Source of the DNA: Myroides marinus
Lineage (GTDB): Bacteria; Bacteroidota; Bacteroidia; Flavobacteriales; Flavobacteriaceae
Assembly: GCF_900109075.1 (NCBI RefSeq)
Contig: NZ_FNYS01000001.1
Span: 434,001-498,000, forward strand
DNA: 64,000 bases
Reading direction: 5' to 3'
Below, one piece after another: positions 1 through 64,000 of this stretch. The notes under the pieces were generated by a model. It saw only the letters and a list, made by a program, of their open reading frames with translations. It was not told the DNA's origin and searched no databases. The position numbers and the translations under genes were made by a program. The first letter of the stretch is position 1; each line of letters starts with the position of its first letter.

Positions 1-555
1 CATCTTAATGATGTTTTCGAACTCTACTGCTTTAGCTTCAAATCCTTTTACTAATAACTCTAATTTCGCTACTACCTTCTTATTCATTTCGAATACAGCT
101 ACTTTTAGTGCTGTAGGATATGCGTCATTAGTAGATTGTGACAAGTTTACGTGATCATTAGGTGAGCAGTGTGTATAATCCCCTTTTTCGAATCCTAATA
201 TCTCAATTGCTCTATTAGCAATAACTTCATTAGCATTCATATTTACAGAAGTACCTGCACCTCCCTGAATCATATCTACAGGGAACTCATCGTGTAACTT
301 ACCATCTAATATCTCCTGACATACGTCAGCGATAACTTTATATATTTTTTCGTCTAGGACGTTTAATTCAAAATTTGTTTTAGCAGCAGCCCATTTCACA
401 ACAGCTAATCCTTTTACGAACTCTGGATAATCTGATAATTTGCTCGTAGATATCTTAAAGTTGTTAATAGCTCGCTGTGTCTGTACACCGTAATAAGCAT
501 TTACAGGAACCTGTAACTCTCCTAATAAATCACTCTCAACTCTGGTTGTTTTCAT
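1..555 (-). CDS. aspA: Aspartate ammonia-lyase, N-terminal part (cut by window edge)
   Basis: Aspartase interconverts L-aspartate with fumarate plus ammonia in the cytoplasm. The reading frame starts at ATG 553-555 and stays open to position 1, giving the first 185 residues of a family usually near 470 aa. It begins MKTTRVESDLLGELQVPVNA, the aspartase N-terminal pattern, and contains GGAGTSVNMNANEV and NDHVNLSQSTNDAYPT. The QSTNDAYPT wording is the aspartase version of the fumarase/aspartase superfamily motif. The catalytic flexible loop (GSxxMPxKxN) would lie beyond the edge. No terminator or partner gene can be seen because the 3' end is missing. Fumarase class II is the alternative but fits less well. 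Confidence 0.93.
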   Translation of the reverse strand, partial: MKTTRVESDLLGELQVPVNAYYGVQTQRAINNFKISTSKLSDYPEFVKGLAVVKWAAAKTNFELNVLDEKIYKVIADVCQEILDGKLHDEFPVDMIQGGAGTSVNMNANEVIANRAIEILGFEKGDYTHCSPNDHVNLSQSTNDAYPTALKVAVFEMNKKVVAKLELLVKGFEAKAVEFENIIKM

Positions 556-624
556 AATAATACAGTTTTATATTTCTACTAATTTACAAAGTAATTTTTA
601 CTTAACGCCACTTAATCTCTAGGT

Positions 625-1011
625 TTATTCAGAGAATGTCCCCGAAACATAGTACCACTTCCCGCCTAACATCTCAAATAAAGAATCTTCATAATGTACA
701 CAGACATTTCCGTCTCTATCCATAAAATGAGCTTTAAACACTACACGGCTCTCCTCACTAGAAATCACTTCTAGTCGTTGCCAAGTGTTCTCTTTAGCCC
801 ACTGTAGTATAGCCTTCTTACTGTGAAAGTGTCTAGTCTTAGGATGTGTAGTATTAATGATATATGTAGCGTTAATCAATGCATAAGCAGTATAACGCGA
901 ACGCATTAGCTCCTCTGCAGTAGATGCTTCCTTCTTAAGTGTAACTATAGGTTGACAACAATCTACAAAGGTCTTACCGCTACAACAATAGCACTGTTGG
1001 TCTGATTCCAT
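625..1011 (-). CDS. YchJ-like SEC-C motif protein
   Basis: A 128-aa cytoplasmic protein with an N-terminal SEC-C zinc-binding motif: Cys7, Cys9, Cys18 and Cys19 in CYCCSGKTFVDCC. It is followed by the LMRSRYTAYA stretch and an NTF2-like fold typical of the YchJ/UPF0225 family. SEC-C motifs bind one zinc and occur at the end of SecA, but the function of free-standing YchJ proteins is unknown. Its start codon overlaps the stop of the upstream 67-aa gene by one base (TAATG), so the two are probably translationally coupled. Length fits the short form of the family. Confidence 0.85.
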   Translation of the reverse strand: MESDQQCYCCSGKTFVDCCQPIVTLKKEASTAEELMRSRYTAYALINATYIINTTHPKTRHFHSKKAILQWAKENTWQRLEVISSEESRVVFKAHFMDRDGNVCVHYEDSLFEMLGGKWYYVSGTFSE

Positions 1012-1214
1012 TAAGCTAGCTTTAGTTTTAATTCTTCAACTATTTTCAAGAACTTACCCCAATGTACTACCTCTTCGTCTGTCTTAGCGAAGTCTAATCC
1101 ATCGTTAATACTTTCTTCTATTTTCTCTATTGCAGTAGAGGCTTCTGATTTCTTATTCTGAGCAATCAAAACCATCAATTGCATAATCTGTTGTTGTACT
1201 TCTTCTATTTTCAT
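1011..1214 (-). CDS. Small hypothetical helical protein
   Basis: A 67-aa acidic, lysine-rich protein predicted to be almost all alpha-helical (heptad-like spacing in EEVQQQIMQLMVLIAQNKKS and in the C-terminal EELKLKLA). No known motif, signal peptide or membrane segment is visible. It sits directly upstream of the YchJ-like gene and overlaps it by one base, which argues that it is a real, co-transcribed gene. I do not recognise the family and infer no function. Confidence 0.6.
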   Translation of the reverse strand: MKIEEVQQQIMQLMVLIAQNKKSEASTAIEKIEESINDGLDFAKTDEEVVHWGKFLKIVEELKLKLA

Positions 1215-1328
1215 TTCAAAACATTCATTTCATCGCAAAGATATTTGTTATTAGTAATTAGAACGTTTTCCTTCTCACTAATTTTAGCAATAAATACAAT
1301 AGTCAAGCCAAACACTTAACTAAAACTG

Positions 1329-2012
1329 ATGATAAAAGATATTCTCAATGTATTGTTCCCTAAGAATTGTTTAGGCTGTTCTAATCTATTGCTCCAATCG
1401 GAAGAGATACTCTGCTTATTGTGTAGAGATGAATTGCCATTTAGCCAAGAGCACTTAACAGTAGATAATGCTTCTATGCACAAGTTCTATGGTAAAGTAC
1501 CTATAGAACATGCCTCTTCTCTACTTCTCTACTCTAAAGGAGGAATGATACAGCAACTCATTCATAATTTAAAATATAAGAATCACCCTGAGGTTAGCTT
1601 CTTCTTAGGTAATATATATGCCCATCTGCTTAGTCATACTAATTTACTAACTGATATTACCGCTATCATACCTGTACCCTTACACAAGAATAAAAAGAAG
1701 ACAAGAGGATATAATCAAGTAGATGGTTTCGCTAAGGCTATAAGCACACATTATAACATAGAAATAAACAATACTCTACTGATTAAAACAATTAAGACTT
1801 CGTCTCAGACAACTAAGAATAGATTTCAGCGAAAGGGTTCTAAAAAAGAGGTGTTCGAAGTAGATCAGACTCAATTAACCACAGAAGACAACCACTTCCT
1901 CTTACTAGATGATATATTAACAACTGGAAACACACTAGAATCGTGTTGTAAAAAACTACTACAAATTCCTAATACTAAAATCACTATACTGTGCTTAGCT
2001 AGGAGTATTTAA
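1329..2012 (+). CDS. ComF family phosphoribosyltransferase-like protein
   Basis: A 227-aa ComF/GntX-type protein. The N-terminus carries a zinc-ribbon-like pair of CxxC motifs (Cys14/Cys17 and Cys29/Cys32), and the C-terminal half has the PRPP-binding loop LLLDDILTTGNT near residues 191-203, the hallmark of the type I phosphoribosyltransferase fold. The KTRGYNQVDGFAKAI block near residue 120 is also typical. In competent bacteria ComF is needed for DNA uptake; in Flavobacteriia its role is not settled. It stands alone on the plus strand, 114 nt from the minus-strand genes to the left, with no perfect TAnnTTTG box upstream. Confidence 0.88.
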   Translation: MIKDILNVLFPKNCLGCSNLLLQSEEILCLLCRDELPFSQEHLTVDNASMHKFYGKVPIEHASSLLLYSKGGMIQQLIHNLKYKNHPEVSFFLGNIYAHLLSHTNLLTDITAIIPVPLHKNKKKTRGYNQVDGFAKAISTHYNIEINNTLLIKTIKTSSQTTKNRFQRKGSKKEVFEVDQTQLTTEDNHFLLLDDILTTGNTLESCCKKLLQIPNTKITILCLARSI

Positions 2013-2123
2013 GCATTTATATTACCTAAATATTCAATAGCTTCTGGTGATTATAAAAGTTTTAATAACTGATATTTTCTAACTAAAAAATATAGTTGTT
2101 AATTTGTCTTTTAAATTAAAATT

Positions 2124-3728
2124 ATGTCTAAGTTTCGTATATACTTTATTGTTTGCTTTACGATATTCAGCTTTATAACATTTTCAAACTGTGCGAAAAG
2201 AGGTTTTATTTCTGGAGGTCCTAAGGACACTATTCCTCCTGTAATGATTGGTAGTAATCCAAAGAACCATTCTATTCATTTTGACAAAAAACAGATTACT
2301 ATTGATTTTGACGAGTTCGTTAAGATTAAAAACGTAAATCAAAACTTGATTATATCACCTCCTATGGAACATATGCCTGATGTGTCTCCTATGGGTAATG
2401 CTAGAAAGACAGTAACTATTAACTTAATAGATTCACTAAAACCAAATACTACTTATAGCTTTAACTTCGGTGATGCTATCATAGATAACAATGAGGGTAA
2501 CGTACTTAAACAGTTTAAATACATTTTCTCTACTGGAGATTACATTGACTCACTGAAAATAGCAGGAACTATTAAGTCTGCTCATCAGCTAAAGACAGAT
2601 AACTTCGTGAACGTGATGTTATATGATGCTGAGACGTTTAAAGACTCTACTATATACAAACAAAAACCATTGTATGTAACTAATACACTAGACAGCTTAA
2701 CGACTTTCTCAATAGAGAATATCAGAGCTGGTAAATACTATTTAGTGGCATTAAAGGATAAGAATAATAACTTCTTATTTAACCCTAATGAGGACAAAAT
2801 AGCATTCATAAAAGAACCTATCGAAATACCTACTGATAAAACATTTGACTTAACACTGTTCAAATCAGATGAGAAATTTGAAGCGGCTAGACCTGCTCAG
2901 ATAACGCAAAATAAATGGTATGTACCATACTCTGGAAATCCTGATGATGCAAAGATTGAGGTAAAAAAAGATGGTAAAACTATTCCTAGTGCTTATACTT
3001 ATTTCCCTGAGAAAGACAGCTTACAGGTATGGTTCCCTAAGATAGACGCTGACTCTCTACACTTCGTAGCTACTAAAGGTGACTACTCTAAGACATTTAC
3101 AGTGAAACCTAGACCTAAGATGAAAGAGATAGATTCGCTAAGTGTAAATGGTAAATCGGGTACGCTAGATTTCTTATCTGATCTATTAGTAGAGACTACA
3201 ACACCTGTAAAATCTATTAACAAAGACTTAATCACTATCCTAGATAAGGATTCGGTAGCAGTGCCATTCACTATAGAGAACAAAACAAAAGAACAAAAGA
3301 TTTATCTTAAGTTTAAAAAAGCTGAATCAGATAACTATAAAGCAACATTATTACCTGGTGCCATTACAGACTTCTTTGATAAAGCTAATGATACTATAGT
3401 TCTTAACAATAAGACTATGGCTTATACAGATTATGGTAACTTAACTCTTACTTTACATGGACTTAAGAGATTCCCTGTAATTGTAGAACTTCTAGACGAA
3501 AGAGAAAAGGTAATTACTAGTCAGGCTAGTGAGAGTTCAAATACATTTGAATTTACGCTTTTACCTCCTCGAAAATATTATATTAGAGTTATCTATGACG
3601 ATAATAAAAATGGTAAATGGGATACAGGATACTTCTGGGACAGAAGACAGCCAGAAGAAACAGTATACTTCCCTGAAGCTATAGATGTACGTGCTAACTG
3701 GGATGTAAAAGAACAAATCAGTTTATAA
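2124..3728 (+). CDS. Ig-like domain lipoprotein (Bacteroidota type)
   Basis: A 534-aa predicted outer-envelope lipoprotein. The N-terminal hydrophobic segment ends in a lipobox-like FSNC with the lipidated Cys at residue 23. An SbsA-type Ig-like (Big_5) domain follows, opening with GGPKDTIPPVMIGSNPKN and covering roughly residues 30-140. The rest is beta-rich, with a conserved-looking tail containing DDNKNGKWDTGYFWDRRQPE. Proteins of this architecture are widespread in Bacteroidota and of unknown function; a structural envelope role is an inference. The stop codon leads directly into a 20-bp terminator stem shared with the convergent amidase gene. Confidence 0.82.
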   Translation: MSKFRIYFIVCFTIFSFITFSNCAKRGFISGGPKDTIPPVMIGSNPKNHSIHFDKKQITIDFDEFVKIKNVNQNLIISPPMEHMPDVSPMGNARKTVTINLIDSLKPNTTYSFNFGDAIIDNNEGNVLKQFKYIFSTGDYIDSLKIAGTIKSAHQLKTDNFVNVMLYDAETFKDSTIYKQKPLYVTNTLDSLTTFSIENIRAGKYYLVALKDKNNNFLFNPNEDKIAFIKEPIEIPTDKTFDLTLFKSDEKFEAARPAQITQNKWYVPYSGNPDDAKIEVKKDGKTIPSAYTYFPEKDSLQVWFPKIDADSLHFVATKGDYSKTFTVKPRPKMKEIDSLSVNGKSGTLDFLSDLLVETTTPVKSINKDLITILDKDSVAVPFTIENKTKEQKIYLKFKKAESDNYKATLLPGAITDFFDKANDTIVLNNKTMAYTDYGNLTLTLHGLKRFPVIVELLDEREKVITSQASESSNTFEFTLLPPRKYYIRVIYDDNKNGKWDTGYFWDRRQPEETVYFPEAIDVRANWDVKEQISL

Positions 3729-3770
3729 CTAAAAAGGCCTCTTTGTAAAATACAAAGAGGCCTTTTTAGT
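3728..3770. terminator. Bidirectional rho-independent terminator
   Basis: A perfect 20-bp inverted repeat (3728-3747 and 3751-3770) with a 3-nt loop. The GC-rich core GGCCTCTTTG is flanked by A5 and T5 runs, so it works on both strands. It lies between two convergent genes. Confidence 0.93.
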
Positions 3771-3783
3771 TATTCTATAAGTT

Positions 3784-4551
3784 CTAGTCAATAGTAAAAG
3801 TATCTGCATCTCTTAATACACCAAAACTCTTTCTTATCTTATCTTGTTTTGCTTTATCTAACATGATATAGGTAATGTGCTCTCCTTCTATAGGTTCTAC
3901 TAAGTACTTTCCTAGCATATCTAAGGCTTGAGAATGACCAGTGTATATGTTATCATTCTCATCTACTCCACATCTATTCACAGCTACTAGGTAGCTCATG
4001 TTCTCAATAGCTCTTGCTTTTAATAAAGAATCCCACGCATAAATACGCTGATCTGGCCAGCTCGCTACATAGATAAGTAGGTCATAAGCTTCGTCATTAT
4101 TACGGCTAAATACTGGAAAGCGAAGATCATAACACACTAATGGGCATATCTTCCACCCTCTATATTCTACAATCAATCTTTCTTTTCCTGCTTTATACAC
4201 TTTCTCTTCTCCTGCTAATGAAAAAAGGTGTCTCTTGTCATAGGTACTTATTTCTCCTTTATCAGAGATAAAAAAGAGTCTATTGTAATAATACTCGCCT
4301 TCCTTTATAACAACACTCCCAATTAAGGCAAATAAATGCTCTCTACAAGACGATTGTAGTTCTGCTATAAAGTTATCCTGCATAGTTATATAAACTCGCT
4401 CAGGATTCATTGTAAAGCCCGAAACGAACATCTCTGGTAGTACTACAAGATCAGTTCCTTCTTCAATCTTATTTAACTGCTGTAAGAAATGCTTTTTATT
4501 TTGTTCTATATCCTCCCATGCTAGTGGAGATTGTAACATTGCTATTTTCAT
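3784..4551 (-). CDS. Nitrilase-family omega-amidase (YafV-like)
   Basis: A 255-aa carbon-nitrogen hydrolase. The Glu-Lys-Cys triad is visible as E40 in LPEMFVSGF, K106 in YDKRHLF and C140 in CYDLRFP. These blocks match the YafV/omega-amidase branch, which hydrolyses alpha-ketoglutaramate or alpha-ketosuccinamate to the keto acid and ammonia; this substrate is inferred from the branch. The frame is open nine codons further up, but ATG at 4549-4551 (MKIAMLQSPLAWED) gives the normal N-terminus and is chosen here. It is 42 nt downstream of the K+ channel gene on the same strand, so it may share its transcript. Confidence 0.88.
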   Translation of the reverse strand: MKIAMLQSPLAWEDIEQNKKHFLQQLNKIEEGTDLVVLPEMFVSGFTMNPERVYITMQDNFIAELQSSCREHLFALIGSVVIKEGEYYYNRLFFISDKGEISTYDKRHLFSLAGEEKVYKAGKERLIVEYRGWKICPLVCYDLRFPVFSRNNDEAYDLLIYVASWPDQRIYAWDSLLKARAIENMSYLVAVNRCGVDENDNIYTGHSQALDMLGKYLVEPIEGEHITYIMLDKAKQDKIRKSFGVLRDADTFTID

Positions 4552-4593
4552 AAGGGTATTGCTGAGATTATATCTCAAAAGTACACATAATAA

Positions 4594-5436
4594 TTATATC
4601 TCATCGATAGGCCTACCGCAACAAGGGCAACTCTCTAAAGTATCTTTCTCTTTTGCTTTTAAAGCCGCTAAAGCTTTTGCTTCTTTTCGCTCATCCAATA
4701 CTTCTGTAAAACCTGATGATATAATACCTGTAGGTAGGGCAAAAAAACCAATACCAATTACAGCTAATACTCCTCCTATTAACTTCCCTAATACTGTAAC
4801 AGGATAAATATCTCCATACCCAACTGTACAAATGGTAATAACAGACCACCACATAGAATCTGGAATACTCGAAAAAGCCTCAGGTTGTGAAGAGTTCTCC
4901 GCATAATAGATAGCTGTAGAAGCTATAAGCAATAGAAATATTAATAAGAATGCTGCAATTGCTAATTCACTTGCCTTTCTTTTAAATACGCTCATCACAA
5001 TTGCCAATGCAGAAACATACTTAGCAACTTTAAATACGCGTAACAATCTAAACACACGTAATAAACGTAAAATACGTAAGTCAACACTAACAAAAGATAG
5101 ATAAAAAGGTAATATAGCAAATAGGTCTATCAGCTGCATAGAAGTAAAAGTGTACTTTAATCTACCTAAGAATGGTTGATTAAATCGTTTGTCACATGTA
5201 ATAGACCACATGCGCAAAACATACTCTACTGAAAAGAAAGCTACTGAGAAAAGATTAAAACGCACAAAGAAAAAGGCGTATTCTGCTTTAAATTCTGGTA
5301 TAGATTCGAAGATTAACGAAACTGCATTTAACAAAATCAAGACAATGATAACTCCTTGTATAGCTTTACTCCCAAAGGAGTTGGATTCGTTATTTAAAAG
5401 ATTGTAAATCTTTTGTTTTACAGTTATATTCCTCAT
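4594..5436 (-). CDS. Voltage-gated potassium channel (Kv type)
   Basis: A 280-aa inner-membrane protein with the six-helix plan of Kv channels. S4 carries positive residues at every third position (R121, R124, R127, R130, R133, K136). The pore loop holds the selectivity filter TVGYGD at 204-209, followed by S6 with a glycine hinge. The C-terminus is a short charged helix ending CPCCGRPIDEI, a possible metal-binding knuckle. Prokaryotic Kv channels set membrane potential or K+ flux; its specific role here is unknown. A TACTTTTG box lies upstream on the minus strand at 5475-5482, and the sdh terminator separates it from sdhB. Confidence 0.92.
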   Translation of the reverse strand: MRNITVKQKIYNLLNNESNSFGSKAIQGVIIVLILLNAVSLIFESIPEFKAEYAFFFVRFNLFSVAFFSVEYVLRMWSITCDKRFNQPFLGRLKYTFTSMQLIDLFAILPFYLSFVSVDLRILRLLRVFRLLRVFKVAKYVSALAIVMSVFKRKASELAIAAFLLIFLLLIASTAIYYAENSSQPEAFSSIPDSMWWSVITICTVGYGDIYPVTVLGKLIGGVLAVIGIGFFALPTGIISSGFTEVLDERKEAKALAALKAKEKDTLESCPCCGRPIDEI

Positions 5437-5520
5437 CTATTCTCTACTTTTAGAATCTTAAAAAATCAAGAATACAAAAGTAAAAAATATCATTTTTTAA
5501 ACATTTAAATAAAAGCATAA

Positions 5521-5552
5521 AAAAAGCAGATATATTTCTATATCTGCTTTTT
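5521..5552 (-). terminator. Terminator of the sdhCAB operon
   Basis: A perfect 14-bp stem (5521-5534 with 5539-5552) and a TTTC loop, followed on the minus strand by a U-rich tail. It lies 22 nt past the sdhB stop. Confidence 0.88.
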
Positions 5553-5573
5553 CATTTATTTCAAGAAAAACTA

Positions 5574-6317
5574 TTATTTCAAGCTTGCTTTTAAGTATTC
5601 TCTGTTCATACGAGCGATGTTCTCTAAAGAAATTCCTTTAGGACATTCTACTTCACATGCTCCAGTATTAGTACAGTTACCAAAACCTAAAGCATCCATC
5701 TCAGCTACCATGTTTAATACACGGTCTGCAGCTTCAACTTTACCTTGTGGTAACAAAGCAAATTGAGAAACTTTTGCAGATACGAATAACATAGCAGAAG
5801 AGTTTTTACATGTAGCAACACAAGCACCACATCCAATACAAGTAGCTGCGTCAAATGCACGGTCAGCGTCATGTTTAGGAACTGGGATAGCGTTAGCATC
5901 TTGTGTATTACCTGAAGTATTTACAGAGATGAAACCACCTGCATGTTGAATTTTATCAAAAGCAGTACGGTCAACTACTAAGTCTTTAATTACTGGGAAA
6001 GCTTTAGCTCTAAAAGGCTCAATATAGATAGTATCACCATCTTTGAACTTTCTCATGTGTAACTGACAAGTAGTAATTCCTCTATCTGGTCCGTGAGCTT
6101 CACCATTAATGAATAAAGAACACATACCACAGATACCCTCACGACAGTCATGGTCGAAAGCTACAGGATCATCACCTTTCTCGATTAACTCGTTGTTTAA
6201 TACATCAAGCATTTCTAAGAAAGACATATCAGGAGAAACATTGGCGATTTTATAATCAACCATTTTTCCTTGTTCTTTAGCGTTTGATTGACGCCATATT
6301 TTAAGTGTAAGATTCAT
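5574..6317 (-). CDS. sdhB: Succinate dehydrogenase/fumarate reductase iron-sulfur subunit
   Basis: A 247-aa peripheral subunit of complex II that passes electrons from the flavoprotein to the quinone site. Cysteines for the 2Fe-2S cluster are C58, C63, C66 and C84 (CREGICGMC ... C). The [11 protein letters not shown] block (C160, C163, C166, C170) and C215, C221, C225 in the C-terminal [14 protein letters not shown] block supply the 4Fe-4S and 3Fe-4S clusters. It is the last gene of sdhC-sdhA-sdhB, 51 nt after sdhA. The ferredoxin-like fold and length match Bacteroidota SdhB/FrdB, where the same complex may run in either direction. Confidence 0.97.
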
Positions 6318-6368
6318 TTGTATCGAATTTTTACAATAAGGTTTGGTCCGAAGACCAAAGCCTCAATA

Positions 6369-8369
6369 TTATTTATAACTACGAGTTACCAATTTAATGT
6401 TTTCATAAACTAAGTCTTCTTTATGAAGCACTGCTTCACTTGGGTTACCTTTGTATTCCCAAGCAGCAACGTATGCGAAGTTCTCGTCATCACGTTTTGC
6501 TTCACCATCCTCAGTTTGGTGCTCTTCACGGAAGTGACCTCCACAAGACTCTTCACGGTGTAAAGCGTCTTTAGCGAATAATTCACCTAATTCTAAGTAA
6601 TCAGCTACTCTTAATGCTTTCTCTAACTCTTGGTTAAAGCTTTCATTAGTACCTGATACTTTCACGTCTTTGTAGAACTCTTCTCTTAACTGAGCAATCT
6701 CAGCCATAGCTTCAGTTAAACCTTTAGCATTACGAGCCATACCTACTTTATCCCACATAATTTTTCCTAACTTCTTGTGGAAGTAGTCAACTGAATGTGT
6801 ACCGTTATTGCTAATTAAATGGTCGATCATACCACGAACATTTTTCTCAGCAGCGTCAAACTCAGGTAAATCAGTTGGGATAGCACCTGTACGAATATCA
6901 TTAGCTAAGTAATCACCAATAGTATATGGTAATACAAAGTATCCATCAGCTAAACCTTGCATTAAAGCAGAAGCTCCAAGGCGGTTAGCACCATGGTCAG
7001 AGAAGTTAGCCTCTCCTAATACATAACATCCTTCGATAGTAGACATTAAGTTGTAATCTACCCATAATCCTCCCATTGTATAGTGAACAGCAGGGTAAAT
7101 CATCATAGGAGTAGTATATGGATCCTCATCAACAATTTTCTCATACATTTGGAATAAGTTACCATACTTATTCTCAACTACGTCTCTACCTAATTTATAA
7201 ACTAACTTAGCGTCGTTCTCATCCATGTGGTGAATACGAGCTTGTTCTTTACCGTAACGCTCAATAGCAGAAGCGAAATCTAAGTATACGGCTTCACCTG
7301 TAGCGTTTACTCCATATCCAGCATCACATCTTTCTTTAGCAGCACGAGACGCAACGTCACGAGGTACTAAGTTACCGAATGATGGATATCTTCTTTCTAA
7401 GTAGTAATCTCTATCTTCTTCAGCGATTTGAGTTGGTTTTAATCTACCTTCTCTAATTGCTACAGCATCTTCCATTTTTGCAGGAACCCAAATACGTCCA
7501 TCGTTACGTAATGACTCAGACATCAAAGTAAGTTTTGATTGGTGGTCACCAGTTACAGGAATACAAGTTGGGTGAATTTGAGTATAACAAGGGTTAGCAA
7601 AATATGCTCCACGTTTGTGTGCTTTCCAAGCAGCAGTAACGTTAGATCCCATTGCATTTGTAGATAAGAAGAATACGTTTCCGTAACCACCTGTACAAAT
7701 AACTACAGCGTGTGCAGAGTGACGTTCAATCTCACCATTGATTAAGTTACGAGCAATAATACCTCTTGCTTTACCATCAACTAATACGATGTCTAACATC
7801 TCATGACGGTTATACATTTGGATTTTACCACGACCGATTTGACGGTTCATAGCAGAATATGCTCCTAATAATAACTGTTGTCCAGTTTGTCCTTTAGCGT
7901 AGAAAGTACGAGATACTTGTACCCCACCAAAAGAACGGTTATCTAAAAGACCTCCGTATTCACGTGCAAAAGGTACACCTTGAGCAACACATTGGTCAAT
8001 AATGTTTTCAGAAACTTCAGCTAAACGGTAAACGTTTGCTTCACGAGCACGGTAATCTCCTCCTTTTACAGTATCATAGAATAATCTGTAAACTGAGTCA
8101 CCATCTCCTTGGTAGTTCTTAGATGCGTTAATCCCCCCTTGAGCAGCAATAGAGTGCGCACGACGAGGTGAATCTTGGTAACAGAAAGCTTTTACGTTAT
8201 ATCCTAACTCAGCTAATGTAGCAGCAGCAGAACCACCAGCTAATCCAGTTCCAACAACAATAACATCAATGTTACGTTTGTTAGCAGGGTTAACTAATTT
8301 AATATGATTTTTGTATTCAGACCATTTTTTATCAAGTGGTCCCTGAGGTATTTTAGAATCTAATTTCAT
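6369..8369 (-). CDS. sdhA: Succinate dehydrogenase/fumarate reductase flavoprotein subunit
   Basis: The 666-aa catalytic subunit of complex II. The FAD-binding Rossmann motif [10 protein letters not shown] is near residues 40-50. His72 in [11 protein letters not shown] is the likely site of covalent FAD attachment. The substrate-site region with HPTCIP and the Arg/His-rich [11 protein letters not shown] block are present. ATG at 8367-8369 ([10 protein letters not shown]) is chosen because the two further codons in frame would need a TTG start, while MKLDSK is the usual Flavobacteria N-terminus. It lies between sdhC (18 nt upstream) and sdhB. Confidence 0.97.
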
Positions 8370-8387
8370 GATCAAATTTCTTTAGGA

Positions 8388-9212
8388 CTATTTAAAAAAA
8401 TGAATATATACAGGAATGATAGCAAATAACGCAGGAATAACGTATGCGATAATAAAGCTAAGTCCTTTAATACATCCTCTATATTTAGGATTATTAACTC
8501 CTAAAGATTGGAATGCACTACCAAATCCATGAGATAAGTGGAATCCTAAAACCACCATAGCTAATACATAAGCTATTGTTGCAATTAATCCAGTCTTCTC
8601 GTTTTTGAAGAACTCTACAGTAATTTTATGTAAATCTTTGTATCCGTCAGCAACTTTTAAATCTGTACCTGGTTGGAAGAATTGAGTACCTTTAACCTCT
8701 AATTGTCCCATTTCTACAGCATTCACAGGAATTGCTTGTTGTTGTACTGTTTTATAAATTAAAACTGGCTCTTGACCTTCTACTTTTACTTCTACTTTTT
8801 GTAATGGCATTTCAGCGAAATGCATTTTAGCCCAGAAGTTAGCCATGTGAGTCACAATGAATACTAACAATAAAGTTCCTAAAATAGCCATATTTCTAGA
8901 AGAAAATGAGCTATTAGCAGCAGCATTGTTTTTTGCATATCCGATTGGACGTGCTTTTTTGTTTTGGATTGTTAAAACGATACCATCAATCGCGTGAAAT
9001 AAGATTGAAATGTACGTAACATAAGATAATACTTTTACTGCTGGATTAGTAGTCATAAATAACGCATACTCGTTGAATGCAGAAGCGTCACCAAAGATCA
9101 ATTGAAGGTTTCCCGCCAAGTGACCTACTAAAAACAAGCATAAAAATAACCCTGTAAGAGCCATCCAATACTTCTTAGCTAAGGATGACTTTAAAAGTGC
9201 AGATTTTGCCAT
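8388..9212 (-). CDS. sdhC: Succinate dehydrogenase cytochrome b subunit, membrane anchor
   Basis: A 274-aa single-chain membrane anchor of the type found in Bacteroidota and epsilonproteobacterial fumarate reductases, with five predicted helices and two haems b instead of separate SdhC and SdhD. Histidines suited to haem ligation lie in helices, for example GHLAGN, LFHAIDG, THMANFW and FHLSHGFG. It opens the operon 182 nt from the ChaN-like gene and has its own promoter (9249-9280). A loop of about 70 residues between the middle helices faces the periplasm or cytoplasm and is the least conserved part. Confidence 0.94.
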   Translation of the reverse strand: MAKSALLKSSLAKKYWMALTGLFLCLFLVGHLAGNLQLIFGDASAFNEYALFMTTNPAVKVLSYVTYISILFHAIDGIVLTIQNKKARPIGYAKNNAAANSSFSSRNMAILGTLLLVFIVTHMANFWAKMHFAEMPLQKVEVKVEGQEPVLIYKTVQQQAIPVNAVEMGQLEVKGTQFFQPGTDLKVADGYKDLHKITVEFFKNEKTGLIATIAYVLAMVVLGFHLSHGFGSAFQSLGVNNPKYRGCIKGLSFIIAYVIPALFAIIPVYIHFFK

Positions 9213-9248
9213 AATGTAATTTTAATTGTTTTTCTTGAAAAAATCTCT

Positions 9249-9280
9249 CAAAAATACATCTTCTTAACGTTATGCACAAA
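9249..9280 (-). promoter_or_regulatory. Promoter of sdhCAB
   Basis: On the minus strand TTTG (9277-9280) is followed after 20 nt by TATTTTTG (9249-9256). This matches the Bacteroidota sigma-ABfr consensus (TTTG, 17-23 nt, TAnnTTTG). The box lies about 37 nt before the sdhC start. Confidence 0.75.
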
Positions 9281-9394
9281 GGCAAGGACTCTATTTATAC
9301 TCAGTACAAACAAAGAATTATTCAATCAAAAAAACGCTATTTAAATCAAACGAGAAATTTTTTAAGACATTAAAGAATTTTATATAGCGTTATG

Positions 9395-10243
9395 TTAAAA
9401 AGACTTTAAAATATTCGCATCTATAACAATAATAAAGTTAGCCAAACCTAAATTATCATTTTCGAAATTAGCTACATCTGCACTCTCAACCATAGTAATA
9501 GTACTAACTTTAAGAGATGAATTGTATTGATTCAGATACCAAACGATACCTTCGAAATTATTACTGTGGTAAGATCCATTAAAATGTAAAAACAATTTAC
9601 CTGTTTTAAATTGCTTATTGATAAAATACCCCATTGTTGCATCTTTTATAGCTTGTGCTTTTGGTAGGTTCTCATCTTTATGATCTTCGAACATTGCCAT
9701 CATATTTTTGTACCCTGGCAAATTACCATCATAAGGAAAAGGTAATGGTGCTATCCACGCCTTTTCTTCTATACTTAACGTATCTAAAGCAGCTGTACCC
9801 TTTTTAAACAATAAACTAGCATATCTTCTTGGCACATTAGTAGCAATAAAATCAAGTTTATTGCTTTTAGCATACTCCACTAAAGGTCTGTAATCCGTCT
9901 TGTAATTATTCCACAGTCTAACATCTTTTCCAAACTGTTCTTCATTAATCTCTCCCCTAACATAACTAGTTAAACCTTCTTGATTATCTGCCTCAAACAT
10001 TTCAGCCCCTAACACTAATTCTTTCTTAGCTCCAAGGGATTGTGTAACTTGTAATTGAAGCCAGTGTCCTAATGAATTGTTATGAAATTCTCCAAAAAGG
10101 ACTACATCACTTTTAGACAAGCTCTTAACCATCTTTTCATAGCTAACTTTTTTTCCTTCTTTAGTATATATCTGATATGGTTCACCACTTTGACCGTAAG
10201 CCATTGAACAAAAAAGTGTAATTGCAGTAAGTATTTTTTTCAT
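9395..10243 (-). CDS. ChaN family haem-binding protein
   Basis: A 282-aa protein with an N-terminal signal peptide (MKKILTAITLFCSMAYGQ) and the ChaN/DUF399 fold. It has VVLFGEFHNNSLGHWLQL near residues 47-64 and HFNGSYHSNNFEGI near residue 220. Campylobacter ChaR/ChaN proteins bind two haems as dimers and are iron-regulated, so a haem acquisition or storage role in the envelope is inferred. It lacks an obvious lipobox, unlike several homologues, so it may be soluble in the periplasm. A TATCTTTG box lies upstream on the minus strand at 10264-10271. Confidence 0.82.
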   Translation of the reverse strand: MKKILTAITLFCSMAYGQSGEPYQIYTKEGKKVSYEKMVKSLSKSDVVLFGEFHNNSLGHWLQLQVTQSLGAKKELVLGAEMFEADNQEGLTSYVRGEINEEQFGKDVRLWNNYKTDYRPLVEYAKSNKLDFIATNVPRRYASLLFKKGTAALDTLSIEEKAWIAPLPFPYDGNLPGYKNMMAMFEDHKDENLPKAQAIKDATMGYFINKQFKTGKLFLHFNGSYHSNNFEGIVWYLNQYNSSLKVSTITMVESADVANFENDNLGLANFIIVIDANILKSF

Positions 10244-10341
10244 TGTTGTAAATATTAGTTGGGCAAAGATAAACTTTTCTATTATTTAGACTTGTTACAG
10301 ATAATATATAAGTACTATTTACTTATTAAAACTGTAAAAAG

Positions 10342-10372
10342 TTGGACTCGACAACACTAAACTTTAAATTTG
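10342..10372 (+). promoter_or_regulatory. Promoter of the alpha/beta hydrolase gene
   Basis: TTG (10342-10344), a 20-nt spacer, then TAAATTTG (10365-10372), a full match to the Bacteroidota consensus. The ATG at 10385 follows closely, so the leader is short. Confidence 0.75.
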
Positions 10373-10384
10373 CATCAAATTAAA

Positions 10385-11170
10385 ATGATGGGAACCACAA
10401 AAATTCTATATAAGAACACCAATATCTCTTACACAGAGAGAGGAAAAGGAAATACACTAGTCTTCTTACATGGCTTTTTAGAAGACAATACCATGTGGGA
10501 ATACTATCTTGATTATTTCGCACAAAAAAATAAAGTAATAGCTATTGACCTACTAGGACATGGAGATTCAGGATGCATAGGTTACATACACAGTATGGAA
10601 GATATGGCAGATATGGTATACGCCATTATTTCATCCTTAAAGATAAAAAAGTTAACACTTATTGGTCACTCTATGGGAGGTTACGTGTCATTAGCTTTTG
10701 GAGAGTTATATCCTGATTATGTCAAGAAAATTGTTCTTGTATCATCTTCAACAAGAGCTGACAGTGCAGATCGAAAAATAAATAGAGATAGAGCTTTAGA
10801 AGTAATAAAAAAGAACAGTGACTTGTTTGTAACGATGGCTATCAATAACACATTCTTAGCAGAGACAAGGATTACACATGCTAAAGAAGTAGAACACCAT
10901 CTAGAAATAGCATTAAAAACTCCAAAACAAGGAATAATAGCAGCTATAGAAGGAATGAAATCAAGAACTGACAGAGAAGTACTGCTTCACTTTGCTCCAT
11001 ATCCAATCAAAATGATAGTAGGAACATCAGATCCAGTAATATCTCCTCAAGAAATACAAAAAGAAATAGAAGGCACCGATACTGAAGTATTTGAAATAAA
11101 CTCAGGACATATGCCTCAGATAGAAGCCAAAGAAGAACTATTAGAAGCTTTAACCAATAGCCTAAAATAG
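10385..11170 (+). CDS. Alpha/beta-fold hydrolase
   Basis: A 261-aa cytoplasmic serine hydrolase. The oxyanion loop is FLHGFLEDN, the nucleophile elbow is GHSMGG (Ser), the acid is the Asp of VGTSDPVIS and the base is the His of NSGHMPQIEA, so the triad is complete. Closest recognisable relatives are BioH/MhpC/YbfF-type esterases; the substrate cannot be read from sequence. Starts at 10385 or 10388 are both possible (MMGTTK or MGTTK). A TTG at 10370 would lie inside the promoter -7 box, so it is not used. The gene ends in a bidirectional terminator. Confidence 0.88.
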   Translation: MMGTTKILYKNTNISYTERGKGNTLVFLHGFLEDNTMWEYYLDYFAQKNKVIAIDLLGHGDSGCIGYIHSMEDMADMVYAIISSLKIKKLTLIGHSMGGYVSLAFGELYPDYVKKIVLVSSSTRADSADRKINRDRALEVIKKNSDLFVTMAINNTFLAETRITHAKEVEHHLEIALKTPKQGIIAAIEGMKSRTDREVLLHFAPYPIKMIVGTSDPVISPQEIQKEIEGTDTEVFEINSGHMPQIEAKEELLEALTNSLK

Positions 11171-11200
11171 AAAAAGGAAAGCGTTGCTTTCCTTTTTCTA
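11168..11200. terminator. Bidirectional terminator
   Basis: A perfect 15-bp stem (11168-11182 with 11186-11200), GTT loop, A-rich and T-rich sides. It serves the hydrolase gene and the convergent nuclease gene. Confidence 0.92.
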
Positions 11201-11201
11201 T

Positions 11202-13967
11202 TTATAACTCATTTTCAATAAAGTCTATATCAGGATTAAGTATTTCTAATAACAAAGTCACTAACTCATCTTTAAATAATGCTAAAGTCTCTTGTGTTAT
11301 AGCATGATTAACATTATTTCTACCTTCATTAACTCCAAAGAATAAGAATCCCTCTTTTCTATTTTTAAACGAATAAATACCCGCCTCTACAGACTGCATA
11401 CTATCATTTTTAGTATACATCAAAGCATAACATAACAACTGTATAATCTTATCATTTTTAAGATCTAGGGTCAATCCTTCCCAATTACTTAACCTCACAT
11501 TAGTAGAAGCTACCTTTCCACTCTTATAATCAATAACACGAATAACCCCGTTGCGTTCTTCAATACGGTCCACAAATCCAAACAAATTAATAGGATAAGG
11601 CAATCTATCATCAACTAGAGTATACGTCAATTCTGTTTCAAGTTCTAATAGCAGAATATCATCACCTTCATTTAACTTTTCTAACTCACCTTCTAAGAAA
11701 TGATATACATTACGCTTTGCTACTTCAAAAGCAAGTAGATTCTTTCCTATCTTCTCCTTATCACTATTATATACTTCCTCGAACTGAGTTTGTACCTCTT
11801 CATCAGCCTTGCGTTGAATACTCTTAATTATATCTACTGTTAAGCGCGCACCTTTGTAAGGCTTATATAAATTCTCTAGAGAATTATGAATAATCGTCCC
11901 TAAAGTATTCAAAGCCACACTTTCTTCTACTTCTTCTACCTCTCTAATACGCAATATTCGCTGTAGATAAAACTGTATTGGATTACGCAGATAATTAGAT
12001 AATGCAGATGGAGAAAAACCTTTTGTCGTTGAGATTCTCTTCAACTCTTCTTGTAGTAGTTGAGATTTTGGTATTTGTATCAACTCATTAGCCTTCTCAG
12101 GCAAATCCGCAGAGTATGTGATATACTTAACATTGTGATTAGCTAACTGCTCTACCTCTAACTGAGTCAAAAATCTACTTTTCTCACCCGCATCCATTCC
12201 TTCTGATTGAGAATTGTATAAAAGATAAACATTCTTAGCTCTTAACAATAAATGGTAGAAGTGATAACTATAAATAGCGTCCTTCTCTTTATACGTTGGC
12301 AATCCTATTTCTCTCTTTACATCATACGGAATAAAAGAATTAATTGACTTTCCTGCAGGAAACTTACCTTCATTAACAGAAGTAACAATAACAGTGTCAA
12401 AGTCTAATACCCTACTTTCAAGAACTCCCATAATTTGCAATCCTTCTAAAGGCTCACCTTCAAAAGAAACTTCTGACATATCCATTACTTGTTTAAACAG
12501 GGAATACAATGTATCATAACTCTGTATAAACTGATAACGCTGGCAGTAAGACACTAATCTATTAAGCATTTGATAAGACGAATACAAAAACGTTTTACTA
12601 ATACGCTCACTATGTACTTCATCATTCAAGCTATTTTTAATTGCCAAAACAATCTCAATAAGATTCTGCAAGACTTCTACTGGTGTTAGCTCTTTCCAAG
12701 CTTTAAAAACAAGCCTTCTCAATGGATAAGTATCACTATCAATCCATTCCCCAAATCGCTTTAAGCTAAAGAAGCTAAGATTACGATCATTTATCTCTTT
12801 TATAACCTCATCTGGTGCAATTATTTGAGCTAACACAGGATTTGTCAACACATCCAATATCTCTTTGTAATACACAACATACTGCTTACCAGATCTACGA
12901 ATAGCCGATAAATGCAGTTTAAATATCTTATTCAACAAGATCTGTATAGGATTACTCTTTCCACTATACCCCATTGTAATATTCAGACTTGACACACTTG
13001 AAGGCAAGCTGTGTAAAACAGGTAATAGAAGATTTTCTTCTCCTAACACTATTGCTACTTTCTCTAATCTTGACGCCTCTTCTCCCAATCCTTCCACTAT
13101 CTGTCCTGCTATCTTAGCTTGACCAACACTCTTAGGCGTTTGTATAACTTGAATATTCTTCTCTTTTCCGAATTCATCAACCATCCATTCAAATGGATTA
13201 TACTGATAGTGAGTCCAATTTCGTTTTATTCTTCTTAAGAACAGACCAGCATCGTGATAAGGATCTTCAATAAAATGCTTATCTATATCCCAAAAAACTT
13301 TACCTCTTTTCTCTAATAGAAAATGCTGAATAATCTTTTCCTCAGCTGCATTGAGTGCATTAAAACCAGCGAAATAATAAACCTTATTATTTCTATTTAA
13401 AAACTCCTTATGAAGTTTCACAGCCTCCCTATAGATCATCCCTTGATAACCAACACGTTCTTCTAATAAAACTTCATAAAATCTTTTATAGTACACTGGT
13501 ATCTGCTCCCAAAAAGCTAAGTAGTTCTCTATCAAATCAGTCTTTTTTTCAGGATCTAAAGACCAGTGTTTGATATCTTCAATATTTTTCAAATATGAGA
13601 AAACATAATTTGGATCAAGTAGATATCGATCAACTTCATTAAAATCTCCTAACAACATATTTGCCCAACTCGCAAAATGATCAAAGTCTTGAGCGTTTGT
13701 TTGTTCTACCTCTTGATAAACAACATAAAACTTAAAGAGTAACTCGATTGAGTCAATTCCTCTAATCTTAGATATTTGCTGAATAAAGTCTTCAATATTA
13801 ATAATCTCTGGTGCAAAGACACTAGATCTATAATACTTCTTTAAATTTTCCAACAAGAAAACCTTAGCTCGTTTATTAGGTAAAACGATAACAAGGTTAT
13901 CCATAGAATCAGGAAAATCAGCACAAATTTGCGCACTCAGTTTATCTAAAAATGTATTTGAATTCAT
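11202..13967 (-). CDS. AddB-like PD-(D/E)XK nuclease subunit
   Basis: A 921-aa protein resembling the AddB/RecC-like half of a helicase-nuclease that processes double-strand breaks for recombination. It begins with an inactive helicase-like module (IVLPNKRAKVFLLENLKKYY; no Walker A lysine context). The C-terminal third has the PD-(D/E)XK nuclease domain: GTIIHNSLENLY, then the Asp/Lys pair in VIDYKSGKV, then a region positioned like the RecB-family QxxxY motif (IIQLLCYALMY). The likely partner is the UvrD-like gene at 16946-20095 on the same strand, separated by ompA and kbl. The AddB iron-sulfur cysteines are not obvious. Confidence 0.85.
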   Translation of the reverse strand: MNSNTFLDKLSAQICADFPDSMDNLVIVLPNKRAKVFLLENLKKYYRSSVFAPEIINIEDFIQQISKIRGIDSIELLFKFYVVYQEVEQTNAQDFDHFASWANMLLGDFNEVDRYLLDPNYVFSYLKNIEDIKHWSLDPEKKTDLIENYLAFWEQIPVYYKRFYEVLLEERVGYQGMIYREAVKLHKEFLNRNNKVYYFAGFNALNAAEEKIIQHFLLEKRGKVFWDIDKHFIEDPYHDAGLFLRRIKRNWTHYQYNPFEWMVDEFGKEKNIQVIQTPKSVGQAKIAGQIVEGLGEEASRLEKVAIVLGEENLLLPVLHSLPSSVSSLNITMGYSGKSNPIQILLNKIFKLHLSAIRRSGKQYVVYYKEILDVLTNPVLAQIIAPDEVIKEINDRNLSFFSLKRFGEWIDSDTYPLRRLVFKAWKELTPVEVLQNLIEIVLAIKNSLNDEVHSERISKTFLYSSYQMLNRLVSYCQRYQFIQSYDTLYSLFKQVMDMSEVSFEGEPLEGLQIMGVLESRVLDFDTVIVTSVNEGKFPAGKSINSFIPYDVKREIGLPTYKEKDAIYSYHFYHLLLRAKNVYLLYNSQSEGMDAGEKSRFLTQLEVEQLANHNVKYITYSADLPEKANELIQIPKSQLLQEELKRISTTKGFSPSALSNYLRNPIQFYLQRILRIREVEEVEESVALNTLGTIIHNSLENLYKPYKGARLTVDIIKSIQRKADEEVQTQFEEVYNSDKEKIGKNLLAFEVAKRNVYHFLEGELEKLNEGDDILLLELETELTYTLVDDRLPYPINLFGFVDRIEERNGVIRVIDYKSGKVASTNVRLSNWEGLTLDLKNDKIIQLLCYALMYTKNDSMQSVEAGIYSFKNRKEGFLFFGVNEGRNNVNHAITQETLALFKDELVTLLLEILNPDIDFIENEL

Positions 13968-13985
13968 AAGTGAAAGTTACAAAAA

Positions 13986-14013
13986 AAAACGCTCCGATTA
14001 CTCGAAGCGTTTT
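13986..14013 (-). terminator. Terminator downstream of the OmpA/TSP3 gene
   Basis: AAAACGCT (13986-13993) pairs with AGCGTTTT (14006-14013), with an inner CGA/TCG pair block, and a long A run on the plus strand gives the minus-strand transcript a U tract. Confidence 0.8.
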
Positions 14014-14038
14014 CTATAGATTGTATGTTTTAATTCAA

Positions 14039-15601
14039 TTATTTTGCTAATTGGATCTCAACACGTCTGTTTAACTCACGTCCTTTAACTGTTTTGTTAG
14101 AAGCGATTGGATCTTTAGATCCGTATCCTTTAGAAGTTAATCTAGAAGAATCGATTCCTTTTTCAATTAAGTAAACTTTTACAGCGTTAGCTCTGTTATC
14201 AGATAATGGTAAGTTAATTCTGTCAGAACCTGTACTGTCAGTATATCCAGCAATGTGGAAGTTAGCAGTTGGGTACTCTTTCATAATTTTCACCATGTTG
14301 TCTAACACTGAGTAAGAAGCATCTTGGAAAGTATATTTTCCAGTGTGGAATAATAATGTTTTTCCGTAATCGTTAAGCTGTTTTACTTGTTCAGCTTTGA
14401 TTTCTTTTACTTCAGGACATCCATTGTTAGAAGCTGGACCAGGTACATCTGGACATTTGTCTAAATGATCAGGCACTCCGTCTCCGTCTCTATCTGGCCA
14501 AGGACAACCTTTGTTTTCTTTTGGACCAGGAACTTCTGGACATTCGTCTTTATTATCTGGCACTCCATCTCCGTCTGTATCAGGACATCCGTTGAACTCA
14601 GCTAAACCAGGAACTTCTGGACATTCGTCTTTATTATCTGGAATACCATCTCCGTCTGTATCAGGACATCCGTTGAATTCTGGTAAACCAGGTACATCTG
14701 GACACTCATCTAAATGATCTGGAATACCGTCACCGTCAGTATCAGGACATCCGTTGAACTCAGCTAAACCAGGAACTTCTGGACATTCGTCTTTATTATC
14801 TGGAATACCATCTCCGTCTGTATCAGGACATCCGTTGAATTCTGGTAAACCAGGTACATCTGGACACTCATCTAAATGATCTGGAATACCGTCACCGTCA
14901 GTATCAGGACATCCGTTGAACTCAGCTAAACCAGGAACTTCTGGACATTCGTCATATTTGTCTAAGATTCCATCTCCATCAGTATCTTTTCCACCAAATT
15001 GGAAACGGATACCTGCGAAGTGTTGGATATGCGAAGCAACTCCTACGTCTGGTAATCTAGAATCAGAGAATGAATGTTTATAAGTAGATTGCACAGTTAA
15101 AGCAACGTTTTTAGTGAACCAGAAGTTTAATCCAGCTCCTCCGTTAACAGTTCCTTGACTAGCATCTCCCATAAAAGTATAACCTCCACCTACTAAGATA
15201 AATGGATCGATTACTTTAGATTTTAAAATTTCCTTGAAGCTGTATTTGATCTCAGCATCAATTCCATAATAAGTTAAGTCTCCTGGGTTGTATTTTAAAT
15301 ACCCTTCTGAAGCAGGAGCGATAAATTTGTCAATTTTGTTAACTGACCCTACTAAACCAATAGAAAATCCATCTCCTAAGTATCTAGCTACGTTTAAGTA
15401 TGATACTGATGGTAGAATATTCCAATCACTAGTTTTGAAATACCCTCCCATTCTGTTTGAGAAGTTACTAGTTGTACTAACTTTTGTGTTAACAGCGTTA
15501 GCTCCAACCGTTACAGCCCAAGGATGATCAGCGTCTTGCGCTTGAGCTGAAAGCCCTGCACAAAGTACTGCTGCTGCAAATAATTTGTTGAAATGTTTCA
15601 T
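14039..15601 (-). CDS. OmpA family protein with thrombospondin type 3 repeats
   Basis: A 520-aa outer-membrane protein. It has a signal peptide ending in SAQAQD and an N-terminal beta-barrel to about residue 203. Seven 27-residue calcium-binding thrombospondin type 3 repeats of the form [19 protein letters not shown] follow, roughly residues 204-397. The C-terminal OmpA peptidoglycan-binding domain contains [20 protein letters not shown]. It anchors the outer membrane to peptidoglycan with a Ca2+-stiffened linker. The frame is open upstream, but ATG 15599-15601 ([12 protein letters not shown]) starts the signal peptide and lies just after a strong promoter. The repeat DNA contains an exact 162-bp tandem duplication. 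Confidence 0.93.
14577..14953. repeat. Exact 162-bp tandem duplication plus third partial copy
   Basis: Positions 14577-14738 and 14739-14900 read identically by eye. The first 53 nt recur at 14901-14953. One unit encodes two 27-residue TSP3 repeats (54 aa), so copy changes keep the reading frame. Confidence 0.9.
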
Positions 15602-15634
15602 AACTTTTATTTTTACTTTACCGTAATAATCTAG

Positions 15635-15666
15635 CAAAAGTACAATTCTCAATCAAGATTTACAAA
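15635..15666 (-). promoter_or_regulatory. Promoter of the OmpA/TSP3 gene
   Basis: On the minus strand TTTG (15663-15666), 20 nt, then TACTTTTG (15635-15642). This is a full Bacteroidota consensus 34 nt before the chosen ATG and supports that start. Confidence 0.8.
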
Positions 15667-15712
15667 AAATTTCGTTAAGAATCGTCCTTTTTATTGAAAA
15701 TTGTTTTTTTAA

Positions 15713-16906
15713 TTAGATAACTTTTAACTCTTTACCAACTTCTGTGAAGGCTGCGATAGTTTTATCCAAATGCTCTTGAGTATGTGCAGCAGATAATTGT
15801 ACACGTATTCTAGCTTTACCTTGTGGAACAACAGGATAGAAGAATCCAGTCACATAAACACCTTTTTCTAATAAACGATCTGCCATTACTTGAGATAATT
15901 TTGCATCGTATAACATTACTGGAACGATAGCAGAATCTCCATCTATGAAATCAAAACCTGCTTTTTTCAATCCTGCTTTAAAGTAATTTGTATTCCACTC
16001 TAATTTATCTCTTAAAGAAGTGTCATTCTGAAGTAATTCAAATACTTTGATAGAAGCCCCAACGATCATTGGCGCTAAAGAGTTAGAGAATAAATATGGT
16101 CTAGAACGTTGTCTTAACAACTCGATAATTTCTTTTTTACCTGTTGTATATCCACCCATTGCTCCTCCTAAAGCTTTTCCTAATGTTCCTGTGATAATAT
16201 CTACACGTCCCATTACATTTTTAGCTTCTAAAGTACCTTTTCCTGTTGCACCAATAAATCCAGCAGCATGACATTCATCCACCATTACTAATGCATCATA
16301 TTTATCAGCAAGATCACATATCTTATCTAATGGCGCTACTAATCCGTCCATAGAGAATACACCATCTGTAACGATAATTTTAAAACGGTGTCCAGCTTCA
16401 TTCGCTTTGATTAATTGCTCTTCTAAGTCTGCCATATTGTTATTTTCATAACGGTAACGAGCAGCTTTACACAATCTTACCCCATCAATAATAGATGCGT
16501 GGTTTAAACTATCTGAAATAATAGCATCTTCTGCCCCTAATAATGGCTCAAATACACCACCATTAGCATCAAAAGCAGCAGCATATAAAATAGTATCTTC
16601 AGTACCGTAAAAATCAGCAATAGTTGATTCTAATTTCTTGTGAATATCTTGTGTACCACAAATAAAACGAACCGAAGACATACCAAATCCGTGTGTATCT
16701 AAAGCCTCTTTTGCTGCTTTAATAACTTCTGGATGTGATGATAACCCTAAATAGTTATTTGCACAAAAATTTAAAACTTTATCACCTGTTGATACTGTGA
16801 TTTCCGCTCCTTGTGGAGAAGTAATAATTCGCTCTTTTTTAAAAAGTCCATTATCTTCTATCGTCTTCAATTCATTCTGAAGATAATCTTTAATCTTTCC
16901 GTACAT
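15713..16906 (-). CDS. kbl: Glycine C-acetyltransferase (2-amino-3-ketobutyrate CoA ligase)
   Basis: A 397-aa PLP enzyme of the alpha-oxoamine synthase family that cleaves 2-amino-3-oxobutyrate with CoA to glycine and acetyl-CoA in threonine breakdown. Features: the N-terminal FCANNYLG block, [19 protein letters not shown], the PLP-lysine motif [14 protein letters not shown], and SNSLAP. Length equals E. coli Kbl (398 aa). No threonine dehydrogenase gene lies next to it. 8-amino-7-oxononanoate synthase (BioF) and 5-aminolevulinate synthase are relatives, but the SxALxGxxG-type details and length favour Kbl. A TACATTTG box lies upstream on the minus strand at 16949-16956. Confidence 0.93.
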
Positions 16907-16945
16907 ATTATATATTTTAGCTTTTAAACGTTTTATACATTTATC

Positions 16946-19900
16946 TTACAAATGTATCATATTTAAGTTCTCTCCTGTATACAACAAGACCATTTTAACG
17001 ACTTGATACCCCATTTCCTCTAGAGATGCCCCATAAGCCTTCACCTGTTCTTTATATTTCTCTTCTTCCTTTCCTGTTTTATAGTCTAGGACATAAGCCT
17101 CTTTTCCTCTCACTACCACCCTATCAGGAATAGTATTACGTTGATAAGGACCAATAATTACTCGTTCATTAAACACGATGTTATCCTCTCTAAAGAAAAT
17201 TTCTAAATCAGGATGATTAACTATTCGTTGAATAATCTCTTCGAAGCTTTCTTTTACATCCTCCTGAATCAATCCTTTTTCAAGACCTTCATTTACTACA
17301 GCCTTTACATCTCTGTGATCCTGTATAAATGACATCAACTTGTGTACCAAATTTCCGTATTCTATCGCACGCTGATTATGAGAATCCCACATCAATGCCT
17401 CGCGCTGAGCTATCTTTATTGCCTCAAAGTCCAGTACAGACTTCACAGGTAAAATCATTTTATTTAGCTCATCACTATCTATTTCTACCCTCTTAGATAC
17501 GCGTTCTTTTACACCAAATTCGTAGACTAAATCCACATCATTATACAATCCTTCTGCAAATAAAAACTCTAAGAAGAACTTCGAAAGGTTATTTTTAAAC
17601 TCTCCTTTAGCAGTCACATTCTTATAACTAATAACATATAACTGCTCTTCAGCACGAGTTAAAGCTACGTAGAGCACATTCACATTATCCAGCAGCATCT
17701 CTTGTTCTTTTTTCTCATAAAGTTGCTGAGCATATTCACCATACTCTACTACTTCCTTCTTAGAATCTACCAGTGCTTTCGGAAAAACTATTTGATCTTT
17801 ATCAGTTTCGACATTTACCCAAAGTTTATCACGACTAGGTCTTGTAAAATCTTCTTCTGCAAATGGAAATATAACTACTGGAAACTCTAGTCCTTTAGAC
17901 TTATGAATAGTCATTATCTGTACAGCATTACGCCCTTCTGGCGTAGGAATACTAAACTTGTGATAATTTGTATTCCAGTAATCTAAGAAGTCACTTATAC
18001 CAAATTGATTTTTTAATGACTTTTCTAAAACCAAATCCAAGAAATACAACACATAAGAATTAGCTCCCTTGTCTGGTAAGAACGCCAATACAATAGCTTC
18101 TACTGCATCGTATAGCGACTTAGAACGACATGCTTCAAAAGATATTGGTACACCATTATCCACCAGCCAAGATTCAAACTCTTTTTCTGTCTCAAAAGAC
18201 AACCCTTCTTTTATAAAATCATGTTTTGTTGTTAGATCATCGCGCTTATTACTCACATAATAAAGCAACATCATCTTAGCCTCTAGATCTCTTTCAGTTT
18301 TTAAAAACTTAAGAACATTGATAATTAAACGTACCTCGCTAGCATTGTTAATCAATAGTGAATCAGAAGACAATATCTCCAGTCCATTCTCAGTCAAAAA
18401 ATTAGCTAACAATACTCCATGATCACGCTTTCTAGTCAAGATGACAATATCTTTTAACTCAAAGCCCTGTTCCAATGCTTGATGAATTGCATCCAAAGTA
18501 GCATTAGCATACTGCATATCTTTAGCTTCTGCCTCCTCACCTTCTTCTTTCTTTAAGAAAGTAATATTGACATATCCACCAGTCTTACTATTAACCTCCT
18601 GGTGACTGTTATTTTCATATAAATCCTTGTAATCCTCATTCACAAAATTGCGAGAAACATCCTTAAAGAATCTATTATTAAAGTTAATTACCTCTGCATA
18701 ACTTCTGTAGTTTCTCCCTAAGTTGATTGTTTGTTTATCAGGATTTGAGAACGGGTTTTCTTCTTTACTCAATGCGATAAATTGTTCCGCCTTTCCACCT
18801 CTCCATCGATAAATAGATTGTTTAGGGTCCCCTACGATCATCAGACTTCCTTTAGTCCCTGTAAGATCTTCTCCTGCTAGAGCATTATCTATTAATGGTA
18901 CTAAGTTTTGCCACTGCATCTCTGAAGTATCTTGAAACTCATCAATAAAAAAATGATGATAACGCTCTCCTAGACGTTCATAAATAAACGGCGCAGGTTG
19001 ATTCTGTATCTCATTATGGATAATCGCATTAAATTGAGTAATAGAAAGTATATTCTGTTCCTCCTGTATCTTATCCATTTCTTGACCGATAGTGCTCAAT
19101 AAAGAAAGTGGAGTTAAATTCTTCAAGAATGCCTTATAAAAAGCACGTCGAGAGTACATCTCATAAATCTGTCCGAGTACTTTCAAAAACTCAGGTATAA
19201 ATCCTTCTATTAAGTCCCTATCCTTTGCTGCTTTAAGCAATTGTACATCGTCAAATTCTAGATACTTTCTGTCTTGAGCGCTATCGTTGTCTGCAATAAT
19301 ATTTTCAATATGACGAATAAATGTACCCCTAGAGAACGATTTAGGATCCATCCCATTCTGTTGTATCACTAAAGCAATTTGCTTTCCTAATTCAACTGTC
19401 TCTGTACCAATTCTCCTAATTTCACTTCTTAAGAAATCTCTTACTTTGACAAAATCCTCAAGCGTATGTTCAGCAAACAAAGCTATCTCTTCTCTGTTAT
19501 TTTCATTTAATAGTAACGACCCTACATCTTTTAACTCCCTCGTGATATCCCAACTCTTATCGTTATCCGCTTTATCTAAAGAGAAGTCAATTAATAAGTC
19601 TGTCAACTCACTATCCACACCAGCCTTCGCAATTACAGCATCTACCGCTTCTTGCAATAACTCATCAGAATCCAAAGAAACCTCAAAGGTCATTGGCAAA
19701 TCCAAATCGAATGCAAACGAACGGATAACCTTATGCGTAAACTTATCTATAGTAGATATATCAAAAGAAGCATAGTTATGAATAATACTTCGAATGATAC
19801 GTCCAGCCTTAGCTTGTATAAATTCCTTACTCAATTCTGTATCCTCTTGTACTTGATTAAAGATACTCTCATACTTTGGATCTAGCGTCTCTTTAGAGAA

Positions 19901-20095
19901 TGCATTTAAGCATGAGACCACGCGAGTCTTCATTTCTGCCACAGCTTTATTCGTAAAAGTGATAGCTAATATCTTCTTATAAGCATCATCTTGCTTATCC
20001 AGCAGCAATATCTTCAGATATTCTTTAACTAAAGTATGCGTTTTACCAGAGCCTGCTGAGGCGTTATATATTGAAAATGAAGGCTTATCAATCAT
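16946..20095 (-). CDS. AddA-like UvrD-family helicase/nuclease
   Basis: A 1049-aa superfamily 1A helicase fused to a C-terminal PD-(D/E)XK nuclease. Walker A is NASAGSGKTHTL at residues 11-22; the DEFQDT box (motif II), GDPKQSIYRWRGG (motif III), and TIHKSKGLEFPVVIFPF (motif V) are all present. The nuclease signature YVLDYKTGKEE is near residue 1015. It would unwind and resect DNA ends with the AddB-like protein at 11202-13967 to load RecA at double-strand breaks. Its terminal codons overlap the kbl upstream region. E. coli RecB is the closest functional analogue. Confidence 0.9.
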   Translation of the reverse strand: MIDKPSFSIYNASAGSGKTHTLVKEYLKILLLDKQDDAYKKILAITFTNKAVAEMKTRVVSCLNAFSKETLDPKYESIFNQVQEDTELSKEFIQAKAGRIIRSIIHNYASFDISTIDKFTHKVIRSFAFDLDLPMTFEVSLDSDELLQEAVDAVIAKAGVDSELTDLLIDFSLDKADNDKSWDITRELKDVGSLLLNENNREEIALFAEHTLEDFVKVRDFLRSEIRRIGTETVELGKQIALVIQQNGMDPKSFSRGTFIRHIENIIADNDSAQDRKYLEFDDVQLLKAAKDRDLIEGFIPEFLKVLGQIYEMYSRRAFYKAFLKNLTPLSLLSTIGQEMDKIQEEQNILSITQFNAIIHNEIQNQPAPFIYERLGERYHHFFIDEFQDTSEMQWQNLVPLIDNALAGEDLTGTKGSLMIVGDPKQSIYRWRGGKAEQFIALSKEENPFSNPDKQTINLGRNYRSYAEVINFNNRFFKDVSRNFVNEDYKDLYENNSHQEVNSKTGGYVNITFLKKEEGEEAEAKDMQYANATLDAIHQALEQGFELKDIVILTRKRDHGVLLANFLTENGLEILSSDSLLINNASEVRLIINVLKFLKTERDLEAKMMLLYYVSNKRDDLTTKHDFIKEGLSFETEKEFESWLVDNGVPISFEACRSKSLYDAVEAIVLAFLPDKGANSYVLYFLDLVLEKSLKNQFGISDFLDYWNTNYHKFSIPTPEGRNAVQIMTIHKSKGLEFPVVIFPFAEEDFTRPSRDKLWVNVETDKDQIVFPKALVDSKKEVVEYGEYAQQLYEKKEQEMLLDNVNVLYVALTRAEEQLYVISYKNVTAKGEFKNNLSKFFLEFLFAEGLYNDVDLVYEFGVKERVSKRVEIDSDELNKMILPVKSVLDFEAIKIAQREALMWDSHNQRAIEYGNLVHKLMSFIQDHRDVKAVVNEGLEKGLIQEDVKESFEEIIQRIVNHPDLEIFFREDNIVFNERVIIGPYQRNTIPDRVVVRGKEAYVLDYKTGKEEEKYKEQVKAYGASLEEMGYQVVKMVLLYTGENLNMIHL

Positions 20096-20160
20096 GTAAG
20101 AAGGGATTATATTAACTTATATTAAACAGTAGAACCTTTCCGTATTAGGCTTTATTTGTT

Positions 20161-20168
20161 TAATTTTG
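20161..20168 (+). promoter_or_regulatory. Likely -7 element of the superoxide dismutase promoter
   Basis: TAATTTTG is a full TAnnTTTG match, 38 nt before the ATG. No clear TTG is present at the -33 distance. Confidence 0.5.
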
Positions 20169-20205
20169 AAATAAAATTAATATTAATCTTTAAATAATAC
20201 GAATT

Positions 20206-20808
20206 ATGGCTTTCGAATTACCAAAATTACCTTATGCATACGATGCATTAGAACCACATATTGATGCTCGTACGATGGAGATCCATCATACTAAACACCA
20301 TAATGCTTACACTACTAACCTTAACGCAGCTATCGCTGGTACTGAATTAGAAGGAAAAACTATCGAAGAAATCCTTACTAACTTAGATATGACTAAAGGT
20401 GCAGTACGTAACAATGGTGGTGGTTTTTACAACCACAACTTATTCTGGACTGTAATGACTCCTAATGGAGGTGGTGAGCCTACAGGTGAATTAGCTGCTG
20501 CTATCACTGAAACTTTCGGATCTTTCGAAAACTTCAAAGATGCTTTCGCTAAAGCTGGTGCTACACAATTCGGTTCTGGATGGGCTTGGTTATCTGTTAA
20601 AGACGGAAAACTAGAAGTATCTGGTACTCCTAACCAAGACAACCCATTAATGCCTAGCATCAATGGAGGAACTCCAATCTTAGGAATGGACGTTTGGGAA
20701 CACGCATATTACTTAAACTACCAAAACCGTCGTCCTGACTACATTAATGCTTTCTTTAATGTAATCAACTGGGCTGAAGTAGCTAGAAGATACGCAGAGG
20801 CAAAATAA
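20206..20808 (+). CDS. Superoxide dismutase, Fe/Mn family (Mn-like signature)
   Basis: A 200-aa cytoplasmic enzyme that dismutates superoxide to O2 and H2O2. Metal ligands are H27 (EIHHTKHH), H77 ([11 protein letters not shown]), D162 and H166 (DVWEHAYYL). The second-sphere glutamine sits in PNQDNPLM (Q144), the position used by Mn-SODs, with Gly rather than Gln near residues 71-73; this points to manganese or a cambialistic enzyme, by inference only. There is no signal peptide. It is transcribed divergently from the AddA-like gene and ends in its own terminator. Confidence 0.96.
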
Positions 20809-20838
20809 TTAACTTTTGCACCTAAATTACAAACTATT

Positions 20839-20866
20839 AAAAGCTCCACTATGTGGAGCTTTTTTT
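20839..20866 (+). terminator. Terminator of the superoxide dismutase gene
   Basis: An 11-bp stem AAAAGCTCCAC/GTGGAGCTTTT (20839-20849, 20853-20863) with a TAT loop and a T7 tail. Confidence 0.92.
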
Positions 20867-20887
20867 ATGCCTATAAACCAAAAAAAA

Positions 20888-20912
20888 AAGCCCAAAACAA
20901 TGTTTTGGGCTT
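20888..20912 (-). terminator. Terminator of pyk
   Basis: A 12-bp stem AAGCCCAAAACA/TGTTTTGGGCTT. The A9 run at 20881-20889 gives a U tract on the minus strand, 22 nt past the pyk stop. Confidence 0.9.
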
Positions 20913-20933
20913 CTCTATATCTATATCCGAAGG

Positions 20934-22364
20934 TTATTTTACTTCAGAAATTCTCAATGTATTTACCATACCTTTTTCAATAATAGGCATAGCAGCAAGG
21001 TTGATAACCATATCTCCAGGATTAGCTAATCCTTTCTCTTTTACCATAGCATTGATATCTTCGATAGTATCGTCTGTACTCACATACTTATCGTAGTAGA
21101 ATGCTTGCACTCCCCATAATAAGTTTAATTGAGTAATAATACGACGGTTCGAAGAGAACACTAAGATATTACTATTTGGTCTCCAAGCCGAAATTTGGAA
21201 TGCTGTATATCCACTATTTGTCAATGTACAGATTGCTTTAGCTTCAATATCATTTGCCATTAAAGCAGCGTGGTAACAAATGTTTTTAGTGATATAACGA
21301 TTTGTTTTAATCGTAGGTGGACTTTGAGGCACTTTAATTAATGGAGAAGTCTCAACACTTTGAATGATTTGAGTCATCTTCTCGATTACTTGTACTGGGT
21401 AGCTACCTACAGAAGTTTCCCCAGATAACATTACAGCATCAGCACCATCCATTACAGAGTTAGCTACGTCATTTACCTCCGCTCTAGTAGGAGTAAGACT
21501 AGAGATCATAGTTTCCATCATCTGAGTTGCGATGATAACAGGGATTCTAGCATTTTTAGCTACGTGTACTAATTCTTTTTGGATTAATGGAACCTCTTGT
21601 GCAGGAATCTCCACACCTAAGTCTCCACGAGCTACCATTAGACCATCACAGTAAGCTACTAATTTCTTAATATTTTTAACTGCTTCAGGTTTCTCGATTT
21701 TAGCTATAATTGGAATTTTATGATCTGAATGCTCTTTAATCAAATTCTGTAAATCCATTAAGTCTTCTGGAGTACGTACGAATGATAACGCAATCCAATC
21801 CACTTGTAATTCACAAGCAAAAATAGCATCTCTAATATCTTTCTCAGTTAAGGCTGGTAAAGAAACTTTAGTCATCGGAAGGTTAACTCCTTTTTTAGAC
21901 TTAAGAGGTCCTCCTTGAATAACTACAGTTTTAACTTCATCTTCTCCGTTTGTTTCTAACACTTCGAAGATAAGCTTACCATCGTCTAATAAAATTCTCT
22001 CACCTGCATTTACATCAGTTGGGAATTTTTTATAGTTCATATAAACGCGTTCTGCGTCACCTTTAAATTCTTCTTTTGTCGAAAATGTAATAACATCACC
22101 TGGGTTAACGATAACATCTTCTGACATCACACCTACTCTTAATTTAGGCCCTTGTAAGTCACCTAAAATAGATGTAGTGTATCCAAATTCGCGATTTAAA
22201 TCGCGGATTATATTTACTTTCTCTTGAACATCTTTATAATCAGCATGTGAAAAGTTGATTCTAAAAACATTTACACCAGCTTTGATCATATCATGTAGTA
22301 CCTCTCTTGTACTAGATGCAGGTCCTAACGTTGCTACGATTTTCGTCTTTTTTTGTGCTAACAT
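20934..22364 (-). CDS. pyk: Pyruvate kinase
   Basis: A 476-aa glycolytic enzyme that makes ATP and pyruvate from phosphoenolpyruvate and ADP. Landmarks: the N-terminal KTKIVATLGPASS, the active-site signature IIAKIEKPEAVKNIKKL, MVARGDLGVEIP, and the TQMMETMI/PTRAEVNDVANSVMDG block. The A, B and C domains are all complete. It starts 4 nt after the stop of the IPExxxVDY gene and is therefore in an operon with it. The pair IPExxxVDY-pyk is a recurrent neighbourhood in Bacteroidota as far as I know. Confidence 0.97.
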   Translation of the reverse strand: MLAQKKTKIVATLGPASSTREVLHDMIKAGVNVFRINFSHADYKDVQEKVNIIRDLNREFGYTTSILGDLQGPKLRVGVMSEDVIVNPGDVITFSTKEEFKGDAERVYMNYKKFPTDVNAGERILLDDGKLIFEVLETNGEDEVKTVVIQGGPLKSKKGVNLPMTKVSLPALTEKDIRDAIFACELQVDWIALSFVRTPEDLMDLQNLIKEHSDHKIPIIAKIEKPEAVKNIKKLVAYCDGLMVARGDLGVEIPAQEVPLIQKELVHVAKNARIPVIIATQMMETMISSLTPTRAEVNDVANSVMDGADAVMLSGETSVGSYPVQVIEKMTQIIQSVETSPLIKVPQSPPTIKTNRYITKNICYHAALMANDIEAKAICTLTNSGYTAFQISAWRPNSNILVFSSNRRIITQLNLLWGVQAFYYDKYVSTDDTIEDINAMVKEKGLANPGDMVINLAAMPIIEKGMVNTLRISEVK

Positions 22365-22368
22365 ATTT

Positions 22369-22860
22369 TTAAAAAATTAAGTTCGTTTTATTTTTCAATA
22401 CCTCCTGTCTAATTTCATAAGCAGTAGATATTAATTTAACTGTATTTAAACGCTCAATGATTGTACCAATTTCAAATTGACTGTCCGTTTCTTCAATTTT
22501 TATTAGATAATCGACCGCTTTTAGTTCGGGTAATAAATACCCTTGTTTAGTTACTGGATGGTTGGCTGAGATAAATAACGGTGAATCTAATCCAGATTCA
22601 GGAATTAAGAAAGCCTTATTCGCGACCACCTTCCAATAAACATGATGATCAATATCGTCATATTCATAAAAAGAAAAAAAAGCATGTCCGACATCTGTAA
22701 AGATATCTACATCTTCTTTACTCCTTACCAGATTGATCTCAAGTATAGAATTAATAAAATATACTACTTTATAATCTTCTTTGCGGGAAGTATGTATGGC
22801 GATTAAGCGGTAATCTTCACTGTCAAAATCTTCTAGCTTATGCTTAATAATTGCCCCCAT
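22369..22860 (-). CDS. IPExxxVDY family protein
   Basis: A 163-aa cytoplasmic protein named for its motif, seen here as LLPELKAVDYLIKI near residues 121-134. It is a Bacteroidota-specific family of unknown function. Start: the frame can be extended to a TTG at 22873-22875, but ATG 22858-22860 (MGAIIKHKLEDF) is the better start. A TATATTTG box (22878-22885, minus) lies 18 nt upstream of it. It is directly followed by pyk (4-nt gap), so regulation with glycolysis is possible. Confidence 0.85.
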   Translation of the reverse strand: MGAIIKHKLEDFDSEDYRLIAIHTSRKEDYKVVYFINSILEINLVRSKEDVDIFTDVGHAFFSFYEYDDIDHHVYWKVVANKAFLIPESGLDSPLFISANHPVTKQGYLLPELKAVDYLIKIEETDSQFEIGTIIERLNTVKLISTAYEIRQEVLKNKTNLIF

Positions 22861-22877
22861 ATCATAAATTTGCAATA

Positions 22878-22885
22878 CAAATATA
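22878..22885 (-). promoter_or_regulatory. Likely -7 element of the IPExxxVDY-pyk operon
   Basis: TATATTTG on the minus strand, 18 nt before the chosen start of the IPExxxVDY gene. No clear -33 TTG. Confidence 0.45.
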
Positions 22886-22958
22886 CAACTTTAATTCAGC
22901 TAGTTATAGTAAACAGCTGTATTATAGTTTATAAAAAAGTTAAGAAATTGACAAATAA

Positions 22959-23705
22959 CTATTGCTTTATCTGTTCCTGGAATGCAAAATAAGCTCTCTG
23001 AGAAGCTTTTTCTTCTGCTTTCTTCTTAGAAGTGGCTCTTGCTCTCGCCACTAGCTTATCGTCTATGAATAAACGAACGCCGAAGTACTTTAATTCTTCA
23101 GCAGTATCCTCTTCGAAAGTATCATACTTAAAAGTATGCTTTCTCTTTTGACACCACTCTATCAATAAGCTTTTATAGCTAGTAATTTTAGTCTCTAATT
23201 GTTGTATATCCTCAACTGTACTAAGCAGTTTCTCATGAATAAACTTCTCACAAGCAGGATATCCACGATCTAGGTAAATAGCGCCAATAATAGCTTCTAA
23301 TAAATTACCATGAATATTCTCTCCGAACTGTTGGTTCCCCATCTTACTCTCTACTTGAGAGATTAAATCAAGTTCTTTACCGATGTGATTAAGATTCTCT
23401 CTACTCACTATCTTAGAACGCATTTTAGTCAAGTATCCCTCATCGCCACTAGGTACCTCTATATAGAGATAAGAAGCGATAACAGACCCTAACATTGCAT
23501 CCCCTAAAAACTCGAGTCTTTCGTAGTTAATAGGATGTCCAGCCTCATCACATCTATTCATAGAGCGATGGGTAAATGCAACTTTATAATAAGATAATTC
23601 TACAGGTTTTACCCCAACTATTTGAGTCACCTTTCGACAAAAATTCCCGTCTTCATTACTGAAGGAACGGGAATTGTTGAATATTCTATTTAGTAACTTT
23701 TTCAT
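22959..23705 (-). CDS. rnc: Ribonuclease III
   Basis: A 248-aa double-strand-specific endoribonuclease for rRNA and mRNA processing. The RNase III signature ERLEFLGDAMLG spans residues 62-73 and supplies the catalytic acidic residues. A second acidic cluster (GNLLEAIIGAIYLDRG) follows near residue 132. A double-stranded-RNA-binding domain (about 175-245) ends the protein with VARARATSKKKAEEKASQRA. It follows fabF by 17 nt on the same strand, part of an acpP-fabF-rnc cluster seen in many bacteria. Confidence 0.96.
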   Translation of the reverse strand: MKKLLNRIFNNSRSFSNEDGNFCRKVTQIVGVKPVELSYYKVAFTHRSMNRCDEAGHPINYERLEFLGDAMLGSVIASYLYIEVPSGDEGYLTKMRSKIVSRENLNHIGKELDLISQVESKMGNQQFGENIHGNLLEAIIGAIYLDRGYPACEKFIHEKLLSTVEDIQQLETKITSYKSLLIEWCQKRKHTFKYDTFEEDTAEELKYFGVRLFIDDKLVARARATSKKKAEEKASQRAYFAFQEQIKQ

Positions 23706-23721
23706 CTTTACAGGATGATTA

Positions 23722-24975
23722 TTACTTCTCTAATTTCTTTACAAGTACACAAGCATTGTGTCCTCCAAAACCGAATGTATTACTCATACCTACCTTAACA
23801 TCGCGTTTTTGTGCTTTGTTAAAAGTAAAGTTAAGTTTAGAATCGATTTGATCATCATCAGTAAAGTGGTTGATAGTAGGAGGTACTATTCCATGTTCTA
23901 TAGATAAGATAACAGAAATAGCCTCGATAACACCAGCCGCTCCTAATAAGTGTCCTGTCATCGACTTAGTCGAGTTAAGGTTCATATCATAAGCATGTTC
24001 TCCGAATACATTGATAATAGCTTTAGACTCAGCGATATCTCCTAATGGTGTAGAAGTACCATGCATATTTAATACGTCCACGTCTTTAGCTTCTAATCCA
24101 GCATCTTTAAGACAGTTGATCATTACATTAGTAGCTCCTAATCCTTCTGGATGTGGCGCTGTTAAGTGATGTGCATCTGCAGACATACCACCTCCACCGA
24201 TTTCACAGTAGATCTTAGCTCCACGAGCCACAGCATGTTCATATTCTTCTAAGATGATAGCTCCAGCTCCTTCACCTAATACGAATCCTTCTCTGTCTTT
24301 GTCCATAGGACGAGATGCAGTCTGAGGATCGTCATTACGTGTAGATAATGCATGCATAGCGTTAAATCCTCCAATACCTGCAATAGTTACAGCAGCTTCA
24401 GAACCTCCAGTTACGAAGATGTCTGCCATACCTAAACGGATGTAGTTAAACGCATCTATAATAGCATTAGTAGATGATGCACATGCAGACACAGTCGTAA
24501 AGTTAGGTCCTCTAAGACCGTACTTCATTGAAATATGACCACCTGCAAGATCCGCAATCATCTTAGGGATAAAGAACGGATTGAATTTAGGAATTCCATT
24601 ACCTTCTACGAAGTTAGTAACCTCGTTTTGGAATGTTTCTAATCCTCCGATACCTGAACCCCAGATAACACCAGCTCTATCTAAATCAATAGTTTCTAAA
24701 TTTAATCCTGAATCTTTGATCGCTTCGTCTGCACTAACCATAGCATACTGAGCGTAACGGTCCATTTTACGTGCTTCTTTTCTCTCAATAAAATCCTCAA
24801 CGTTAAAGTTCTTTACTTCGCACGCAAACTGAGTTTTGAAATTGGTAGCGTCAAAATATGTAATGGGTGCAGCACCGCTTACTCCATTAATTAGGTTGTT
24901 CCAATACTCTTGAATATTATTTCCAATTGGCGTAAGGGCACCTAAACCGGTAACAACAACTCGCTTTAATTTCAT
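23722..24975 (-). CDS. fabF: 3-oxoacyl-[acyl-carrier-protein] synthase II
   Basis: A 417-aa condensing enzyme of fatty-acid elongation that joins malonyl-ACP to acyl-ACP. The catalytic Cys is in TVSACASSTNA; the two active-site histidines are in NMHGTSTPLGD and MTGHLLGAAG; the C-terminal GFGGHN motif is present. ATG 24973-24975 (MKLKRVVVTGLGAL) is chosen, as the 23 codons upstream have no homology-like pattern. It is downstream of acpP, with a hairpin between them, and 17 nt upstream of rnc. Confidence 0.96.
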   Translation of the reverse strand: MKLKRVVVTGLGALTPIGNNIQEYWNNLINGVSGAAPITYFDATNFKTQFACEVKNFNVEDFIERKEARKMDRYAQYAMVSADEAIKDSGLNLETIDLDRAGVIWGSGIGGLETFQNEVTNFVEGNGIPKFNPFFIPKMIADLAGGHISMKYGLRGPNFTTVSACASSTNAIIDAFNYIRLGMADIFVTGGSEAAVTIAGIGGFNAMHALSTRNDDPQTASRPMDKDREGFVLGEGAGAIILEEYEHAVARGAKIYCEIGGGGMSADAHHLTAPHPEGLGATNVMINCLKDAGLEAKDVDVLNMHGTSTPLGDIAESKAIINVFGEHAYDMNLNSTKSMTGHLLGAAGVIEAISVILSIEHGIVPPTINHFTDDDQIDSKLNFTFNKAQKRDVKVGMSNTFGFGGHNACVLVKKLEK

Positions 24976-25138
24976 AAAATAACTTATATGGTTTGTACTA
25001 TAAAAAAAAATCCCAACTTTCACTTTTGTAAAAAAAGGAAACATTGGGGTGTTTGTTTGATTGTATATGTTAGATTGTTGCCAATCTGTCCTTTTTTGTT
25101 TCTTCTAAAAATCAGTCTTCTTAAAAAAAATAATAACA

Positions 25139-25167
25139 CCCACGTGTTTATGGAATAAACACGCGGG
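25139..25167 (-). terminator. Hairpin between acpP and fabF (partial terminator or attenuator)
   Basis: A 12-bp stem with one G-U pair (25139-25150 with 25156-25167), 5-nt loop, followed on the minus strand by a T-rich stretch. It sits 9 nt past the acpP stop, so it may lower read-through into fabF. Confidence 0.75.
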
Positions 25168-25176
25168 ATATAGTTA

Positions 25177-25413
25177 TTACTTTTTAGCTTCTTCTATGTA
25201 AGAGATAGCTTGTCCAACTGTAGCAATGTTTTCAGCTTGGTCATCTGGAATTTGAATATCGAATTCTTTTTCGAACTCCATGATAAGCTCAACAGTGTCT
25301 AGTGAATCAGCTCCTAAATCATTAGTGAAGCTTGCTTCTGCTACAACTTCGTTCTCGTCAACACCTAATTTGTCAACGATAATCGCTTTTACTCTTGATG
25401 CAATGTCTGACAT
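25177..25413 (-). CDS. acpP: Acyl carrier protein
   Basis: A 78-aa, very acidic carrier of growing acyl chains. The phosphopantetheine attachment serine is S37 in GADSLDTVE, followed by the usual [17 protein letters not shown] helix. ATG 25411-25413 ([11 protein letters not shown]) is chosen over an in-frame codon 33 nt upstream, because it gives the standard N-terminus and lies after the TATTTTTG box at 25444-25451 (minus). It is the first gene of acpP-fabF-rnc and is divergent from purN. Confidence 0.97.
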
Positions 25414-25443
25414 AATCTTTAATTTTAAATTTAATTTCGTAGG

Positions 25444-25451
25444 CAAAAATA
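25444..25451 (-). promoter_or_regulatory. Likely -7 element of the acpP promoter
   Basis: TATTTTTG on the minus strand, 31 nt before the acpP ATG. The -33 element is not clear. Confidence 0.5.
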
Positions 25452-25609
25452 AAAAACTTTATTTTAAAACCTGATTTTTCATGTTAATTGTCGGTGCGAA
25501 ATTATAAAAATTATTAATACTTATCCCTATTTTTCTATTTATTGTCAGTTATTATTCTTTTTTTTGTACGAAAATAACGCACTTTCAACTTCATAACACA
25601 ACTAACAAC

Positions 25610-26170
25610 ATGAAAAAAATAGCTCTATTCGCCTCTGGTTCAGGTTCTAATGTAGAAAACATTCTTAACTACTTTGAGCAAAAATCTATCACTAATCAAT
25701 ACCTAATTTTGGTTAACAACCAAAACGCTAAGGTAATAGAAAAAGCGGAAAAAAGAAATGTTCCCGTTCTGATTTTTGATAGAAATATGCTTAATGAAGG
25801 TGTTGTATCTCAAAATTTAGAACAATTTCAACCTGATTTAATTGTTTTAGCAGGCTTCTTATGGAAATTTCCTGATGACCTTGTTAAAAAATATCCGAAT
25901 AAAGTAATTAACATACACCCAGCACTTTTACCTAAGTACGGAGGTAAAGGAATGTATGGTCATCACGTACATGAAGCTGTGGTAGCAAATAAAGAAAAAG
26001 AATCAGGAATCACTATACATTATGTAAACGAGAACTATGACGAAGGAGCTACTATATTCCAGACATCTACTCCTATTAATGAATCTATGACTCCAGAAGA
26101 AGTAGGGGCTGCTGTACTTAAATTAGAACACCTTCACTTCCCTCAAGTAATCGAAAAACTACTATTTTAA
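25610..26170 (+). CDS. purN: Phosphoribosylglycinamide formyltransferase
   Basis: A 186-aa enzyme that formylates GAR with 10-formyl-tetrahydrofolate in purine synthesis. It has the N-terminal phosphate loop ALFASGSGSN, the catalytic Asn-His in NIHPALLPKYGGKGMYG and the Asp in NENYDEGATIFQ. Its length is near the usual 190-210 aa. It is followed after 6 nt by rnhA, so the two form an operon, and it is divergent from acpP. No perfect TAnnTTTG box is visible upstream. Confidence 0.95.
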   Translation: MKKIALFASGSGSNVENILNYFEQKSITNQYLILVNNQNAKVIEKAEKRNVPVLIFDRNMLNEGVVSQNLEQFQPDLIVLAGFLWKFPDDLVKKYPNKVINIHPALLPKYGGKGMYGHHVHEAVVANKEKESGITIHYVNENYDEGATIFQTSTPINESMTPEEVGAAVLKLEHLHFPQVIEKLLF

Positions 26171-26176
26171 ACATAA

Positions 26177-26653
26177 ATGAATTTACCACAAGTAATACTA
26201 TATACAGACGGCTCATCTAGAGGTAATCCTGGTCCTGGTGGCTATGGCCTAATATTAGAGTGGGCTGGCCGTAATGTCTATAAAGAAGCATCTCAAGGTT
26301 ACCGAAAAACCACCAATAATCGCATGGAACTATTAGCGGTAATCGTCGGCTTAGAAATGCTAAAAAACGAAGGTACTGATGTACTAGTCGTATCAGACTC
26401 TAAGTATGTAGTAGATGCTGTGGACAAAAGATGGGTGTTTGGCTGGGAGAAAAAAGCCTTTAAAGACAAAAAGAATCCAGACCTATGGCAGCGCTTCTTA
26501 AAAGTATATCGCAAACACAATGTGCAATTCAAATGGGTAAAAGGACATAATAACCACCCTATGAATGAACGCTGTGATGTACTAGCTGTGAAGGCAGCTA
26601 CCTCATCGAATCTATTAATAGATGAATACTACGAAAATATAGAAGATAAATAA
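26177..26653 (+). CDS. rnhA: Ribonuclease HI
   Basis: A 158-aa enzyme that cuts RNA in RNA-DNA hybrids, for example Okazaki primers. The carboxylates are D11 (YTDGSSRGNPG), E51 (NNRMELLA), D74 (VVSDSKYVVDA) and the Asp in NERCDVLAVKA. The basic handle region (KRWVFGWEKKAFKDKKNPDL) is present, as in E. coli RNase HI. It starts 6 nt after purN and ends in a terminator. Confidence 0.96.
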   Translation: MNLPQVILYTDGSSRGNPGPGGYGLILEWAGRNVYKEASQGYRKTTNNRMELLAVIVGLEMLKNEGTDVLVVSDSKYVVDAVDKRWVFGWEKKAFKDKKNPDLWQRFLKVYRKHNVQFKWVKGHNNHPMNERCDVLAVKAATSSNLLIDEYYENIEDK

Positions 26654-26657
26654 ACAA

Positions 26658-26694
26658 AGAGAGCATTTCGAAATGAACGAAATGCTCTCTTTTA
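26658..26694 (+). terminator. Terminator of purN-rnhA
   Basis: A 13-bp stem AGAGAGCATTTCG/CGAAATGCTCTCT (26658-26670, 26678-26690), 7-nt loop, T4 tail. Confidence 0.9.
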
Positions 26695-26851
26695 TATTTA
26701 ACCTAAGTTCCATCATCGACCTTATAAACGAGTATTAGTTATACTAACCGTATCTGAACAAATCAAAAGCCATATTATAATGACTTTAATAGAAGTAAAA
26801 CAGGGGCACAGCAGAACTAACTCGATACATTGGGCTAATACAAATCTAGTT

Positions 26852-27487
26852 TTAACCTATTCTCTCTCTACCTACCTCTCTTACGACTATAGTACTCGCT
26901 AAGTTATCATGTAGTGTTTGCTTTTTATCCATCCAGAAAAACATCCAATACCCAAAAAAGAAAAAGAATGCTGAGAGAATAGAAGCGAAGAAACGTCCTG
27001 TAGCTTGACCAAAAGACACCTTAGCTGTCTGCATATCTAATAAACAAATACCCATCGTACGCTGACCTACTGTAGCCTGCTCATCTCCACTCTGCATAAT
27101 AGCACAGTATAACCATCCTGCGATAAAAGGTATAAATATAGATGGAATTATAATTATCAACCCATCTAATATGCGAGCCGCAAGGCGCTCTCCGAAGTCA
27201 GCATACCTATAATGTATACGTTCAGTAGGTGTAGTCACGATGACATGCTGGTTATCATGAGCATAACTTACCGAAAAGCCATTGTTATAATTAAATCCAT
27301 TAGGAGTAGTGTGACTAACCTTGTTGATATAAGGTTCTAACTCTTTTAAAAAAGCCGCTTCTGTCCAATTGCGCAAGTCCTTATGCCATATTAAGGTATT
27401 AGGCAATATAACGAATTGTCCCAATTCTTCATAACTATAAGGCCCTTGGCTCTGTCCATTAATCGAGATAAAGTACTCTCTTTTCAT
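26852..27487 (-). CDS. GYF_2-RDD membrane protein
   Basis: A 211-aa inner-membrane protein. Residues 1-53 form a GYF_2 (DUF4339) domain with the diagnostic QGPYSYEEL and LIWHKDLRNW, likely a peptide-binding module. Residues 90-211 form an RDD domain: RLAARILDG in the first helix, then two more helices around GWLYCAIM and FFASILSAFFFFFGYWMFF. RDD proteins are poorly understood; some affect Na+/H+ exchange. It has a monocistronic layout; a TATTTTTG box lies upstream at 27505-27512 on the minus strand. Confidence 0.87.
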   Translation of the reverse strand: MKREYFISINGQSQGPYSYEELGQFVILPNTLIWHKDLRNWTEAAFLKELEPYINKVSHTTPNGFNYNNGFSVSYAHDNQHVIVTTPTERIHYRYADFGERLAARILDGLIIIIPSIFIPFIAGWLYCAIMQSGDEQATVGQRTMGICLLDMQTAKVSFGQATGRFFASILSAFFFFFGYWMFFWMDKKQTLHDNLASTIVVREVGRERIG

Positions 27488-27565
27488 TCATTACAATTTT
27501 ACTGCAAAAATAATAATATAAATTCAACACATGACTAATCAAATAATACAGTCGTGAAATAACAC

Positions 27566-28417
27566 CTATTTAGTACTCCCAAAATAAAAAGAACTAAAAT
27601 ACTTACTTGGCTTAACCCACGCAACTGCTCTATCTGCACTAATGACCCAGTTAAATCGCTTTAGCATATCTGCTCCAAAGACACTAAGAGGTTGATTCTT
27701 TAATTCTCCTGCAAAATAGCCAACAGACACCTCTTTAAGAGGCATTCCTCCTACTTCTAACTGTCCTATTACAGCATTTTTAGTAATCACACTTTTACCT
27801 TGGGCATTTTTTAATTCCTTTTCACTTATAGTTACTAGTTGTTCACTGAGTTTATTTACTTCAGCGAAGTTGTCATCGTACAATATAGCTCCAGAATATC
27901 CAGATTGTAGATAAAACTTATGTGTATAACCTTTACCCCCTATCAGACTTGTCACATCTATAAACATTACACCGTTGCGATATAATATAGGTATAGCTAT
28001 ATACCCTTCCACAGTAGGCAGACCATCGTATACTACGAATTCAGATTGGTCATAATTTATTTCTAACACTTTATCTTTAAACAGAGACATCCCAATCTTA
28101 CCATCAGACTCATACCCGCTCATCTGATTATTCTCAAAGGCGATATCATTCCACACTTGTCCTCCTATCTGCACCTTATTAGATGGGCTATACTCCTCTT
28201 TATCAAATGAGATATTTTCTACTTTATGTACACGCATAGGAGAGATAGCAGCATCCTGCATCGCTATCTGAAACATCAAATCAAGCGAATCTTTATCATT
28301 CACCAGCGTTTTGACTATTATATTATTATAAGATGTCAGTCTAAAAGGAATATGCACCTGTGCATTCATTAGAAGACTTACACATATAGTCATTAAAAGT
28401 GTCAAGCTTTTTTGCAT
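27566..28417 (-). CDS. Secreted retropepsin-like protein lacking the catalytic Asp motif
   Basis: A 283-aa exported protein (signal peptide to about residue 19, ending LLMNAQ). The layout resembles Bacteroidota aspartyl-protease-like proteins: a strand pair with DLMFQIAMQDAAIS where active members have FxxDTGxS, then DGKIGMSLFKDKVLEINYD, then a second lobe with FYLQSGYSGAILYD (the more catalytic-like QSG position) and SVFGADMLKRFNWVISAD. The first Asp is absent; whether the second lobe could act alone is unclear. It is probably a non-catalytic or diverged relative. I am confident of the fold resemblance only. Confidence 0.6.
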   Translation of the reverse strand: MQKSLTLLMTICVSLLMNAQVHIPFRLTSYNNIIVKTLVNDKDSLDLMFQIAMQDAAISPMRVHKVENISFDKEEYSPSNKVQIGGQVWNDIAFENNQMSGYESDGKIGMSLFKDKVLEINYDQSEFVVYDGLPTVEGYIAIPILYRNGVMFIDVTSLIGGKGYTHKFYLQSGYSGAILYDDNFAEVNKLSEQLVTISEKELKNAQGKSVITKNAVIGQLEVGGMPLKEVSVGYFAGELKNQPLSVFGADMLKRFNWVISADRAVAWVKPSKYFSSFYFGSTK

Positions 28418-29193
28418 AACAATTTTATAGATTAGGTTAGTTCGTTATTGTAAATCTATAAAATAAATTCTCTCAAAAATTGAGATTTATTTGAAGTGAG
28501 TACCTCTCCTCAAAAAAACTATTCACTTTTTCTCTTTTAATAAGAAAACACACTCTACTTACACTCCGAGAACACGCTTATTTGACTACTTTTTTATTCA
28601 AATAGCTTAAAAAAGGTTTTTTTACACCTCTTTTTAATAAAAAGTGCGTCACTTTTTTATCTCATTATTGCGAATAACAAATATTAATATCCTAATAATC
28701 AATACTCTAATAAAAAACAACTCAGTAGAGCTAAAATCTAACGGCATAGCTCCAAGCCACTATTTATGGGTGCTCGTGACAATTCCTTCGAGGATTCTTT
28801 TACAATTCTCCCATTTTGCTCTAAACACAGAGCATTTTCTAAAAGAACTCTAAAATAACCCTAGACTGATCCTAGGAGTAAGTGTATCGCGTATTAGCTC
28901 AACAATTATACTTTTATCTCTTATAACCAGCTTTTAAAAAAAGGATATACAGTACCATACACATTTAAATAGTACATTATATACCTAATATCTCACCATG
29001 TCTTATATATCATTAGGTCAGCCTTCTGACATGACACAAATATTAATATCGTGTTAAATAATAGTCTACCATTAAAGAGTAAAATTCATCTAATTAGATA
29101 ATAATACCCACTCGCTACGAGTTAATTGCGAAAAAACCTATATATTTAGCTCTGAAAAGGTTAATAGTAAAATAGTTAATTATGACTATTAAA
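28418..29193. other. Long AT-rich stretch without a recognisable gene
   Basis: Nearly 780 nt with many stops on both strands. There is no tRNA-like or known RNA pattern that I can see. Small hairpins occur: AAAAAGTG/CACTTTTT at 28639-28657, TGCTCT/AGAGCA near 28820-28835, and GTCAG/CTGAC at 29017-29030. The first has T and A tracts and could be a terminator. A 69-codon open frame at 28644-28853 has unconvincing composition. Confidence 0.6.
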
Positions 29194-29226
29194 TTTGGTA
29201 GTAAAAAGAGTATTGCCATATATTTG
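29194..29226 (+). promoter_or_regulatory. Promoter of the PfkB-kinase gene
   Basis: TTTG (29194-29197), 21 nt, then TATATTTG (29219-29226); a full Bacteroidota consensus with the ATG 24 nt downstream. Confidence 0.8.
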
Positions 29227-29249
29227 TAGCTTATTTCTTTGCAAAAAAT

Positions 29250-30179
29250 ATGAATAAATTACTGATAGTGGGGACGGTGGCCTTTGATGCGATAGAAACT
29301 CCATTCGGAAAAACAGACAAGATCTTAGGTGGTGCAGCGACATACATCGGATTGTCTGCCTCACACTTTAATATTAAATCTGCTATAGTGTCTGTGGTTG
29401 GAGATGATTTTCCACAAGAACACTTGGACCTTTTAAATAGTAAAAACATAGATACTTCTGGTATTGAAGTTGTAAAAGATGGTAAGACTTTCTTTTGGAG
29501 CGGTAGATACCATAATGACTTAAACTCTAGAGATACATTAGATACACAGCTTAATGTATTGGCAGACTTTAACCCTATTGTTCCTAATGATTATAAAGAT
29601 GCAGATGTAGTGATGCTAGGTAACTTACACCCTAATATCCAAATAAGCGTTTTAGATCAATTAACTACTACACCAAAACTAGTAGTATTAGACACAATGA
29701 ATTTTTGGATGAATTGTGCTTTAGACGAATTAAAAGAAGTATTAAAAAGAATAGACGTTATCACCATTAACGATGAAGAAGCTCGCCAATTATCTGGTGA
29801 ATACTCACTAGTAAAAGCAGCTGAAGTAATCCATACAATGGGACCAAAATATGTAGTGATTAAGAAGGGCGAGCACGGTGCTTTATTATTCGCTGATAAG
29901 GATGTGTTCTTTGCTCCTGCGTTACCGTTAAAAGAAGTATTTGACCCGACTGGGGCAGGTGATACTTTTGCGGGTGGATTCACAGGTTATTTGACACAGA
30001 GTAGTAATGTTTCGTTCAGAAACATGAAGAATGCTATCATTTATGGTTCTAACCTTGCTTCGTTCTGCGTTGAAGAATTCGGAACTTGTAGGATGGAAAA
30101 TTTAAATGATACTGAAGTAGTGAATAGACTACAACAATTTAAAATGTTAACTCAATTCGATATCGAATTAAAACAATAA
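29250..30179 (+). CDS. PfkB family carbohydrate/nucleoside kinase
   Basis: A 309-aa ribokinase-fold kinase. PfkB signature 2 with the catalytic Asp is DPTGAGDTFAGGFTGYL; the N-terminal sugar-binding GGAATYIGLSASHF and the central TINDEEARQLSG blocks are present. Substrate (a sugar, adenosine or another nucleoside) cannot be told by eye. It is followed at 61 nt by a PurF-like amidotransferase, which hints at a purine or ribose-phosphate connection, by inference. A small terminator lies just after its stop. Confidence 0.88.
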   Translation: MNKLLIVGTVAFDAIETPFGKTDKILGGAATYIGLSASHFNIKSAIVSVVGDDFPQEHLDLLNSKNIDTSGIEVVKDGKTFFWSGRYHNDLNSRDTLDTQLNVLADFNPIVPNDYKDADVVMLGNLHPNIQISVLDQLTTTPKLVVLDTMNFWMNCALDELKEVLKRIDVITINDEEARQLSGEYSLVKAAEVIHTMGPKYVVIKKGEHGALLFADKDVFFAPALPLKEVFDPTGAGDTFAGGFTGYLTQSSNVSFRNMKNAIIYGSNLASFCVEEFGTCRMENLNDTEVVNRLQQFKMLTQFDIELKQ

Positions 30180-30190
30180 TGTAAAATTAT

Positions 30191-30214
30191 AAGCCTCGTC
30201 ATGGGGCTTTTTTT
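30191..30214 (+). terminator. Terminator between the PfkB kinase and the PurF-like gene
   Basis: A 7-bp stem AAGCCTC/GGGGCTT (one G-T pair) with a 5-nt loop and a T7 tail. An ATG at 30201 sits inside this stem, which argues against it as the start of the next gene. Confidence 0.75.
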
Positions 30215-30239
30215 ATTCAACACCAACACACAACTACAC

Positions 30240-32138
30240 ATGAGCGACGCTTTAAAACACGAATGCGGGATTGCGGTTCTTAGATTAAAAAAACCGTTAT
30301 CTTACTACAAAGAAAAGTATGGGAGTGCTTTCTATCCAATACAGAAGATGTATTTGCTATTGGAAAAACAGCACAATCGAGGACAAGATGGAGCTGGATT
30401 AGCAAGTATTAAACTGGATATGGATGCTGGTGAGAGATACATTAGCCGTGTACGCTCTAATAAAGCACAACCTATCCAAGATATATTCATGCAAATCAAT
30501 GAACGTATCAACGAGGAAATGGAAGCTCATCCTGAATACCACAACAATGTGGACCTTCAGAAAAAACACATCCCTTATTTAGGAGAGGTATTCTTAGGTC
30601 ACGTGAGATATGGTACATTCGGTAAAAATAATATTGAAAGCGTTCACCCTTTCTTGCGTCAAAACAACTGGATGCACAGAAACCTTATCGTAGCAGGTAA
30701 CTTTAACCTGACTAACGTACGTGATTTATTTCAAGATCTAGTAGAGCTAGGACAACATCCTAAAGAAATGTCTGATACCATCACTGTAATGGAGAAAATA
30801 GGACACTTCTTAGATGATGAAGTAAATGACTTATACTACAAAATTAAACAAGAGGGGTATACTAAGAAAAGTGCTTCTCCACTTATCGGTGAGCGTCTAG
30901 ATGTAGCTCGTATCTTACGTCGTGCTTCTAAAAACTGGGATGGTGGATTTGCTATGGCTGGTATGATAGGACACGGTGATACATTCGTATTACGCGACCC
31001 TGCTGGTATCCGTCCTGCATTCTACTTTGAGAATGACGAGATTGTGGTAGTGGCTAGTGAGAGACCTGTAATACAGACTGCATTTAATGTTCCTTTTGAA
31101 GAAATAAAAGAACTTACTCCTGGACAGGCTATTATCATCCGCAAGGATGCTTCTGTGAAGTTCGAACAAATCTTAGAACCACTTCCACTTAAGGCGTGTT
31201 CTTTTGAGAGAGTTTACTTCTCTAGAGGTAATGATGCAGAGATCTACCAAGAGCGTAAGGATTTAGGTAAACTAATCTTCCCTGAGGTATTAAAGGCTAT
31301 TAATGACGATACTGATAACTCTGTGTTCTCATATATCCCAAATACATCTGAGACTTCATTCTTCGGTATGGTAGAAGGGGCTCAAGATTTCCTTAACCAA
31401 CGTAAGATAGCTGATATTCTTAAAAATAAAGAGAACTTATCTGAGGCAAAATTACAAGAGATCTTATCTGTAAAATTAAGAACAGAGAAGATAGCGGTAA
31501 AGGATGCTAAACTAAGAACATTCATCACTGATGACAGTAGTCGTGATGATATGGTAGCTCACGTATATGATGTGACTTATGGTGTGATAAAACCTACAGA
31601 TAATTTAGTAATTATCGACGATAGTATCGTACGTGGTACTACACTTAAGAAGAGTATCATCAGAATGCTAGATAGACTTAACCCTAAGAGCATCGTAGTA
31701 GTATCTGCTGCTCCACAGGTGAGATATCCTGACTGCTATGGTATCGATATGGCTAAACTAGAAGGTCTTATCGCATTCCAAGCTGCTATAGAGTTATTAA
31801 AAGATAGAAACTTATACCACATCGTAGAAGAGGTATATAAAAAATCTAAAGCTCAAGAAGGATTACACGATAGCGAAGTAGTAAACTATGTGAAAGAAAT
31901 CTATGCTCCGTTTACAGATGAGGAGATCTCTAATAAGATATCTGTAATGGTAAAAGATGTAAACATTAAGTCTGATGTGAAGATCGTGTTCCAATCTGTA
32001 GAGAACTTGCATACTGCATGTCCTCACAACTTAGGAGACTGGTACTTCACAGGTGACTATCCTACTATCGGAGGTAATAGAGTGGTAAATAGAGCATTTA
32101 TCAACTTCTATGAAGGTAGAGATGAGAAACCGTATTAG
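30240..32138 (+). CDS. Long PurF-like amidophosphoribosyltransferase paralogue
   Basis: A 632-aa N-terminal-nucleophile amidotransferase fused to a phosphoribosyltransferase. ATG 30240-30242 gives MSDALKHEC, so Cys9 would be exposed by removal of an 8-residue propeptide. The glutaminase half has EKQHNRGQDGAGLA and GHVRYGTFG. The PRT half has the PRPP loop VIIDDSIVRGTT near residue 461. It is over 100 residues longer than canonical PurF, with insertions in both halves, and the usual HNGNL of the glutaminase site reads VAGNFNL. Its role may therefore differ from the first step of purine synthesis. It sits downstream of the PfkB kinase. Confidence 0.85.
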   Translation: MSDALKHECGIAVLRLKKPLSYYKEKYGSAFYPIQKMYLLLEKQHNRGQDGAGLASIKLDMDAGERYISRVRSNKAQPIQDIFMQINERINEEMEAHPEYHNNVDLQKKHIPYLGEVFLGHVRYGTFGKNNIESVHPFLRQNNWMHRNLIVAGNFNLTNVRDLFQDLVELGQHPKEMSDTITVMEKIGHFLDDEVNDLYYKIKQEGYTKKSASPLIGERLDVARILRRASKNWDGGFAMAGMIGHGDTFVLRDPAGIRPAFYFENDEIVVVASERPVIQTAFNVPFEEIKELTPGQAIIIRKDASVKFEQILEPLPLKACSFERVYFSRGNDAEIYQERKDLGKLIFPEVLKAINDDTDNSVFSYIPNTSETSFFGMVEGAQDFLNQRKIADILKNKENLSEAKLQEILSVKLRTEKIAVKDAKLRTFITDDSSRDDMVAHVYDVTYGVIKPTDNLVIIDDSIVRGTTLKKSIIRMLDRLNPKSIVVVSAAPQVRYPDCYGIDMAKLEGLIAFQAAIELLKDRNLYHIVEEVYKKSKAQEGLHDSEVVNYVKEIYAPFTDEEISNKISVMVKDVNIKSDVKIVFQSVENLHTACPHNLGDWYFTGDYPTIGGNRVVNRAFINFYEGRDEKPY

Positions 32139-32161
32139 AATTTAATATGATTCAATAATAT

Positions 32162-32196
32162 AAAAGGGCTGTTTCAGATTGTGAAACAGCCCTTTT
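32162..32196. terminator. Bidirectional terminator
   Basis: A perfect 15-bp stem (32162-32176 with 32182-32196), 5-nt loop, flanked by A and T runs, between two convergent genes. Confidence 0.92.
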
Positions 32197-32213
32197 TAAT
32201 TCTATATATTTTA

Positions 32214-33614
32214 CTAGCTAAGCCAGAAGTAATAAGCGATAACTGATATTAAGATTGCACAAATAATATTTAGTACAAAACCTGCTTTCATCATATCTCT
32301 CTGACGAATATCTCCTGTACCAAATACAATAGCATTAGGTGGCGTAGCTACAGGTAGCATAAATGCACATGATGCTCCTAGTCCGATAATCATAGATAGT
32401 CCTAATGGTGGTAATCCTAACTCTTCTGATATAGAGATAAAGATAGGTACTAACAAGGCTGCACTGGCAGTATTAGAGGTAAACTCTGTCAAGAATACGA
32501 TAAAGAACGATACTACTAAGCCGATAATAAAATAGTGACTTCCTTTAATAAAAGATACTAATAAGTCTGCCATTACTTTACTCGCTCCTGAATCTTTAAG
32601 GACCATACTCAATGTTAGTCCTCCACCAAATAATAATAGTACTCCCCAGTCTACGTTGTGTTGTAATTCTTTCCAACGTGACACCTGGCTCACACAAATC
32701 AAAATAAAGGCTGCTAAGGAGATAAATGTATCGAAGTTAGTAAACTTACCTTCGAAGCCTACTAAGTTAGCTACAAGCGGGTTTAATTGATCACTGAATA
32801 TCCAACATAAAGCAGTTCCTATGAATATTTCCAAAGTCAACCAACGATCAAATGTCATCGGTATATGCTCTGTATTATGTTTAAACTCGAAGTCTAGTTT
32901 AGGCTTAAACACAAAATAAATAACTCCTATCATAATCGGCAATAACAATAATACGATTGGTATTCCCATCTTCATCCATTCGGCAAAAGAGATATTTAAC
33001 TGAGAGGCTACAATAGCATTAGGTGGACTACCTACTACTGTTCCCATTCCTCCTATACTAGCACTATAGGCTATACCCAATAGTACAAATACATAAGTAC
33101 TGCGGTACTTCTCTCTGTCTAACTGACCTAATACTCCTACCACTAATGGCAACATCATAGCTACTGTGGCTGTATTACTAATCCACATCGATAGTAAGGC
33201 TGTCACTGCAAATAAGTAAAAGACTGCATAAGAGAGTCTACCCTTAGCGAGATACATAATCTTATTTGCGATAATGGTATCTAACTTCTGTACATGCAGT
33301 GCACCTGCTAATACAAATCCCCCTAAGAATAAAAAGATCGTCGGATCTGCAAAGGAGGCTAACGCGGGTTTAGTATCCGTTAATCCTAGTCCTATGGCGA
33401 GCACAGGCACAAATACGGCTGTGGTGGTAACGTGTATAGCTTCTGTCAGCCATAATACCGCTACGAATACTAATAAGGCTAATCCTTTATTAACTTTAGG
33501 CTCGTAGGGTAAATAATTGATAAGAAGAAATAACACAATGACATTAAAAAGAATAATAAGGTAATTTCTCATTGATTTTAATGGCCTGTTTTCATGCTCA
33601 TAGTCTAAACGCAT
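32214..33614 (-). CDS. DASS/SLC13 family anion:sodium symporter
   Basis: A 466-aa inner-membrane transporter with about 11 helices. The two SNT motifs of the VcINDY fold are present: MWISNTATVAMMLPL near residue 145 and FTSNTASAALLVPIF near 380, each at a hairpin tip where Na+ and carboxylate bind. The C-terminal PVATPPNAIVFGTG and the internal VVGSPPNAIVA repeats are also typical. Likely substrates are C4-dicarboxylates, citrate or another anion; sequence alone does not decide. It is monocistronic, with a shared terminator on its 3' side. Confidence 0.9.
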   Translation of the reverse strand: MRLDYEHENRPLKSMRNYLIILFNVIVLFLLINYLPYEPKVNKGLALLVFVAVLWLTEAIHVTTTAVFVPVLAIGLGLTDTKPALASFADPTIFLFLGGFVLAGALHVQKLDTIIANKIMYLAKGRLSYAVFYLFAVTALLSMWISNTATVAMMLPLVVGVLGQLDREKYRSTYVFVLLGIAYSASIGGMGTVVGSPPNAIVASQLNISFAEWMKMGIPIVLLLLPIMIGVIYFVFKPKLDFEFKHNTEHIPMTFDRWLTLEIFIGTALCWIFSDQLNPLVANLVGFEGKFTNFDTFISLAAFILICVSQVSRWKELQHNVDWGVLLLFGGGLTLSMVLKDSGASKVMADLLVSFIKGSHYFIIGLVVSFFIVFLTEFTSNTASAALLVPIFISISEELGLPPLGLSMIIGLGASCAFMLPVATPPNAIVFGTGDIRQRDMMKAGFVLNIICAILISVIAYYFWLS

Positions 33615-33738
33615 ATTGTGTATTGTTTAATAATTTTAACTAAAGTTAACAAAAAAATAATTTTAGCATAGCAATTATGTAAAAAAACACTAATTCATCT
33701 ATTTTATAACCAAGAGAACTCGATTATATACAAACAAA

Positions 33739-33762
33739 AAAGCCAGTCAAATGACTGGCTTT
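33739..33762 (-). terminator. Terminator downstream of the HD-hydrolase gene
   Basis: AAAGCCAGTCA/TGACTGGCTTT stem with a small loop and an A run on the plus strand; it lies about 20 nt past the stop of the minus-strand gene at 33781. Confidence 0.87.
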
Positions 33763-33780
33763 CTCTATGTTTTAAGTTAA

Positions 33781-34431
33781 CTATGCATTGCCTTCCCACT
33801 CGTCGTAGAACTGGCTAAGAAACGACTCCATAAAGCGGTGTCTTCCTTCTGCTAATTGTCTTCCTGTGTCTGTATTCATCAAATCTTTTAATCGAAGAAG
33901 CTTCTCGTAAAAATGATTAATAGTCGTACCTACATTATTCTTATACTCTTCCTTAGACATCCCTATCTTTGGTTCTATCTTAGGATCATAGATTAGATTA
34001 TTCTTATACCCCCCGTAGTTAAATGTACGTGCTATACCTATAGCTCCAATAGCATCTAAACGATCGGCATCCTGTACAATATCTAATTCTTTAGAGCGAA
34101 AGACTTGATTAAAATTACCTCCTTTAAAAGAGATGTTCTCAATACCTTTTACTACATGCTCAATAGTTGCTGAATCAAAGGAAAGTTCTTCAAGTAATCT
34201 CTTCGCTTTATTAGGTCCTACTGTCTCGTCCCCACCGTGAAATTTACTATCTGCGATATCGTGTAAAAGAGCAATTAATTTGACTACTACTAAGTCAACT
34301 TCACCTTCTCCTTCTACTATATGTAAGGCATTCTTATAAACTCGTTCGATGTGGAACCAGTCGTGACCGCTTTCAGCTTGCTGTAACTCATTTTTTACAT
34401 AAAGGATGACTTGATCTATACGCTTGTCCAT
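33781..34431 (-). CDS. HD-domain phosphohydrolase (YedJ-like)
   Basis: A 216-aa cytoplasmic metal-dependent HD-superfamily protein. Metal ligands: His27 in HDWFHIERV, His57-Asp58 in LLHDIADSKFHGG, and the Asp of QDADRLDAIGAIG. The GARTFNYGG-like stretch (IARTFNYGG) and the C-terminal FYEKLLRLKDLMNT follow the YedJ/YpgQ pattern; YpgQ-type enzymes act on (deoxy)nucleoside triphosphates. The exact substrate is unknown. It is 23 nt downstream of the acyl-ACP desaturase and probably co-transcribed. Confidence 0.87.
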   Translation of the reverse strand: MDKRIDQVILYVKNELQQAESGHDWFHIERVYKNALHIVEGEGEVDLVVVKLIALLHDIADSKFHGGDETVGPNKAKRLLEELSFDSATIEHVVKGIENISFKGGNFNQVFRSKELDIVQDADRLDAIGAIGIARTFNYGGYKNNLIYDPKIEPKIGMSKEEYKNNVGTTINHFYEKLLRLKDLMNTDTGRQLAEGRHRFMESFLSQFYDEWEGNA

Positions 34432-34454
34432 AACTATTGTGTTGTATTAGGTAT

Positions 34455-35453
34455 TTATTTAATCAATGCTGGTTTAACCCATTTAAATACGTGCTCTTCT
34501 TGTCCGATAACCATACGATCTGCTACTCTAGCCATACGTGTAGGAAGCTTCATTAAATAATCTCTCGCTTTCTCAGCTTCATCAGTAAGATTAGTTAACT
34601 GTGCTACTTCCCAACGGTCAATAAGCTTCTGCATAATATCGATATAATCGTGAGCTGTGTATACTCCTATTCGTTGTGCAGAGTCAGAGAATAACTCAAA
34701 AGCATCTCCCATCTTTCCTCCTGATTCGCGAATAAGGTTAGCTGGCATTGTAATCTTTCTCTTCATCATATCTACAAAAGCAAGCATCATTTCACTTGGA
34801 TCTACTTTAAAGATACGATCTACGAACTCACTATATGCATGGTGGTGTCTCATCTCATCACCTGCAATTAATCTACAGATTTTAGATAACTTATGGTCTC
34901 CATATTGCTTAGCTAACTTAGCTACACGATTATGAGAAATATAAGTAGCTAACTCTTGGAAACTTGTAAATACAAAGTTCTTATAAGGGTCTCTATCTGT
35001 ACCTGGGTCAAAACCATCGTTAATCAGGTGATGTGTAGTAATCTCAATCTCTTTCATATCTACTCTACCTGATAGGTATAAGTATTTATTTAAAAGATCT
35101 CCATGACGATTCTCTTCACCTGTCCAGTGACGTAGCCATTTAGCCCATCCATTACCTCCTGGTTGATCTTTTTGATTAACTCCTTCTACGTCCATTAACC
35201 ATGACTCGTATGTAGGTAAAGCTTCTTCTGTGATTGTATCTCCTACTAAAACTACCCAAAAATCATAAGGTAATTCCTTAGCGTATTCTCTTAATTCTTT
35301 TACCTCCTCGATAAAGTTCTCACTTTCTGAGTCAGGCAATAAGTCTGATGGCTGCCAGATTTTTTCTACTGGTATCAAATAGCTTTCTACAAAGCTATCG
35401 ATATTCTTCTCTAAGAACTGCATTACTTCTAGGCGAACATTCTTTATAGACAT
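34455..35453 (-). CDS. Acyl-[acyl-carrier-protein] desaturase (soluble diiron type)
   Basis: A 332-aa soluble di-iron desaturase that introduces a double bond into acyl-ACP. The iron ligands can be read: Glu76/77, E114 and H117 in EENRHGD, E167, and E200 and H203 in GDEMRHHHAY. The overall plan follows plant stearoyl-ACP desaturase (FA_desaturase_2), including the DFWVVLVGDTITEEALPTYE region. It needs a ferredoxin partner, which is not in the neighbourhood. It lies between PlsC and the HD hydrolase on the minus strand, so a membrane-lipid context is plausible. Confidence 0.9.
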   Translation of the reverse strand: MSIKNVRLEVMQFLEKNIDSFVESYLIPVEKIWQPSDLLPDSESENFIEEVKELREYAKELPYDFWVVLVGDTITEEALPTYESWLMDVEGVNQKDQPGGNGWAKWLRHWTGEENRHGDLLNKYLYLSGRVDMKEIEITTHHLINDGFDPGTDRDPYKNFVFTSFQELATYISHNRVAKLAKQYGDHKLSKICRLIAGDEMRHHHAYSEFVDRIFKVDPSEMMLAFVDMMKRKITMPANLIRESGGKMGDAFELFSDSAQRIGVYTAHDYIDIMQKLIDRWEVAQLTNLTDEAEKARDYLMKLPTRMARVADRMVIGQEEHVFKWVKPALIK

Positions 35454-35533
35454 AATGTTATGTTTATGCCCTTACACTACTACTTGGCTTAGTCTGTTGG
35501 TAGTAAAGGCTAGTTTATATTTAGAAATTTATT

Positions 35534-36265
35534 CTATTCTATTTTTGATTTTATCTGCTCTTCGCACATTTGCATGATTTCCTCAAAAGGATAATCTTTA
35601 ACTGCAAATGGTTTATGCGCATATAAGCTGATTTTAGCTCCTAATCCATAAGGAAAATTCCCGAAACGGAATATCTTCCATGAATTGTTAATCGTCAAAG
35701 GTACAACTAATGCGTCAGGTGCAAACTTACAAAGCATCTTAACTCCATTCTCAGAGAATCTTTTTGGTTGACCATCTCTACTTCTAGTTCCTTCTGGGAA
35801 GATAACAGCAGAGCGATTGTACTTAGAGATATATTGACCTAGTCCTTTGATAGCTGTTAAGGCTTGCTTAGCATCTTTTCGGTCAATTAATACTGATCCT
35901 CCGTGATTAAGGTTATATGATACACTAGGAAAACCTTTTCCTAGTTCTTTTTTACTAACAAATTTTGGGTGATTCTTTCTAAAAAACCAGATAATCATCG
36001 GTATATCAAACATACTCTGATGATTAGAAACAAAGATAATAGGTCGATCTGTTGGAAGTTGTTCTTCTTGACGAAATCTATAAGTAGTTCCCAAGATACC
36101 TGTACAAGCCATTAGCCACCATACAAGTCCGTTTACAGTAACGTTATGGGCTTTATATCCAAATAGGTTAAATGCAATCCACTGCAATGCGTGAAAGACA
36201 CATAGTACTATCAGCATAATAATCACAAATAGCAGGGATATAGGGTAAGATATTATTTTTTGCAT
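35534..36265 (-). CDS. plsC: 1-acyl-sn-glycerol-3-phosphate acyltransferase
   Basis: A 243-aa membrane-bound acyltransferase that makes phosphatidic acid from lysophosphatidic acid. An N-terminal hydrophobic helix (about 5-33) anchors it. Motif I is NHQSMFD (81-87), with the catalytic His-Asp pair; motif III is FPEGTRSR (156-163). VPLTINNS provides the fourth block. Genes for the acyl-ACP desaturase and HD hydrolase follow on the same strand. A TATATTTG box lies upstream (36284-36291, minus). Confidence 0.93.
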   Translation of the reverse strand: MQKIISYPISLLFVIIMLIVLCVFHALQWIAFNLFGYKAHNVTVNGLVWWLMACTGILGTTYRFRQEEQLPTDRPIIFVSNHQSMFDIPMIIWFFRKNHPKFVSKKELGKGFPSVSYNLNHGGSVLIDRKDAKQALTAIKGLGQYISKYNRSAVIFPEGTRSRDGQPKRFSENGVKMLCKFAPDALVVPLTINNSWKIFRFGNFPYGLGAKISLYAHKPFAVKDYPFEEIMQMCEEQIKSKIE

Positions 36266-36303
36266 TAATCAAATAGTTTAACGCAAATATACACTTAAAA
36301 AAA

Positions 36304-36323
36304 AAACCACCTTACTGGTGGTC
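36304..36323 (-). terminator. Terminator downstream of the bacilliredoxin gene
   Basis: A short stem ACCACC/GGTGGT with a TTACT loop and an A9 run on the plus strand (U tract on the minus). Confidence 0.75.
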
Positions 36324-36329
36324 TTCTTT

Positions 36330-36740
36330 TTAGCAATATTCTTTATAAGCATCCATTAGGTTTTCTGCGATTACATCTGCAGTATTTCCTTCAATGTGAT
36401 GTCTCTCTAACATATGAACTAATTCGCCATCTTTGAATAAAGCCATCGATGGAGATGATGGAGGGAATGGGAACATGTGTTGACGTGCTACGTCTACAGC
36501 TTCCTTATCTACTCCTGCAAATACAGTGATGATGTTAGCTGGTTTTTTATCTCCGCTTAAACTCATAACTGCAGCTGGACGTGCATTTCTAGCAGCACAC
36601 CCACATACTGAATTAACTACTACTAATGTAGTACCACCTTTTTGTAAAGCTGATTCTACTTCAGCACCTGTATGTAATGATTCAAATCCTGCATCAACTA
36701 ACTCTTGACGCATAGGTTTTACTATTTCTTCTGGATACAT
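36330..36740 (-). CDS. Bacilliredoxin, BrxA/BrxB (YphP/YqiW) family
   Basis: A 136-aa thioredoxin-fold protein with the CGC active site (C46-G47-C48 in VVNSVCGCAARNARPA). In Firmicutes, bacilliredoxins remove bacillithiol from proteins; many Bacteroidota lack or carry bacillithiol genes elsewhere, so the thiol partner here is inferred. The C-terminal FPPSSPSMALFKDGELVHMLERH is well conserved. It is monocistronic. A TAACTTTG box lies upstream (36767-36774, minus). Confidence 0.92.
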   Translation of the reverse strand: MYPEEIVKPMRQELVDAGFESLHTGAEVESALQKGGTTLVVVNSVCGCAARNARPAAVMSLSGDKKPANIITVFAGVDKEAVDVARQHMFPFPPSSPSMALFKDGELVHMLERHHIEGNTADVIAENLMDAYKEYC

Positions 36741-36816
36741 ATATTATCTAAATTATGTTATATAGCAAAGTTACATTTTTTATTAAAGATAAAAACATCT
36801 GTTTTATAAAGAAATG

Positions 36817-37965
36817 TTATACTTTCTTACTTGGACTTTTTTTCATCTTATTTAACCAAATAAAAATACCTGTTACTGGTAATGTAGTCGCTATTAAACA
36901 GACAATGAAATAAATAGTCTTAGAGAACTTTCCATAAATATCACCTAAATGTAATGGCTTAATAGAAGCTGATATTTTTTCTCCTACTGTCTTATCTGCA
37001 AAGACTTCTTTCTTTAAAACTGAACCACTGTACTGATCAATAAACACACGATCAGTAGCGCTCTCATTAAAACGAACTAAATCATTCTTATTAATCTCAT
37101 AACTTCCTATCGAATCTTTCGGGATAGAGATAGAAATATTTCTTGCTACAAAAGGAAGTTCTTTATTCGCTATATCTAATGCTTCTGCCAGTGTAATTGT
37201 CTTGCTATCTACGAATGTTGATTCTGGTTTAGCTTCATTACGCCCACCAAATACTTTAGTCCCTAATACTTTACTCAATCCATCTTTATACCATTCAAAA
37301 GACCAACAAAGTCCAGTCAAAGACATAATCACAACAATCAATAAAGTATAAAAACCTAAAGTGTTATGTAAATCGTGGTTAATACGTTTCCACTTTGCAT
37401 TAAACTTAATCTTAAATCCAGGCTTAAAGCTCTTCCAACCTTTTATTTTCTTTGGGAACCATAAGATTAACCCTGATATAGATAAGAAAACAAATATAAG
37501 AGTTGCTACTCCTACTATTGGTCTACCTATTTCACTCTCTAGTAATAACCATCTGTGTAACTTAAACACAGTCATGAAAAACTCATCACCTGGTCCTTTA
37601 CCACTCCCTACAACTTCTTTAGTATAAGGATTAAGATAAACGGTTTCGTTCTTCTTTTCTTTATCTTTAAAACCAACAGAGAACATATATGGCTTATCTT
37701 TTTGATTAGCGATACTTACTCGTTGAACTTTCCCTTGGTATGAACTCTCAACAAACTCTTTTAGCTCATTGATTGGTAATACCTCATCTTTAACCTCAGT
37801 TAATTTATACATTTCAGGAGCCATCATAGACTGTATCTCACTCTTAAATGTATATATCGTACCTGTTAGACATACGATAAAAAGAACAATAGAACTACCA
37901 ATACCTAACCATAAATGTAGGTCGTTCATTAATTGACGAAAACTGTATTTCTTCTCTGATTTCAT
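36817..37965 (-). CDS. PepSY-associated TM helix protein
   Basis: A 382-aa inner-membrane protein with four predicted helices: about 22-45, 155-175, 205-225 and 350-372. Periplasmic PepSY-like segments (for example PINELKEFVESSYQGKVQRV) lie between them. Members often sit next to TonB-dependent receptors and some reduce ferric siderophores. Helices carry conserved histidines (LHLWLG, KLHRWLL, HDLHNTLG, KPLHLGD) suited to haem binding. It lies downstream of the siderophore receptor after an 80-nt gap with a hairpin, so it is probably the second gene of one iron-uptake operon. Confidence 0.87.
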   Translation of the reverse strand: MKSEKKYSFRQLMNDLHLWLGIGSSIVLFIVCLTGTIYTFKSEIQSMMAPEMYKLTEVKDEVLPINELKEFVESSYQGKVQRVSIANQKDKPYMFSVGFKDKEKKNETVYLNPYTKEVVGSGKGPGDEFFMTVFKLHRWLLLESEIGRPIVGVATLIFVFLSISGLILWFPKKIKGWKSFKPGFKIKFNAKWKRINHDLHNTLGFYTLLIVVIMSLTGLCWSFEWYKDGLSKVLGTKVFGGRNEAKPESTFVDSKTITLAEALDIANKELPFVARNISISIPKDSIGSYEINKNDLVRFNESATDRVFIDQYSGSVLKKEVFADKTVGEKISASIKPLHLGDIYGKFSKTIYFIVCLIATTLPVTGIFIWLNKMKKSPSKKV

Positions 37966-37983
37966 AAAAAGGGTTATAATTAC

Positions 37984-38023
37984 AAAACACGACTCTATTC
38001 AAAAAAGAATAAAGTCGTGTTTT
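37984..38023 (-). terminator. Hairpin between siderophore receptor and PepSY gene
   Basis: AAAACACGACT pairs with AGTCGTGTTTT (37984-37994, 38013-38023), with an inner TATTC/GAATA stem and a 6-A loop. It may be an attenuator reducing expression of the downstream PepSY gene. Confidence 0.75.
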
Positions 38024-38045
38024 TTTACTAAATCAAATATATTAA

Positions 38046-40442
38046 CTAGAATCTGTAAGTTAATTGGGCTGCAAAGTTTCTTGGAGCTATCTCATTGATA
38101 TATCCACCTCTGTAGTATGATGTATATCCTCTCTTATCAAAGATATTATTTGCGAATACACGTAATGTCGCGTTCTTATAAGAATAAGAAACCTGAGCAT
38201 TAATAGTTGTATAATCTGGCATATCAAATGGTTTAACTCCTGTTGTAGAACCATGCGCATCTGGTGTTAAACTATACTCATTCACTGGTCTAGCATCAAC
38301 AAAGTAAGCACCTGCTCCAACAGTTAATCCTTTTAATGAACCATCGAATTGGTAGTTAACCCATGCATTAGCTGTATGTTTTGGTGCATTCATAGGAGCT
38401 GATCCTTCATAGTAAACTGGGCTATCTACATATTGAGCATCTAAATATGCATACCCCATCATCACTTGTAAATTATTTGTGATTTTACCTGTTAAATCAA
38501 TCTCAACTCCTTGACGTTTTAAAGTACCCGCTCTTTCATAGATACTTGGAACAGCATTCCCACTTGCATCATATACTTGAGCTAATAGGTTACTGTTTTT
38601 AGCATTGAAGTAAGTTACATTGAACAATAACTGCTCATTGAACCAACTTGTTTTTACTCCAGTTTCAAACTGTTTAGTATCTTGAGGTCCACCTACGCTA
38701 CCATCAACAAGTTGATTATTAGATTGTCTTAAACTAGTTGTTGTTGTATAAGAACCGAATACATTAATATTCTTAACTGGTGTAACGATTAAACCAAAGA
38801 TAGGATTCCAACGGTCAACAGTAGCGTTTTCAGTAGTATTACCATTTAATCTGCTGTATCTAACTCCCATTAAAGCACGAACATATTCTCCAATTTGAAT
38901 ATAATCTTGTGCCATAAATCCTATAGTAGGTGTTGTCACGATAGTCTCTCCTTTATGTCCAAAAGTAACTCCATCAGGACGTTCATTAGACCATTCTCCA
39001 GGAACATAGATTGTATCAATAAAATCTCCTCTTCCGAATTTCTTACCATTAAGGTAAGTATCATAACTATTAGTAGTCAATGTAGTTTGTCTAAAGTCAA
39101 ACCCTACTTGGAAAGTATGTTTTAAAACACCTGTTTTAAAATCTTTACCAACTAAATCTACTTGGATTACGCTATTTTCATCTTTAGTATTTGACTTAGA
39201 TAAAGATCTATTTAAGTAGTCATATCCTAATTTTTTATTTTTGCTTACACCTAAAGCTTCTTGATCATTTCTATTAGAAGCAGTAACTGCAGAAACTCTA
39301 ATGCTTAACTTATCAGTTAATTCACGCTCTGCTCTAAAAGTATAAGTAAGGATATTTGTTTTTAGGTAATTGTCTTTGTATCCTAAGAATTTATTATGTG
39401 GCATGTCGTAAAGAGCATTCACATTATCAGGACCTAAGTTAGTTGTTCCTAAATCAGGCACAGCATTAGACTCTAAGTAATCTAGTTCTGCTGTAATAGT
39501 AGTTTTTTCATCTGGCTTATAAGTAAGCGATGGGTTTAAGTAAAACTTATCATTTCCTGTATAAGCTCTAAAACCATCATTTCTTTCATAAGCACCATTG
39601 AATCTAAAAGAAACAGTTTCTTTTTTATCTAATACTTGTTCGAAATCAATAGTAGGACGAACTTGTCCGTAGCTACCTGTTCTGAATCCTATTTCTCTTT
39701 TATTTTTAAAACTTGGAGTTTTTGTAACAACGTTAATAACTCCACCTGCTGCTCCTAATCCATTACCAATACCTTGGTTGATAGCTGCTGATCCTTTAAT
39801 TACCTCAACACTCTCAACACCTTGCATATCCACAATACCTGCAGCTGTTCTAAAATCTGAATCTAAAGCCACACCATTCTTAAGAATTGGTGTTCCTCTA
39901 AATCCTCTGATAGACATACTCTCTTTAACTCCTCCGTAACTAGCAAACTGAGTAACCCCAGCTACGTTACGTGCTGCTTCTGTAACAGATAAAGCTCCTT
40001 GCTCAGCAATGATAGCGTCAGAAACAATTGATATATTCTGAACTTGCTCTTGAAGACCTAAAGGCAATCTTGTCAAGTTTTGTAATTTCTTTACACTCTT
40101 ATTACTCTTACCGTAAACAGTAATATTCGACAATGAGTTCTCGATTTGTTTTAAAGTAAAGTTAGCTACACCACCTTCTTCATTTACAGTTAATGCTTTA
40201 GAAGTATTAGCATATCCTATAAAACTAGCTTTAAGTGTTTGTTTTCCTTTCTTAAGGTTATTAAACACATACTCTCCATTATTATCAGTCTGAGTAGCAA
40301 TATTAAGTTCTACAATCTCAACAGTAGCAAAAGGAATGGGTTTATTACCTTCATCAACGATACGTCCCTTAATAGTAGACGTTTGCGCCATACTTACTAT
40401 TACCCCACCAATAGTAAATAAAAGAGTATTTATTAATTTCAT
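38046..40442 (-). CDS. TonB-dependent siderophore receptor
   Basis: A 798-aa outer-membrane receptor. After a signal peptide (to about residue 19) comes a carboxypeptidase-D-regulatory-like domain (GRIVDEGNKPIPFATVEI, about 22-105) and the plug (SIRGFRGTPILKNGVALDSD, VEVIKGSAAINQGIGNGLGAAGGVINVVTK). A 22-strand barrel ends at aromatic residue F in LTYRF. The plug wording (RGFRGTP, VESVEVIKGSAA) is that of siderophore receptors such as FhuE/FpvA. It is followed by a PepSY protein gene. Its promoter is embedded in an inverted repeat (40454-40501), likely an iron-dependent operator. Confidence 0.93.
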   Translation of the reverse strand: MKLINTLLFTIGGVIVSMAQTSTIKGRIVDEGNKPIPFATVEIVELNIATQTDNNGEYVFNNLKKGKQTLKASFIGYANTSKALTVNEEGGVANFTLKQIENSLSNITVYGKSNKSVKKLQNLTRLPLGLQEQVQNISIVSDAIIAEQGALSVTEAARNVAGVTQFASYGGVKESMSIRGFRGTPILKNGVALDSDFRTAAGIVDMQGVESVEVIKGSAAINQGIGNGLGAAGGVINVVTKTPSFKNKREIGFRTGSYGQVRPTIDFEQVLDKKETVSFRFNGAYERNDGFRAYTGNDKFYLNPSLTYKPDEKTTITAELDYLESNAVPDLGTTNLGPDNVNALYDMPHNKFLGYKDNYLKTNILTYTFRAERELTDKLSIRVSAVTASNRNDQEALGVSKNKKLGYDYLNRSLSKSNTKDENSVIQVDLVGKDFKTGVLKHTFQVGFDFRQTTLTTNSYDTYLNGKKFGRGDFIDTIYVPGEWSNERPDGVTFGHKGETIVTTPTIGFMAQDYIQIGEYVRALMGVRYSRLNGNTTENATVDRWNPIFGLIVTPVKNINVFGSYTTTTSLRQSNNQLVDGSVGGPQDTKQFETGVKTSWFNEQLLFNVTYFNAKNSNLLAQVYDASGNAVPSIYERAGTLKRQGVEIDLTGKITNNLQVMMGYAYLDAQYVDSPVYYEGSAPMNAPKHTANAWVNYQFDGSLKGLTVGAGAYFVDARPVNEYSLTPDAHGSTTGVKPFDMPDYTTINAQVSYSYKNATLRVFANNIFDKRGYTSYYRGGYINEIAPRNFAAQLTYRF

Positions 40443-40453
40443 ACTTAGTTATA

Positions 40454-40501
40454 TTATTTAGACTCATTTAACTTGTGCAAAAGTAAATTGATTCTAAATA
40501 A
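40454..40501. promoter_or_regulatory. Inverted repeat around the receptor -7 element, possible iron-responsive operator
   Basis: TTATTTAGACTCA (40454-40466) and TGATTCTAAATAA (40489-40501) are inverted copies at 12 of 13 positions, with a 22-nt gap. The -7 box of the receptor promoter (40478-40485) lies inside the gap. A Fur-like or other repressor site is inferred. Confidence 0.6.
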
Positions 40502-40509
40502 CTAACAAA
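40478..40509 (-). promoter_or_regulatory. Promoter of the siderophore receptor operon
   Basis: On the minus strand TTTG (40506-40509), 20 nt, TACTTTTG (40478-40485); about 36 nt before the ATG. Confidence 0.78.
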
Positions 40510-40738
40510 CCTTATTAAGACTTTTTTTAAATAAAAGAAGAAAAAACCAAATTTAAAGGCAAATAATAAAAGTAAAATTAAAGAAACAACAGTGTAGCAG
40601 TAGTAAAACTACTAATTTGACAATATCTGTCTATTTTTGACTATGCTTTCAAAAAGTATAATTACTTTATTAAGGCAAGAAACTGTTATTTATATGAATT
40701 TTAAAATAAAACACTTTTAAGTAAATCGTATTATACCT
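40510..40738. other. AT-rich intergenic stretch between receptor promoter and YraN
   Basis: Very A-rich, with no open frame or hairpin of note apart from a weak GTAGTAAAACTAC. No gene seen. Confidence 0.6.
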
Positions 40739-41098
40739 TTAAAAGAAATAAAAGGCATCTTCTATATGCTCAATATCAAAGTTGTTACCCACTTTATGAA
40801 TAGCTATGATATCAAACCTACCTTCTTCTTCTCTTTCGAACTCTTCAATAAAGAAATTAGCAGCTTTGATCATTAGCTTAATCTTTTTATTAGTCACAAA
40901 GTCTTGAGGAGAACCGAAGTCTAAAGAGCTCCTCGTCTTCACTTCTACGAACACAAGAATACCTTCTTTTAAAGCTACAATATCTAACTCTGCTTTATCT
41001 GCATAATAATTCCTTATGACAATCTCGTATCCTTTATTAATAAGGTATTGTACAGCAGCTTCTTCTCCCTCTTTTCCAACATCGTGATTAATAGCCAT
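40739..41098 (-). CDS. YraN family protein (UPF0102)
   Basis: A 119-aa protein with an endonuclease-like fold. Conserved features: GKEGEEAAVQYLINKGYEI near the N-terminus, then AELDIVALKEGILVFVEVKTR, which has the acidic/ExK layout of PD-(D/E)XK nucleases and restriction-like proteins. Family function is unproven. The stop of the LD-carboxypeptidase gene overlaps its start by one base, so the two are coupled. Confidence 0.92.
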   Translation of the reverse strand: MAINHDVGKEGEEAAVQYLINKGYEIVIRNYYADKAELDIVALKEGILVFVEVKTRSSLDFGSPQDFVTNKKIKLMIKAANFFIEEFEREEEGRFDIIAIHKVGNNFDIEHIEDAFYFF

Positions 41099-41994
41099 TA
41101 CTTAAATTTTAAAGAAACAACATTAGGCAACACCTCTAGCTCTACCTCTCTTCCTAGATTAAGCGCTAGATTACTAACTCCATGTCCTGAAGGAAAGTCA
41201 AAAACGATAGGGTAATCAAATTCTTTAGTAATAGATAAGATAATTTGTTTTGCATCATATCCAAAAGGAATAGCATTATCGTGCATATCTGTCATTCCAC
41301 CAACTATAATACCTGCCAGGTCATTTAATAAACCATTGCGTTTAAGATTGTGCATCATTCTATCTATATGGTATAAGTACTCGTCTAAATCCTCTATAAA
41401 AAGTATCTTTCCTTTGGTATCCATAGATGACTGAGAACCAAGTAGACTATATAAAATTGACAAATTACCTCCCACTAATACTCCATTAGCTTTACCACAT
41501 CTATTTTCCTCAACCCCTTTAATCTGATAAGATAGCTCTTGCCCAAACAAGGCTCTATATAAAGAATCTCTTGATTCTACTAAAGACTTTTCAACACTGA
41601 ATGCCATTATCCCATGTATTGTTTCTACACCAAGATTATGAACATGACTGTGCAACACTGTCACATCACTAAAACCTATAATCCACTTCGGATTATCTAC
41701 AAAACCAGTAAAGTCAATCTCATCAATAATACGCACTGTCCCATATCCACCTCTTGCACACCAGATTGCTTTAATATCAGGATCTTTTAATTGTTTAGTA
41801 AAGTCATTTGCTCTCTCTTCATCTGTACCTCCTAATTGATAATTATCTAGCCCTATAGTATCTCCTAATACAACTTCTAATCCCCAAGAATTCATTAACT
41901 CAATAGCTAACTTAGCTTCTTCTCTACTAAACTTACGTGCTGTACATACGATAGCTACTTTATCTCCTTGTTTTAAATAATCTGGTCTTATCAT
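41098..41994 (-). CDS. LD-carboxypeptidase (S66 family)
   Basis: A 298-aa peptidase S66 enzyme that trims the terminal D-Ala from muropeptide tetrapeptides in murein recycling (LdcA-type), or MccF-like. The catalytic Ser is in IIGFSDVTVLHSHVH; the Glu is in ILFIEDLDEYLYHIDRMM; the His is in FPSGHGVSN. The N-terminal KQGDKVAIVCTARKF is typical. There is no signal peptide, so it acts in the cytoplasm. It is followed by YraN (1-nt overlap). Confidence 0.92.
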   Translation of the reverse strand: MIRPDYLKQGDKVAIVCTARKFSREEAKLAIELMNSWGLEVVLGDTIGLDNYQLGGTDEERANDFTKQLKDPDIKAIWCARGGYGTVRIIDEIDFTGFVDNPKWIIGFSDVTVLHSHVHNLGVETIHGIMAFSVEKSLVESRDSLYRALFGQELSYQIKGVEENRCGKANGVLVGGNLSILYSLLGSQSSMDTKGKILFIEDLDEYLYHIDRMMHNLKRNGLLNDLAGIIVGGMTDMHDNAIPFGYDAKQIILSITKEFDYPIVFDFPSGHGVSNLALNLGREVELEVLPNVVSLKFK

Positions 41995-42024
41995 TATTGT
42001 GTGTAATTATATTGTCTTACAAAT

Positions 42025-43095
42025 TTAAAAATCAAAACTTAATTGTACTGCTATTGGCTTTTTCTTTTCATCAGTATTTAAGTTAGATAAAGCTACGCCA
42101 ATTAACCTAACAGAGTCTTTCAACTTCTCCTGATACAATAAAGATTTAGCTAAGTCAAGAATAATATCATAATCTGAAACGAAATAAGGAACAGTAGTAC
42201 TACGTGTTTGTTGCACAAAGTCAGAATATTTAATCTTTAAAGTAATTGTCTTACCTGCGAGGTTCTGCTTCTTTAATCTTAAACTAAGTTCTTCTACTAA
42301 TGACTCTATACGAGACTCTATATATATCTCAGAAGACAGATTCTCATCAAATGTGCGTTCAGTTCCAACAGATTTAATAGTACGATTAGGTCGAACAGGA
42401 GAATTACTTATCCCCCTTACAATATCATAATATAATTGTCCAGACTTGCCGAAGTGCTCAGCAAGAAATTCAACTGACTTTGTCTTTAAATCTCTTCCTG
42501 TAAATATCCCCAGATGGTACATTTTATCAGCAGTTTTCTTACCAATACCAAAGAACTTCTTAATCTCTAGTTCTTCTAAGAACTCAATAACCTCATCTGG
42601 TTCAATTGTCTTCTGCCCATTTGGTTTGTTGTAATCACTAGCTATCTTAGCTAAGAATTTATTAATAGAAATACCTGCGGACGCTGTTAGACCCGTTCTT
42701 TCTAATATCTTCATCCTGATCTCATGCGCAATCAATGTGGCACTAGGGCATCCTATCTTATTCTCTGTTACATCTAAAAATGCTTCATCTAAAGCCAAAG
42801 GTTCAACTAAATCAGTGTATTCATAAAATACTGATCGGATAATACGAGAAACTTCTTTATATCTCTCAAACCTAGGTTTGACAAAAATTAGATGAGGGCA
42901 ATTCTTTTTTGCCATTACTCCACTCATCGCACTTCGCACACCAAACTTTCTAGCTTCATAACTAGCAGCTGCTATCACTCCCCTCTCTTCACTTCCTCCC
43001 ACAGCTAAAGCCTTACCTCTAAGTTCAGGGAAGTCTAGTTGTTCTACTGATGCATAAAACGCATCCATATCTACATGTATTATCTTACGATTCAT
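42025..43095 (-). CDS. dinB: DNA polymerase IV
   Basis: A 356-aa Y-family translesion polymerase. Catalytic acids: D9 in HVDMDAFYASVEQ, and the Asp-Glu pair in LALDEAFLDVT near residue 103. The FGVRSAM steric-gate neighbourhood, the helix-hairpin-helix (FGIGKKTADKMYHLGI) and the little-finger domain are complete. A beta-clamp-binding end may be the C-terminal VQLSFDF (QLSFDF resembles QLxLF). It is 30 nt upstream of the LD-carboxypeptidase on the same strand. Confidence 0.96.
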   Translation of the reverse strand: MNRKIIHVDMDAFYASVEQLDFPELRGKALAVGGSEERGVIAAASYEARKFGVRSAMSGVMAKKNCPHLIFVKPRFERYKEVSRIIRSVFYEYTDLVEPLALDEAFLDVTENKIGCPSATLIAHEIRMKILERTGLTASAGISINKFLAKIASDYNKPNGQKTIEPDEVIEFLEELEIKKFFGIGKKTADKMYHLGIFTGRDLKTKSVEFLAEHFGKSGQLYYDIVRGISNSPVRPNRTIKSVGTERTFDENLSSEIYIESRIESLVEELSLRLKKQNLAGKTITLKIKYSDFVQQTRSTTVPYFVSDYDIILDLAKSLLYQEKLKDSVRLIGVALSNLNTDEKKKPIAVQLSFDF

Positions 43096-43205
43096 TCAAT
43101 CAATAAATTGCAAAACGAAATTACTTGAAAAAGCTTAATTATCTGCTTTACAAAAATAAACTACTTTTTTTTAAACTTATTCTTAACTTTCCTATTCACT
43201 TTTTA

Positions 43206-43213
43206 TAATTTTG
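43206..43213 (+). promoter_or_regulatory. Likely -7 element of the CPA2 antiporter promoter
   Basis: TAATTTTG, 67 nt before the ATG; -33 element not clear. Confidence 0.45.
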
Positions 43214-43279
43214 TAGTGACTATGAAAATAATAATGGGTAATTTACCCTATAATTAACTAAAAAAAAGAGCTATACGTA

Positions 43280-45160
43280 ATGAATGATTTTTTGGCACAA
43301 GCATTTGTCTTCCTCTTTGCAGCCGTAGTGTGTGTACTGATATCTAAAAAACTAGGAATGGGATCAGTATTAGGATATCTATTTGCGGGTGTACTAATCG
43401 GACCTTTTGTTCTAAAGTTTGTTGGTAATGACAGTGCAGATATTATGCATGCTACAGAATTTGGAGTAGTAATGATGCTATTTCTTGTAGGATTAGAACT
43501 AGACCCTAAAGAATTCTGGAAAATAAAAAATGAAATAATTGGTCTTGGTACCGCCCAGGCAGTAGGTACTACTGCTGTAGTAGCCTCCATAGCCTATTTC
43601 GCATTAGATCTGAGTATTGGTACATCTATAACCATAGGTTTTGTCATTACAATGTCTTCTACTGCGATTATTCTACAGACTATATCAGAACGCGGTCTAA
43701 ACCAATCCAATGCCGGTAAATCCAGCTTTGCAGTACTACTCTTCCAGGATATTATGGTAATCCCTATGATGGCCATCATTCCTTTATTAGCAGTTACAGC
43801 TAAAACCCCTATTAGTACAGAAGCTAATAGCTGGTTAGATGGTGCCCCAGTGTTTATGAAAACTCTGGCTATCCTAGGAGCTATAACTATTATCTACTTA
43901 GTAGGTAACTATATTGTAAATCCTCTATTCCGATCTGTTGGTCGTTTACAGATCAGGGAAATATATACTGCATCAGCTTTACTTTTAGTAATTGGAGTTG
44001 CACTATTAATGAAAATGGTTGGTCTATCACCAGCACTTGGAGCTTTTATCGCAGGTGTTGTATTAGCCAACAATCCTTATAAGCACCAATTAGAAAGTGA
44101 TATAGAACCCTTTAAAGCACTACTCCTAGGTATATTCTTTATCGCCGTAGGAGCCACAATTAACTTTGATATTATTAAGAACGAGCCATTAGTAATTCTA
44201 GCTTTGTTGGTAGGAGCTATGAGTATTAAAGCAATCGTTTTATTAGCTATTGGTAAATGGAAGAAGTTTCCTAAAGATCAGAACTTCTTATTTGCTATTT
44301 TACTATCACAGGTAGGAGAGTTTGCTTTCGTAATCTTAGCATTAGCTAAAACGATTAACTTAATCAACTCTCAATGGTACGATTATTTATTAGCCACTAC
44401 AGCTCTTTCTATGGTTGTTACACCTATCTTGCTACTATTAAACGAGAAGTGGATTGCTCCATACTTAGGATTAAGTCCTTCGACTAAAGAAAAACAAGAA
44501 TACGATGACCTAACTAATATCACAGCACATAAGAAAATTGTTATAGCAGGTTTCGGAGACTTTGGTAATACTATTGGACGTCTTTTACAAGCTAACGATA
44601 TACCAACACTTGTACTTGACAATGATGCAGAACGTGTTGATCACTTGCGAAAGCTAGGATTTAACGTATATTATGGAGACGCTACATCTATCAATATTCT
44701 AAAATCTATAGGTGTTGACCATGCCGATTATGTAATCGCTGCTATGGATCCTCCTGAATTAAATCAACAATTAGTAGCTGTGCTGCGTAAGCACTTCCCT
44801 AATGTAGAAGTAATCGTACGAGCTAAGAACCGTAAGAATGCATACGAATATCTACAAGACGGCCTTACAGAGGTCTATAGAGAGACTTTCTTCTCTGCTG
44901 TATATGTAGGCGGAGTAATGCTAGAAAAGCTAGGTTTCAGCCATGAAGAAGCAAATGCTCAGAGTGAACTATTCATTAAGAGCGATAGAGCATCCCTTCG
45001 CAAACTAGCTAAAAACATACACAATTTAGAAGACTACATTAATGTATCAAGACTAGAGTTCGCTGAGCAATCTGAAATGATGAAAAGCAATCTACAGAAT
45101 ACAAGAAACAATAAACATAATGCTGAAGTTAGAACAGATGTATTCCCTTCAGATAATTAA
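43280..45160 (+). CDS. CPA2 family monovalent cation:proton antiporter (KefB-like) with TrkA-N domain
   Basis: A 626-aa protein. Residues 1-400 form the 12-13-helix Na+/H+-exchanger-like membrane domain (KKLGMGSVLGYLFAGVLIGP, FLVGLELDPKEFWK, and a discontinuous helix near SPALGAFIAGVVLANNPYK). A Rossmann-type RCK/TrkA-N domain follows, starting HKKIVIAGFGDFGNTIGRLL near residue 415. It fits KefB/KefC-type K+ efflux antiporters, but the glutathione-binding details cannot be judged; ligands may be NAD(H). A charged tail of about 50 residues ends the protein. It is monocistronic with its own terminator. Confidence 0.92.
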   Translation: MNDFLAQAFVFLFAAVVCVLISKKLGMGSVLGYLFAGVLIGPFVLKFVGNDSADIMHATEFGVVMMLFLVGLELDPKEFWKIKNEIIGLGTAQAVGTTAVVASIAYFALDLSIGTSITIGFVITMSSTAIILQTISERGLNQSNAGKSSFAVLLFQDIMVIPMMAIIPLLAVTAKTPISTEANSWLDGAPVFMKTLAILGAITIIYLVGNYIVNPLFRSVGRLQIREIYTASALLLVIGVALLMKMVGLSPALGAFIAGVVLANNPYKHQLESDIEPFKALLLGIFFIAVGATINFDIIKNEPLVILALLVGAMSIKAIVLLAIGKWKKFPKDQNFLFAILLSQVGEFAFVILALAKTINLINSQWYDYLLATTALSMVVTPILLLLNEKWIAPYLGLSPSTKEKQEYDDLTNITAHKKIVIAGFGDFGNTIGRLLQANDIPTLVLDNDAERVDHLRKLGFNVYYGDATSINILKSIGVDHADYVIAAMDPPELNQQLVAVLRKHFPNVEVIVRAKNRKNAYEYLQDGLTEVYRETFFSAVYVGGVMLEKLGFSHEEANAQSELFIKSDRASLRKLAKNIHNLEDYINVSRLEFAEQSEMMKSNLQNTRNNKHNAEVRTDVFPSDN

Positions 45161-45163
45161 TAC

Positions 45164-45193
45164 AAAAAGGCTTTCATAAACGAAAGCCTTTTT
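45164..45193 (+). terminator. Terminator of the CPA2 antiporter gene
   Basis: A 12-bp stem AAAAAGGCTTTC/GAAAGCCTTTTT (45164-45175, 45182-45193) with a 6-nt loop. Confidence 0.9.
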
Positions 45194-45210
45194 ATTTATA
45201 CAGTTCTCAA

Positions 45211-45249
45211 AAAAGGCAATCACTAAAATTATCTTAGTGATTGCCTTTT
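45211..45249 (-). terminator. Terminator of the Gcr-like gene
   Basis: A 16-bp stem (45211-45226 with 45234-45249) and a 7-nt loop, 22 nt past the minus-strand stop. It may also back up the neighbouring plus-strand terminator. Confidence 0.9.
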
Positions 45250-45271
45250 ACTTTATATTTATTATCCTCAA

Positions 45272-47383
45272 TTAATGAGAATTATCTTTATTACTATCTT
45301 CTTTCTTATCTGAAGCCTTACCTGTAGTTAGGTTGTGCGGATTCTCTACTACACCACTAGAGGTCGGTAAAAAGAATTCTATAGGGAAACTTCTAAAATG
45401 TCTCCATGTAGCCTTAACTAAGTCTTTTGTTTCTTTAAAAGGAATATTACGAGATCTGAATGCTAAGAATAACGATAAAGAGAAACTTACTAAGAAGTTC
45501 ATAAACCCAATCATCCACATTCCTATAAATGCCCATATCAACATATGCATCGGAGCATCAAAGCCTGAACCATATAATCCTAAAGCGATATTACCACTTA
45601 CGAAAGTAATGTGTCGTATATCTATTCCTAGTCCTAAGAATACACCAATAGTACCACAAGTACCCATAAAGAACCCGAAACAAATATTAGAAGCAATACC
45701 AGGCCACTTAGTATCTACCCAATTCGCTAATTTAGTCGTTCTAGTATATCCTATATTGCGTTTTAGCCAAGGGTGTTCTTGAATACGGTAGAACACTTTA
45801 TTGTGTTTATTTCTATTCGATACATTACCAGATATAATACCAGATAAGAACAAGAAAATACCAGCTATACCAGCGTGAAACAAAGCTCTCGATTCTATAG
45901 GGTCAGCATCTACTAACATCTTAGACCAATCGTGCTCAGCTATATTCACTTCAAATAACATATCTATTCCCCATACCAATAATAGAGCCATTGGGAATGC
46001 TAATATCACGTTACCGATAAAGGCAATAAACTGTGATCTAAATAAACGAGCAAATAACTTAGCGAAGCCAATGTGCTTATCAGCATCATCTATATGTTGT
46101 TTACGTCCATCCTCGATAGCTTTGATAATAGTAGCAGCAGTCATAGCAGGCTGTTTAGTTGCTAGTGTAAATCCTAAAAGATAAATAACACAGAAACCTA
46201 AAGCATAGTTTAAACTATAAAGCATCGCATGACCGAATCCACTAACATCTGTTTCATGTGCAAATACCTTCAGAATACACATAAAACCAACGATAATTCC
46301 CCCGCCCATAGCTCCTTTAAACATATTCCAATACTCTTTACCAGTATTAGTGATATAATGTTCTCCAGTCTTAGCAGTATGTTGAGTAATCTCATAAGAG
46401 ATTAGCTGAGTACTCTCTTTGATAAGACCTGATACATTATACTTATAACAGTTATACTCTATCAGTTTACGAGCAAACTTCAGCGTATTCTGTCTTTTCT
46501 CAGTAAGTGTTGCTTCAGGCATCACTAATACAGATATAAGAACATTAACCCTAGCTAATTGTTGTCTAAGGCGTAGTAAGCTTTGGTTTACCTTCATTGA
46601 TATACCATACTTCGAACTATTCTTAAACGCTTGATTAACGAATTCTTGACACTGTTTATGTAAGACTATAATCTGTTTATAGTTAATATCTGATTCTAAT
46701 AAGAACTTAATTTCTCCCTTCTGAAAACTCTGTAACACTACGGTAAACTCATGTTCTAACGCTCTAAAAGGACTTTCTAGATGAGAATATTCAGGTACCA
46801 TATTAATGATTGAACTCTCCATCGCTCTACCACTCATACGCTGAGTAATAATATCTATAGATGTCAATAACTCATTAAGTGTTGACCCATCATTCTTATC
46901 TGAGAATATAGAGCTAAACTCTAATAGAGAAAACAATTCTATCAATTGCTCTTCAGGTATCATAAATACCCATTCTGCATCAGTATGCTTATAGAACACT
47001 TGATTTAATACATACTCATAAGTATCTTTCTCCGGCTGGTAAGGCAATACCTTTGCCCACATACGCTTCTTCACCTCATCAAAGAAATCAGCATCTTGTA
47101 GAATACCAGCATCTGATACCATTCTACTGAAATTTCTATTTGACAACAGCTCTATTAGATAATTCATTAGAGCCACTCTCTCTATATCGTGAGTTTTTAG
47201 ATAAGCGATAAGAGCATCTATAGATACTCTATTAATTTTTTTATTATTCTTTGGTCTAAAAATATGTACTAATTCAACAATAAAAAGCAAATCCTCTGTA
47301 GCATATACCTTCCCGTCAATAACATATTTATTAAACAATTCTTCAACACCATGCGGTGAGCGTAACATATGTCTTAATTTCAT
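45272..47383 (-). CDS. 'Site-specific recombinase' Gcr/SpecificRecomb family membrane protein
   Basis: A 703-aa protein matching the PF10136-type family, usually labelled site-specific recombinase. A helical N-terminal half (about 1-340) is followed by about seven membrane helices (for example MGGGIIVGFMCILKVFA, FIGNVILAFPMALLLVWGI, FLFLSGIISGNVSN, FGFFMGTCGTIGVFLGLGID). HTAKTGEHYITNTGKEYWNM before the first helix is the most conserved block. No tyrosine- or serine-recombinase active site is visible, so the name is probably historical. An inner-membrane role is inferred; it is monocistronic, with its own terminator. Confidence 0.78.
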   Translation of the reverse strand: MKLRHMLRSPHGVEELFNKYVIDGKVYATEDLLFIVELVHIFRPKNNKKINRVSIDALIAYLKTHDIERVALMNYLIELLSNRNFSRMVSDAGILQDADFFDEVKKRMWAKVLPYQPEKDTYEYVLNQVFYKHTDAEWVFMIPEEQLIELFSLLEFSSIFSDKNDGSTLNELLTSIDIITQRMSGRAMESSIINMVPEYSHLESPFRALEHEFTVVLQSFQKGEIKFLLESDINYKQIIVLHKQCQEFVNQAFKNSSKYGISMKVNQSLLRLRQQLARVNVLISVLVMPEATLTEKRQNTLKFARKLIEYNCYKYNVSGLIKESTQLISYEITQHTAKTGEHYITNTGKEYWNMFKGAMGGGIIVGFMCILKVFAHETDVSGFGHAMLYSLNYALGFCVIYLLGFTLATKQPAMTAATIIKAIEDGRKQHIDDADKHIGFAKLFARLFRSQFIAFIGNVILAFPMALLLVWGIDMLFEVNIAEHDWSKMLVDADPIESRALFHAGIAGIFLFLSGIISGNVSNRNKHNKVFYRIQEHPWLKRNIGYTRTTKLANWVDTKWPGIASNICFGFFMGTCGTIGVFLGLGIDIRHITFVSGNIALGLYGSGFDAPMHMLIWAFIGMWMIGFMNFLVSFSLSLFLAFRSRNIPFKETKDLVKATWRHFRSFPIEFFLPTSSGVVENPHNLTTGKASDKKEDSNKDNSH

Positions 47384-47466
47384 TTTTTAAAAAAAATCTA
47401 CTTTTAAACAGTTAGTAAAATAAAATCTTTTATTTTGGCATAAAATTACATTTTATTCTTAAAACA

Positions 47467-47934
47467 ATGATAGAAATAGAAAGAAAGTTTCTAGTCAACA
47501 CACTGGAATTCATTGACCAATCTCATAAATCTAATAAAATAACTCAAGGATATCTCAACTCTCATCCTGAACGCACTGTGCGTATTAGATTAAAAGACGA
47601 ACAAGCTTTTATCACTATTAAAGGTAAAAGTAATGAATCTGGAACATCAAGACTAGAGTGGGAGAAACAAATTGATTACACAGAAGCTAATCAATTAATA
47701 AATCTATGCGAAGATTATGTAATCTCTAAAACAAGATACTTAGTTACTTCTGGAGAACACACTTTCGAAGTAGACGTCTTTCATGGAGATAATGAAGGAT
47801 TAATCCTTGCAGAGATAGAACTAACTTCAGAAGACGAACAATTCAGTAAGCCTAGCTGGTTAGGACAAGAAGTAACAGGAGATTTAAGGTACTATAACTC
47901 ATACATAGCTAATAATCCTTATAAAAACTGGTAA
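47467..47934 (+). CDS. CYTH-domain triphosphatase-like protein
   Basis: A 155-aa tunnel-fold CYTH protein. The diagnostic ExExK is E3, E5, K7 in MIEIERKFLV. Basic and acidic tunnel residues recur as TVRIRLKD, ITIKGK, RLEWEKQI and EVDVFHGDNEGLILAEIEL. Relatives hydrolyse inorganic triphosphate or thiamine triphosphate (E. coli YgiF, NeuTTM), or are class IV adenylyl cyclases; triphosphatase activity is more likely for this short form. It converges with an RlpA-like gene with only 3 nt between the stops and no terminator. Confidence 0.9.
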   Translation: MIEIERKFLVNTLEFIDQSHKSNKITQGYLNSHPERTVRIRLKDEQAFITIKGKSNESGTSRLEWEKQIDYTEANQLINLCEDYVISKTRYLVTSGEHTFEVDVFHGDNEGLILAEIELTSEDEQFSKPSWLGQEVTGDLRYYNSYIANNPYKNW

Positions 47935-47937
47935 ACT

Positions 47938-48339
47938 CTATTTGATAACTTTAATATCGACTTGTAGCAGGCCTTCACCTTTGTGGTCTGCTATTTTCAT
48001 AAAAGCTTTTCTCGAAAGGTCGATTTCACGGCCTTTTGTGAAAGGCCCTCTATCATTTATACGAACTTTTACAGATTTTTTATTTTTTGTGTTCGTAACT
48101 TTTACTTTAGTGTTGAATGGCAAAGACTTATGTGCGGCTGTCATCCCCGAATTGTGGAATTTTTCCCCACTTGCTGTACGCTTTCCATTAAACTTTTTGT
48201 GGTAATAAGATGCAGTTACATTAGATTTGTAATTGCCTTTTGTAGAATAACTTGTGGATTTGGAAGTAGAACAACTCCCTAAAAATAAGATTAAAAAGCA
48301 GAAACTTATATAATATTTAATACTATAACTGTTCTTCAT
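47938..48339 (-). CDS. RlpA-like double-psi beta-barrel lipoprotein
   Basis: A 133-aa lipoprotein (lipobox LFLGSC, Cys near residue 23) with one RlpA double-psi beta-barrel domain: [36 protein letters not shown] and VRINDRGPF with the catalytic-type Asp. RlpA proteins are septal lytic transglycosylases acting on denuded glycans. It lacks a SPOR domain. Its start overlaps the upstream RlpA-like gene by 17 nt, so the pair is translationally linked. The two share most domain motifs and look like a tandem duplication. Confidence 0.88.
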
Positions 48340-48823
48340 TTTCGCCTACGAATTTTTCGATTTTTACATCTAAAACTCCTCTACCTACATTGTCAGTAAG
48401 GTCACTAAAAGCCTTCTTTGACATATCGATATTTCTTCCTTTTACGAATGGTCCACGGTCTGTGATTGTAAGGATAACGAAGCGTTTATTCTTTAAGTTT
48501 GTAACCTTTACTTTAGTACCGAAAGGTAGTGTCTTGTGGGCTGCAGTGTACTCTTTGTTATTGAATACTGCACCGCTAGCTGTCTTTCTTCCAGTGAATT
48601 TGTCGTGGTAATATGAAGCTTGAGTGTCCTCATCTAATACAATAAAATCTTCTTCTGTATCTGCTGCCATAACGATAGAATCATTGTCCTCCGTTACAGA
48701 GTCATTTACTACTTTCGCTAATGCAATTTTCACTTTATTATCTTTTACGATTGTAGTGCTTCCACTAAAACTCGATAAGAATGTAATAAGTAATATTCCG
48801 ATGATGTATTGATATGCTTTCAT
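48323..48823 (-). CDS. RlpA-like double-psi beta-barrel protein
   Basis: A 166-aa exported protein with a signal peptide ([20 protein letters not shown]), an acidic linker of about 50 residues, and the RlpA domain: [54 protein letters not shown]. It is presumably a periplasmic peptidoglycan-cleaving enzyme at the septum or cell wall. ATG 48821-48823 is chosen because it starts the signal peptide; an in-frame codon 48 nt upstream gives an odd N-terminus. Downstream gene start overlaps by 17 nt. Confidence 0.86.
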
Positions 48824-48877
48824 GCCACTTTTTAATTTTCCACGAAGTAATATTTGCAAGAAGCATACCAAACGAAA

Positions 48878-48903
48878 AAAGGACCTTCTTTCGAAGATCC
48901 TTT
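48878..48903 (-). terminator. Terminator downstream of the four-helix membrane protein gene
   Basis: An 11-bp stem with one G-U pair (48878-48888, 48893-48903), a TTTC loop and an A run upstream on the plus strand. Confidence 0.8.
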
Positions 48904-48923
48904 CTCTATATTTTAAATTGCAA

Positions 48924-49367
48924 TTATGCGAATAAACTTGGTAACCACATTTTCCATGGAATTCTTGATAAAATCAAGATAAGACCTAAAGTATAGAAAA
49001 TAGCGAATTTCTTAAACTTACCTTTGCTGTCTGCAGTTTTCTTGTGTTTAGACCATCCGATAGTGATTAATACAATAGCGATGATGTTAATCAATGGGTG
49101 CTCTAAAGCATAAAGTCTCATTGTAGAATCTTTCATTGCTACTCCCATGCTTTGAACCATTGGAGAAACGAAATATAAAATAAGACCTAACAATAACTGG
49201 ATATGTGTAAAGATTAAACCAAACAATCCTAATTTTCTGTCTTTCTCTGTAAACTCTTTGTTTCCTGACATTCCTGCAAAAGCGTTGATTACCACGATTA
49301 CTAGGAAGATTAATGCTAAATAAGCTACACCTGAGTGCGCTTGTTTAATAATAGTACTGAATTCCAT
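48924..49367 (-). CDS. Four-helix membrane protein, cytochrome b-like
   Basis: A 147-aa inner-membrane protein with four helices (about 14-36, 50-68, 90-108, 125-142). Histidines near helix ends (IKQAHSGVAYL, FTHIQLLLG, ALEHPLINI, IGWSKHKK) resemble the haem-ligand pattern of small b-type cytochromes, and similar Bacteroidota proteins are often labelled cytochrome b. Haem binding is inferred, not shown. It is monocistronic. A TATATTTG box lies upstream (49390-49397, minus). Confidence 0.65.
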   Translation of the reverse strand: MEFSTIIKQAHSGVAYLALIFLVIVVINAFAGMSGNKEFTEKDRKLGLFGLIFTHIQLLLGLILYFVSPMVQSMGVAMKDSTMRLYALEHPLINIIAIVLITIGWSKHKKTADSKGKFKKFAIFYTLGLILILSRIPWKMWLPSLFA

Positions 49368-49601
49368 ATTGATGTTATTAGTTTAGAGGCAAATATACTT
49401 AAATCTATTGAATGCTAACACCTAGAATGAAGATTTACAATTAATTCACACTCTCCTTAAATCAGCCAAATATTCAACATTTATAAGGCTTTATCGCCTT
49501 ATATCTTTTAGTCTAATTCTTTGATAAGCTAAATTGTCATAAACTGTATAGTTTTATCTATAAAATAGTAGTAATTTTCTATTCTACTAATTACCAACTC
49601 A

Positions 49602-49874
49602 ATGACGACTATTAAGAAGTACATCCCCAGGCAGTCAATCATCACAATAGTCATACTTAACACTGTACTGACTATAGGAATATTGAAGGTATTCTTTCTC
49701 GCTCCCTTTATTAGTATTGCTTTGTACTGTCTATATTTCTATAGCTTCAGAAAGAACGAACTATACTATCACCGCAATGAGCAATTGAACCTCGCTCTAA
49801 TACTAGTATTAACAGCTATAGTATGTTTTATACTATCTACTCTAATCTATAGCATTTTAGTATTATGGACATAA
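49602..49874 (+). CDS. Small three-helix membrane protein, partner of the ABC ATPase
   Basis: A 90-aa very hydrophobic protein with three predicted helices (about 12-29, 32-48, 65-88) and a short polar loop (RKNELYYHRNEQ). No family is recognised. It overlaps the start of the ABC ATPase gene by 10 nt, which suggests translation coupling and a joint complex. It is far shorter than a normal ABC permease. Confidence 0.6.
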   Translation: MTTIKKYIPRQSIITIVILNTVLTIGILKVFFLAPFISIALYCLYFYSFRKNELYYHRNEQLNLALILVLTAIVCFILSTLIYSILVLWT

Positions 49875-50476
49875 CTCATACACTTTCTGTAGACAGCCTA
49901 AGCTATACCGTTGCCAATAAGAAGATACTACACGCAGTCTATTTAGCAGCCATAACAGGAGATATACTAATCATTAAAGGAAGAAACGGTACGGGCAAAT
50001 CTACTCTGATGAAAATCTTATTTGGTATTATAACACCCGATTTTATCTATATAAATATCAATAATAAAGTCATCACTAATAAACGTCACCTAAACAAATA
50101 CATCAGCTATAAACCACAACTCATCTTTTTCCCCAAGCACTTAAAACTAAAAGATGTAATATCACCTGTAGAAATAGAACAAACCTCTTTTGCTCAAAAA
50201 ATGAATACCAAGTTAGACCATCTTTCGTCAGGAGAACAACAGTTTATCCAGACGCTATATGTATTAAACCTACCTCAACCTATTTGTTTACTAGATGAGC
50301 CTTTTGCAGGAATCTCTCCTCTATTACAGGAGTTTTTAGCTCAAGTAATTAAACAAAAAGCTAAACACAAGATAATCTTACTCACTGACCACAATGCTGA
50401 TATAGTCAATACTATCGCAACTAAAACTCTGCATTTAGAGAACGGAGTATTAAAGGAGAAATCTTCAAATGAATAA
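49865..50476 (+). CDS. Small ABC transporter ATP-binding protein
   Basis: A 203-aa ABC ATPase with all key elements: Walker A GRNGTGKST (39-47), Q-loop SYKPQLIFF, signature LSSGEQQ (near 120), Walker B ICLLDEP and H-loop LLTDHNADI. It follows the 90-aa membrane protein with a 10-nt overlap. No normal permease is present nearby, so its partner is either that small protein or encoded elsewhere. The composition (many Ile/Lys/Thr codons, AT-rich) differs a little from housekeeping genes here. It converges with the lysis cassette (10-nt gap). Confidence 0.85.
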   Translation: MDITHTLSVDSLSYTVANKKILHAVYLAAITGDILIIKGRNGTGKSTLMKILFGIITPDFIYININNKVITNKRHLNKYISYKPQLIFFPKHLKLKDVISPVEIEQTSFAQKMNTKLDHLSSGEQQFIQTLYVLNLPQPICLLDEPFAGISPLLQEFLAQVIKQKAKHKIILLTDHNADIVNTIATKTLHLENGVLKEKSSNE

Positions 50477-50486
50477 TAGTTTTCTA

Positions 50487-50999
50487 CTACACTCTAGACC
50501 TTAAGCCATAACCTACACTGCCTAGAGTCATGAGTAGTAATAAGGTGCGTCCTAGCCAGATCTGTGTCTGTTGCCATGTTGATAACTCTAGCGGTACAGC
50601 TATGGGAATCTTCGTTTCTATGACTCTCTGTTCTTTAATGAATTTCTCTTTCCATTCTAAAAACATTTGTTGAGCCTCTACCTCACAGTCCACCATTAGT
50701 TTATTGTTTACCAACTGTACTTTAGGCGGTTGCAACACCTTGTTTTTACTGCGTTTTATATTTGCGTCTTTTACCACTATCATATTCCCTTGTATTGCTA
50801 AGTCCGCGACATACTGACTCTTATCTGCAGGAATGACTAATACAGTATCTCTCTTAATTTCCTCTACTGACTGAGTGACCTGCTCTGTTGTTGTTGTTGG
50901 TTGCATGTTTATAGCAGTGCGTCGACTACCACAACTCGTTAATAGTAGAGCAACTACCAACACAAAGAGAAACCTCACATATATATACTCTCTTGTCAT
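50487..50999 (-). CDS. Lipoprotein with C-terminal membrane helix (u-spanin-like)
   Basis: A 170-aa protein with an N-terminal lipoprotein signal (lipobox LLTSC, Cys23) and a C-terminal transmembrane helix (about 148-165, GRTLLLLMTLGSVGYG). Lipid at the outer membrane and a helix in the inner membrane at the other end is the topology of unimolecular spanins such as phage T1 gp11, which fuse the two membranes in the last step of lysis. Position supports this: it is the last gene after holin-like and endolysin genes, 12 nt after the latter. Spanin function is inferred from topology and position; no sequence family is recognised. Confidence 0.65.
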   Translation of the reverse strand: MTREYIYVRFLFVLVVALLLTSCGSRRTAINMQPTTTTEQVTQSVEEIKRDTVLVIPADKSQYVADLAIQGNMIVVKDANIKRSKNKVLQPPKVQLVNNKLMVDCEVEAQQMFLEWKEKFIKEQRVIETKIPIAVPLELSTWQQTQIWLGRTLLLLMTLGSVGYGLRSRV

Positions 51000-51011
51000 A
51001 ACTTGTTTTGA

Positions 51012-51470
51012 TTATTTATTAAACACTCTTATAAATCCTTTGTTAATCGACTTTATCTTTCTCTTCTTTTCAGCGACAATATAGCCTTCCCTACTAGCCT
51101 CATCATTTGTATTTCCTTCTATCGTGGTTATGACATCTCCCTCTACATCTACTATTATCCCAGCATGCCCTAGCCCTTTGCCAAAATCCATAATAAACAC
51201 ATCTCCTTTCTCAGGTTTATCTACCCGTAGTACTTTACTACCATTCCACTGTGCTAATACCCCTCCTGTTTTTTGTAGAGGATTCTGTACTCCATAGTCA
51301 TTACATACTTCCTGTACACACCAGTATATAAAAGCCATACACCACGCATAGCCCTCACCTAGCCCTACACTGTTTAGATACTTCTTTACACCAGGTCCTC
51401 TATTGTTCTTGATAGGCCATTCTTGCACATAAAGTTGGCTTCTAGCCTGTTTTATTAACTGTTCTCTCAT
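51012..51470 (-). CDS. CHAP-domain endolysin
   Basis: A 152-aa peptidoglycan hydrolase without a signal peptide. The CHAP catalytic residues are C44 in GEGYAWCMAFIYWCVQ, H102 in GLGHAGIIVD and N120 in IEGNTN. The KGDVFIMDFGKGLGHAGIIV arrangement matches the phage endolysin/amidase-endopeptidase group in Bacteroidota (TIGR02594-like). Lack of a signal peptide means it needs a holin for export. Its ATG overlaps the upstream holin-like gene by 4 nt (ATGA), and the spanin-like gene follows. Confidence 0.85.
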   Translation of the reverse strand: MREQLIKQARSQLYVQEWPIKNNRGPGVKKYLNSVGLGEGYAWCMAFIYWCVQEVCNDYGVQNPLQKTGGVLAQWNGSKVLRVDKPEKGDVFIMDFGKGLGHAGIIVDVEGDVITTIEGNTNDEASREGYIVAEKKRKIKSINKGFIRVFNK

Positions 51471-51823
51471 TCGCTCTTTCCATTTAACTGTTTATACTTT
51501 CTCAATTCGTTAATCAACTCCTTATTTTGTAAAGCAAGTTGCTCCAATCTTTGCTCTAGGTTAATAATTACCTTTTTTGCAGCAGTAAGTTCATCTATCG
51601 CTTCACGATGGAGATTAGACGTTTTATACAGCTCGCTAGTAGCCTCTCTAAGTTTATTACCGAGATCATCCACTATATCTCTATAGTATTTTAATGATTT
51701 CTCCACATTGTCTAATTCAGACATCTGTACCTCAGCCCTAGTCTTTCGTCTAGCCGCCCACCATGTCGCTAATGATGAAACTAAACCTACTACAGCCACT
51801 ATTATCGTTTCATTCATTAGCAT
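51467..51823 (-). CDS. Holin-like protein: N-terminal helix plus coiled coil
   Basis: A 118-aa protein with one N-terminal membrane helix (about 5-24, TIIVAVVGLVSSLATWWA) followed by basic residues (RRKTRAEV) and a long coiled coil (about 35-115, with LEQRLEQLALQNKELINEL). This topology is common for small phage proteins encoded directly ahead of endolysins and often called holins. The start is 51823 or the ATG two codons on at 51817. No other family evidence exists, so holin is inferred from position and topology. The downstream endolysin overlaps by 4 nt. Confidence 0.62.
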   Translation of the reverse strand: MLMNETIIVAVVGLVSSLATWWAARRKTRAEVQMSELDNVEKSLKYYRDIVDDLGNKLREATSELYKTSNLHREAIDELTAAKKVIINLEQRLEQLALQNKELINELRKYKQLNGKSE

Positions 51824-51837
51824 ACTGGTTTGGGTTG

Positions 51838-52135
51838 TTTATACTTTATACATACTTACACATATTACACCTCTTGTCTCTCACAATAAGACATACTCAT
51901 CCTATTCCACTCTAATACAGCAGATCTATTAACCGTTAATGATTATTGATTTTATTACTAAGTCAAATGCTTTAGTTCACATTACTTCTTATAAGATATT
52001 CATATAAACAAGGCCTTGTTTTATCATACGATATGAATACCACTCTTAATTACACTTACAAAGATTGCCTTTTTTCAATCCTTACTCAACTTTCTGTCAA
52101 GTCTCCGAACAACTATGTTCACTTCTTATATTCAC
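51838..52135. other. Intergenic stretch between lysis cassette and DnaA-box cluster
   Basis: AT-rich; holds the palindrome at 52006-52021. No consensus TAnnTTTG promoter on the minus strand for the lysis genes could be found, which makes control by an alternative factor or antitermination conceivable. Confidence 0.5.
52006..52021. promoter_or_regulatory. 16-bp perfect palindrome upstream of the lysis cassette
   Basis: AAACAAGGCCTTGTTT is fully self-complementary and lies 183 nt before the holin-like gene start. It contains the AAACAA/TTGTTT arms also echoed near the S24 regulator. A repressor operator is possible. Confidence 0.5.
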
Positions 52136-52246
52136 TGTTGATAACCTATTCACAACATATCATCTCTATAGTTTATCAACAAAATAAGACACTACAAATC
52201 AACATATTGAACACTTATACACATTGTTAATAACAGTTGTTAATAA
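52136..52246. other. Cluster of DnaA-box-like nonamers (possible replication origin)
   Basis: Within 111 bp: TTATCAACA (52136-52144, minus), CTATTCACA (52146-52154, plus), TTATCAACA (52173-52181, plus), TTATACACA (52215-52223, plus, full match to TTATNCACA), TTATTAACA (52225-52233 and 52238-52246, minus). TTGTTAATAAC is repeated directly 13 nt apart. The stretch is AT-rich and has no supported gene. An origin of an element or chromosome is an inference. Confidence 0.45.
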
Positions 52247-52248
52247 CC

Positions 52249-52473
52249 TTAATCTACCAGATTCTCTAGCTTAGCTAGCTCTCTATACACAGGTGTATTT
52301 AGCACCTCATACAGTGTAGTACGAGATATAGGATATACAGGACAGATATATTTTTTCCATACCACCGTGGTAGGGATATCATCTGTCTTGTATTTATTGT
52401 ACAAATCCAGAATTAGTTTATATCTCTTTAGCTTATTCACTTGACCACTAGTCTTTTTCTTTGTCATAATCAT
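52249..52473 (-). CDS. Small basic phage-like protein
   Basis: A 74-aa lysine-rich protein. The central part (KKYICPVYPISRTTLYEVLNT) reads like a small winged-helix or homeodomain-like unit, with SRTTLYEVL as a plausible recognition helix. Similar short proteins occur near phage regulatory genes in Bacteroidota, but I do not recognise this one. It starts 15 nt past a run of stops and lies 42 nt downstream of a second small open frame. Confidence 0.5.
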   Translation of the reverse strand: MIMTKKKTSGQVNKLKRYKLILDLYNKYKTDDIPTTVVWKKYICPVYPISRTTLYEVLNTPVYRELAKLENLVD

Positions 52474-52515
52474 TTCTTTTACACATTAATCGAAACTTAA
52501 TTTACATGCACTCTA

Positions 52516-52806
52516 CTACAATACTTTCTTCAGTACAGTAAGTTTCAGCTCTAGATCTTTAGATATCTGATACGCTCTTAACTCCTCCTCACTACCTACA
52601 CTTAAATGATATCCCCTCTCTTGATTAATACTAATACGCTCACCTGCGGTAAAATATTCAGTCCCTCTCGTTCGATACAGTGCGTGATACAGATATAATT
52701 CACGTTCTATACTTTGTTTTCTTTTAAGGTCAGTATAGCAGGCTCTCCTCCTATAAAGATGGTTGATGTACTCAGCATTGCATTCATAATTTTTTGGTTT
52801 ATATGG
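52516..52806 (-). pseudogene. Start-less 96-codon open frame, phage-like
   Basis: A minus-strand frame open from 52806 to a TAG at 52516-52518 with no ATG, GTG or TTG start. The translation looks coding (NYECNAEYINHLYRRRACYT, then ERELYLYHALYRTRGTEYF, ending LKLTVLKKVL) with charged helices. ATGs close to the 5' end (52785-52787) are in a different frame, so one frameshift could have removed the start. Alternatively, a non-standard start is used. No family recognised. Confidence 0.45.
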
Positions 52807-52965
52807 TTATTTACTTAAAAAACTACTCAGAATCAAAACATAGTTATTATAAAACCTTAACTAAAGGTACTAACCACAAGGTAAATCTTCTCTTAACAAA
52901 AGTACTTTAATGAATTAAAACCTTAGTTTATCCCTTTAAAATTAGCTATCTATGCTTTTTTTGAC

Positions 52966-52973
52966 TAATTTTG
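52966..52973 (+). promoter_or_regulatory. Likely -7 element of the S24 regulator promoter
   Basis: TAATTTTG, 80 nt before the ATG, immediately followed by the inverted repeat that could be its operator. Confidence 0.45.
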
Positions 52974-52981
52974 CTCTTACT

Positions 52982-53010
52982 TCGAAACAAACATATAAAC
53001 AAAGTTTCGA
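52982..53010. promoter_or_regulatory. Inverted repeat before the S24 regulator (possible auto-operator)
   Basis: TCGAAAC and GTTTCGA are perfect inverted arms 15 nt apart, just downstream of the -7 box; the second arm overlaps an AAACAAAGTTT unit repeated 28 nt later. Confidence 0.5.
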
Positions 53011-53052
53011 TTAAAACTAAAAGAAAACAAAGTTTTTAAAAATATTACTAGA

Positions 53053-53868
53053 ATGGACAGAATACAACGCGTTAATGATGCTATCAAATGGGTCATATTT
53101 GAAGGATTAGCAAAGAACCAGACTGACCTAGCACAAAAGCTTGGCTACACGAAGTCTTCTTTCTCTCAGATAGTGAATGGACGTGTAAACATCAGTGACA
53201 ACTTTATAGAGAATCTTACCAAATTTGCACAGAGTCTAAGTAAACATTGGTTATCAACAGGAGAAGGAAGCATGATATTGACTTCTAACGCTTCTTCTAC
53301 AATACAAGAATTGACAGGAGATCCAATAGGACAAGAATTATATAATTTTGAAGCAACTAATATTACTAAAGACACAGTACCTGAGATTATGTATAATAAT
53401 CATGGTAATAAGTTTACCTTTTACCCTGATGGTCGTATCTACATAGAAGTGCTAAAGATACCTTCTTCAGCCCACGCTTCATACATCACTTGTTACCAAG
53501 ACGATGTACAGCTTATACAGGAGTTTGACACCATACAGTTTAGAGTAGATAAATTCGGATTGGGACATTATAAGGCCTTTGATGTAGTAGGAGACTCTAT
53601 GAATGGTGGTAATATAGAAGATACACCAGATGGTGCAGAAGTATTAGGACGTGAAGTAGGCCGTCACTTATGGGAAGGTGGATTTAGAAATACTACTTAC
53701 GGATTTATCATCATTACTAAAGATGCTACCTTCTTAAAAGATATTACTAACTACGATGAACAGAATGGCCTTATTACACTAAGCAGTCGTAATAAGATAT
53801 ACGAACCTTTTGATTACCCTATAAACAACGTTTATCAGATATTCCACGTTATCAAACGTATATTCTAA
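53053..53868 (+). CDS. Helix-turn-helix/S24 peptidase phage-type regulator
   Basis: A 271-aa CI/LexA-like regulator. Residues 1-65 are an HTH_3 domain (NQTDLAQKLGYTKSSFSQIVNGRVNIS). Residues 130-271 are an S24 domain with the catalytic Ser182 in VVGDSMNGG and Lys229 in FLKDI. The hinge reads IPSSAHASYITC, so the usual Ala-Gly scissile bond appears as Ala142-Ser143, and self-cleavage may be weak or absent. In phages such proteins keep lysis and early genes silent until DNA damage. It is divergent from the small phage-like ORFs and lysis cassette, and ends in a bidirectional terminator. Confidence 0.85.
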   Translation: MDRIQRVNDAIKWVIFEGLAKNQTDLAQKLGYTKSSFSQIVNGRVNISDNFIENLTKFAQSLSKHWLSTGEGSMILTSNASSTIQELTGDPIGQELYNFEATNITKDTVPEIMYNNHGNKFTFYPDGRIYIEVLKIPSSAHASYITCYQDDVQLIQEFDTIQFRVDKFGLGHYKAFDVVGDSMNGGNIEDTPDGAEVLGREVGRHLWEGGFRNTTYGFIIITKDATFLKDITNYDEQNGLITLSSRNKIYEPFDYPINNVYQIFHVIKRIF

Positions 53869-53872
53869 AATA

Positions 53873-53907
53873 AAAAGCCCAATCTGTTTAATTCAGATTG
53901 GGCTTTT
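53873..53907. terminator. Bidirectional terminator
   Basis: A perfect 14-bp stem AAAAGCCCAATCTG/CAGATTGGGCTTTT with a 7-nt loop, between convergent genes. Confidence 0.92.
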
Positions 53908-53929
53908 CTTATACTAGATATAACTCAAT

Positions 53930-55396
53930 TTATTTACACTGAGCATCATAGTTGTCAATTAATTTCTTTAGACCTTCGATAGTGAACAAATCTATTCCAT
54001 CAAAGCTTATTGTCTCACAACTCAAGTACTCTTTAATAGCAGTTACTAACTTATCCTGATCGCTTCTAGTCGCAGCAAAGCCATTTTGAGCATCCTTAAG
54101 TTTTATAGCATATAATCGTTCTGTAGGACTATAATAAAGTCCTAGTTTATTACTTCCATAAATATGTTTAAAGAATGTAGACCCACTACTTAACTTATTT
54201 AAAAAACCTATAGTCTTATTCGCTATATCATAACTAAACCCTTCGTATCTCTCTACTTTTCCATCTTTAGCTAAAGTTACTTCAAAACTTACTTTATCAC
54301 TAGCTTTATAACTAGTAGACTTAATCTTTCCTTTCTCATTAGCAGCATAGACATACACTTTATTTCCATAACTAGACACATCTGCCACATTAGTCCAACC
54401 AGCAGTAGCGTCATCAGCTTTATCTGCATTATCAAAAGCTATAGAGATTTCTCCTTCTACTTTAGTTCCGTTTGCATCTATTAAGAATCCTTTTTCTCTA
54501 CGGATATTAGCATCATTCTCTTTAGCTATACGTTTTTGCTCTGCTAACTTTTCAATTATTTCTGCCATTACTTTATCATCTATTGATTCAAAGTCTATTC
54601 CATTAGCATACATAATTGCTAATAATTCCATCGCATGAGAAGGGCCAGGTATATCTTTAGGTCGAGGCGTTACTACAAAACGCTGATTGTCATACGTAAA
54701 TAAAGTATAGCCAGGAGTAGAAGCTTTATATAAATCCCCCATAGAGAAATTCTCTTTGTAATTAGTCCAGTAACCTATAGGTTGTTTTGTCTTTTTACTA
54801 AAGAACGCATAGATACTTTGATCTTTACTTACCTTGATAACTACATTTCCTATTTCTTTTTTATCGCTATAGATTTTGTTATCAAGACCTATACTTACCT
54901 TTTTCTCCTTAGCGATTGCCATACCTTTTTCTATCACTGCATTTACAGAATCATTGATAGCTTTTACATTGACCATAACATCTTTCTTAGGCTCTGCCAT
55001 TAAAGCATCTAATACCTCATAGTCAATTCCTTTGTCATTCATTAGCTTGTACTGTCCCTTAGTAATTATCGCAAAAAAGACCGTCTCATTACCAATCGCA
55101 AAAGACAAGCTTTCATAAGGTATATTATTACTCTTACCATTGCGCATATCTGTCACGTTTATCACGTGAAACACCTTACCAATTCGAGTATACTCTCTAA
55201 TCTCTTCTAATTTAAAAATATCTTCTCCTTTAGGATTCTTATATACATAAGTCTGGCTATCTAGCTTCTGTATACTCGCAAGAGGATCTGTAGTTTTATC
55301 TACATATACTACACTTTTTTTGATCACTAATTTCTGTGCCATAGAGACTCCCATAATACCAAGAGTTGCACACATAACAAGTAAAAATCTTTTCAT
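53930..55396 (-). CDS. Secreted protein of unknown function
   Basis: A 488-aa exported protein (signal peptide MKRFLLVMCATLGIMGVSMAQ). It is rich in Lys, Asp and Tyr and appears beta-rich, with repeated phrases of the type 'VYVDKTTD', 'IYSDKKEIGNV', 'VYVYAANEKGKI'. A helical stretch (MAEIIEKLAEQKRIAKENDANIRREKG cut here for length) lies near residues 283-310, after which a second beta-rich half begins with FLIDANGTKVEGE. No enzyme motif is visible. A TAATTTTG box lies 26 nt upstream of the ATG (55422-55429, minus). I do not recognise the family. Confidence 0.6.
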   Translation of the reverse strand: MKRFLLVMCATLGIMGVSMAQKLVIKKSVVYVDKTTDPLASIQKLDSQTYVYKNPKGEDIFKLEEIREYTRIGKVFHVINVTDMRNGKSNNIPYESLSFAIGNETVFFAIITKGQYKLMNDKGIDYEVLDALMAEPKKDVMVNVKAINDSVNAVIEKGMAIAKEKKVSIGLDNKIYSDKKEIGNVVIKVSKDQSIYAFFSKKTKQPIGYWTNYKENFSMGDLYKASTPGYTLFTYDNQRFVVTPRPKDIPGPSHAMELLAIMYANGIDFESIDDKVMAEIIEKLAEQKRIAKENDANIRREKGFLIDANGTKVEGEISIAFDNADKADDATAGWTNVADVSSYGNKVYVYAANEKGKIKSTSYKASDKVSFEVTLAKDGKVERYEGFSYDIANKTIGFLNKLSSGSTFFKHIYGSNKLGLYYSPTERLYAIKLKDAQNGFAATRSDQDKLVTAIKEYLSCETISFDGIDLFTIEGLKKLIDNYDAQCK

Positions 55397-55474
55397 AACT
55401 TTTTTATTAATATTAATACATCAAAATTAACAAAAATTACCATAACTAATTATTTTATAAGTAAATACAAAAAA

Positions 55475-55502
55475 AAAGCAACCTCATCTCTGAGATTGCT
55501 TT
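55475..55502 (-). terminator. Terminator of the BlaI-M56 operon
   Basis: AAAGCAA/TTGCTTT plus inner CTCA/TGAG stems with a TCTC loop; the plus-strand A run gives the U tract. It is 27 nt past the stop of the M56 gene. Confidence 0.85.
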
Positions 55503-55528
55503 CTTACTAACTTATTATGTTTATTCAA

Positions 55529-57691
55529 TTATTGTTTCGTCTTAATCAGGATTACACCATTCACCCCTTTATCTCCATATTTATCTGCAGCAGCGCTTCC
55601 TTTTAGCACTTCCATTGTCACAACATTAGCAGCATCTAAAGTTTTAAGATCATCATTACTTTTCTCTACATTGTTGATAAACACCAAGCCTTTAAAGCTA
55701 TCACTCTTAACACTAGTCAGACTAGCAGAAACTTTCTCTTTATATCTCTTAGTAATTTCCTCTACCCTAGCAGCTTTCTCATAATCTTCATCGGTTTTTA
55801 ATGTATATTCTAAAACTGTTTTATTACCTGTATAACCAAGTTCTTTATTTGCAGCCTCTCTACTATACACTCTTACTGACTTCATCTTTCTATAAAAGCT
55901 TTCTAATTCACTTTCTGCTACTTGTTTACCATCAACATAGTAAACGAATTTATCACTAATACTTCTTTCTCTTATATCTTTCTCTATTTCAGCTTTTCTT
56001 CCTTCTGCACTAGCTCTTCTCTTTTCTGCTTCTGTACGTTTGTTCTCTATTTCAGCTTTTCTTCTTTCTACATTAGCACTTCTCTTATCTATCTCAGCAC
56101 GTTGTTTCTCTTGTTTAGCTAAAATCACTTGACGTTCAGCGTCACTTCGTTCACGCAATGCTAGACGCAACTTAGCTTGTGCCTCTTCTTTCTCTTTTAA
56201 TTTTCTCATTAAATCTTTCTCAGCATCCGCACTAGATTTAGAAGAAGTACCTTCCACTACCCTAGTTCCATCTTTATCTACTACTGCTACACTAAAAGAC
56301 GTTTTTGCATTTCCTCCATAATTAACAGCATTATCCATAAAGCTTCCCTTACCAGTCCACTCTGTCTCTGGTCTAAGTTTTAATTCTACAGCTCCGTCTT
56401 TACCGATGTTTCCGTAGCGTGCAGTTGCAGTCTTTGCATCTAATATGTCCACATTAGCTATACTAGACACTGGATTACCTAATGCTACATACTCACTATA
56501 AGTATATACCTGTCCATTTACAACATAAGGTATATCTTTAGCTATTTTATTAGCTTCTTTACTAATTGCCTTAGCCTCTTTTCCTATCTTTTTAGCTTCT
56601 GCACCTACACTCTTAGCTTCTTCACCGATATTCTTAGCCTCTCTACCTACATTTACTGCTTCTACTCCTAGAGCTTCAGCTTCTTTTCCTAAGCGTTCTA
56701 CTTCTTCACTAAGTCTTCTAGCCTCCTCGCTTATCTTACTAATATCCTCTGGAGTAGTGTTATCTTGACTAGTTACTTTACTTTTATCTTTACCAGATAC
56801 TTCTATATACTGAGCCTTAACTTCTGTCTGAAACAAGAAGAAAAAACCTCCTAACACAGGTGTTAGCAATAAATACTTTAAACGTTTCATATTAGTTGAT
56901 TTTGGGTTGTTAAGCATAATTATTCTCTTCTTCAGATCAGATGTCCCGAATGTGTTCACGATAGGTACACAGTCTAGCTTATTTGTCTCATATAAGACTA
57001 AAGCTCTCTGATAAGTATAGGTATCCGCATGACGAGTAATCTCCTCATCTACGATATACTCAAGGTTAAGGTTAATCTCTCGCTGTAAAAAGTAAAGTGC
57101 AGGATTAAACCAAAACAGATGTTTTAGTGCCTCTATTATGATTAGATCAATACTATGCCTCTGCTGTACATGTACCTGCTCATGGGCTAATACTACATCT
57201 ACCTGATCCATAGTCTCATAATCTTTAGGTAGTACTACCCAGTTCATAAACGAATAAGCATCACTAGACTGCTCATCTATACGCAAGCTATCATTCACCT
57301 GACTAACAGGTAAATTATGGATATGACGTACGAGTTTTATCACTTTATATCCTAGCCACAATATACTCATCGCTGTCAGACTGATATATAAATAACTAAG
57401 TGAAGTAATAAGATTCTCTGCTGTCCAGATACTCTCCTCGACAGCTATACTTTCTAAACTTGTATCATCTAGTAGATAAGCATATGCCATAGTATCTAAA
57501 GGCTCTACTTCTACCTGTACTATAGAAGTATAAGTGATTAAAGGCAGTAGCAAACTCAATGCTATCCCTCCTAAGAAGTAAATACGATTAGCGTGTACAA
57601 ATGTCTCTTTCTGCAAGAACAACTTGTAGAATAGATATAGGACTAACAGTAGTCCGTTCGTCTTTAATATATAAATAAGAATGGGTGTCAT
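55529..57691 (-). CDS. M56 (BlaR1-like) membrane metallopeptidase with TonB-plug-like modules
   Basis: A 720-aa protein. Residues 1-300 form the M56 unit: helices at the N-terminus, the zinc site HEQVH (170-174) with the third ligand probably E211 in NLEYIVDEE, and a helix near 275-295. The periplasmic part has an alternating coiled coil (about 315-385, EAxxxGxEAK repeats), a first plug-like module (VVNGQVYTYSEYVALGNPVS), a second coiled coil (about 490-565) and two more such modules, ending DKGVNGVILIKTKQ, the C-terminal plug motif. No beta-lactam sensor domain is seen. It follows the BlaI-type repressor by 31 nt; together they form a signal-dependent proteolysis switch by analogy with BlaR1/BlaI. 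Confidence 0.85.
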   Translation of the reverse strand: MTPILIYILKTNGLLLVLYLFYKLFLQKETFVHANRIYFLGGIALSLLLPLITYTSIVQVEVEPLDTMAYAYLLDDTSLESIAVEESIWTAENLITSLSYLYISLTAMSILWLGYKVIKLVRHIHNLPVSQVNDSLRIDEQSSDAYSFMNWVVLPKDYETMDQVDVVLAHEQVHVQQRHSIDLIIIEALKHLFWFNPALYFLQREINLNLEYIVDEEITRHADTYTYQRALVLYETNKLDCVPIVNTFGTSDLKKRIIMLNNPKSTNMKRLKYLLLTPVLGGFFFLFQTEVKAQYIEVSGKDKSKVTSQDNTTPEDISKISEEARRLSEEVERLGKEAEALGVEAVNVGREAKNIGEEAKSVGAEAKKIGKEAKAISKEANKIAKDIPYVVNGQVYTYSEYVALGNPVSSIANVDILDAKTATARYGNIGKDGAVELKLRPETEWTGKGSFMDNAVNYGGNAKTSFSVAVVDKDGTRVVEGTSSKSSADAEKDLMRKLKEKEEAQAKLRLALRERSDAERQVILAKQEKQRAEIDKRSANVERRKAEIENKRTEAEKRRASAEGRKAEIEKDIRERSISDKFVYYVDGKQVAESELESFYRKMKSVRVYSREAANKELGYTGNKTVLEYTLKTDEDYEKAARVEEITKRYKEKVSASLTSVKSDSFKGLVFINNVEKSNDDLKTLDAANVVTMEVLKGSAAADKYGDKGVNGVILIKTKQ

Positions 57692-57722
57692 AAATCAGTT
57701 GATTGGTTGGTTGATAATCAAA

Positions 57723-58085
57723 CTATTTTTTATTCTTCTCTATAATCTCCATTAGTTCATCCAGCTCTGTCTTAGATAATTTCTTATCCTTCACGAAGAA
57801 ACTCACTAGATTACTAAACGAATTATCAAAGTATTTCTCCATCGTCTCTTCCATAAACATCTTTCTGTAATCCTCTTTTTTTACTAATGGATAATACTGG
57901 TGTGACTTACCATAAGCCTTATAAGATACCACTCCCTTCTCTTCTAAGATACGCACAAGCGTAGATAGTGTATTATAGTGAGGTTTAGGCTCAGGCATAT
58001 GTTCCAAAATATCATTGACAAATCCCTTTTCGAGTTTCCAAAGGATACACATGATTTCTTCTTCTTTGTTTGTTAGCTTTTCCAT
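57723..58085 (-). CDS. BlaI/MecI/CopY family transcriptional repressor
   Basis: A 120-aa winged-helix repressor. The recognition-helix region is HYNTLSTLVRILEEKG followed by the wing YKAYGKSHQYYPLV; the C-terminal helix (FVKDKKLSKTELDELMEIIE) is the dimer part. In BlaI/MecI a metalloprotease cuts this linker. ATG 58083-58085 (MEKLTNKEEE) is chosen over a frame start 48 nt upstream. Palindromic operators (58122-58148) overlap its promoter -33 element, so it likely represses its own operon, with the M56 protease next to it. Confidence 0.9.
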   Translation of the reverse strand: MEKLTNKEEEIMCILWKLEKGFVNDILEHMPEPKPHYNTLSTLVRILEEKGVVSYKAYGKSHQYYPLVKKEDYRKMFMEETMEKYFDNSFSNLVSFFVKDKKLSKTELDELMEIIEKNKK

Positions 58086-58103
58086 AATTGTAATTTGATA
58101 CAA

Positions 58104-58134
58104 CAAACATATAACTATTTTTTTAGTTTTCAAA
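58104..58134 (-). promoter_or_regulatory. Promoter of the BlaI-M56 operon
   Basis: On the minus strand TTTG (58131-58134), 19 nt, TATGTTTG (58104-58111); a full Bacteroidota consensus 19 nt before the ATG. Confidence 0.8.
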
Positions 58135-58148
58135 CTAAAGTTTTAGTT
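58122..58148. promoter_or_regulatory. Overlapping palindromic operators for the BlaI-type repressor
   Basis: TTTAGTTT-TC-AAACTAAA (58122-58139) and AACTAAA-GT-TTTAGTT (58133-58148) are perfect inverted repeats sharing seven bases. They cover the -33 box of the operon promoter. Confidence 0.75.
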
Positions 58149-58481
58149 ACAATAAAATAAAAGTATAATAATCAAATGCATACACGACATAAAGCCACTG
58201 TTTATAAGGAAAAAATATTTTGAAAAACATTAGATGTTATCTCGGATTTAAGGTTATTATGTATGATATACCTAAAATCATCTCTATAGCATATATTTCT
58301 ATTTCATCTAATAGTTATAAGGGTTTTCGTTGGAGTGAGTCCATAGTAAGTCCATGATGAGTCCATAGTGACTCCATTATTTTACAATGTTTTAATGGAG
58401 TCACTATACACACATTATTCATTCATCATATTATCACCCGCATCGATCTCCTAATAAATACAAAAGATACTAGAATCAAAA
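58149..58481. other. Intergenic region with 11-bp repeat array
   Basis: No gene seen. It holds four tandem 11-mers and one inverted copy at 58336-58407 and otherwise AT-rich filler. Confidence 0.6.
58336..58407. repeat. Four tandem 11-bp repeats (TGAGTCCATAG-like) with an inverted fifth copy
   Basis: TGAGTCCATAG, TAAGTCCATGA, TGAGTCCATAG and TGACTCCATTA run head to tail. ATAGTGACTCCATTA (58365-58379) is then repeated in inverted form at 58393-58407, giving a 15-bp perfect stem with a 13-nt loop. The period is one helical turn. Confidence 0.75.
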
Positions 58482-58513
58482 AAGCCTTACACAACGGTGA
58501 ATGTGTAAGGCTT
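58482..58513 (-). terminator. Terminator downstream of the thioredoxin-like gene
   Basis: A 12-bp stem AAGCCTTACACA/TGTGTAAGGCTT with an 8-nt loop and an A run on the plus strand. Confidence 0.82.
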
Positions 58514-58648
58514 AGAAACATAGTCATAACTAATTATGCTACTATTAATGATTAATACAAAAAGCAAGAAGTACGTATGTTCTACATTTTAGTACGGGAA
58601 AACTAACTTCTTATAAAAACTCGGTTAGATGTAGGACAACTACTCGTA
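58514..58648. other. 3' untranslated stretch
   Basis: 135 nt between the thioredoxin-like stop and the terminator stem; AT-rich, no gene seen. Confidence 0.5.
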
Positions 58649-59122
58649 TTATGTATCATTACTAGTCGGTTTGATTGCTTTTAATAGTTGGTACATATCA
58701 TTTGGTTTGACATAAGCGAAGTGTCTATAGAGTACTTCTAAATTTTCGTTTAAGAATATCATAGCTGGATAAGCATTAGACTGGGCTAATTCTTTGGCTA
58801 ACTCATGTTGCTTAGCATTAATCCCAAGTTTCTTTAGCGAATACTCTTTTCCTCTATAAGTGATGGTCTCATCTCGCTCTGCATTAAATGATATGTAATA
58901 AAAATCGTTATTCAGTTTGTGCACCACTTGCTGATCTTTTAGCGTCTTTCGCTCCATCAGTGAACAATAGCTACACCAATCTGTATGTAAGAATATCACT
59001 ACAGGTTTAGGCTTACTAGCCACTGCTGACTCAAGCTCAGAGAACTTAATTTCTTTGGGCTGAGCAATAGCACCCAACCCAAAGAAATAACTCAACATGA
59101 AAAATAACAAACTTCTACTCAT
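58649..59122 (-). CDS. Exported thioredoxin-fold protein (CSYC active site)
   Basis: A 157-aa protein with a signal peptide (to about residue 20, GLGAIA) and a Thioredoxin_7/SoxW-like fold. The redox motif is CSYC in TDWCSYCSLMERKTLKD, followed by the cis-Pro neighbourhood NAYPAMIFL. It probably reduces or oxidises disulfides in the periplasm. It is 15 nt downstream of the TonB-dependent receptor and likely in the same metal-controlled operon, so it may keep the receptor's Cys-rich plug (NCNVCNTGD) or its metal reduced; that is inference. Confidence 0.85.
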   Translation of the reverse strand: MSRSLLFFMLSYFFGLGAIAQPKEIKFSELESAVASKPKPVVIFLHTDWCSYCSLMERKTLKDQQVVHKLNNDFYYISFNAERDETITYRGKEYSLKKLGINAKQHELAKELAQSNAYPAMIFLNENLEVLYRHFAYVKPNDMYQLLKAIKPTSNDT

Positions 59123-59137
59123 TTACCCACTAACTAA

Positions 59138-61390
59138 TTAAAAGATATTATATCTAACTCCTAAGAAACCTCTTATTCCTTGTAACGGAGTATAACTGTA
59201 ATCATTTGGTTCGAAGATTACATCATTTCTACCTGGAGGTGGAGCTACGCCATTACCTGGTTCTCCGAATGGATCCCACCATCTCGCGATAGTGTCTTCC
59301 TTAGGTAGTGTATTAAATAGGTTCTTTACCCCTCCATACACTTGAAATCCATTGTTGAATTTCTTCGTTACTTGGATATTAGCCAATACTGTCCATGGCG
59401 AATACTCTGGTCTGTAGTCATTCTCCACTCTCGGTAAGCGCATTGGGCCTTTCCAGTCTGAAGTCAAGTCTGCTGTAAATCCACTACCGAAATTATAACT
59501 GGCAATAAAGTTACCTGACCATTTAGGAGAGTGATAGATTTGCTCACGTGCTCCATCTTCTTTTCTATATACATCCATATATGTAGCTCCTGCCATCAAC
59601 TTTAATGGAAAATCAAAAGTCACATCTACATTAAGTGATACCCCCTTAGATATAGCATGTCCATCTAGGTTAGCATAGATAATCTTAGTCTGATCCGTAT
59701 CTGTATCTGCGTCTATCTTATTCGTAAAATAGGTGTAGAACCCGTTGATATCAAAATTAAATACTCCGAAGTTAGAAGGTACTTTTAACGTATAGTTCAG
59801 ATTGGCGTTATACGACTTCTCTGGATCTAATTGTTCTGCGAAAACTACCTCTCTTGCCCCTGTCAGCGCTCTGTGATCTTCTGTGAATACGTTCACTACG
59901 CGGAATCCTGTACCAAAGCTCGCTCTCAATGCTTGATTTTTAGTAGGAGTAAACTTATACCCTAATCGAGGCGAGTGTATCGCTTTATGCTTCTGATCGT
60001 AGTCAAAGCGGTATCCTAATAATAACTTGTTGCGGTCATTTAACTTCCACTCATCTTGAATAAAGATACCAGGTATTGGAGTCTCTTGAGGTTGGTTTTT
60101 CACTAATCCATTCTCGTCATAGATACCAGTAGCACGAGTATTGTCATCATAATAAGTATATTTAAATGACGCTCCTAATAGTAAGCTATGATTACCTAAA
60201 CTCTTATCCCAATATGCCTGAGCGAATGCTACTTGTTGTTTAGCGTCGTATGACTCTGGTCCATACATAGAGTTTTGCTTGTGATAGATATAAGAGAACT
60301 GTGTATAGATATTCTCAGTAGTTGGCAATTGGTACATACCTATAGCCTCAAACCTGTTAGTGAATATACTCTCTGCATATACATCTTCTCCTCCACGGTG
60401 TTGCTTGCGTTTCCAGTTAGTCTCACCACCCCATCTATCCTCGTATACATAACGCAAAGCTAGGCTAGCTACTTTATCATCTTTACGCTTTAGAGAGAAC
60501 TTATTGAATAGAGATACTCTATCCTGCTGTGTCACATCTGTAAAGCCATCGCCATTCTTATCTTTCTTTTCTCCAAACTTAAAGTAGTTTCCTCCGAAAA
60601 GTCCTTTCACTTTACTTCCTAATTTATAGCTCGCTCCTAAATCTATATTATTTTCTAACCAAGTCGTAGTAAACGCATCTACGCTCAACTTCGCAGCGTG
60701 CTCAGGGTCTTTAGTGATTACGTTGATAATACCACCCATCGCTTCTGTACCGTATAGTGAAGACGCTGGCCCCTTAACTACTTCTACTCTCTCTATCATA
60801 TTAGTCGGAATACCAAATAATCCGTACACTGTTGACAAAGAAGATACGATAGGCATACCGTCGATTAAGATCATAGTATAAGGTCCTTCCATCCCATTAA
60901 TATGGATATCTCCAGTGTTACACACATTACAATTAAGCTGAGGTTGTACCCCATTAATCATCTGTACTGCGTCAAATAGACTGGCTGTAGGATTCTTTTC
61001 AAAAAAAGCTGGAGTATAAATCTCAACAGGTACTACAGCTTCTGACTTTAATACAGGCTTTAATGTTCCTGATATTACAATCTCGTCTAAGTTAGAATTC
61101 TCTTTTATATCGAAGTTTACTACTACCTCTTGGCCTTCTTTTACAGTTACTTTTTTGCTTTGAGGTTCAAAACCTACGAAATCAGCTTTGACTGTATAAC
61201 TTCCTTCTTTAAGACCTTCTATTAAATATTCTCCATTTTCATCTGTTGTAGTTCCGATAGTAGTTTTCTCTATCACAACAGTTGCATAGGATAATATATC
61301 CCCTTTTGAGCTTACCTTTCCTTTTATCTTCTGAGCGTACACTCCTCCGACAAAAACAAGGCTACACAAAAAACTAATTACAATACGCAT
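59138..61390 (-). CDS. TonB-dependent receptor, metal-regulated
   Basis: A 750-aa outer-membrane receptor: signal peptide to about residue 19, CarboxypepD_reg-like domain (KGKVSSKGDILSYATVVIEK), plug with the unusual cysteine-bearing QLNCNVCNTGDIHINGM and the classic RVEVVKGPASSLYGTEAMGG, then the barrel, ending YNIF. Two Cys near the plug start are a feature of certain Bacteroidota metal/haem-type receptors. The substrate is not identifiable. It is divergent from a DtxR-family regulator, and its -7 promoter box overlaps a small palindrome; control by iron or manganese is likely. Confidence 0.9.
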   Translation of the reverse strand: MRIVISFLCSLVFVGGVYAQKIKGKVSSKGDILSYATVVIEKTTIGTTTDENGEYLIEGLKEGSYTVKADFVGFEPQSKKVTVKEGQEVVVNFDIKENSNLDEIVISGTLKPVLKSEAVVPVEIYTPAFFEKNPTASLFDAVQMINGVQPQLNCNVCNTGDIHINGMEGPYTMILIDGMPIVSSLSTVYGLFGIPTNMIERVEVVKGPASSLYGTEAMGGIINVITKDPEHAAKLSVDAFTTTWLENNIDLGASYKLGSKVKGLFGGNYFKFGEKKDKNGDGFTDVTQQDRVSLFNKFSLKRKDDKVASLALRYVYEDRWGGETNWKRKQHRGGEDVYAESIFTNRFEAIGMYQLPTTENIYTQFSYIYHKQNSMYGPESYDAKQQVAFAQAYWDKSLGNHSLLLGASFKYTYYDDNTRATGIYDENGLVKNQPQETPIPGIFIQDEWKLNDRNKLLLGYRFDYDQKHKAIHSPRLGYKFTPTKNQALRASFGTGFRVVNVFTEDHRALTGAREVVFAEQLDPEKSYNANLNYTLKVPSNFGVFNFDINGFYTYFTNKIDADTDTDQTKIIYANLDGHAISKGVSLNVDVTFDFPLKLMAGATYMDVYRKEDGAREQIYHSPKWSGNFIASYNFGSGFTADLTSDWKGPMRLPRVENDYRPEYSPWTVLANIQVTKKFNNGFQVYGGVKNLFNTLPKEDTIARWWDPFGEPGNGVAPPPGRNDVIFEPNDYSYTPLQGIRGFLGVRYNIF

Positions 61391-61422
61391 AAATATATTT
61401 TTACCTTAATACTTACTTAAAA

Positions 61423-61438
61423 TTTAGGCAAAGCTAAA
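61423..61438. promoter_or_regulatory. Possible DtxR-family operator in the receptor promoter
   Basis: TTTAG-GCAAAG-CTAAA is an imperfect palindrome (5-bp arms) lying over the minus-strand -7 box TAGCTTTG (61429-61436) of the receptor gene. The divergent gene encodes a DtxR-family regulator. Confidence 0.5.
61429..61436 (-). promoter_or_regulatory. Likely -7 element of the receptor promoter
   Basis: TAGCTTTG on the minus strand, 39 nt before the ATG; it fits TAnnTTTG. No TTG at the -33 distance. Confidence 0.5.
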
Positions 61439-61463
61439 AATTAATTTGTAATTAAAAAAATAG

Positions 61464-61471
61464 TAACTTTG
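61464..61471 (+). promoter_or_regulatory. Likely -7 element of the DtxR-family gene
   Basis: TAACTTTG, 22 nt before the ATG; TTTG at 61445-61448 gives a short 15-nt spacing. Confidence 0.5.
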
Positions 61472-61493
61472 TATTTAAACAAAAAAACATTCC

Positions 61494-62150
61494 ATGCTTA
61501 CCTATTCAGAAGAGAATTATTTAAAAACAATATTCCACTTGTCACTAGGACAGTCTCAAGGTATATCGACTAATGCCATAGCTGCTAAAATCGAAACTAA
61601 GGCTTCGTCGGTGACTGATATGATAAAGAAGCTAAATGACAAAGAATTAATAACATACCAAAAATATCAGGGAGTTACTCTTACTCCAAAAGGAGTAATG
61701 GCTGCTAAGATGATCGTGCGTAAACACCGTCTATGGGAAGTATTCTTAGTAGAAAAACTTGGTTTTAATTGGGATGAGGTTCACGATGTAGCTGAAGAAT
61801 TAGAGCATATCAAATCTGAGAAATTAATTAATAAATTAGATTCTTTTTTAGGTTTCCCGACAGAAGATCCTCATGGTGACCCGATACCTAACGCTAAAGG
61901 AGAAATAAAACAGATAGATAAAAAGCTCTTGTCAGAAATAGAGCCTAATAAAGAAGTAGTCTGTGTAGGAGTGAAAGATTCTTCTACAGAATTCTTACAA
62001 TACTTAGATAAACAAAAAATATCTCTAGGGTCTAAACTAGAAATAATAGAAATAGAACCTTTTGACCAATCATATGTGATCAAAGTGGATAATCACAATA
62101 TCACGATTACAAAGAAGATAGCAAGTAATCTATTCGTGAAAAAACAATAA
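61494..62150 (+). CDS. DtxR/MntR family metal-dependent transcriptional regulator
   Basis: A 218-aa three-domain regulator. The winged-helix DNA-binding region holds ISTNAIAAKIETKASSVTDMIKKL; the dimerisation and metal-binding part has RKHRLWEVFLVEKLGF and HDVAEELEHI (His and Glu ligands). A C-terminal FeoA/SH3-like domain (LGSKLEIIEIEPF) is complete, as in DtxR/IdeR and unlike short MntR. Fe2+ or Mn2+ co-repression is expected. It is divergent from the TonB-dependent receptor and probably regulates it and itself. A terminator follows. Confidence 0.92.
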   Translation: MLTYSEENYLKTIFHLSLGQSQGISTNAIAAKIETKASSVTDMIKKLNDKELITYQKYQGVTLTPKGVMAAKMIVRKHRLWEVFLVEKLGFNWDEVHDVAEELEHIKSEKLINKLDSFLGFPTEDPHGDPIPNAKGEIKQIDKKLLSEIEPNKEVVCVGVKDSSTEFLQYLDKQKISLGSKLEIIEIEPFDQSYVIKVDNHNITITKKIASNLFVKKQ

Positions 62151-62154
62151 AAAC

Positions 62155-62184
62155 AAAAAAGCTTCTCGAGTGAGAAGCTTTTTT
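62155..62184. terminator. Bidirectional terminator
   Basis: A 13-bp stem AAAAAAGCTTCTC/GAGAAGCTTTTTT with a GAGT loop, between convergent genes. Confidence 0.92.
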
Positions 62185-62190
62185 AGTTTG

Positions 62191-63126
62191 TTATTTATAT
62201 GCTTTTGCTATTTCGTCTAGCATTATATTAAGTGAGATATATCCTCCACCTGCTAAATACCATGCGTTAGGATCTAGATACACTATCTTTCCATTCTTAT
62301 ATGCATTAGTCTTCTGAATTAAAGGATTCTCTACTTCAGACTTCTCAGCTATAGTATTGTCCATCACTGCTCCTCTATCGATGATGAAGATAATATCAGG
62401 ATTGTGCTCCATAATAAATTCACTAGAGATAATATTACCGTGGTCACTAGCTCCTTCTAATTCTGGTGCAGCTGGCTTAACTCCTAAATCTTTAAACATA
62501 AATCCATAACGAGACTCCACTCCGAATGCGCTATAACTTTTATTATTATACAAGATTAATAATGCCTTAGCATCACTTTTACCAATGACTTCTTTCATGT
62601 CTGCTACTTTAGCATCTATCTTATCCACTAGTGCATTAGCCTTGTCTTCTACCTGAAATACTTGTCCTATAGTCTTCAGATTATCTTTAGTACTCGCTAA
62701 ATAGTTACTCCCTGAAATTCCTAAAGATAACGTAGGTGCTATCTTAGCAAACTCTGGATAATCCTTATCAAACCAGTTACTCATAATGATTAAATCAGGA
62801 TTGACCTTAGCTACTTCTTCATAATTCGGTTGCATAAAAGATCCTACATTAACGATATTCGTATCATCAGCATATTTAGATAGATAGTTAGGACTGTATA
62901 CCTTAGCCATTCCCTTAAAAGGTATGCCTAATTCTGCCATATTATCCATAGCTCCCACATCAAAAACCACAACATTGTCTAACTTTTTATTAAAGCTGAT
63001 CGTTCTGCCCATATTCTCTATCGAAATAGTCTCATCAGAAGATACTTTAGTATTCTCTTGTTTACATCCTACGAATAGCATCGCTGCTAGTACTGTACTA
63101 GTGATAACCTTAGAAGTCATTCTCAT
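62191..63126 (-). CDS. Siderophore ABC transporter substrate-binding lipoprotein (FatB/CeuE-like)
   Basis: A 311-aa lipoprotein (lipobox LFVGC) of the class III periplasmic binding fold, with two Rossmann-like lobes joined by a long helix (DNLKTIGQVFQVEDKANALV). VVFDVGAMDNMAELG near residue 60, PDLIIMSNWFDKDYPEFAKIA, and HGNIISSEFIMEHNPDIIFIIDR follow the FepB/FatB pattern. It delivers ferric siderophore or haem to an ABC permease, which is not encoded nearby. Starts at 63126 and 63120 are both ATG; the frame extends to a TTG (63159) that lies inside a TATATTTG promoter box (63157-63164, minus), so that start is rejected. Confidence 0.9.
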   Translation of the reverse strand: MRMTSKVITSTVLAAMLFVGCKQENTKVSSDETISIENMGRTISFNKKLDNVVVFDVGAMDNMAELGIPFKGMAKVYSPNYLSKYADDTNIVNVGSFMQPNYEEVAKVNPDLIIMSNWFDKDYPEFAKIAPTLSLGISGSNYLASTKDNLKTIGQVFQVEDKANALVDKIDAKVADMKEVIGKSDAKALLILYNNKSYSAFGVESRYGFMFKDLGVKPAAPELEGASDHGNIISSEFIMEHNPDIIFIIDRGAVMDNTIAEKSEVENPLIQKTNAYKNGKIVYLDPNAWYLAGGGYISLNIMLDEIAKAYK

Positions 63127-63156
63127 TTTGTATTTATTTAAATTAAATATAAATAA

Positions 63157-63164
63157 CAAATATA
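63157..63164 (-). promoter_or_regulatory. Likely -7 element of the siderophore-binding lipoprotein gene
   Basis: TATATTTG on the minus strand, about 31 nt before the chosen ATG; no clear -33 TTG. Confidence 0.45.
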
Positions 63165-63260
63165 GGGTTCATAATCGAGGAACTAAAAGAATAGTTGTAA
63201 TTTTTATACCTTAAAAAGTGCATTTAGGACAAAAGACCTTCTATTCTATTTTGGATTTAA

Positions 63261-63268
63261 TACTTTTG
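63261..63268 (+). promoter_or_regulatory. Likely -7 element of the Old Yellow Enzyme gene
   Basis: TACTTTTG, 24 nt before the ATG. Confidence 0.5.
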
Positions 63269-63291
63269 CATCACCAAACAACACACAACTT

Positions 63292-64000
63292 ATGAAAACT
63301 CTATTCTCTCCTTTAAAACTAAGGGACAACACGTTACACAATAAAATCATTGTATCACCAATGTGCCAATACTCTGCTGAAGAGGGTTTGGCTACAGATT
63401 GGCATCTCGTACATTATGGACAGTTTGCGATAGGTAAAGTTGGCGCAATTATACAAGAAGCTACTGCTGTAAGTCCTGAAGGTAGGATAACTTATGCAGA
63501 CCTTGGAATATGGTCTGACGAGCATATAACAAAACTAAAACAGATTACAGCATTTATAAAGAGTCAAGGTTCTGTACCAGGAATCCAATTAGCACACGCT
63601 GGTAGAAAGGCCAGTTGTGATAAACCATGGATAAGTAGAGCTCAGATAGCTCCTGATACTAAGAATGGTTGGCAAACTATAGCTCCTTCTGCTATTGCAT
63701 TTAACGAAGGTGAGAACTTGCCTATAGCAATGGATAAAGCAGAAATTAATAGAATAATAGATGCTTTTAAATCAAGTGCTGTACGTGCTATAGAGGCTGG
63801 ATATGAGATTATAGAGCTTCATGGTGCACATGGGTATCTAATACACCAGTTCTTCTCTCCTCTGACTAATCAGCGTACGGATGAGTATGGCGGTTCTTTT
63901 GAGAACAGGATTAGATTCTTAATAGAGGTCATAGAGGCTGTCAAGTCAGTATTGACTACGCAGAGTCTTTGGTTGAGAATATCAGCTACAGATTGGGCAG
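63292..64000 (+). CDS. NADH:flavin oxidoreductase (Old Yellow Enzyme family), N-terminal part
   Basis: ATG 63292 opens a frame that runs through the right edge (236 codons seen of about 340-360). The TIM-barrel FMN enzyme has IVSPMCQYSAEEGLATDWH (with the YqjM-type Cys near residue 25), VGAIIQEATAVSPEGR, the catalytic HGAHGYLIHQFFSP and NQRTDEYGGSFENR. This branch reduces activated C=C bonds of enones, using NADPH. A TACTTTTG box is 24 nt upstream. The 3' end is outside the window, so operon structure is unknown. Confidence 0.93.
   Translation, partial: MKTLFSPLKLRDNTLHNKIIVSPMCQYSAEEGLATDWHLVHYGQFAIGKVGAIIQEATAVSPEGRITYADLGIWSDEHITKLKQITAFIKSQGSVPGIQLAHAGRKASCDKPWISRAQIAPDTKNGWQTIAPSAIAFNEGENLPIAMDKAEINRIIDAFKSSAVRAIEAGYEIIELHGAHGYLIHQFFSPLTNQRTDEYGGSFENRIRFLIEVIEAVKSVLTTQSLWLRISATDWA

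What the first reader, a model, noticed from the sequence alone, without database searches (positions are those of the whole stretch)
50487..53868. Stand-alone lysis module: S24 regulator, holin-like, CHAP endolysin and u-spanin-like gene without phage structural genes
Seen: three overlapping or tightly spaced minus-strand genes (TM-coiled coil 118 aa, CHAP 152 aa, lipoprotein with C-terminal helix 170 aa), two small phage-like ORFs and a divergent CI/LexA-like regulator. On both sides lie ordinary chromosomal genes, and there is no integrase, portal, terminase, capsid or tail gene. Known: holin-endolysin-spanin sets end phage cycles, and domesticated versions release toxins or proteins (for example the type 10 secretion idea, TcdE, and explosive lysis). 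Inference: either a prophage reduced to its ends or a retained, DNA-damage-controlled lysis/release device.
Basis: partly seen in the sequence, partly recalled or inferred. Interest (0 to 1): 0.78.

Follow-up and report, generated by a model that had tools for sequence, protein, structure and literature searches.

The report
Domesticated phage lysis module, cargo missing
A set of virus-derived genes for bursting the cell sits alone in this bacterial chromosome; free-standing relatives in Flavobacterium lie beside large toxin-like genes, so it looks like a tamed "burst and release" device, although the copy here has no cargo gene beside it.

Summary
A CI/S24-type repressor (53053-53868 +), a conserved 74-aa protein, a TM/coiled-coil protein, a CHAP endolysin and a lipoprotein form a compact module. 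No structural gene of the related phages is in the window, and the genome has no homologue of their tail sheath or terminase. This looks like a long-kept module, not random decay. Of 37 genome loci with related CHAP and lipoprotein genes, 21 are stand-alone with adjacent cargo and 16 lie with head and/or tail genes. In 15 of 20 Flavobacterium-type stand-alone loci the cargo is a ~730-aa protein plus a ~830-1160-aa protein whose N-part is conserved and C-part variable, followed by small ORFs, two of them SUKH-like: a polymorphic-toxin layout. A tree gives two separate stand-alone clades. The window's copy is the exception: no cargo found, one small ORF frameshifted. Best reading: a T10SS-like, phage-repressor-controlled lysis/release device with an empty cargo slot. 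No experiment shows lysis or toxicity.

The parts
53053..53868 (+). CI/S24-type repressor, 271 aa, divergent from the module
   Evidence: phrog_4 6.3e-15; 434-repressor-like HTH, E 0.0071; GDSM and a Lys invariant in 5 of 5 sequences, window included; 93% identical in L030 and L280
52510..52800 (-). Small phage-type ORF, interrupted by a frameshift here; intact 90-aa gene in L030 and L280 (limits approximate)
   Evidence: (read in its separate frames)
52249..52473 (-). 74-aa conserved protein; proposed activator of the lysis genes (inferred)
   Evidence: conserved in stand-alone, prophage and tail-cluster versions; AF2 mean pLDDT 85, four helices; no useful PDB or PHROG match
52050..52248 (-). 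Two promoter/operator-like ~102-bp units with palindrome GAACA-N4-TGTTC at 52107-52120
   Evidence: 70-71% identical to L280 and L030 over 193-199 columns, palindrome at the same offset (128) in all three
51467..51823 (-). TM/coiled-coil protein, candidate holin (role inferred)
   Evidence: best PHROG hit is of unknown function (7.9e-4), holin and Rz-like hits only about 0.01
51012..51470 (-). CHAP endolysin, no hydrophobic export segment
   Evidence: PF05257 1.3e-12; phrog_9589 endolysin 4.8e-13
50487..50999 (-). Lipoprotein with hydrophobic C-terminal segment, spanin-like (u-spanin candidate)
   Evidence: lipobox Cys23 and Cys105 invariant in 14 of 14 sequences, window included; spanin PHROG hit only 0.054; C-terminal segment below the hydropathy threshold used

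Best explanation
A phage lysis module (repressor, small early ORF, putative activator, holin candidate, endolysin, spanin candidate) that was captured in a Myroides-type chromosome, most simply before the window's lineage and the M. odoratimimus-like lineage split, and has been kept since. Shown: anatomy, same site, absence of the related structural genes, low dN/dS, grouping with phage lysis genes. Inferred: the repressor holds the 74-aa gene off; when it is inactivated (its Ser-Lys pair suggests self-cleavage, so possibly DNA damage) the 74-aa protein turns on the operator/promoter units, the lysis genes are made, and a fraction of cells bursts and releases cytoplasmic protein. In relatives cargo is encoded beside the module: in Flavobacterium mostly a 730-aa plus variable ~1000-aa toxin-like pair, in Myroides small mosaic proteins. 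In this strain the cargo slot is empty, so release of unlinked or bulk cytoplasm, or recent cargo loss, must be assumed.
For: Same site between the ABC ATPase and M56 genes in L030 and L280; empty in L277, L278, L279, L282, L283. dN/dS of the five genes 0.014-0.098 versus L030 and 0.020-0.121 versus L280; five flanking genes 0.062-0.142 versus L030. Palindrome in register and two units 70-71% identical, where four-fold sites of three genes are 49-51% identical. 21 of 37 genome loci with CHAP and lipoprotein are stand-alone with cargo, 0 stand-alone without. Among handles up to G120, 12 of the 16 genomes with C730 have it within about 5 kb of the CHAP gene, three of the 12 by partial C730 matches. 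Variable C-part: L045/L049 100% over the first 600 aa, 35% over the last 150. A toxin-deaminase domain (PF14424, 6.4e-10, above cut-off) in 1 of 12 V proteins scanned; SUKH-1-like neighbours in 2 of 9 small ORFs scanned, both below Pfam's cut-off. Tree: Flavobacterium-type stand-alone 24 of 24, UFboot 100; Myroides stand-alone 3 of 3, UFboot 99.
Against: The window copy has no cargo: no match to the 267-aa Myroides cargo in the genome, none in the locus, no C730. One small ORF is frameshifted. dS of the module genes is 1.4-3.0, saturated, and higher than that of two flanking genes (0.66-0.95), so the ratios are rough, recent loss of function is possible, and separate arrival or replacement at the site is not excluded. 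The other six exact palindromes of the genome lack the promoter unit, and seven in all is below the reversed-pattern control of 13, so no distant regulon was found. Holin and spanin roles rest on topology, not on significant matches. C730-V pairs also occur without these lysis genes. No expression or lysis data.
Confidence: 0.65

Rival explanations
1. Relic: the module lost its cargo and is starting to decay; it does nothing now.
For: No cargo; 90-aa ORF frameshifted; the 21 other stand-alone genome loci of the scan all carry cargo.
Against: Five genes intact with low dN; operator region conserved.
Confidence: 0.23
2. Release device in trans: the module lyses the cell for a cargo encoded elsewhere in the genome.
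For: S-type pyocins can lie apart from the lysis genes (recalled, not looked up); C730-type pairs occur without these lysis genes in other genomes.
Against: No C730 in this genome; no 267-aa-type protein; no second operator unit among the exact palindromes.
Confidence: 0.15
3. Non-lytic: the CHAP enzyme and its membrane partners remodel the wall or export proteins without killing.
For: Non-lytic export was the first proposal for T10SS (PMC10847048, passages); the lipoprotein has a conserved periplasmic Cys, unlike the 58 u-spanins surveyed (PMC6139136, passages).
Against: Related genes sit in prophages and tail clusters; the YenTc T10SS is reported to act by lysis.
Confidence: 0.1

Closest known systems
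Type 10 secretion systems (holin/endolysin/spanin clusters outside phages; Serratia, Yersinia entomophaga YenTc)
   Same: Lysis genes without virion genes; in the relatives, large proteins next door; lytic release reported for YenTc (PMC10847048, passages read).
   Different: Bacteroidota; CI/S24-type repressor, whereas the YenTc system is described as SOS-insensitive; cargo of unknown families; the window copy has no cargo.
S-type pyocins and colicins (repressor/activator, lysis genes, toxin, immunity) - recalled; only a search listing seen
   Same: Proposed logic: repressor, small activator, lysis, variable toxin and immunity.
   Different: No sequence relation of the 74-aa protein to a known activator was found; cargo without Pfam relatives apart from single domains.
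Prophage MuF/Bxa polymorphic toxins of Bacteroidales (PMC11699363: abstract and two sections read)
   Same: Phage-linked polymorphic toxins with immunity genes in Bacteroidota.
   Different: Those lie within prophages on a MuF domain; the stand-alone loci here lack the related structural genes and Pfam listed no MuF domain in 12 V proteins.
TANFOR polymorphic toxins (PMC7073777: outline and passages read)
   Same: Large variable toxins in Flavobacterium and relatives.
   Different: Proposed T9SS substrates, most with signal peptides; a NCBIfam scan of three V proteins listed no TANFOR hit (I did not check that the release holds that model).
Contractile tail clusters (tailocin-like) and prophages of Myroides and Flavobacterium
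   Same: Related lysis genes and 74-aa protein.
   Different: They carry sheath, tape measure and, in prophages, terminase and portal-like genes; the window does not.

Membership tests
Type 10 secretion system | Holin, endolysin and spanin genes outside a phage | tested here: inconclusive
   Endolysin met; no related structural genes; holin and spanin by topology and weak hits only
Type 10 secretion system | Cargo coupled to the module | tested here: not met
   Window: none found. Adjacent cargo in 21 of 21 other stand-alone genome loci
Type 10 secretion system | Releases cytoplasmic protein | not testable with these tools
   Needs experiment
Prophage or tailocin | Tail (and head) genes present | tested here: not met
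   (related genes only)
u-spanin | N-terminal lipobox and C-terminal TM segment | tested here: inconclusive
   Lipobox Cys invariant 14 of 14; C-terminal segment below the 1.6 hydropathy threshold in the window protein
u-spanin | No periplasmic cysteine (none in 58 surveyed, PMC6139136 passage) | tested here: not met
   Cys105 invariant in 14 of 14
S24/CI-type repressor | HTH plus Ser-Lys catalytic pair | tested here: met
   HTH like 434 repressor E 0.0071, phrog_4, GDSM and a Lys invariant in 5 of 5; that these are the catalytic residues is recalled, cleavage is not tested, Pfam S24 not listed
Polymorphic toxin system (Flavobacterium-type relatives, not the window) | Conserved N-part, variable C-part | tested here: met
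   12 of 105 V pairs share at least 50% over the N-part; of these, 8 align 57 or more C-residues at 35% or less, 2 are at 63 and 73%, 2 do not align at all there
Polymorphic toxin system (Flavobacterium-type relatives, not the window) | Known toxin domain and immunity gene next door | tested here: inconclusive
   Toxin domain above cut-off in 1 of 12 V; SUKH-1 in 2 of 9 neighbours, both below cut-off

The most novel reading that the evidence does not exclude
A family of lysis-released, phage-repressor-controlled polymorphic toxin systems in Flavobacteriaceae, tamed at least twice from phages, in which a 730-aa protein of unknown fold and a variable ~1000-aa toxin partner (or, in Myroides, small mosaic proteins) are set free by bursting of producer cells; the window holds the bare release module, with its cargo slot open for swapping by recombination between the tandem promoter units.
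Probability: 0.5. Interest if true: 0.85.

Novelty: new variant of a known kind. Interest (0 to 1): 0.7.

Why it matters
The lysis-coupled release systems I know of (T10SS, pyocins, colicins) come from Proteobacteria. A recurrent, cargo-swapping version in Flavobacterium and Myroides would add a route of bacterial warfare or protein release beside T6SS and T9SS in Bacteroidota, explain orphan endolysins, and open large toxin-like families with unknown carriers. The window's cargo-free copy would test whether such modules are kept for lysis alone.

Tried and rejected
Prophage remnant with the related structural genes nearby: rejected. Cargo gene or remnant in the window: none (best E 0.25). Genome-wide regulon of the palindrome: seven places, reversed control 13, the other six without the promoter unit. 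IMG/VR relatives of the S24 regulator, of the 166-aa and of the 201-aa Myroides cargo: none confirmed. 201-aa cargo in phage records: no match. AF2 model of C730: mean pLDDT 41, discarded and not searched. The 74-aa protein: good model, best PDB fold match E 2.3. PDB sequence searches of the 74-aa, C730 and lipoprotein profiles: nothing useful. Literature searches; I saw the listed titles and abstract starts only (20 of 564, 2 of 2, 15 of 90, 4 of 4, 10 of 107, 7 of 7, 2 of 2, 6 of 7 papers) and none described this system; the library lacks most subscription journals.

Limits. The genus sample is drawn by the tool and holds few Myroides; the site was compared in the window, L030 and six fetched stretches with a related ABC gene, plus one (L281) where its neighbours differ. 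The genome scan kept the best 80 of 85 loci. In the classes, 94 of 154 loci without a lipoprotein match were left out; L036 and L039 are contigs cut about 0.9 kb before CHAP and were counted as tail only; genes beyond 10 kb were not seen. In the tree 64 copies were reduced to 55 distinct ones; L125, a cut contig, was labelled stand-alone, and tail-only and head-only loci other than the Myroides hisS cluster were labelled phage (script, run in 85). Part of the listing was cut (within L048-L049).
Full report
WHAT IS THERE. The window lies at G000:C21:434001-498000 of a 4.16-Mb, 99.89%-complete genome. From left to right: ABC ATPase (+), lipoprotein, CHAP, TM/coiled coil, 74-aa ORF, interrupted small ORF (all -), S24-type regulator (+), a 488-aa secreted-looking protein and an M56-like protein (-) (the M56 label is recalled). 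CHAP and the TM gene overlap by four bases.

NOT A HIDDEN PROPHAGE OF THIS KIND. Head, tail and terminase markers taken from related prophages and tail clusters do not match the window. Whole-genome searches found no related sheath (0 in G000; 5 of 5 other genomes positive) and no related terminase (0 in G000; 3 of 3 others); in each case one positive genome was the source of the query. Unrelated phages elsewhere in the genome were not searched for.

KEPT AT ONE SITE. The gap beside the ABC ATPase is empty in L277, L278, L279, L282 and L283 and holds the module in L030 and L280. In L279 the M56-like gene is missing there too; in L281 the ABC gene has other neighbours. The five intact genes compare with L030 at 93, 79, 89, 82 and 73% amino-acid identity (S24, 74-aa, TM, CHAP, lipoprotein), dN/dS 0.014-0.098, and with L280 at 0.020-0.121; five flanking genes give 0.062-0.142 versus L030. 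Module dS is 1.4-3.0, so saturated: the low dN is solid, the ratio is rough. Two flanking genes have lower dS (0.66-0.95), so separate arrival or replacement at the site is not excluded. L030 and L280 are close to each other, so this is essentially one comparison. The simplest reading is one capture before the split and retention since.

CONTROL REGION. In L030 and L280 units of 102 bp, each with GAACA-N4-TGTTC followed by a promoter-like stretch, are repeated upstream of the cargo and lysis genes (L030 7942, 8044, 8146; L280 10707, 10809, 10911 and one more at 9589). The window keeps two units at 70-71% identity over 193-199 columns and one exact palindrome at the same offset (128) as in the others; four-fold sites of three genes are 49-51% identical. 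The alignment is gapped, so the contrast is only indicative. The exact motif was in 0 of the other 15 loci scanned; L068 has a looser match. Genome-wide it is not enriched (7 places, reversed control 13).

CARGO IN MYROIDES. L030 has two paralogous proteins (166 and 156 aa, 51% identical) between the 74-aa and TM genes and a 201-aa protein after the lipoprotein; L280 has one 267-aa protein in the first slot and the same 201-aa protein (95%). The 267-aa protein shares about 40-50 residues at its start with the 166/156-aa pair and its last 59 with the 201-aa protein, a mosaic pattern. Kinship to known things is weak: tail-fibre PHROG 0.0096 for the 201-aa protein and a PHROG of unknown function at 9e-4 for the end of the 267-aa one; nothing below 0.18 in Pfam for the 166-, 156- and 201-aa proteins (the 267-aa one was not scanned there). 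The window has no such gene, and the genome has no match to the 267-aa protein at E 0.1, while the two cargo-bearing genomes among the nine searched were found, one of them the query's source.

THE WIDER CLASS. A scan of species genomes with the CHAP protein kept 80 loci. Of the 37 that also have a lipoprotein match, 21 are stand-alone with adjacent cargo (L030 and 20 Flavobacterium-type loci, 19 of them named Flavobacterium and L037 a Flavobacteriaceae bacterium), 11 have head and tail genes, 5 have tail genes only. For five of these Flavobacterium-type genomes and G123 I read a further 16-35 kb on each side: only module or cargo genes matched, against 64 and 67 marker matches in two prophage loci used as controls, one of them a marker source. 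Of the 20, 18 have a 715-734-aa protein (C730). One member gave no Pfam or NCBIfam hit and no PHROG hit better than 0.36, and the profile no PDB hit. In 15 it is followed by an 834-1160-aa protein V, in three (L037, L041, L060) by a ~606-aa one. The other two have another set: in L052 a subtilase (PF00082, 1.1e-20) and a 1137-aa protein, in L042 relatives of these. Fifteen V proteins give 105 pairs; in 12 the first 600 residues are at least 50% identical, and the last 150 are then mostly unrelated (L045/L049 100% and 35%; L038/L056 85% and 23%), with two exceptions at 63 and 73%. One of 12 V scanned ends in a toxin-deaminase domain (PF14424, 6.4e-10); 2 of 9 small neighbours scanned are SUKH-1-like, at 5.7e-5 and 0.0029, both below Pfam's cut-off. 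The other V C-parts and neighbours had no significant match.

LINKAGE. C730 was found in 41 of 398 genomes of the genus sample, not in G000. Among handles up to G120, which I take to be the 121 genomes also searched with CHAP, 15 have a strong CHAP match (E 1e-44 or better) and 16 have a C730 match; 12 have both, within about 5 kb (in G042, G057 and G096 the C730 match is partial). The three with CHAP alone are G000, G044 and G076; the four with C730 alone are G009, G107, G113 and G118. C730-V pairs without homologues of these lysis genes in the stretch read do exist (L322, L323, L324, L326, L327). So the toxin-like pair is not tied to this module alone.

ORIGIN. In a tree of joined CHAP and lipoprotein (55 copies, 310 columns) the Flavobacterium-type stand-alone modules form one clade (24 of 24, UFboot 100) among phage modules; the Myroides stand-alone modules form another (3 of 3, UFboot 99) inside a Myroides clade with tail-cluster and prophage versions (9 of 9, UFboot 99-100). 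The Myroides tail-cluster/prophage sister group has support of only 50, and deeper nodes placing the Flavobacterium clade among phages are weak (61-80). Two separate captures is the plain reading. Relatives of the regulator lie in prophages that look Mu-like by gene order (L353, L355, L356); L356 also has a 74-aa relative, and L355 and L356 weak relatives of the 90-aa ORF (the Mu-like label is by recalled gene layout).

HOW IT PROBABLY WORKS. The repressor has an HTH and the Ser and Lys expected of the S24 type. The 74-aa protein is a constant companion across stand-alone, tail-cluster and many prophage versions; its model is four helices with no PDB match; calling it an activator is inference from position, like Mu Mor/C or PrtN (recalled). 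CHAP has no hydrophobic export segment, so a holin is needed; the TM protein is the candidate. The lipoprotein looks like a u-spanin, but its invariant periplasmic Cys105 is unlike the 58 u-spanins of PMC6139136 (passages). Another assignment, TM protein as i-spanin and lipoprotein as o-spanin, is not excluded.

COMPARISON AND VERDICT. Holin/endolysin/spanin clusters outside phages have been named T10SS, and YenTc is reported to be released by one through lysis (PMC10847048, passages). The class here would work like a T10SS; the window's copy fails the coupled-cargo feature, so I do not file it as a full member. Among the papers listed by my searches I saw none describing it.

Noticed in passing
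L031, L032, L110-L113, L284: A contractile tail cluster (sheath, tape measure; none of the related head genes seen) uses the same lysis genes and 74-aa protein in Myroides odoratus-type genomes, beside hisS in the four loci that reach it: a likely tailocin.
   Followed up: partly
L322, L323, L324, L326, L327: C730-V toxin-like pairs without these lysis genes, some near response-regulator-like genes; L322 has two pairs.
   Followed up: partly
L347-L351: A 51-56% relative of the window's S24 regulator stands alone, without lysis genes nearby, in five genomes; the one in L351 is short.
   Followed up: no
L038, L041, L044: Repeated REP-type-transposase-like ORFs (label recalled) among small ORFs downstream of the toxin-like pair.
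   Followed up: no
L358:4862-18260: Two giant ORFs (2519 and 1941 aa) and a fibre-like ORF follow the toxin-like pair of one genome.
   Followed up: no
L049-L051, L053-L056, L063: A 360-577-aa protein with a shared start and mosaic identities, perhaps fibre-like (Pfam fibre repeat only 0.02 in one), lies downstream of the V gene.
   Followed up: no
window 53930-55396: A 488-aa secreted-looking protein lies beside the regulator here and in L030 but not in L280; 36 of 398 genomes, G000 counted, have a match, the others at low identity.
   Followed up: no
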